Of a DNA stretch of 24,247 nucleotides, positions 1 to 24,247 are shown piece after piece; the stretch's first letter is position 1, and each line of letters opens with the position of its first letter. The notes under the pieces are model-generated. The model did not search any database. It saw only the letters and a list, made by a program, of their open reading frames with translations, and was not told where the DNA came from. The translations under genes and the position numbers were made by a program. The stretch covers positions 1-24,247 of the IMG/VR virus record IMGVR_UViG_3300034064_001960, one strand, 5' to 3'. This DNA is from a virus.

Positions 1-3000
1 TAAAAGCCACAATCAAAGAGCGCGAGATGCCTGAAGAGTTTCCTACCTTGAACATCGCTGTTGAACTGCCGCTGGAGAAATTATGGGTTGCTGTTCCTGA
101 AAGAGTGGTGTTGCCGCCGTTGTTTAGGTAAAACACATACGCGATTCCAACGCATGTGTTGTTTGCTATGCGAATTCTGGTTATGGTCACGTTGTTGCTT
201 TCCGCCAACACAGCAGAATTTGCAGTGCTATCTGCGTGGAATTGGTTGTTTGAAACAACAAGGTCGTTGATTGCTCCGCTTGCACACAAAACAATTTGTG
301 ATGTGGCAATACATGCGTTGTTTGAAACCGTGACGTTGTTAAGCTGGTTGCTTGCGCCAGATTCAACGTCCAATGTCACAGGTATCAGTGTGAATTTAAA
401 GCTGTTTCCATCGACGCTTGTGTGCGTGATGTTTGCCAAACCTGCGCGAAGAATTACGCCTCTGTCACCACCACCAAAAGCATTTCCAGAAACAGTGATG
501 TTGAGGCCACCACGGATGTAAACACCTATTTCTGAAGACGATAAGGCGTTGTCGATGGTGTTGCCTTGGAACACAAATGTGTTCACGTTTTCTGCACAAT
601 ACATTCCATAGCTTGTGCAGCCTTTAAAATAACTGTTGCGCACACCCACAGCAGAACTTCCAGCACTTACCTGCACCCCAGTGGCTGCACTGTTGATGTA
701 ACAGCCATCCACATAGGTGTTGTCGGAAGATTCTTGTATCAGAACTGCAATGTTTGTTGTGGATGTGAACACGCTCGATGAAATGTTTACGTGGGTGCTT
801 GCGCTACCTACAATGACACCATACGCACATTCATGTGCAGACAAATTCCCCACTTGTATGAACGCCGAAGCCGACACCAACACCAACGACTCACCAATGC
901 TGTAGCCTTGCACACCAGACACAACACCTGAATCGCAGTTGGATACAATACGCACGCCATAAGTGGTGCTGTTGTCTGCAACAATGCCTGTGATAGAGAA
1001 CCTGTCAGTGCCTGCACACTCCACAACAGTGTTGCAATCCCTGCCAGAGCAGTTTGCCACCGTCACATAGCCACTGTTGTACACATACACAGCAGACCCA
1101 GTGGATGCGTTGGAAACACAGTTCCCTATGGCTGCGTTGGTGCATTTCTCCACCCAAACATGTTCTGAACCACCGCTGAGTGTGCAGTTTGAAACGCCTA
1201 CGTCTGCAATGGTTCCTGCTGTGTCCGTGACCACAGACACGCCGCGCTTGCTAGACGCCAACACACCCGACACACCCGACACACGCAACCGCCTGGATGC
1301 TGTGGCGCCATTGGTCACCACAGTCACCGCATGCTGTGTTGCGGATGCAAACAGCACGTTGGCTATCTGCACGTTTGCAAACAACCCCTGCAACGACACT
1401 GCATGTGTGCACCCATCTACGAAAAGATTTGTCACGGCGATGTGTTGGATGGGTGTGCTGGTAGAAACATTGCCAAGCAACACGCCTTCGCTGGTGCATG
1501 TGGTCATGGCGTTGCTGTCGATGGCAACCTTGTTGCAATTGCGCAACCGCATGCCCGTAGCGCATGATTTAAAAGTGTTGTTGGCGATGAGGATAGAACT
1601 GTAAGACACGGTGGCTTCGGTGTTGGGGTTGAAATGCACACCGTAGCCGCTGTGTGTGTTAAAAGTATTGCCAGTGATGAAAAAATTCGTATGTGCAAAC
1701 GATGCACCTGCTGCTGCCACCACCACACCATCCACACCACCCGTGAATGCGTTGTCTTCTACACGCACACCATTGTACGCTGGGTGTCCTGTGGAGCTTC
1801 CCCCTGGGCCAGAGACGTTAGCCCCAATAGAGCCAGCAGAGATAGAACAGGACACAACAGCACCACCCCATGCGATGGCTGTGTTGGTGAAAGCCAGGGT
1901 TTGAAACCGCACACCGTCCAGCACATTGCGTGTGCTGCATTGGCGTACTGTGGTGTCGTTCGATATCACATAGAAACCAATCGACACCGTGTTGTCATAC
2001 CCATAAGCCGCACAATCGGTGAATTTAATGTTTGTGCCGCCACACGCAACAGCATAACCGTATGTGGAAAAACCGTTTACTTCACATGAGACAACATTGC
2101 AGTTTTGCAACCACGCATAGTTGTTTTCAGAAACTGCCTCACCATCGCTGAGAAGCTCGTAAAACAACACACCCGTAGAGCAGTCTTGGATGTTGCAATT
2201 GCTGATAGACACTTCGCGTGATGTGCCTTCAACGGTGAACACACCAACCGTGGCTTCTGCCAGAAGTTGCTTCGTGGAGGTGCAATTGTCTAACTGCACA
2301 TTGTAAGAGTCTTGCACTTGCAGTGCAGAAATCTGCACCGCACCGAAGTGTAGGTTTCTAAGCGCAACGTCTTTGCCATACTGCACTTTAACCACAGACT
2401 TTACAGTGGTGTTGGATACGAACGTGATGTTTTCCAATGACACGTTGGCAACGGGGGTAATCACCCGCATCGACAAGCCATTGGTTGTAGAAAATGCTTC
2501 CGACACGCCACCGTTGATACGCATGTTTGTCGATGACACGATAGAATCGACGATGTGTAATTCACCGTGTTTTCCATAAGTTTCGCTGGTCACTTCACCG
2601 CTGGCACGCAATTGCACCATGTCGCCGATAGAAAGCCCTGTGGTGGTAAGAAGTGTTACGGATGTTGCGCCTTTGGCGATGTTTACAGAAGGCGTATAGA
2701 CATTGTCGCCCAATGTTCCAGCAATGGACACACCCACGCTGTCTGTGCACTCTGAGAAATCCAAGGTGCCGTTGTACACGCGCTTGTTGGATGACAAGGT
2801 CAGTGTGCTGTCACACCTGTAGGTTTTTCCCAGAAGGTTGATGTTGTTGGACGTGATGGCGTCAAACGCTTGTTGTACGGCCAGGGTCTCATCGGATGCA
2901 CCATCGCCAATGGCACCAAAATCAACAGGCGTGACGTAATCAATTTGTGCGGTGTCTTCAACGCCCTTTGCTGTCGTGTAGGCTTTTACTGGGTCTACGG

Positions 3001-3250
3001 TGTAAATGGTGACATCATCAGAAGTTTTCACCACGATTTTGTAGGTTTGGTCTACCTGTAGATAGATAGGCCCTGCCCTGCCCGCTGCGTCACACACCAC
3101 AGGATTCGTGTGTGGTGTGGTCTGTGCTTCGTCTTGGTACACAGCGAGGGGTGTGGTGGTGCCTGTGGTGTAGAAATACAGTTTTGCGCCTGGCAGTGAA
3201 TCGCCGCCAGTGTCTAAAACTGTGAGTTTGGGGAGTTGGAAATTACTCAT
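1..3250 (-). CDS. Tailspike/tail fibre, pectate-lyase-like beta-helix protein (3' end outside window)
   Basis: One open frame runs from ATG 3250 to the left edge without a stop (1083 full codons), so the C-terminus is missing. Residues 1 to about 95 (start MSNFQLPKLTVLDTGG) look like a short virion-anchoring domain with a YFYTTGTTTP-type strand pair. At about residue 110 comes VDFGAIGDGASDET, the entry motif of the pectate-lyase-3 superfamily. The rest is a long series of Asn/Ser/Val-rich rungs (for example ISNCNIQDC, VTVSNNACIA, LNITVSGNAFGGGDRGV), typical of a right-handed parallel beta-helix. The likely role is host surface polysaccharide binding or cleavage, as in P22 gp9, and its place at the end of the late operon fits. 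An AGGTG Shine-Dalgarno (SD) lies 6 nt before the start, which overlaps the previous gene by 8 bp. The catalytic residues and trimerisation domain cannot be judged. The substrate is unknown. Confidence 0.88.
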   Translation of the reverse strand, partial: MSNFQLPKLTVLDTGGDSLPGAKLYFYTTGTTTPLAVYQDEAQTTPHTNPVVCDAAGRAGPIYLQVDQTYKIVVKTSDDVTIYTVDPVKAYTTAKGVEDTAQIDYVTPVDFGAIGDGASDETLAVQQAFDAITSNNINLLGKTYRCDSTLTLSSNKRVYNGTLDFSECTDSVGVSIAGTLGDNVYTPSVNIAKGATSVTLLTTTGLSIGDMVQLRASGEVTSETYGKHGELHIVDSIVSSTNMRINGGVSEAFSTTNGLSMRVITPVANVSLENITFVSNTTVKSVVKVQYGKDVALRNLHFGAVQISALQVQDSYNVQLDNCTSTKQLLAEATVGVFTVEGTSREVSISNCNIQDCSTGVLFYELLSDGEAVSENNYAWLQNCNVVSCEVNGFSTYGYAVACGGTNIKFTDCAAYGYDNTVSIGFYVISNDTTVRQCSTRNVLDGVRFQTLAFTNTAIAWGGAVVSCSISAGSIGANVSGPGGSSTGHPAYNGVRVEDNAFTGGVDGVVVAAAGASFAHTNFFITGNTFNTHSGYGVHFNPNTEATVSYSSILIANNTFKSCATGMRLRNCNKVAIDSNAMTTCTSEGVLLGNVSTSTPIQHIAVTNLFVDGCTHAVSLQGLFANVQIANVLFASATQHAVTVVTNGATASRRLRVSGVSGVLASSKRGVSVVTDTAGTIADVGVSNCTLSGGSEHVWVEKCTNAAIGNCVSNASTGSAVYVYNSGYVTVANCSGRDCNTVVECAGTDRFSITGIVADNSTTYGVRIVSNCDSGVVSGVQGYSIGESLVLVSASAFIQVGNLSAHECAYGVIVGSASTHVNISSSVFTSTTNIAVLIQESSDNTYVDGCYINSAATGVQVSAGSSAVGVRNSYFKGCTSYGMYCAENVNTFVFQGNTIDNALSSSEIGVYIRGGLNITVSGNAFGGGDRGVILRAGLANITHTSVDGNSFKFTLIPVTLDVESGASNQLNNVTVSNNACIATSQIVLCASGAINDLVVSNNQFHADSTANSAVLAESNNVTITRIRIANNTCVGIAYVFYLNNGGNTTLSGTATHNFSSGSSTAMFKVGNSSGISRSLIVAF

Positions 3251-5336
3251 CGGTAGCACCTGGTGTTAGTTCTTTGGCAGCGAGGTTGGAAATTCCTAAT
3301 GCAGACATAGGAATTTTATACTGTGTCATGGTTTGTTCAAGGATTTTTTTAGCCATGTAGGCGTCGCCGTCAGCGAGGGCTTTGCCTATTCTTTTATTAA
3401 GAAAACCCATCTGAACAGCGTCAAGAATCTTTGCTGGAGAACCTTTAGCCAAATCAATAAGCCCACTTACCGCTTTCGCAGTTTCCATTCTAGGCTGGGT
3501 AGGCGACAACCCTTGTTGCAATTTTTTAGCAAGTGCTGGGTACACCTGGCTGACCCATGCCATCGCATTGCGTGCTTCAGAGCCCTTTGGGAAAACTTCC
3601 AACAAAGCGTCTTCGTGCTTCTGTAGATTCTTTGCTAATTCCCACATACGCCTTACGGCCAACGCTGGTTTGCCATTTAAGATTTCGTCTGGCGCTGAAG
3701 ATGTCAATGGTTTTGTGATGTCGAGAAGATGTGACATAACCCCCTTACGCATAGTGTCTTGATATTCTGGGCCAAGGAGTTCACCCACTTCACCCATCAC
3801 CTGGCGTGTTTTTAATGCTGTATCTGCTGGTCCTTTAACATTGGAAAAAATACTGCGAACAAGGTTTTGTAGGGTTTCTGTTTTACCTTTATTCATCGCT
3901 TTCATGTAGGTTGATTTAATCAAAGCTGTTTTCTTTTCATTCAGCACACGGTACTCGCCGATTTTGTCCACGAGAAGTTGGGCTTGTTTGTTTCCGCTCG
4001 CGGCGGCGTCTGCAACATCTTCGTCGATAGCATCCGCAATGCGCGATAATGTGGCTTTTTCGTAGTTGTTAGAGAGGGCTTGTTGCTCTAGGGTGAGCTG
4101 CTCTTTCGGTAGTCCTTTGTAACCAAGTACTTTTCCAATGTTTTGACGAAGCGTCCACAAGGCGCGTGGATTAAGTTTTGGGGTGCCCTGGGCTAAGACG
4201 CCCAGCGTTTTGTCTTTCGCTGCCTTCGACAGTATGGCTTCAGGGTTTCCAAGACCTGTTCCACCAGATGCCGCATCAAGTTCTTGGCTGATTTTTTCAG
4301 CGTAAACACTGGCCGATTTTTCAAGAGGTATGGTGTTCTTTACGTTGCCGTATTTTGATAAATCTTCGGATGTTTTTATGTTGGCTTGAGCAATTTTTTT
4401 ATTTTCGAGTGCCACCGCTTCTTCTGTTTTTGATAGAATAGCTGCGCCTGTGTTTTTTGGTGTGTTGGATTCGTCCAACGCACCCACAGACTTTTTCAAC
4501 ATGCCTGTGCCTTTTTCAGAAAGCTTTTGGGTGAAAGACTTCCATGCGTCGTTGATGTTTTTTCCACTGCCACTTGAACGCGACATATCTTCTGCTAATT
4601 GAATAAGGTTGCTGTCTGTCACGGCAGAAACGGGTGGATTCAAGCCTTGCTGTTTCAACGCTTGGTACAACGCCATGTTTTCAGGTGTGGGCTTGCCTGC
4701 AATGAAATGCGTTAATGATTGCACTGGGCTTGTCAGTGTGGCTTTTAAGACCTTCCCAGCACCTGTTAATACAGGCGCAGCTACACCGCCTGTTGCGCCG
4801 CCTACAATACTTTGTAAAGCTGAGTTTTTTAAAACTTCAATGGGTGCGCTTTCTTTTTGGCCAGCAACAAACGCTGCGGCTTCTTGAACCCAAGGCATGG
4901 CCAAGCCTTGCGCTGCGCCCGCTGCTGCACCCGCCTTCGCAAGATTCCAACCACGCCCTATTGCTGTGGCTGCATTTTTGGCAACACCCAGACCTGGAAA
5001 CACCGCATTCAGTGCTACGCCTGTGCCCACTGGAACCAAGGCTTCAGGTATTTCGCCCCAGTCAAGACCTTTAGGGTCAATGGTCGTTCCATGCACTGTT
5101 AAGCGTCCGTTTTCGTCTGTTCCAACAGCACTGCCGTATTTCTTTTTGATCCATGTGTTAAAGGCTTTTTCAGACAGTGCTCCCTTGGCCACGCGCAAAC
5201 CTGCTTTTTCAACAGCACTTAAAGTAGGTCGTTCATTTCCAGATGTTGCGGATGCTGCTTGGGCCGCTGCGGTAGCTGGAATGCCATGCTCTTTCATGAG
5301 CGAAGAAGTCAGTTGGTTAAGTTCTTCTTCGGTCAT
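3243..5336 (-). CDS. Large internal virion / DNA ejection protein (gp16 position)
   Basis: 697 residues, in the place where P22 has ejection protein gp16, directly before the tailspike gene. The N-terminus is short and charged (MTEEELNQLTSSLMKEHG). It is followed by Gly/Ala-rich, moderately hydrophobic segments at about residues 100-210 (for example VPVGTGVALNAVFPGLGVA and GAAAGAAQGLAMP) that could contact or cross membranes, and then by a long, mostly helical lysine-rich part. This make-up is usual for proteins expelled with the genome to help it cross the cell envelope. I see no enzymatic motif such as a lysozyme fold. ATG 5336 has an AGGAAG SD about 8 nt upstream and overlaps the previous stop as ATGA. 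The role rests on synteny and composition, not on a recognised domain. Confidence 0.75.
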   Translation of the reverse strand: MTEEELNQLTSSLMKEHGIPATAAAQAASATSGNERPTLSAVEKAGLRVAKGALSEKAFNTWIKKKYGSAVGTDENGRLTVHGTTIDPKGLDWGEIPEALVPVGTGVALNAVFPGLGVAKNAATAIGRGWNLAKAGAAAGAAQGLAMPWVQEAAAFVAGQKESAPIEVLKNSALQSIVGGATGGVAAPVLTGAGKVLKATLTSPVQSLTHFIAGKPTPENMALYQALKQQGLNPPVSAVTDSNLIQLAEDMSRSSGSGKNINDAWKSFTQKLSEKGTGMLKKSVGALDESNTPKNTGAAILSKTEEAVALENKKIAQANIKTSEDLSKYGNVKNTIPLEKSASVYAEKISQELDAASGGTGLGNPEAILSKAAKDKTLGVLAQGTPKLNPRALWTLRQNIGKVLGYKGLPKEQLTLEQQALSNNYEKATLSRIADAIDEDVADAAASGNKQAQLLVDKIGEYRVLNEKKTALIKSTYMKAMNKGKTETLQNLVRSIFSNVKGPADTALKTRQVMGEVGELLGPEYQDTMRKGVMSHLLDITKPLTSSAPDEILNGKPALAVRRMWELAKNLQKHEDALLEVFPKGSEARNAMAWVSQVYPALAKKLQQGLSPTQPRMETAKAVSGLIDLAKGSPAKILDAVQMGFLNKRIGKALADGDAYMAKKILEQTMTQYKIPMSALGISNLAAKELTPGATDE

Positions 5337-6658
5337 TGGAAAATCTTCCTGTAGAAGGTTTTAATATCTTGCTCTGTAGGCTTTCTTCCGTTGTTAGCTT
5401 GCATAAACCGTTCGATGTAGGTTCTTCCTAGGTAGGGCAGAAAGTTTTTAGAGGAACGTATCGATTCATTTGGGTTATTCGCGTTCGCTATAGTGCGTCG
5501 TGCCGCACTTGTGAGTTTTTGGCGAACGTTTGGGTTTTCAAAAACAAACTTTGCGAGTTTGTCGGCATCCCAATTGTCTGGATTAGAACCGAATTCTCTA
5601 GCGATGGCAACCTCAACACCTTTGTCAAGCGCACCTGCTTCTTTTGCGTTCTTCACTTCAAAAGCGATGTCGGCATAAAGAGAGCTCGCACCACCAGATT
5701 CTAGCACCGATTCTGGCAAAACAGAAAGTACGTATGCGGAAGCACCTATTTTTGCGTTTGATTCAACAGCTTTTGCTGCCTTATTCAGCTCTTCAAAAGT
5801 TGCGAAACCTTTGGGTTCGACATTGGAAGAACCGCTTCTGAAATTCGCCCATGTGTTTGCGTTGAATACAGTTCCTGGTTTTGCTGTGGCTTCTGGAACT
5901 GGGCTTCCACCTTCTGCTGCTGCGGCATTTTTCAACTGCTCTATGCGTGCGCGTGCAAAATCAGTGTCTGCATTTTTGTTTCTGATGCTGGCATACGTTT
6001 CAGAAATGTTTGCAGCCCTGGCTTGCTTGTTCTGTGCAGCAAAGTTGCCTAACGCTTTTTGTGCTTGCGGTGTCAGTGCTTGGGTTACGCCGCCTGCACC
6101 GCCTAACTGTTCAATCTGCTGCGGTGTCAGTTCGCCTGGTCCAATAAAGCCACCCAAAACTTGCGACAAATTTTGCAAGCTTCTATCCGTTTGTCCGCCC
6201 CCTGCAAGCACACGTTCAAGCCCATCTTGCAGCGATGAAGGCACCATACCATACGCTGCCTGCAAGGCGGCGTTGCGTGCGTTTGGGTCGTTCATGCCTT
6301 GGGCTGTGTTGACCAAACCCAACGCTTGTTGGGCTTGCTGCAACGTATTTTTCTGTTCCTGCGACGCACGCAACGTGTCTGTGTATTGGGATTGGGCCTG
6401 TGCCGATGCACGCGAAGAAACAAACTGCCCTAATCGCGTTGCTGTTTCTGGGTCTTGTTGCGCAACAAGTGCAAGATTCGCGTCTGTAGGATTTTCAAGG
6501 TACGACGCACCCGCGATGTTTGCTTGTTGTCTTTGTAATTCCGCAGCGCGGGCCATCGCGTCTTGCTGCAAAACGTGGTTGACCTGAAACAGTTGCAACC
6601 GCTGTGCGGCGTAGTCTGGCAGCTCGAACTGTGGTGTGTAGGATTGCTGTCCGAACAT
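5333..6658 (-). CDS. Probable DNA ejection / internal virion protein (gp20 position)
   Basis: 441 residues. The first 200 residues are strongly Gln/Ala-rich and helical (LQRQQANIAG, TLQQAQQALGLVNTAQG), followed by a Gly/Pro linker near 170-200 and a more ordinary globular C-terminal part ending in a basic segment. It sits between the gp7-like gene and the large ejection-type gene, so it matches P22 gp20. The start ATG 6658 forms a TAATG junction with the upstream stop, and the end overlaps the next gene as ATGA, which suggests translational coupling. No enzymatic motif is visible. Virion and ejection function are inferred from position and composition. Another minor structural role is possible. 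Confidence 0.72.
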   Translation of the reverse strand: MFGQQSYTPQFELPDYAAQRLQLFQVNHVLQQDAMARAAELQRQQANIAGASYLENPTDANLALVAQQDPETATRLGQFVSSRASAQAQSQYTDTLRASQEQKNTLQQAQQALGLVNTAQGMNDPNARNAALQAAYGMVPSSLQDGLERVLAGGGQTDRSLQNLSQVLGGFIGPGELTPQQIEQLGGAGGVTQALTPQAQKALGNFAAQNKQARAANISETYASIRNKNADTDFARARIEQLKNAAAAEGGSPVPEATAKPGTVFNANTWANFRSGSSNVEPKGFATFEELNKAAKAVESNAKIGASAYVLSVLPESVLESGGASSLYADIAFEVKNAKEAGALDKGVEVAIAREFGSNPDNWDADKLAKFVFENPNVRQKLTSAARRTIANANNPNESIRSSKNFLPYLGRTYIERFMQANNGRKPTEQDIKTFYRKIFQ

Positions 6659-7563
6659 TACCGCACCACCCCGTTGTTAGGAATGCCGGCCGTCAACGAC
6701 AAGGCAGGGTTCGCACCCTGTGGCTGGTACATGGACAAAAGCTTGTCGTACATTTGGTTCTGTTGATATTGCCCAGCCACCTGCATGCCGATGTTTCCAA
6801 GGTTTTGCACCATGCCAGAAAGTGCGTTCGCCTGGTTGATAGGTCCAGCATGTGCAAGTTGCATGCCCAAAGCTTGCAAGTAAGGCGACGACGCACCCAA
6901 TGACGCATTTGCAAGGCCTGTGGCTGCGTTGGTGCGTATTCCAGCCATCGCTTGGCCCTGGGTGGCCTGCATTTGTGCAAGGTTTGTTGCGTTGGCGTTG
7001 CCAAGTTGTGCGAACTGGCCACGTGCTTGGGCACCATAGTCAGCCAGGGCGCCTACGCGGTCAAGGTACTGGTTGTAGGATTGGTCTGCCAGCCCCTGGT
7101 TGAACCGCATGAACCCCTTGTACGCAGCGCCGCCACCCATGCCACCCGACTGTGCGGCTGCACGACGCAACCCTAATTCCCCTTGCTGTTGCAAGAACTG
7201 GTACTGTGGGCCTTGTTGAAACCCCGACATGTCCCCACGCAACACAATGTCAGCCAAGCGCTGCTCTGCTTGTGTGCCTGTTCCAATCGACTGGCTGTAG
7301 AGGTTTCTAAGTGCCTCTTGCTGTGCCGATAACGTGCCGATGCCTTGGCCAAACCCTTGCTGAATGTCGGCCAGGGATTGGGGTACTGCCGATGAAATGT
7401 CACCACGGGCACGCGCAGAATTTGCGCGTTGTTCAGCCATGGCAGCGTTGAATTGCCTTTTAGCCTCACGTGTGGCCGCACGTTGTGCAGAGTAGTTTAA
7501 GATGCCTCCAACGATGCTGCCTACCCCTGCGATTGCGCCTCCAATGGCTGCCGCTGTGCCCAT
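6658..7563 (-). CDS. gp7-like DNA transfer / ejection protein
   Basis: 301 residues from ATG 7563. An in-frame GTG at 7566 is possible, but only the ATG leaves about 4 nt after the GGGGGG ribosome-binding tract. Residues 3-24 form a glycine-zipper hydrophobic helix (AAAIGGAIAGVGSIVGGIL). A long helical arm follows, and then the family-like core LRGDMSGFQQGPQYQF with LRRAAAQSGGMGGGAA, which recalls the phage 'DNA transfer protein' group (pattern: residues D/F, then GYQFRL, then AAARGG). Such proteins are packaged in the head and released to build a conduit through the envelope. Gene order matches P22 gene 7. The stop of the previous gene overlaps the start as TGATG. Confidence 0.78.
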   Translation of the reverse strand: MGTAAAIGGAIAGVGSIVGGILNYSAQRAATREAKRQFNAAMAEQRANSARARGDISSAVPQSLADIQQGFGQGIGTLSAQQEALRNLYSQSIGTGTQAEQRLADIVLRGDMSGFQQGPQYQFLQQQGELGLRRAAAQSGGMGGGAAYKGFMRFNQGLADQSYNQYLDRVGALADYGAQARGQFAQLGNANATNLAQMQATQGQAMAGIRTNAATGLANASLGASSPYLQALGMQLAHAGPINQANALSGMVQNLGNIGMQVAGQYQQNQMYDKLLSMYQPQGANPALSLTAGIPNNGVVR

Positions 7564-8153
7564 CACACCCCCCTAACGTTGCTTACAGTGGCCGCACACA
7601 CTGCCAGAAACAACGTGCCTGTGTTTGTGTCTGCGGTGTGTGTGCCTAGCCTTGAAAACCGCACCACACACACACTTCCAGGTGCACCATGCCCACCTGT
7701 TGCACCTGCAAATTCCACCACCTGCACCTTGGCTGTGTCAGCAACAGCCACGGTGGTTTCAGTGTTCGCGGTTTCGCCTACCGCACCATCTTGCTTGAAC
7801 ATGCGCACTTGCATGCCCACACGCACATTCCCTGTGGATGCGCCAAGCAGGCCCACCACACACGCCACGTTGGACTTTTCCAGTGTGTTTGCGGGCAGCA
7901 CAAAACTGCCATACACGTGTTGGTCACTGTCGTGTGGGAAGCCGTAATACAAAAAGCCGTTGTACAATGAGAGCGTGGGTGTCTCGCCACCGCGCATGTC
8001 CACCTGCACTGTGGTTTGCAACAAGTTGTTGTTGCCGCCCAACGCCTGGCCGAGTGTGTTCAGGTACCTGTGCCATTCTTGTGCAATGGTCACAGATTTA
8101 ACATTGTCCGAAAATGGGACATGCTGCCCTGGTATTGCGATGTCTATTGGCAT
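7563..8153 (-). CDS. Small beta-rich virion structural protein (gp26/gp14 position), unassigned
   Basis: 196 residues. The frame is open upstream to 8234, but ATG 8153 (MPIDIAIPGQHVPF) is preferred: it forms a TAATG junction with the gp10-like gene and follows a GGGGGGG tract. The protein has a helical N-terminal stretch (SVTIAQEWHRYLNTLGQ), then a beta-rich body with alternating Val/Thr strands, and a Gly-rich turn near residue 160 (GATGGHGAPGS). The C-terminal half resembles beta-sandwich domains of phage accessory virion proteins. P22 has the tail needle (gp26) and gp14 here, but no needle-like coiled coil is visible, so identity with either is not supported. Confidence is high that it is a gene and low on function. 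Confidence 0.72.
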   Translation of the reverse strand: MPIDIAIPGQHVPFSDNVKSVTIAQEWHRYLNTLGQALGGNNNLLQTTVQVDMRGGETPTLSLYNGFLYYGFPHDSDQHVYGSFVLPANTLEKSNVACVVGLLGASTGNVRVGMQVRMFKQDGAVGETANTETTVAVADTAKVQVVEFAGATGGHGAPGSVCVVRFSRLGTHTADTNTGTLFLAVCAATVSNVRGV

Positions 8154-9583
8154 TATACAGCCCCCCCAGCAATCTTGCACACCGCGCCACTGATAGCTAT
8201 GCGTATGGGGTCGGACACCGAAAGTTTTAAGCAACGTTCTTTGAACTGCCCAAGACGTGTGAAGCGTGCTTCTTTGCCGTACGCGCCCATAGGGTGTATC
8301 GACGTCCAGATTTCGTGGCCAAAGGTACGCCCACCGTCGTCGGACATCTGTAGCATGGCTTTGGGTTGCGTGCCCTGTGTGTTGTCGCCGATGAGGGTTG
8401 TGCCCGATTCAAAAAACACACGTAAGTCGTACATCGCCATGCGTGCACCGCTGCCAAACACAGGGGCTGAAACACACGCACACACGCATGTGCTGCCTGC
8501 GTAGTCAAACGTGTTGTCATCGTATTCGTACACCATAGGCAGTGTTTGGTCTGCGGAGAAAATCCTGTCGCCCAACTGTGCGTGGATGTGACCATGCGTG
8601 AATGTGTGCGTGGTGGGCGAAGACTCCAACCTGAACCACACGTTGGTGGCAACGTCGTACACAAGGGTGTTGTTGGGTGTGTGTAGAATCACCCACACAT
8701 GAGAAAGGTATTGCACCGCAGACATGTGGCATGACGTGACAGCGCCGTCGTTGCGCAACACATTGTCAATCGCGTAGGTGCTGATGGGCACCACCTGGTA
8801 CCCTTGGGACATGTACATCCGAAAATCATTGCCTACGAAGAACAACGTGCCTTGGTGCTGTGCACATGCGTATTTGCCAACGCAGCCCCGTTGGTATGCG
8901 GCGGAGGTGATACGTTGGAATGGGAAATCCAGGTTCCCTGTGTTGGTAAAGATTTCGTAGCTTCGTTCTTTCAGAATCCACAACTCGCGGTTGATGGCAA
9001 ACACACGCACGATGTTGTCTGCGTAAGCGTCGGCTGTGGAAAATTCTGTGGGGTCGTAAGAGAGCGCATCACCTGGTTGAGACACACGGAACACGTTGGT
9101 GCCGACATCGGAGAACACGACATACGAATCCAACACTGTGCATGTTGATACTTCCGCGTTGATGGTGTCGGACAATTCAGCAAGTGTCGTTTCGGTTGCA
9201 AGGTATGCGTCGCTGCCGCTGCATATCACAATGCCATCGTCGTGTTCGGCCATGATGCAGGGCGATTTGGAGTGTGTGGTGCTGCCCAAAAATGTGGGTA
9301 TAGCACCTGTTTTTTTCAGGTAATACACTTTGGTGCCAGCAACGACGACAAGGCCTTGTTTGTAGGGGTGCATGCCACGGATGGTGGCGTCTGCGCCTGC
9401 GATGGCTGTGAAGTTACGGAAGATGTTCAACCCTGGGTAGCGGTACACTGTGTAGGGATGTTTTGCACCGTTTCTGTTGGGGTGCAGAAACATGTTGGTA
9501 AGCTTCTCTGAAGACACGGGCTTGGATGGTTCCGTGTTTTCGCCTCCGACACCGAAGGCTATGTGCTGCGAGACTGTAGGCAT
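8153..9583 (-). CDS. gp10-like packaged-DNA stabilisation / tail hub protein
   Basis: 476 residues, close to P22 gp10 (about 472). In P22, gp10 forms the hexameric tail hub under the portal and gp4 ring and keeps DNA inside the head. The N-terminus carries the usual pattern of a Lys/Ser segment, a short NMFLHP motif and then a beta-propeller-like series (HPYKQGLVVVAGTKVYYL, ELWILKERSYEIFTNTG, GTLFFVGNDFRMYMS). The order (gp4-like gene upstream, small structural gene downstream) agrees. ATG 9583 lies just after the gp4-like stop, with AAGGT about 10 nt upstream. Assignment is by sequence feel plus synteny, and an alignment to the gp10 family would settle it. Confidence 0.85.
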   Translation of the reverse strand: MPTVSQHIAFGVGGENTEPSKPVSSEKLTNMFLHPNRNGAKHPYTVYRYPGLNIFRNFTAIAGADATIRGMHPYKQGLVVVAGTKVYYLKKTGAIPTFLGSTTHSKSPCIMAEHDDGIVICSGSDAYLATETTLAELSDTINAEVSTCTVLDSYVVFSDVGTNVFRVSQPGDALSYDPTEFSTADAYADNIVRVFAINRELWILKERSYEIFTNTGNLDFPFQRITSAAYQRGCVGKYACAQHQGTLFFVGNDFRMYMSQGYQVVPISTYAIDNVLRNDGAVTSCHMSAVQYLSHVWVILHTPNNTLVYDVATNVWFRLESSPTTHTFTHGHIHAQLGDRIFSADQTLPMVYEYDDNTFDYAGSTCVCACVSAPVFGSGARMAMYDLRVFFESGTTLIGDNTQGTQPKAMLQMSDDGGRTFGHEIWTSIHPMGAYGKEARFTRLGQFKERCLKLSVSDPIRIAISGAVCKIAGGAV

Positions 9584-9585
9584 GG

Positions 9586-9948
9586 CTAAAAATACCTTGT
9601 GGGTATTGGTGCGATGCTGATGTTTTGTGCGTAGACTTGTGCACGCAACGAATGGATGGCACGTTGCTGTAACATGCCAAGCTCTGCACGTCGTTCAGGC
9701 TCGATGCCGAATGTGTGCGCCACTTCAAACGCCACTGCATCACGAAGAGGGAGTTGCGCCCATATGGGAATGTCGTCCAGTGCGAAGGGTGCGATGTTGC
9801 GGCCTTGCAAAGCTGCATGCACGCCATACGCTGCTTCATCGATGATTTTGGCGTCGTCTGCGGAAGGAGTTTCACCCAACGCCACAACACCGAGGTGCTC
9901 CAACACCTTCTGGCGAAGCTCGTGTAAATTCATGGTTAAGCCTGCCAT
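9586..9948 (-). CDS. gp4-like head completion / tail accessory protein
   Basis: 120 residues, shorter than P22 gp4 (about 166). It is helical and acidic (MNLHELRQKVLEHLGVVALG, then DDAKIIDEAAYGVHAALQG, PIWAQLPLRDAVAFEVAHTFG). This is the composition of connector proteins that bind the portal and seal the head. The central 'LPLRDAVA..VA..FG' helix with nearby Pro-Ile-Trp recalls gp4-family proteins. It is located between major capsid and gp10-like genes, as in P22. ATG 9948 has a GAGGTG SD 4 nt upstream, and the internal ATG at 9933 is less well served. P22 gp4 has been reported to have muralytic activity, and nothing here shows that. Confidence 0.75.
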   Translation of the reverse strand: MAGLTMNLHELRQKVLEHLGVVALGETPSADDAKIIDEAAYGVHAALQGRNIAPFALDDIPIWAQLPLRDAVAFEVAHTFGIEPERRAELGMLQQRAIHSLRAQVYAQNISIAPIPTRYF

Positions 9949-9987
9949 GGTGCACCTCAGTGTTGCAGTGTTGTTGTGTTGTTACGA

Positions 9988-11052
9988 TTACACGTCGGCT
10001 ACGCCAGACACGTACGCTGTGAGCATGCCATGTTGCACGTTGTTGAAATACATTTTTTCGATGCCGCGCACTTCTTCCACGGACACGCCGTATTCAACGT
10101 CGTAGTCAAACATTTCTGTTTTGGTTTGTGTGCGCTGTGCCCACGCACACGCCACAGCTTGTGCGCCACAGAAAAACACAGGTGCTACGTCGATGGACGA
10201 TGCACCTACTCCAGAAATCACAGGAATCTCAGGGATTTCTTTGATGACAACGCCTTCCCACAGCATGTCCCCGTCTTGGAAAATGGGGTTGTCTTTGCCA
10301 CGCACCAGCGCATCACGCATGGCTTGTTGCATAGCGGACGATTGTTTCAAGTCACGGAATGCGGTGGTGGGAGCCAACAACACAAAGTGCTCACCGCTGC
10401 CATCAATCATCACTGGGCGAATGACTGGGTTGATGGTTTTGGCCGCACGTTTCATTTTGGAGACAAGGTCGGTGGTGAGCTTGTCGCTGGACGAATCGAC
10501 GTTGGACAACGAAGCGCTGTGGTCGTTGCTGCTGTTGTTGGCGGACAACGCGCCAAAGAAGATGCGGTCGGCATTGGCTGCAACCCATGCGTCTTTTTGC
10601 GACTCTGTAGCCGATGCGTACACGGTGCCGTTGAGCGATGGTGCAAGCATTTTTGCAATGATGGTGTCACGCAATTCTTTCATCGACCATGTTTTCAACA
10701 TCGCACGTGCGGCGTTACGCATGTCGATAGCGGTAAGCTGTTCTTCAAATTTGTGGATGCGCACGCCTTGGCGTTTCATGGACACCGCAATTTCAAATGC
10801 GTATTGCACCAGGTGTTCTTCGTTGCCTTCCAATGTCGCGGTTCCTGAAACACCTGCGCCAGTCAGCTCTTTAATCAAAGCCATCACAATGCGGTCACCA
10901 GGTTTCTTTGTGAGGTCTTCGCGCACTTGAATGATGGAATTTTCGTCTGTGCCCATCAGTGCAGAGAATTGGTTCGCACGCACGTATTCACGAAAGAATG
11001 CGTCGTCCCACTGTTTCACCTTCAGGTCTGCGGTCACCGTTGTCTTCGCCAT
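9988..11052 (-). CDS. Major capsid protein, N4-gp56-like family
   Basis: 354 residues from ATG 11052. ATG 11055 is also possible, but AGGAG lies only 3 nt before it and 6 nt before 11052. Family-like elements in order: N-terminal KQWDDAFFREYVRANQFSA, GDRIVMALIKELTGAGV, LEGNEEHLVQYAFEIAV (E-loop region), then NPVIRPVMIDGSGEHFVLL, KDNPIFQDGDMLWEGVVI and the C-terminal FCGAQAVACAWAQR. These match the N4-gp56 group of HK97-fold capsid proteins as I recall it. Scaffold lies immediately upstream and head completion downstream. In P22 the coat protein is of a different family, so this is a mosaic swap. A hairpin lies directly before the SD. Confidence 0.9.
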   Translation of the reverse strand: MAKTTVTADLKVKQWDDAFFREYVRANQFSALMGTDENSIIQVREDLTKKPGDRIVMALIKELTGAGVSGTATLEGNEEHLVQYAFEIAVSMKRQGVRIHKFEEQLTAIDMRNAARAMLKTWSMKELRDTIIAKMLAPSLNGTVYASATESQKDAWVAANADRIFFGALSANNSSNDHSASLSNVDSSSDKLTTDLVSKMKRAAKTINPVIRPVMIDGSGEHFVLLAPTTAFRDLKQSSAMQQAMRDALVRGKDNPIFQDGDMLWEGVVIKEIPEIPVISGVGASSIDVAPVFFCGAQAVACAWAQRTQTKTEMFDYDVEYGVSVEEVRGIEKMYFNNVQHGMLTAYVSGVADV

Positions 11053-11063
11053 CATCAGCTCCT

Positions 11064-11081
11064 GCGGCCAACATGTGCCGC
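11064..11081 (-). promoter_or_regulatory. Hairpin directly upstream of the capsid ribosome-binding site
   Basis: On the minus strand GCGGC, an 8-nt loop and GCCGC form a perfect 5-bp stem whose 3' edge touches the AGGAG of the capsid gene. It lies in the 42-nt gap between scaffold and capsid genes. It could stabilise a processed capsid mRNA or hold the SD open. This is inferred from sequence only. Confidence 0.35.
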
Positions 11082-11097
11082 GTAGAAATTAATTGAA

Positions 11098-11877
11098 CTA
11101 CCTACGTCTGTTAAAAATGTCCTGCATGGGTGTGGGTCCAGCCCACTGTTGTGGTGCTGCACCGTTGCCCCCACGCGCGGTGTTGATGGTGCCATAATAT
11201 GCTGCGGGAGATACCGCTGGTGGCGGTGTCCCATTTTGCGACATGTATTCTTGCATGCGCCTTTGCACTTCTTCAGCGATGCGACGTTCTAAATCTTTTT
11301 CGCTGCTTTGCCCCTGTTCGCGGGCTTTGCGCTCCAACTGGACAAGCTGATACATTTCCAGCGACGGGTGGGCCGATTGCGCAACCCTTTGTGCCAACGA
11401 GGGGTTGGCTCTGGCCATGTCGGCGTATTCGGTCAGCGCATCGTCGTAGTCTTGGTACATGGCACGTGCTTGGGCTTCCGACATGGCATACCGTTGGGCA
11501 TCCAACTGGGCCTGCATGCGCTTGTTGAACCGCTCTTCGGCCTTGGTGAACGCACCTGGTATGTCCTGGAGAAATTCTTCGTCACTAGCAATCACCTTGT
11601 CTGGTTGCTGCACACGGGCTTCGATGGCCGATAAGCGGGCTTCAAGCTGTTGGGCGTATTGCTGGGCTTGTTGCCGTTTTCGCCGCTCCTCCGTCAAGGC
11701 TTTCACTGGAACGTGGTGTTCTTTGGGTGGTGGCTCTTGGATGGGGGGCTGCGTGTTGATGGGGTCTACGTCTGCGGCCTGCACGGTCTCTTGTGGTGGC
11801 GTATTTTTCGCCGACACGTCCGCACTTGGCTGCTCTGCCGCACCTTCGGCCTGAATGGCTGGTTCCAACTCTAACAT
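11098..11877 (-). CDS. Capsid scaffolding protein
   Basis: 259 residues. The N-terminal 60 residues are disordered and Pro/Gln/Glu-rich. A long charged helical section follows (VKALTEERRKRQQAQQYAQQLEARLSAIEARV, split here as one coiled-coil-like stretch at about 60-95). The middle is acidic (EEFLQDIPGAFTKAEERFNK), another helical region runs to about 215, and the tail is short and basic, ending NRRR. The basic end is where scaffolds typically bind coat protein. Size, charge pattern and place between portal and capsid match phage scaffolds. ATG 11877 has AAGGTG about 4 nt upstream. No protease motif is seen. Confidence 0.82.
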   Translation of the reverse strand: MLELEPAIQAEGAAEQPSADVSAKNTPPQETVQAADVDPINTQPPIQEPPPKEHHVPVKALTEERRKRQQAQQYAQQLEARLSAIEARVQQPDKVIASDEEFLQDIPGAFTKAEERFNKRMQAQLDAQRYAMSEAQARAMYQDYDDALTEYADMARANPSLAQRVAQSAHPSLEMYQLVQLERKAREQGQSSEKDLERRIAEEVQRRMQEYMSQNGTPPPAVSPAAYYGTINTARGGNGAAPQQWAGPTPMQDIFNRRR

Positions 11878-11981
11878 GTGTCACCTTTTTCCACCGTGTC
11901 GCCGTGGGCGCGTTTTTTTGCACCATGGGGTGCCCTATGGTATCAACATGGTGGAAATTCACGCGCCGATCAAGCAATAGC

Positions 11982-11998
11982 GGTATACTTGTGATACC
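11982..11998 (+). promoter_or_regulatory. Operator-like dyad over a -10 element
   Basis: GGTAT and ATACC flank a 7-nt centre. The sequence contains TATACT (11984-11989), a near-consensus -10 for the plus-strand helix-turn-helix gene. No good -35 is seen (the best is TTCACG with a 20-nt spacer). A further GGTATCA half-site lies at 11939-11945, the mirror of TGATACC at 11992-11998. This arrangement suits autoregulation by the downstream protein, but no binding is shown. Confidence 0.42.
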
Positions 11999-12018
11999 TG
12001 GAATACATGGGGGATAAA

Positions 12019-12498
12019 ATGCCTGGCATACCTGAACTTGCCGCCGAACCACACACCCGCGCTGAAAAGCCACTGCAAAACGCACCGACGGGGGTGTATA
12101 ACCCCAAGGGTAGGACTGGGGTGTTTCTGGACAGATACAAGGTGAGGCAATACGCCAGCATGCGCGGCGTCAACAACACGACTCTGGCCGCTGAACTAGG
12201 GATAAGCCCTGCCGCATTTTCACGGTACTTCTCACTTTACGGGCCATCCAAAGAGTGTCTCGCAAGGATAGCCGAACTTCTAGGCGTCGATGAAGAGTAT
12301 TTCATCCGCCAGACGCCAAACCCTCGCGTCCACGGAAAACCAAAAGCAAAGAGGCAGCGGAAGAAGGCTGCACAGGCTAAGAAGGCCAAACAGAAGGCTG
12401 CACAGGCTGCAAAGCCCAAAAAGAAGGCATCCAAGGCTAAAAAACATGCTAAAACTGGTGGCAAAAGCAGCAAAAAACACGGCAGCCAACTGGGTTAG
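12019..12498 (+). CDS. Helix-turn-helix protein with histone H1-like Lys/Ala tail
   Basis: 159 residues from ATG 12019, which follows a GGGGG tract by about 5 nt. ATG 12007 is in frame but has no SD. Residues 1-35 are low in structure. Residues about 38-98 form a Cro/XRE-type helix-turn-helix fold (YKVRQYASMRGVNNTTLAAEL, recognition region GISPAAFSRYFSLYG, then CLARIAELLGVDEEYFI). Residues about 103-156 are a lysine/alanine tail of the histone H1 / AlgP type (KKAAQAKKAKQKAAQAAKPK). The gene is the only plus-strand unit inside the minus-strand head operon and is antisense to the portal-scaffold transcript. It could be a repressor that also coats DNA, a packaged DNA-condensing protein, or a host-chromatin-directed factor. 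The function is unknown. Confidence 0.85.
   Translation: MPGIPELAAEPHTRAEKPLQNAPTGVYNPKGRTGVFLDRYKVRQYASMRGVNNTTLAAELGISPAAFSRYFSLYGPSKECLARIAELLGVDEEYFIRQTPNPRVHGKPKAKRQRKKAAQAKKAKQKAAQAAKPKKKASKAKKHAKTGGKSSKKHGSQLG
12362..12408 (+). repeat. 30-bp-spaced direct repeat inside the Lys/Ala tail
   Basis: A 17-bp sequence (AGAAGGCTGCACAGGCT) occurs at 12362-12378 and again, identical, at 12392-12408. It encodes repeated KAAQA units, so the tail has probably grown by in-frame duplication. Confidence 0.7.
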
Positions 12499-14420
12499 CT
12501 ACGTTTTGGTTGGGCTGGTTGTTGCAGGGCTTTTAGCAGCTTTGCTTGTGCTTCTGCCACTTTTAGCCCTCTATCGTGTGCTGTCTCCATCGACGGATTG
12601 ACGGCCTGGGCCTCATAAAGCGACGCCTGGGCTTCGTCTTTATCAGCCTTGGCGTGCTTGGCGCGTAGGTCCGCCTGCAAGCTTGCCTGCTGCATTTGGG
12701 CTTGCTGGGCTTGCTGCTGCTGCTGTTCTGGCGTGAGGTTTTGCCCACGCATGCGGTCGAGGATTTGCTGCTTGTTGCGCAACGACGAGGCCTCGATGAC
12801 GATGTCAGGAGGTATGGGCAGCCCACTGGACACCATGTTGGCAATGACCGCAAACTCTTCTTGTTGCAGAACCGTGGAATCCACGGATTCCTCGATTACT
12901 ATGTCCACATCCAGGTATTTGACGTCGTTTTGGACCTGTCCAGAGGGCTGTGAGAGCATTTGGGCGATGCCTGGGTCTAGCAGTTCTGGCGGGGGGATTT
13001 CCACCCCCTGCTGGGCTAAGAGTTCAGCGTTGGTGAGGGGTTTATTAAGGCCGACATAGCGTAGATTGGCTTCGTCGTCGGTGACACGCACCCATTTTTC
13101 AGCGGTCCAGAACTGTTTAATTGCGTACCAAATAGCCCGATAAGAGCGTAGGCGGAGGCTTCGGAAGTTGTCACGGATAACCTCCAGTTCCAGCATGCCC
13201 CCTTGCTGGCGGGTCTGAAGGGCAATTCCAGACTGCCCGCGGGGTTCTTTGCCACTTAACGCCGCCGCCGCACCCACCATGTCCATTTCGGACTTGGCTT
13301 CTTGCAGCAAAATCAACTGCCCGTCCATGAACTCGCCTTGGGGGACCACTTCAAACCGCATGCCAGGGGCTACTTCGACATGCCCATCAGGCCGAGACAT
13401 TTGGGCTTTGGCTGTCGGCACATCCACAGCCCCTTGCTCTCCGATGGTTTGGCGAACATTCAACAAGTGCAAGGCTTTGGACCTGCGTTTGTTGATTTCG
13501 TCTTGCAAGGGCACTAAGTTACGCACAACACCATAGCGGTCGTTGTCGCGGTCGATTTTAGCCGACTGTAGCAAAACGGGACACACGGGTGCGCCGTATT
13601 CGTTTTGCAGCCAGGAGGGTTGGTGGTCAACGAGGATGCCACCCCCACAGAACGTCACCTGCATCCACGCAGGGTGTGCGTCCCAATGGCCAATACGGTA
13701 GTAGGTCTGGATGATGCGGACACGGTTGCGGCCGTTTTGGCCGTCTGCCCAGGTAGAACGCACTGGGCGGTCGTCGTAGGTGTTGGATGTGTTGCCCACG
13801 TCTGTGGAAAGTGTTGCGTCGATGCGTTCTTTGCTGCCTGGGAACAGCTCCAAAGCATCTTGGTAGTCCATCCATTGAACCACGCCCACATATTTCGCAT
13901 CGGAGAAATCGTGTCTGCGGCTGCGGGGGTCGAAAAACACGCGGTCCCATGGCACATGCCTAAGGCAGATGTCGTGGTCGTTTTTGGCTTGGGCCTGTTT
14001 TACCACTAATTCCACAGCGCCAATGCCTTCGATGAGCAGTTCTGAAAACGCAGCGGAATATTCAAACTGCGCGTCACTGTAGTCCAGAACATAGCGCACG
14101 GCATCGGTCACGGCCGCAGCACCCCCTTCATCCACCACGGCGTTTCTGGGCCATGCACGTGGGCGTGTGCGTGATTTTCGCTCTTCGCCGAGGATGAAGT
14201 CTACTTTTGGGGCAATGCGGTTTACGACTGTGGGCGGTTGCCCACGGCGTTGCAATTCAGCCAGCTCTTCGGCTGTCCATTGTGTGCCGTCGTAGTAGTC
14301 GCGGTCACGTTCAGAGAGTTTGCGCGACTCCATAGAGGCGTCTTCGGAGTCTAGAAACCATTTTTTCAGAAGCCCAAGGTCAGGGGCTTGTAGCAGTTCG
14401 TCTTGGGATTTATCGGCCAT
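12495..14420 (-). CDS. Portal protein, P22 gp1-like
   Basis: 641 residues from ATG 14420. A GTG at 14426 is also in frame and neither has a clear SD. The portal forms the dodecameric DNA gate at one head vertex and docks the terminase. Recognisable parts: an N-terminal helix with RDYYDGTQWTAEELAEL and PPTVVNRIAPKVDFILGEE (P22-type portal start), ICLRHVPWDRVFFDPRSRR, the central DWLQNEYGAP / VVRNLVPLQDEINKRRSK wing region, and a C-terminal long Gln/Ala-rich helix (TPEQQQQQAQQAQMQQ) that would form the barrel. P22 gp1 is about 725 residues, so the barrel is shorter here. Its stop codon overlaps the stop of the opposing helix-turn-helix gene. Confidence 0.93.
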   Translation of the reverse strand: MADKSQDELLQAPDLGLLKKWFLDSEDASMESRKLSERDRDYYDGTQWTAEELAELQRRGQPPTVVNRIAPKVDFILGEERKSRTRPRAWPRNAVVDEGGAAAVTDAVRYVLDYSDAQFEYSAAFSELLIEGIGAVELVVKQAQAKNDHDICLRHVPWDRVFFDPRSRRHDFSDAKYVGVVQWMDYQDALELFPGSKERIDATLSTDVGNTSNTYDDRPVRSTWADGQNGRNRVRIIQTYYRIGHWDAHPAWMQVTFCGGGILVDHQPSWLQNEYGAPVCPVLLQSAKIDRDNDRYGVVRNLVPLQDEINKRRSKALHLLNVRQTIGEQGAVDVPTAKAQMSRPDGHVEVAPGMRFEVVPQGEFMDGQLILLQEAKSEMDMVGAAAALSGKEPRGQSGIALQTRQQGGMLELEVIRDNFRSLRLRSYRAIWYAIKQFWTAEKWVRVTDDEANLRYVGLNKPLTNAELLAQQGVEIPPPELLDPGIAQMLSQPSGQVQNDVKYLDVDIVIEESVDSTVLQQEEFAVIANMVSSGLPIPPDIVIEASSLRNKQQILDRMRGQNLTPEQQQQQAQQAQMQQASLQADLRAKHAKADKDEAQASLYEAQAVNPSMETAHDRGLKVAEAQAKLLKALQQPAQPKRS

Positions 14421-14510
14421 GGACACACGCTATCACGGCGCATGCCCATGGCCAACCCGCATGCACATCAACAGTACGCCCACCCTGTAGGGCGCACAGC
14501 GGCTAAAAAA

Positions 14511-16406
14511 TCACACTATGCGCCAGAAGTCCACGCCTTCGGCTTCGCGTTGCACTTCTCGAAGGCTCCTGCGCGTTTGAGATGGCGACGAGGTGACGAG
14601 ATGGGCATGCACGTCTTCGAGGCCACGTGCAAACACACCGCATGCATCCACTGCGTCGTCGTATTTGGTGCCTGGGAAACCTGTGAGCTGGCCCAACACA
14701 CGCTCACCGAAGTGTGTGTTTGGCAACGAGACATTGCCCATCGCTGCCCTGGCTTGAAACGCACGTGCGCGGGTGGCTTTGTCGGTGATGGATGCCACCC
14801 ACACCATGCGTGCAAATGTGTTGCGTTCCCGCATGCGTTTGATGAGGAACGGTTCGATGGCACGACGGATAACGCCCGATTCGCCAAACACAGCGAGGGG
14901 TTTGTACGCCACCACGAAATCTAAGAGCTTGTCTATCCACACGTTGGCGGTGGATTGGCCGCTGTACCCGTCGATGAGATAGGAAACGTTGTCTTCGCCC
15001 TGTGCGAAAACAAGAAGTTCGGTGTAGTCGCCGTTGCTGTCGGTCACCGCAAAGTCTGTGCCTATGTACGTATGCATGTGCTTGGCGTTGGTGTGCACGT
15101 TAGGGCTGTGGCGTTTGAACCAGGCTTTTTTAAAGAACGCGCCTTCGTCTGTGGTGGGTTTTTGCTGGTACAGCGCCTGCCAGTCGCGGGGCACCAAAAC
15201 ACTGCGGGTGCGTTTGAGTTCTTCGAGGGGGTACCACGAGGGCCACAGTGCTTCTTCGTAGTCTGTGCCTTCGTTTTTGATGGCGGGGAGTTCCAGAATC
15301 TCCCACTTGTCGCCGCCGTTGTCTTGGGCTTCTAGCAGGCGGCCTGCAAGGTCCAATTGGTGCCATCGAGTCATGACCAACACCAAAGCTGCATTGGGCA
15401 TGCGGCGTGTGTAGAGAACCGACGAATACCAATCCCAGACCGCTTCACGCACCAATGGACTGTCGGCGTCTTCACGAGACCTTAAGGGGTCGTCGATAAT
15501 GGCGCAGTTATGCACAAGTATTCCGTCGGCAAAAAAGTTATGCGTTACTTCTACCTGGATGTCGTACACGGCACATTCCACGTCGTTGGGCTCCATGGCT
15601 GCGGTGACAATGGCTTGGGTGCCAAAGACATTCCCTTGGCCGAGGCAGAAAACTTTCTTATCGTGCACAGTGTGTGCTGGTTTGTAACCTTCGTCGGTGT
15701 AGATAAGGTGCTCTTTCGTGCATTTAAGGGTACGGCCTTCTGCTTGCACCTTTAAAATGTTTTTGGCCTGGCTTATTTTGTAGGCCGTGACCTTGCCCCA
15801 TCGGGTTTTGCCCTGCGCATGGTCGTAGGAAAGCACGTCGGGTATTGGGTTGCACTGACACAGCTCTTTAATACAGAGCTGGCCTTCGCGCGTAATGACC
15901 TTTGTGTCACCAACCACACAGTGGCTTCCCCTTCCCGTAAGCCCACCGCCCACCCCCGCTGCCACATAAACCCCACCTTGCGGCAAGTGAAAGATGCTAC
16001 GGCTTTTGGAGTCTTCAGCGAGGGAAACACCAGGAAACACCGTGGTAAAAGCTTCTGAACCGATGATGTTTCTGACATCGCGGCCAAAACCATGGGCCAG
16101 GTCTGCGCTGTAAGATGCGGCGATGAACTGTTTTTCGGGGTTGCGGCCAAGGTACCAGGCGGGAAAAAGCTTTGAAATAAGCATCGATTTGCCGCTTCTG
16201 GGGGGCGTAAAAACCATGAGACGCCTGATGTCGCCACGCTCGACGGCCTCCAGGCGTTCGATGATGGCTTTGTGGTGGGCTGCCACTTCGTAGGTTGGGT
16301 AGATGCGTTTTGCGAAGGCGTCGAGGTGCTCGCGGGATTGGCGGCGGGCTAAAAGTTCTTTGGCTGCTTCTATTGCAACGTTTCCACGGATTGGTTCGTC
16401 TGCCAT
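14511..16406 (-). CDS. terL: Terminase large subunit, interrupted by a mini-intein
   Basis: 631 residues, of which 138 are intein, leaving a 493-residue packaging motor (P22 gp2 about 499). ATPase part: Walker A-like FTPPRSGKS (residues 67-75), Walker B AIIDDP at 302-307 directly after the intein, and the coupling motif VLVMTRWHQ (about 342-350). Nuclease part, RNase H fold: candidate carboxylates D451 (GTDFAV), E509 (FGES) and D583/D584 (KYDDAVDA). ATG 16406 has no convincing SD. The terminal hairpin of an IS605-type element ends about 14 nt upstream, so the native leader has probably been displaced. There is an 84-nt gap to the portal. Small terminase is 2.8 kb away on the far side of the element. 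Confidence 0.95.
   Translation of the reverse strand: MADEPIRGNVAIEAAKELLARRQSREHLDAFAKRIYPTYEVAAHHKAIIERLEAVERGDIRRLMVFTPPRSGKSMLISKLFPAWYLGRNPEKQFIAASYSADLAHGFGRDVRNIIGSEAFTTVFPGVSLAEDSKSRSIFHLPQGGVYVAAGVGGGLTGRGSHCVVGDTKVITREGQLCIKELCQCNPIPDVLSYDHAQGKTRWGKVTAYKISQAKNILKVQAEGRTLKCTKEHLIYTDEGYKPAHTVHDKKVFCLGQGNVFGTQAIVTAAMEPNDVECAVYDIQVEVTHNFFADGILVHNCAIIDDPLRSREDADSPLVREAVWDWYSSVLYTRRMPNAALVLVMTRWHQLDLAGRLLEAQDNGGDKWEILELPAIKNEGTDYEEALWPSWYPLEELKRTRSVLVPRDWQALYQQKPTTDEGAFFKKAWFKRHSPNVHTNAKHMHTYIGTDFAVTDSNGDYTELLVFAQGEDNVSYLIDGYSGQSTANVWIDKLLDFVVAYKPLAVFGESGVIRRAIEPFLIKRMRERNTFARMVWVASITDKATRARAFQARAAMGNVSLPNTHFGERVLGQLTGFPGTKYDDAVDACGVFARGLEDVHAHLVTSSPSQTRRSLREVQREAEGVDFWRIV
15507..15920 (-). 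other. Mini-intein in the large terminase (138 aa)
   Basis: Residues 163-300 of the precursor. Block A is CVVGDTKVIT with Cys1, block B is CTKEHLIYT (the TxxH motif, T68 and H71), block F is VYDIQVEVTHNFFADG and block G is VHN followed by extein Cys+1. All splicing residues of a class 1 intein are present, including the penultimate His and terminal Asn. There is no homing endonuclease (no LAGLIDADG or HNH blocks) between blocks B and F, only about 40 residues. Insertion lies between GRGSH and CAIIDDP, at the Walker B strand. The size is near the lower limit of known inteins. Confidence 0.95.
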
Positions 16407-16407
16407 A

Positions 16408-16560
16408 GGCTTTTGTTATGCTCTCTCTCCCTAAAGGGAAAGAGCTTCTAGAGTTGCACTGAAAATACGCCTGGGCCGTCACTTGCGTGACACGGCTCAC
16501 CCCATTGGGGTTCCCCGTTGCTTGGGGCGATCTTCAACTCCAGACAACTGCGCGACCATG
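16408..16560 (-). ncRNA. Candidate omega RNA of the first TnpB
   Basis: In studied elements the guide RNA comes from the tnpB 3' end through the right-end hairpin into flanking DNA. Here that interval contains the end of tnpB and the CCC-TAAA-GGG hairpin at 16421-16444. The guide would be the next bases on the minus strand, reading into the terL start codon. The extent is inferred and no promoter or end has been identified. Confidence 0.35.
16421..16444. repeat. Right-end hairpin of the IS605-type element
   Basis: CTCT / AGAG and CCC / GGG arms surround a TAAA loop, with a 2-nt mismatch between the arm segments. It lies just beyond the tnpB stop and ends about 15 nt from the terL start codon. 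Confidence 0.75.
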
Positions 16561-17791
16561 CGCGCTGACCCGCATCCAGGCTACTACTACGTGCTGACGT
16601 TTGACCTTGAACACGGTTATTTACTCCGCGTCCTAGCCTTGCGGCACCAGCCCGTAGATACGTGATGATTTCAGGAAACATGACGCGCTCACCAAAGGCA
16701 AGCTTATGCATGTTGACCGATCCGACAACATCGCGGTGGCCCAAAAAACCACACTGTCGGCACTGCCAGAGTCTGCCTCTGGCCTTTTGCTTATGTTCAC
16801 AATCGGGGCATACACTTGAAGTTCCGCGTTCGCTTCCTTTGAAAAAAGCCATGCCACAACGCTCTGATTTGTGTTCAAGGTAGCGGATGTCGCGCCCAAA
16901 TTCCCACTGACTCATGCGCTGATTCTGATGCCTCCCAGACCGTTTGCGCTGCACCCCGTCTGGATTGCCCACAAACAAACGAGAAACACCTTCGCTGCGA
17001 CAAAAGGCTATCACCTTGGCGGTGCCTTTGTGTTGCAGGTCTCGGCACCGACGCTCAGCGCGTGTGGTGACTTTACACCGCGCAACTTGTAACTTGCGCC
17101 AACGACGCGAACCCTTGGTACAGCGCGCACGCTTTTGGGCAATTTCTCCCAACGCAACATTGCGAGCCCGTTTCACCGCACGTATTCCACGCCCCGATAC
17201 AACCATCGCTTTGCCGGTGTTGGTTGACACCGCGCACTGATGAATTTGCCCTAAATCCACCGTAGCTCGAACTTGTGAGTCCAAAGCTTGTAAAACAACA
17301 GCCGTTTGCTGCTCCATACAAACATGCAATTCATAACCATCGCGCCAAACTATTTTGCAACTGCCGATGGCTTCTGGCAACGACACCTTCAGTACAATCG
17401 ACGCTCGACCTTGGCCCATTGGAAGGATGATCCGCCCTTCCTTACGCTTCACCGCTTGCGCTGGCCACAACAGCGGATAAAACCGCTTGTCGCGCCACGG
17501 ATAACGCATCTTCATTTCTGGATGACTCTTGCGCAGCTCTCGCGTTGTTTTCACGTTCGCTAAAAACGCATGTGTCACCATTTGAATGCTTTGAGAATGC
17601 AGCGGATATTGGCCCTTTGTAGCTTTTTGCAGCTCATCCTTGCCTGGCCACGGAGTGTTTTCCTCCCGTGCTTTCAAATGAACGTTTTTGCAAAACGTAT
17701 ACACCTCACCGCTCGCAAGCTGCCCCGCATGCAACTGCTCACGCAGTCGGTGCGAAAGATGCTTGAGAGGGATGATTTTTACCGTTTGCAT
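16448..17791 (-). CDS. tnpB: TnpB, IS605-family RNA-guided nuclease
   Basis: 447 residues from ATG 17791, which has AGGA 8 nt upstream. ATG 17797 and longer starts are in frame but poorly placed or reach into tnpA. RuvC-I is TVDLGQIHQCAV (D179). The RuvC-II position reads LFVGNPDGV, with no Glu at the usual place, and a conserved-looking Glu sits 20 residues later in MSQWEFGRDI (E297). The zinc ribbon is CPDC (328/331) and CRQC (344/347). RuvC-III is GHRDVVGSVNM (D354). This VGNP..GV / GHRDVVGSVN type is a distinct TnpB group and has a long basic tail ending near the element end. It is transcribed in the same direction as terL, so read-through could affect terL expression. Confidence 0.93.
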   Translation of the reverse strand: MQTVKIIPLKHLSHRLREQLHAGQLASGEVYTFCKNVHLKAREENTPWPGKDELQKATKGQYPLHSQSIQMVTHAFLANVKTTRELRKSHPEMKMRYPWRDKRFYPLLWPAQAVKRKEGRIILPMGQGRASIVLKVSLPEAIGSCKIVWRDGYELHVCMEQQTAVVLQALDSQVRATVDLGQIHQCAVSTNTGKAMVVSGRGIRAVKRARNVALGEIAQKRARCTKGSRRWRKLQVARCKVTTRAERRCRDLQHKGTAKVIAFCRSEGVSRLFVGNPDGVQRKRSGRHQNQRMSQWEFGRDIRYLEHKSERCGMAFFKGSERGTSSVCPDCEHKQKARGRLWQCRQCGFLGHRDVVGSVNMHKLAFGERVMFPEIITYLRAGAARLGRGVNNRVQGQTSARSSSLDAGQRAWSRSCLELKIAPSNGEPQWGEPCHASDGPGVFSVQL

Positions 17792-17842
17792 GTTCATTAT
17801 CCTAAATGGTACTCCAACGTCCCTAACATAGAATGGAGTAGC

Positions 17843-18262
17843 ATGCAAACAGATAAATCGTTGTACTCGCAGGGGAAAACACGATGGACACACTATCAGA
17901 TTGCATACCATTTTGTTTGGATCCCCAAGTACCGACGCAAAGTGCTGGCGGGTGCCGTGGAGACCGAGCTAAAACGGCTAATAGGAGAGTGCTCCGAAAA
18001 ATACGGATGGAAAATCTTGGCACTAGAAACCGATAAAGATCACGTCCACTGTTTTGTCAGCGCCCCGCCACGGTGGGCACCGGCGGTGATCGTAGGGCAC
18101 CTAAAAGGCTACACGTCCAAGTTCCTGCGCGAAAAATTTCCAGCCCTCAAACGAGTTTGTGGACACGAGCAATTGTGGACACAAGCCTACTACGTGGGGA
18201 CTGCGGGCGCCGTTTCAACAGAAGTCATTCGTCGCTACATTTCAGATTGCCAAGGCAAGTGA
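17843..18262 (+). CDS. tnpA: TnpA, IS200/IS605 Y1 transposase
   Basis: 139 residues, the family's usual length. It is a single-strand DNA transposase that cuts and rejoins hairpin ends. The HUH motif is DHVHCF (H67, H69) and the catalytic tyrosine is Y132 in IRRYISDCQGK. YHFVWIPKYRRKVL at about 22-35 is the typical first strand. ATG 17843 is chosen because family proteins start just before this region; the frame stays open upstream to 17570 inside tnpB. Diverges from tnpB with 51 bp between starts, so they share a regulatory gap. Confidence 0.95.
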   Translation: MQTDKSLYSQGKTRWTHYQIAYHFVWIPKYRRKVLAGAVETELKRLIGECSEKYGWKILALETDKDHVHCFVSAPPRWAPAVIVGHLKGYTSKFLREKFPALKRVCGHEQLWTQAYYVGTAGAVSTEVIRRYISDCQGK

Positions 18263-18290
18263 TGCCGCTGCCGCGGCTCGTCACTCTCAT

Positions 18291-18313
18291 CTCAATCCCC
18301 TAAAGGGGATGAG
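18291..18313. repeat. Left-end hairpin of the IS605-type element
   Basis: CTC, bulged A, ATCCCC, loop TAAA, GGGGAT, GAG. A stem with one bulged base is the classic shape bound by Y1 transposases. It lies 30 bp after the tnpA stop. Confidence 0.75.
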
Positions 18314-18471
18314 AATTCTCGCGCCGTTTTTTTAAATATGGGGACGGCGGCCAGTGGTTTAAGTTCGGGAACGTGCTCAAGCAAGAAGCCACTTTAGAGC
18401 GCATAGATTTGCGTTTATACTACAGAGATGGCGATTACGATTTAGGCGTAGATGTTAGGTACGTGTACTAG
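18313..18471 (+). pseudogene. Orphan 3' coding fragment next to the IS605-type element
   Basis: From the element end to TAG at 18469-18471 the plus strand has an open frame of about 50 codons without a start. It reads KYGDGGQWFKFGNVLKQ, then ATLERIDLRLYYRDGDY and DLGVDVRYVY. The residue mix (aromatics, alternating charges, Gly turns) looks like a true small beta protein rather than chance. An ATG at 16418, on the other side of the element, could have been its start. Unrecognised family. It is the reverse strand relative to the late genes. Confidence 0.5.
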
Positions 18472-18502
18472 CACCTGCACGCAAAATGCACACGTTAACG
18501 CG

Positions 18503-18967
18503 CTACTTTCCACAGGCATAAAACATATGCACCCACACAGCACCTGCTGCGAACGTCGCAGTATCGTCGTTGACCGTCAAAATGACAGGTGTTTTTTCAG
18601 TGAGGGCGTAGGGGCCGTTTTTCAACAAGCCGTTCAAAGGCATCCATATCTGGGCTTCAGGTTTGACGCCCGACACAGCCGCGCCACCCACCACACCGAA
18701 ATTGCCGAAGGCGTCGGTATCGGAAGGCACGCCAATGTCGAAATCGAATGTGGCTGAGGCGTCGGTGTCCAACCGCACACCACGCACAGCGCCGTCCAGC
18801 ACTTTGCAGGCAGGCAAGTAGAACAAATACAACACATCCGCGGGTGCAGGGTCTGCGGTGAAGGAATAACCACCCCACGCTGCGTTGACCACACCGCCGC
18901 CGTATTCGGTCACGGGGTATGTTGCGCGTCCAGAACCGACAGGAATATCCGAGTATAAAGTAGCCAT
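18503..18967 (-). CDS. Probable head decoration / small beta-sandwich virion protein
   Basis: 154 residues. The pattern resembles a widespread group of small phage proteins: an N-terminal strand (MATLYSDIPVGSGRATY), then YSFTADPAPADVLYLFYLPACKVLDGAVRG, VRLDTDASATFDFDIGV and a C-terminal strand pair (KTPVILTVNDDTATFAAGAV, VWVHMFYACGK). These are usually virion-associated. A strong AGGAGGTG SD lies 7 nt before ATG 18967, partly paired in a hairpin. It lies between small and large terminase genes and is separated from the latter by the insertion element. Assignment is by composition only. Confidence 0.7.
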   Translation of the reverse strand: MATLYSDIPVGSGRATYPVTEYGGGVVNAAWGGYSFTADPAPADVLYLFYLPACKVLDGAVRGVRLDTDASATFDFDIGVPSDTDAFGNFGVVGGAAVSGVKPEAQIWMPLNGLLKNGPYALTEKTPVILTVNDDTATFAAGAVWVHMFYACGK

Positions 18968-18979
18968 TAGTTGCCACCT

Positions 18980-19001
18980 CCTACCCTACTATGGGGGTAG
19001 G
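18980..19001 (-). promoter_or_regulatory. Hairpin overlapping a strong Shine-Dalgarno
   Basis: CCTACCC and GGGTAGG form a perfect 7-bp stem with an 8-nt loop. Its one arm covers three bases of the AGGAGG (plus 18977-18982) of the downstream gene. Folding would partly hide the ribosome site, so translation could be modulated or require passage of ribosomes or polymerase. Confidence 0.35.
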
Positions 19002-19024
19002 CTAGAGCCCGCACAACAACCATG

Positions 19025-19231
19025 TTAAAAATTTTTTAACAGGCGCATTTTTGCGTTTCTGCTGGCCTTAGCAGCGATAACTTTCAGCTCCAACACTGCT
19101 TCGTGGGGGAGTTGGGCCACCTTCCCGTTGCACTCCACGGCCCATAGGGTGGGGGAAATCTTCGAGTAGCGGAAGTCGTGCAGGCCAGTGGCCACTTCAC
19201 GCAAAACTTCCCTGTAGGCGCTATTTCTCAT
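19025..19231 (-). CDS. Small conserved-looking hypothetical protein
   Basis: 68 residues, from ATG 19231 with GGTGAG about 9 nt upstream. A GTG at 19246 is possible but lacks spacing from its SD. It starts 11 bp inside the small terminase gene, in another frame, so it is probably translationally coupled. Basic, with a mixed alpha/beta look (YREVLREVATGLHDF, LWAVECNGKVAQLP, KVIAAKASRNAKMRLL). No domain recognised. It could be a packaging accessory by position. Confidence 0.6.
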   Translation of the reverse strand: MRNSAYREVLREVATGLHDFRYSKISPTLWAVECNGKVAQLPHEAVLELKVIAAKASRNAKMRLLKNF

Positions 19232-19916
19232 CTTTATGCTCACCACCTGTGGTTGGTTCCAGCAACGCGTCTGTGGCGTCCACCGTTGCGCCTTGGATGA
19301 CTTTTACCAGGTCTGCATCGCTTAGGGCATGCACGTGGGTGTGGGTGGTGTCGATGGTGGCTTCGATGCGGGACGACACCCTTGTCGCCTGGCCTAGCCA
19401 TTGCTGGCCTAGCCATTTCAGCATCTGCACATCGCCTTTGACAGCCACGCGCCACTGTGCACGTCGCAGGGCTATGCGGCCAGCGTTGGCGTATTTGCGC
19501 ATGGCTTTGTCGAAATCCATGTTGTACCGCGCCTGCACGGCTTCTTCCAGGAAGTCCTTGCGCACAGCGAGGGCAAAACGCACCTCTTCGGGGGTGCACT
19601 GCATGGCACAGAGGCGTTCAAAGAGGTCGAAATCCATCTTGTCAGCGAAGCGTTTGGCTTTTTCAGGCAGGTTCGACGGCAGGTTGCTGGTGGTGTGTGC
19701 GAACGCGTGCCCTGGGGGTGTGTGGGTAGGTTTGGGCTTGGCAATCGACACGTATTCTTTGTCAGGTGGTGGCTGCCATGTGTCCTGTGCATCTACGGGT
19801 GGCTGCCATGTGTCCTGTGCATCTACGGGTGGCTGCCATGTGTCTTCTACAGCGCTACCAGGTGCTGGTGCGTCCTGCGGGGTAGATTCGGTGTTGGTGG
19901 GTGAATTTTTGTCCAT
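19221..19916 (-). CDS. terS: Terminase small subunit-like protein
   Basis: 231 residues from ATG 19916; a GTG at 19919 is the other option and neither has a strong SD. The core at about 95-175 matches small-terminase DNA-recognition proteins: FDLFERLCAMQCTPEEVRFA, then ARYNMDFDKAMRKYANAG, IALRRAQWRVAVKGD and MLKWLGQQWLGQ. These proteins choose and load the packaging site onto the large subunit. The first 65 residues are a Pro-rich linker with three copies of a DTWQPPVDAQ-type unit, unusual for the family. The C-terminus has a His/Thr/Ala-rich stretch. The gene overlaps the upstream gene by 62 bp. Confidence 0.82.
   Translation of the reverse strand: MDKNSPTNTESTPQDAPAPGSAVEDTWQPPVDAQDTWQPPVDAQDTWQPPPDKEYVSIAKPKPTHTPPGHAFAHTTSNLPSNLPEKAKRFADKMDFDLFERLCAMQCTPEEVRFALAVRKDFLEEAVQARYNMDFDKAMRKYANAGRIALRRAQWRVAVKGDVQMLKWLGQQWLGQATRVSSRIEATIDTTHTHVHALSDADLVKVIQGATVDATDALLEPTTGGEHKDEK
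19771..19844. repeat. 30-bp tandem repeat in the small terminase gene
   Basis: Two identical 30-bp units (19771-19800, 19801-19830) and a 14-bp start of a third. Each unit begins GGCTGCCATGTGTC on the plus strand and encodes the DTWQPPVDAQ unit on the minus strand. In-frame unit length means copy number can change without breaking the gene. Confidence 0.95.
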
Positions 19917-20184
19917 CACTTAACACCACTAGCACGTCTATTTGTCCGTGGCCAAGCATCCTGGCCGTCACTTTTTGGCCTGTGGTGGTCAAAGATTGCA
20001 CCGTCATGCTGCCCTGGGTGGTGGCGGTTGCACTGGACACGGTGGTGGTGCTGGGCAGGGTTTGGGAGAAGTCCCATGTGCGGGTGGTTACCGTGGTCTC
20101 GTCGTGGCCGAATGTCGCTGAGATGCCATCCACGTCGTAGAAGGGTTGGGAGCGCTGGATGAGGGTCGTGCTGTTGTGGGCCAT
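19855..20184 (-). CDS. Probable small virion protein, Ig-like beta domain
   Basis: 109 residues. The body TWDFSQTLPSTTTVSSATAT followed by VQSLTTTGQKVTARMLGHG and IDVLVVLSDGQKFTHQHRI has the strand spacing of the small Ig-like domains found in phage tail-adaptor and virion proteins. It is the first gene of the late block: a candidate promoter lies about 25 nt upstream and the integrase diverges from it. Its last 62 bp overlap the small terminase gene in another frame. The start ATG 20184 has no clear SD. Function is by resemblance and position only. Confidence 0.65.
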   Translation of the reverse strand: MAHNSTTLIQRSQPFYDVDGISATFGHDETTVTTRTWDFSQTLPSTTTVSSATATTQGSMTVQSLTTTGQKVTARMLGHGQIDVLVVLSDGQKFTHQHRIYPAGRTSTW

Positions 20185-20213
20185 GGCACGATCGTAGCAC
20201 GTGTGTCTTTTTT

Positions 20214-20241
20214 ATTGTAGAAAAACGACATTAAAGATAAA
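20214..20241 (-). promoter_or_regulatory. Candidate promoter for the late/head genes
   Basis: On the minus strand TTTATC (20241-20236), a 16-nt spacer and TACAAT (20219-20214), giving a start near 20207 and a leader of about 23 nt before ATG 20184. The -35 is weak. It overlaps the opposing int promoter element by element. Confidence 0.4.
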
Positions 20242-20243
20242 AT
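20215..20243 (+). promoter_or_regulatory. Candidate int promoter, possibly leaderless
   Basis: TTGTAG (20215-20220), exactly 17 nt, TAAAAT (20238-20243). Transcription should begin near 20250, at or next to the integrase ATG at 20251, leaving no room for a Shine-Dalgarno, and none is seen. Confidence 0.55.
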
Positions 20244-20250
20244 AACTATT

Positions 20251-21102
20251 ATGAAATCAATACAAGAAGCTGTGGAAGCAAAAGATTTTAGTGTGCTGTG
20301 GCCGATGATGGTGGAATGGCTGGAGCTTAATAGTTACGCAGGTGGAAAGTTGTCGCCCCATACTCTGCGGTCGTACAAAAAAGGCGTGGAATGCTATCTC
20401 GAAGATTGTGGGCCAATACTTAGCGCGACGCCTAAAAGCATGAAGCTGTGGCGCAATGCGCTGGTGGAAAAAGGGTTGTGCGCTAAAAGCGTAAGCCTGC
20501 GCATGATTGCAGTTAAACAGTTTTATAAGGCCCTGCATGACAATGGGTTTGAAGATTTGCGACCATTCAATGGGGTTCGTGCACCACGAGACCCTACGCC
20601 CTCATGGGAAAAACGCGAGGCGTACAGCGAAGAAGAGGTGGCTAAACTTTTGGAATTTGCTAGGCCACAAGACAGGCTGCTTATCTTGCTTTGCGGGCAT
20701 GCTGGACTGCGTATTTCAGAGGCGTTAGGGCTTAGCTGGAATAAAATAGACCTAAAAACAAGGAAGTTAACCGTTATTGGCAAGGGGCGTAAACAACGGA
20801 CGGTGCCTTTGAGCCGGACCCTTGTTGGGGTGCTTGAGGGCATGGAGCGCAGCGAGGGGACGTTGGTGGGCTACAAAACCCAGCGCAATGCGTATGTTAG
20901 GATCCAAAGACTGTGCGTTGCGGCTGGGGTGCCTATGCGTGGCTTGCATTCGCTAAGGCATTATGCTGGTACGAAAATTATGCGTGCGACGAACTCCCTG
21001 GAAAACGTGGCGCGGATGCTTGGGCATGCCAATCTTGAGATGGCGCGGACATATGCCAAATGGACCGATGAGGGGCTTAAAGACGCTGTAGCCGCGTGGT
21101 AG
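20251..21102 (+). CDS. int: Tyrosine recombinase / phage integrase
   Basis: 283 residues. An N-terminal SAM-like core-binding domain (about 15-105: LSPHTLRSYKKGVECYLEDC) precedes the catalytic domain. The catalytic set is complete: R154 (GLRISEALG), K178 (VIGKGRKQRTVPLS), H233 and R236 (LHSLRHYAGT), H259 (LGHANLEM) and nucleophile Y268 (ARTYAKW). The size and the lack of an arm-binding domain resemble XerC/XerD and small phage integrases, so it may act at a simple site. No attP core could be identified nearby. It is divergent from the late genes and likely expressed with lysogeny functions. XerC/D-like resolution of phage dimers is an alternative role. Confidence 0.93.
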   Translation: MKSIQEAVEAKDFSVLWPMMVEWLELNSYAGGKLSPHTLRSYKKGVECYLEDCGPILSATPKSMKLWRNALVEKGLCAKSVSLRMIAVKQFYKALHDNGFEDLRPFNGVRAPRDPTPSWEKREAYSEEEVAKLLEFARPQDRLLILLCGHAGLRISEALGLSWNKIDLKTRKLTVIGKGRKQRTVPLSRTLVGVLEGMERSEGTLVGYKTQRNAYVRIQRLCVAAGVPMRGLHSLRHYAGTKIMRATNSLENVARMLGHANLEMARTYAKWTDEGLKDAVAAW

Positions 21103-21607
21103 GTTTTCTAGCGTTGCACCTGCCTGCCCACTAAACCACCCCCCTATGGCTGGATTGCCTAAAAAAATATATATCCCCCCCTGTTTGCGTATTGGAAGTT
21201 GATGCGGTGCGTCATTGAGAGGGGGGGTGGGGTCTTTTTTCTGGCTACAAATAGCACGTGTGTCGCTCAAAACATGGTGTGTGGTGGGGGGGAATTAATT
21301 TTGGTCTGTGTGGCGGGGGGGATATGGCCAATGGCTGATGGGACCCATTGTGTTTAGGCTACCCGCTGCCCCCTGGGTCCGTTTTTATGGTCCCAAAACG
21401 CGCCAGGATGCCCCCTGTTCGTTAAAAATCACCAGGCTATGTCGATGCCTACCCCTGCTTTTGTGTGGATTGTGGGGGTTTTATGTGGGTTTGGTGTGTG
21501 TGCAATGTGTTTTTCTTATGCTATGTGCGGCTTTCTTTTCCGATTAGAAGCGCTATCATGCTATCGTGTTGTGTTGTTTGGGTGATGAATTACACGTTAT
21601 TCGTGGA
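21103..21607. other. 505-bp gap with G/C homopolymer tracts
   Basis: No convincing gene. The stretch has many runs of six to eight G or C (near 21145, 21175, 21222, 21285 and 21315), a TATATATA-like block next to one of them, and an inverted repeat near 21340. Being directly after int, it is the natural place for attP, but I see no tRNA-like or repeated core. Confidence 0.6.
21340..21386 (+). terminator. Weak candidate terminator downstream of int
   Basis: GGACCCA (21341-21347) and TGGGTCC (21374-21380) pair perfectly, followed by GTTTTT. The 26-nt loop is long and int ends 240 nt earlier, so this is only a candidate. Confidence 0.22.
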
Positions 21608-21964
21608 TTACTTGATTAGGCTGTGTGTGCGGAGAAGGGATAAAAAGCTGGGCATGTTGCGGATGATGTGACAAGCCCACCCGTTTCCCCCCATTTTCCC
21701 CAATATTTCCTCCTGCTCCCTCGTCACCTTCCCCCTCTCCGTCTTCAACTCCACCGCAATTCCCGCAATACCCTGAATTCTCATTTGTTCAGATCGCGTA
21801 AAAATCAACAAATCTGGACAACCTTTAAGCAATCCACGCGACTTCGCAAAACTAGCTTGCCGATAACTTCTCTTCCCCTCATTCGCAACATGCACAAACA
21901 AAATCCCGAATTCCCGCAATACCCTGCAAGTCTCCACCAATAGTACATCCTCCGACACGTCCAT
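21608..21964 (-). CDS. VRR-NUC domain nuclease
   Basis: 118 residues from ATG 21964, which follows a GGGGGGGG tract by 3 nt; an ATG at 21979 is in frame without an SD. Visible PD-(D/E)XK-type residues: E29 (VANEGKRS), D51 (GLLKGCPDLLIF), E72-x-K74 (VELKTERG) and Q84 (REQEE). This is the VRR-NUC pattern, found in many phage stand-alone nucleases acting on branched or nicked DNA. Together with ssb nearby it suggests a replication/recombination cluster. It is transcribed leftward toward a geneless gap. Partner helicase not seen in the window. Confidence 0.88.
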   Translation of the reverse strand: MDVSEDVLLVETCRVLREFGILFVHVANEGKRSYRQASFAKSRGLLKGCPDLLIFTRSEQMRIQGIAGIAVELKTERGKVTREQEEILGKMGGNGWACHIIRNMPSFLSLLRTHSLIK

Positions 21965-22102
21965 AATCCCCCCCCGCATTCAATGAACACCCGTTCAGCA
22001 ATCACACAACACAGCACGAAAGCTACGTTATCGCACGATTTCGCACTCCAAATCCGCCCAAATCGACACTTTTTAACATCGCACACACTAGATATTTGCA
22101 GG

Positions 22103-22120
22103 TGCGTAAAACTTTACGCA
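22103..22120. promoter_or_regulatory. 18-bp palindrome, operator-like
   Basis: TGCGTAAA, centre AC, TTTACGCA: two perfect 8-bp arms. It lies 139 bp before the VRR-NUC start in a stretch without a gene. Related partial words (TTCGCAAA at 22122-22130, TCGCAC twice near 22050-22066) are close by. It could bind a dimeric regulator. No promoter core could be set with confidence. Confidence 0.45.
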
Positions 22121-22243
22121 TCTTCGCAAAACATACATCTACAACTGTGCAGTGATGGGATTATGTGCAGTGGTAAGACAAGATTGGCCACACACCATGA
22201 CGCGGTGCGTTAGGGAATTCTGCTTATCCAACGCGCCGTAAAA

Positions 22244-22264
22244 CTCCGCCCTTTAGGGCGTGAG
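22244..22264. repeat. Left-end hairpin of the tnpB element
   Basis: Stem CTC-CGCCC with GGGCG-GAG, loop TTTA and one bulged T (22261), the typical imperfect hairpin of this superfamily. A second small stem (ACGCC-GAA-GGCGT) follows. Confidence 0.75.
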
Positions 22265-22340
22265 ATATAAGGCGCACGCCGAAGGCGTAAATTTTTCTTT
22301 CCTTTCCGTCATTGAAATGTTAGGTGTCCAGAAAATAGCC

Positions 22341-23417
22341 ATGCCATCTGCGATAAAAACCCTTAAAGTGCGTGTGAAAGATAAACACGCGAAAAAATTG
22401 CGGCGTATGGCAGCGTCTGTCAACTTTGTGTGGAATTACATCAATGATCTTTCTTTTAGATATTTTAAACAACACCGTGTGTTTTTAACAGAATACGATT
22501 TGCATCCCTATACCACAGGGGCTTCTAAGGAACTTAAAATCCATAGCCAAACAGTGCAGTGTGTTGCAAAAGAATACGTGACACGCAGAAAGCAATTTGC
22601 AAAAGCAAGATTGCGGTGGCGGAAAACCTATGGGACAAAGCGTTCTTTAGGTTGGATTCCTGTGAATACAGGTGCTTCTTGTTTTAAAGAGGGTACAGTT
22701 TTTCACAACGGCCAAAAGTTTTCTGTGTGGGATTCGTATGGTTTAGAACAATACCGATTTAAAAACGCTTCTTTCAATGAGGATGCCACAGGTCGATGGT
22801 ATTTCAATGTGGTGGTGGAAGAAGCGGTTTCACAATCGGTGGGCAGAAAAGCTGTAGGCATTGATTTAGGATGCAAGAGCGCAGCCACTTGCTCTACAGG
22901 TCATAAAATTGAAGGCCGTTGGTATCGGACTCAAGAAGAAGCATTAAAGAAAGCCCAGCGGTATAAGAAAAAGAAACGTGCACGGGCTATCCACCGTAAA
23001 ATCAAAAACATACGTAAAGATGCTTTGCACCATTTAAGTTGTAAGCTGGTGCAGAAAAATGCAGCAGTATTCATCGGCAATGTATCCAGTGCCAAGATGG
23101 TCAAGACGAAGATGGCAAAATCGGTTCTTGATGCCTCTTGGGGGATGCTGAAAACCATGTTGAACTATAAATGCGCTTACGCAAACGTGGTTTTTGAAGT
23201 TGTGGATGAAAAATGGACAACCCAAACCTGTTCATCATGTGGTGATAGGCCGTTTACACGGCCTAGAGGTTTCGCAGGGCTTGGAATAAGAGAATGGGTT
23301 TGTACCTCATGCGGCACACGGCATGACCGTGATGTCAATGCGGCCAAAAACATTCTCGCGGTCGGACTCGGTCGTCTCGTTGGAGGAATTCCCGTAAGGG
23401 ATAGGAGCTGTGCTTAA
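22341..23417 (+). CDS. tnpB: TnpB, IS1341-type RNA-guided nuclease
   Basis: 358 residues from ATG 22341 (MPSAIKTLKVRVKDKHAK), which matches the usual family start; the frame is open to 22260 but the extra residues look unrelated. N-terminal domain with NFVWNYINDLSFR, then RuvC-I VGIDLGCKSAAT (D175), the RuvC-II position VFIGNVSSAKMVKTKMAKS (Asn in place of the usual Glu; E286 and E290 in VFEVVDEKW are candidates), zinc ribbon C297/C300 and C321/C324, and RuvC-III HDRDVNAAKNI (D331). All other family landmarks are intact and there is no stop or frameshift. It belongs to a different TnpB group from the one at 16.4-17.8 kb. Confidence 0.93.
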   Translation: MPSAIKTLKVRVKDKHAKKLRRMAASVNFVWNYINDLSFRYFKQHRVFLTEYDLHPYTTGASKELKIHSQTVQCVAKEYVTRRKQFAKARLRWRKTYGTKRSLGWIPVNTGASCFKEGTVFHNGQKFSVWDSYGLEQYRFKNASFNEDATGRWYFNVVVEEAVSQSVGRKAVGIDLGCKSAATCSTGHKIEGRWYRTQEEALKKAQRYKKKKRARAIHRKIKNIRKDALHHLSCKLVQKNAAVFIGNVSSAKMVKTKMAKSVLDASWGMLKTMLNYKCAYANVVFEVVDEKWTTQTCSSCGDRPFTRPRGFAGLGIREWVCTSCGTRHDRDVNAAKNILAVGLGRLVGGIPVRDRSCA

Positions 23418-23480
23418 GTGCACAGGGAATCCCGTGACTTTTAGGCATGGGAGGAATCAAAGAATCGGGCTCTGGACAAA
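23330..23480 (+). ncRNA. Candidate omega RNA of the second TnpB
   Basis: The interval from the tnpB 3' end through the right end holds small stems (TGTGC / GCACA at 23409-23424 and the TCCCGTG hairpin at 23430-23452), as in known guide RNAs of this superfamily. The guide would begin about 23461 with AGAATCGGGCTC. Extent is inferred. Confidence 0.38.
23430..23452. repeat. Right-end hairpin of the tnpB element
   Basis: TCCCGTG pairs with CATGGGA (one G-T wobble) around a 9-nt loop. It is followed by GGAATCAA, which resembles the usual end of such elements. Confidence 0.7.
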
Positions 23481-23697
23481 CTTCTGCCATAGATCTTAAA
23501 ACTAATTCTTTTGTCACATTTTCTGGAGAGTTTTTGTAAAACCAATAAAGTTTTACGACGTCAGCATTTTCTGTGATTTTTTCTGTGATTGCGTCAACGT
23601 ACCTGCAATAACGTTTAGCCACTTCACCCAGCACCCCCCCTGCCCTTTTTTTTGCAGCGAGGGGCTCAACACCCCCCACCCAATTTTTTAGCAGCAC
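23461..23697 (-). pseudogene. Unknown gene truncated by the tnpB element
   Basis: GTG 23697 follows AGGGG closely and begins 5 nt after the ssb stop, so it belonged to the ssb operon. About 79 native codons remain (LLKNWVGGVEPLAAKK, VAKRYCRYVDAITEKI, ENVTKELVLRSMAEV) before the frame enters the element, continuing as a chimera to a stop at 23335. The surviving part is helical and charged. I do not recognise the family. On the far side of the element a minus-strand frame of 28 codons (about 22225 to 22140) could be its old end, but this is unproven. Confidence 0.6.
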
Positions 23698-23702
23698 ATC
23701 CC

Positions 23703-24146
23703 CTAAAACGGGCTGTACCCGCCCCTGGACGGCGCAGCACTGTTACCGCCGCCACCATACACCCGCCAAGTGTCCTGCGTCGATTGTGGGCCATTCTGGT
23801 GCGTTTTAGCCGCATCCACACGCGGGGCCACTGTGGCACCCCCCTCACGCATGACGTGGACGTCCGACGCAACCAGATTCGTGAAATAGCGGACATTCCC
23901 ATCGCGCTGGGTAGGCGTGGACTTCATGCGGCATTTGACTTCCGCAATATCCCCCTCTTTGACCATGGATAGATTAGCCCCGGCACGGGTGTCTAAAAAC
24001 GCAGTCACAGCCACGTGGTTTTCGTACGTACCCCGCTCACCTGCGTCTTCAACGGTGAGGATGATAGCCTCCACCACTTCCTTCCCCTGGCCCAACATCT
24101 TCTTTTCGACTGACAACACTTTCCCCACTACCACTCCAAAATTCAT
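23703..24146 (-). CDS. ssb: Single-stranded DNA-binding protein
   Basis: 147 residues. OB-fold region of about 105 residues (MNFGVVVGKVLSVEKK, VAVTAFLDTRAGANL, VKEGDIAEVKCRMKS, YFTNLVASDVHVM), then a Gln/Gly/Ser-rich linker and a C-terminal GGYSPF. The last Pro-Phe recalls the bacterial SSB tip that docks repair and replication proteins, but the usual acidic residues before it are absent. It coats ssDNA during phage replication and recombination. GGGGGAG lies 5 nt before ATG 24146, and the start overlaps the upstream stop as ATGA. Confidence 0.82.
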   Translation of the reverse strand: MNFGVVVGKVLSVEKKMLGQGKEVVEAIILTVEDAGERGTYENHVAVTAFLDTRAGANLSMVKEGDIAEVKCRMKSTPTQRDGNVRYFTNLVASDVHVMREGGATVAPRVDAAKTHQNGPQSTQDTWRVYGGGGNSAAPSRGGYSPF

Positions 24147-24247
24147 GCAGACTCCCCCTGTTTGGACGCCAGCTTTGGCGCCATGTCTTTACAACGGCTG
24201 GAACAGAATTTACGCATCCAGTGCATGGCGGAAATGTCTTTCTGGCA
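24143..24247 (-). CDS. C-terminal end of a cysteine-rich, probably zinc-binding protein (partial)
   Basis: 34 codons enter from the right edge and stop at TGA 24145-24143, sharing ATGA with ssb. The visible part starts with a Cys (CQKDISAMHWMRK) and contains FCSSRCKDMAPK, so it looks like the second half of a Cys-x2-Cys ... Cys-x3-Cys zinc ribbon. The rest lies outside the window. It probably belongs to the same replication operon as ssb. Confidence 0.6.
   Translation of the reverse strand, partial: CQKDISAMHWMRKFCSSRCKDMAPKLASKQGESA

What the first reader, a model, noticed from the sequence alone, without database searches (positions are those of the whole stretch)
16400..16425. The first TnpB's guide would target terL of element-free sister phages
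Known: omega RNA guides come from DNA flanking the right end. Here the flank is GCATAACAAAAGCCTATGGC, the start of terL itself. Any superinfecting relative without the element would carry this target next to the original insertion motif, so TnpB could cut it at an essential gene and promote homing or exclude competitors. This makes a plain transposon a possible inter-phage weapon.
Basis: partly seen in the sequence, partly recalled or inferred. Interest (0 to 1): 0.66.

Follow-up and report, generated by a model that had tools for sequence, protein, structure and literature searches.

The report
Phage transposon whose guide targets terL
A small, apparently intact transposon sits 8 bases upstream of a phage's essential DNA-packaging gene, and its RNA-guided nuclease is predicted to cut that spot in sister phages lacking the transposon; this is how such transposons are known to work, but the phage setting makes it a good test case for competition between viruses.

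Summary
Comparison with 16 related right ends puts the element's end at 16415, so GCATAAC belongs to the transposon. The predicted guide is AAAAGCCTATGGCAGACGAA (16414 to 16395, minus strand). It still covers the terL start codon (16406-16404) and codons 2-4.

The element (16415-18330, 1,916 bp) is an IS200/IS605 insertion with divergent tnpA and tnpB. Nothing looks dead. TnpB has the alternative RuvC site (D181, E323, D356), invariant in 20 relatives. Its omega-RNA scaffold is supported by strong covariation. TnpA keeps its HVH motif and tyrosine. The left end is preceded by TTTAAA, matching the TTAAC/TTAAA motif beside relatives.

Not shown: an empty site. No IMG/VR contig holds the guide target exactly. 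Two sister-phage contigs (98-99.8% identical DNA) end before terL; other terL relatives are at most 56% identical and lack the target. One right-end base (TCAC to TAAC) deviates from relatives and makes the element's own junction TAM-like.

Verdict: new member of a known kind. Retention/homing fits the anatomy; the inter-phage weapon is plausible but inferred.

The parts
18331..18336 (-). TTTAAA, the target/TAM-like motif immediately 5' of the left end (read TTTAA or TTAAA; the A-run leaves one base of ambiguity)
   Evidence: relatives carry TTAAC, TTAAA, TTATC, TTGAA at this place
18285..18330 (-). left end of the element with subterminal hairpin (ACGGCGCGAGAATTCTCATCCCCTTTAGGGGATTGAGATGA)
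   Evidence: aligned to left ends of relatives
17843..18262 (+). tnpA, Y1 single-strand transposase, 139 aa, HVH motif and C-terminal tyrosine helix (VIRRYISDC)
   Evidence: Pfam Y1_Tnp E=4.5e-38; motifs
16448..17797 (-). tnpB, 449 aa, alternative-glutamate (E-alt) type: D181, E323, D356
   Evidence: Pfam OrfB_IS605 and Cas12f1-like_TNB; residues invariant in 20 relatives; motif; fold
16415..16664 (-). omega-RNA scaffold, overlapping the tnpB 3' end
   Evidence: covariation across 17 right ends; window fold z = -4.7
16415..16449 (-). right-end hairpin and terminus AGAAGCTCTTTCCCTTTAGGGAGAGAGAGCATAAC; element ends at 16415
   Evidence: homology to 16 right ends
16395..16414 (-). predicted guide AAAAGCCTATGGCAGACGAA (20 nt), covering the terL start codon
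   Evidence: first bases after the right end
14511..16406 (-). terL, terminase large subunit, interrupted by a mini-intein; its 5' end is the target
   Evidence: Pfam Terminase_6N and Intein_splicing; alignment with relatives

Best explanation
This is a complete IS200/IS605 transposon inserted next to TTTAAA, 8 bp upstream of terL, in a phage genome that also encodes an integrase. By the established TnpB mechanism, a transcript running through the 3' part of tnpB and the right end into terL is trimmed to an omega-RNA whose guide is AAAAGCCTATGGCAGA(CGAA). TnpB would then cut double-stranded DNA carrying a TTAA-type TAM plus that sequence, which is the transposon-free version of this locus. Shown here: the boundaries, intact transposase and nuclease residues, a covarying scaffold, a TAM-like motif at the left end, and a guide that overlaps the terL start codon. 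Inferred: transcription, cutting activity, that the two flanks were once adjacent, and the outcome, namely re-copying of the element into an empty sister genome after replication or co-infection, or loss of that genome. The main selected function is probably retention of the transposon; spread into, or exclusion of, empty phages is open only against near-identical sisters.
For: Right-end boundary from four copies in one genome and 12 more loci. TAM-like TTTAAA at the left end, as in relatives. D/E/D triad invariant in 20 proteins, motif fits the E-alt rule of PMC10711439, fold matches Cas12f and TnpB structures. Scaffold: 25 of 36 pairs with compensatory change, 93.9% of cells paired against 76.0% in shuffles and at most 50% when slid; window copy z = -4.7. 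TnpA complete. Mechanism and homing proposal: PMC8612924; gene drive shown in plasmids: PMC11870625. Sister phages at 98.2-99.8% DNA identity exist.
Against: No empty site has been seen. The right-end base change TCAC to TAAC is unique among 17 and could impair excision or permit self-cutting. An open frame of 47 codons on the other strand of the left flank, without phage matches, leaves it uncertain that the two flanks were ever neighbours. The window copy keeps only 29 of 36 consensus pairs, the fewest of the set, although its own fold is stable.
Confidence: 0.72

Rival explanations
1. An ordinary transposon caught in passing. TnpB acts at most at the donor site after excision, and infection by an empty sister phage is too rare, or the sister too divergent, for the guide to matter; the terL target is an accident of where the element landed.
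For: Every IS200/IS605 guide matches its own empty site by construction (PMC8612924). Apart from two fragments of the same phage, no relative carries a comparable target. Guides beside related elements are likewise not conserved between congeneric bacteria.
Against: Near-identical sister phages do exist, in two further records, and plasmid experiments show that TnpB-bearing copies displace empty ones (PMC11870625).
Confidence: 0.5
2. A decaying, immobile copy. The right-end change and the degenerate left junction mean the element no longer transposes, and TnpB may be silent or tuned down.
For: TAAC instead of TCAC at the right end, unique among 17; the left junction reads TTTAAAAAAACGG where relatives have TTAA(A/C)GAAYGG; 7 of 36 consensus scaffold pairs not kept in the alignment.
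Against: Both reading frames open and full length, catalytic residues intact in both proteins, scaffold fold still stable.
Confidence: 0.25
3. A domesticated, nuclease-dead repressor (TldR-like) that uses the guide to regulate terL rather than cut it.
For: TldRs derive from TnpB and some are phage-encoded (PMC13418256); the guide lies on a start codon; the canonical RuvC-II glutamate is replaced by glycine.
Against: The same glycine is invariant across the clade while the alternative glutamate and both aspartates are kept, which is the known E-alt arrangement and not inactivation. tnpA and both transposon ends are present.
Confidence: 0.04

Closest known systems
ISDra2 (IS200/IS605) TnpB-reRNA, Karvelis 2021, PMC8612924
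   Same: TnpA + TnpB transposon; guide RNA from the right end into the flank; TAM equals the insertion motif; proposed cutting of the transposon-free allele and homing.
   Different: TTGAT motif; canonical glutamate; tnpA and tnpB overlap in the same direction; bacterial chromosome rather than a phage essential gene.
E-alt TnpBs / pro-Fanzor relatives, Yoon 2023, PMC10711439
   Same: Catalytic glutamate six residues before the zinc finger instead of the canonical place.
   Different: RuvC-I motif is DLG, not DPG, and the partner is a Y1 TnpA rather than an IS607 recombinase, so it is not a pro-Fanzor.
TnpB gene drive in plasmids, Mears 2025, PMC11870625
   Same: The logic: a TnpB-bearing replicon destroys otherwise identical replicons that lack the insertion.
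   Different: Shown for plasmids; here it is inferred for a phage.
Phage intron homing endonuclease in interference competition, PMC11620839
   Same: A selfish nuclease in one phage interferes with a co-infecting relative.
   Different: Protein-guided enzyme in an intron; no guide RNA.
Candidatus Methylocalor cossyra plasmid element (locus L009)
   Same: TnpB about 53% identical; same left-end, right-end and scaffold pattern; same TTAAA motif.
   Different: No tnpA inside the element; right end has the usual GTGTCAC; bacterial plasmid.

Membership tests
IS200/IS605 transposon family | Y1 (HUH, single tyrosine) TnpA | tested here: met
   Pfam Y1_Tnp 4.5e-38; HVH and VIRRYISDC motifs
IS200/IS605 transposon family | Subterminal hairpins at both ends, no target duplication, insertion 3' of a short specific motif | tested here: met
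   Both hairpins and TTTAAA/TTAAC motif by comparison with relatives; absence of duplication inferred from the ends, no empty site available
IS200/IS605 transposon family | Excision and integration of single-stranded circles | not testable with these tools
   needs an excision assay; the right-end base change makes this worth testing
TnpB RNA-guided nuclease, E-alt type | RuvC triad with the glutamate six residues before the zinc finger | tested here: met
   D181, E323, D356; invariant in 20 relatives; rule from PMC10711439
TnpB RNA-guided nuclease, E-alt type | Structured omega-RNA ending at the right end, guide from the flank | tested here: met
   Structure and covariation tested; existence of the RNA itself not tested
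TnpB RNA-guided nuclease, E-alt type | TAM-dependent DNA cutting | not testable with these tools
   TAM-like motif found; activity needs an assay
Pro-Fanzor / Fanzor lineage | DPG motif in RuvC-I together with E-alt | tested here: not met
   motif is DLG
TldR nuclease-dead repressors | Loss of the RuvC catalytic residues | tested here: not met
   triad intact
Phage homing element | Empty allele in sister phages carrying TAM plus target | tested here: inconclusive
   sister contigs end before terL; no exact guide match in IMG/VR
Phage homing element | Biased inheritance in co-infection | not testable with these tools
   needs phage crosses

The most novel reading that the evidence does not exclude
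The element acts as an RNA-guided homing and exclusion weapon between sister phages. In addition, because the terL start codon lies inside the guide, one transcript can serve either as terL messenger or as omega-RNA, so TnpB would also set the level of terminase in its own carrier and tie packaging to the weapon.
Probability: 0.12. Interest if true: 0.75.

Novelty: new member of a known kind. Interest (0 to 1): 0.4.

Why it matters
TnpB gene drive has been shown for plasmids and protein homing endonucleases compete between phages, but I found no paper among those searched that shows a TnpB doing this between phages. Here the anatomy is complete, the target is the start of an essential packaging gene, and near-identical sister phages are on record, so the idea can be tested directly with a synthetic empty site. 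It also defines an E-alt TnpB clade with a well-supported guide scaffold and a TTAA-type motif.

Tried and rejected
Dead TnpB: rejected; the glycine at the canonical glutamate is clade-wide and the alternative glutamate is invariant. Sister phages with an empty site: searched by terL protein and profile, portal, major capsid, terS and the guide 18-mer in IMG/VR and by DNA in INPHARED; only two partial sister records came up, neither reaching terL. Close copies of the same element in viral contigs: none. Empty sites of relatives in Ktedonobacteria and Holophagaceae, to confirm the motif from outside: no homologous junction recovered. A pairing rule between end guides and cleavage sites, as known from IS608, was considered for the right-end change but did not hold in the Ktedonobacteria copies, so it is not used. 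The left-flank open frame (47 aa) had no phage match and may be chance. No Rfam family matched. One script timed out, one had a coding error, one pattern search was uninformative, and relatives could not be drawn for a virus record.

Full report
What was checked. The window is a linear IMG/VR record of 24,247 bases. It carries a phage late gene cluster (terL, P22-type portal, capsid, DNA-ejection-like protein) and an integrase; the nearest annotated phages by terL are Pseudanabaena phage Pam1 and similar.

Boundaries. Relatives of the TnpB were found on a Methylocalor plasmid and in bacterial genomes. Four copies in one complete Ktedonobacteria genome share sequence up to ...GGAGTGTCAC and then diverge, and start at A(C/T)GGGAGCG... 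next to TTAAC (three copies) or GTGAC (one). Twelve further loci have the same kind of right end, with the last four bases TCAC. The window reads TAGAAGCTC...GAG-AGCATAAC, eight bases after the closing GAG of the hairpin, as in the closest relatives, so the element ends at 16415. The left end, (A)AAACGGCGCGAGAATTCTCATCCCC..., matches relatives and is preceded by TTTAAA at 18336-18331, comparable to TTAAA in L009 and L044 and TTAAC in L012, L014, L017, L019, L025 and L027. The element is 1,916 bp.

Is the nuclease alive? The canonical RuvC-II glutamate is a glycine (LFVGNPDG), which at first looks dead. But the protein fits the pattern E-x6-CxxC-x12-CxxC-x6-D, the alternative glutamate arrangement described in PMC10711439. 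In 20 relatives the residues D181, E323 and D356 (one higher in alignment numbering) and the glycine are all invariant. The predicted structure (mean pLDDT 81, pTM 0.51) matches Cas12f and TnpB solved structures with E-values down to 2e-16, though with low whole-chain TM-scores. TnpA has a full Y1 domain, an HVH motif and a tyrosine helix.

Is there a guide RNA? Seventeen right ends give a consensus structure of 36 pairs, of which 25 show compensatory changes; 93.9% of cells pair, against 76.0% in shuffles and at most 50% when partners are slid. The window's own sequence folds at z = -4.7, leaves the guide mostly unpaired and keeps 29 of the 36 consensus pairs as aligned. No Rfam family matches. 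Transcription itself was not testable here.

Is there a target in other phages? Not seen directly. The 18-mer AAAAGCCTATGGCAGACG has no exact match in other IMG/VR records. Two IMG/VR contigs are sisters of this phage at 98.2-99.8% DNA identity, but they stop at window positions 10852 and 11195, before terL. Other terL relatives are at most 56% identical, and their loci match the guide no better than shuffled guides do. The target population is therefore this phage species or something very close to it. The joined site TTTAA(A)|AAAAGCCTATGGC is inferred; a 47-codon open frame in the left flank, on the other strand and without a phage match, leaves some doubt that the two flanks were once neighbours, though it may be chance.

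How it most likely works. In the ISDra2 model (PMC8612924), RNA from the right end guides TnpB to the TAM-flanked empty site, and repair from an intact copy restores the transposon there. tnpB and terL lie on the same strand, 41 bp apart, so a transcript through tnpB into terL would contain the guide (inference). In a co-infected or lysogenic cell an element-free sister genome would be cut near the first codons of terL and either converted or lost (inference). Mears 2025 (PMC11870625) showed this logic for plasmids, and an intron endonuclease does the like between phages (PMC11620839). I rate the capacity for retention/homing as likely and a real role in phage competition as open.

Oddities that matter. 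The right-end TAAC differs from the TCAC of all 16 relatives. It gives the element's own junction the sequence ATAAC, one base from the TTAAC motif, so self-cutting, or loss of excision, should be tested. The guide contains the terL start codon, so omega-RNA and terL messenger are alternative uses of one stretch of transcript; whether that matters is unknown.

Verdict. Observation partly confirmed, interpretation partly supported. It is a new member of a known kind in an informative place: every TnpB transposon has a guide against its own empty site, and what is special here is only that the site is the start of a phage's essential packaging gene.

Noticed in passing
terL, 14511-16406; about residues 163-300 of the protein: terL is also interrupted by a mini-intein of about 138 residues (CVVGDTKVI...FADGILVHN|C), inserted just before the Walker B motif and absent from all relatives aligned. 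One essential gene thus bears two selfish elements, the intein and the transposon 8 bp upstream.
   Followed up: partly
22260-23417: A second tnpB without tnpA, also of the E-alt type (DLG, EKWTTQTCSSC..., RD), with a right-end-like sequence near 23450. It seems to interrupt a minus-strand ORF at 23335-23697, so it should have a guide of its own.
   Followed up: partly
18503-18967: A cement-protein homologue (36% to Pseudanabaena phage Pam5) lies between the terS-like ORF and terL, whereas in Pam1 and Pam5 it follows the major capsid gene; no cement gene was evident after the capsid gene here. The gene appears to have moved.
   Followed up: partly
L234-L237: Two IMG/VR contigs (3300046009_014330, 3300046010_012816) are the same phage species at 98.2-99.8% DNA identity; one extends about 7.2 kb beyond the window's left end. 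Both break just past the capsid gene.
   Followed up: partly
18340-18480, plus strand: Open frame FFKYGDGGQWFKFGNVLKQEATLERIDLRLYYRDGDYDLGVDVRYVY* ending beside the left end; protein-like, but no phage match. It may be the tail of a lost gene or chance.
   Followed up: partly
L012-L028, L042: In this TnpB clade the tnpB reading frame runs through the omega-RNA scaffold, in several members into the right-end hairpin itself, so coding and RNA constraints overlap over more than 100 bases.
   Followed up: no
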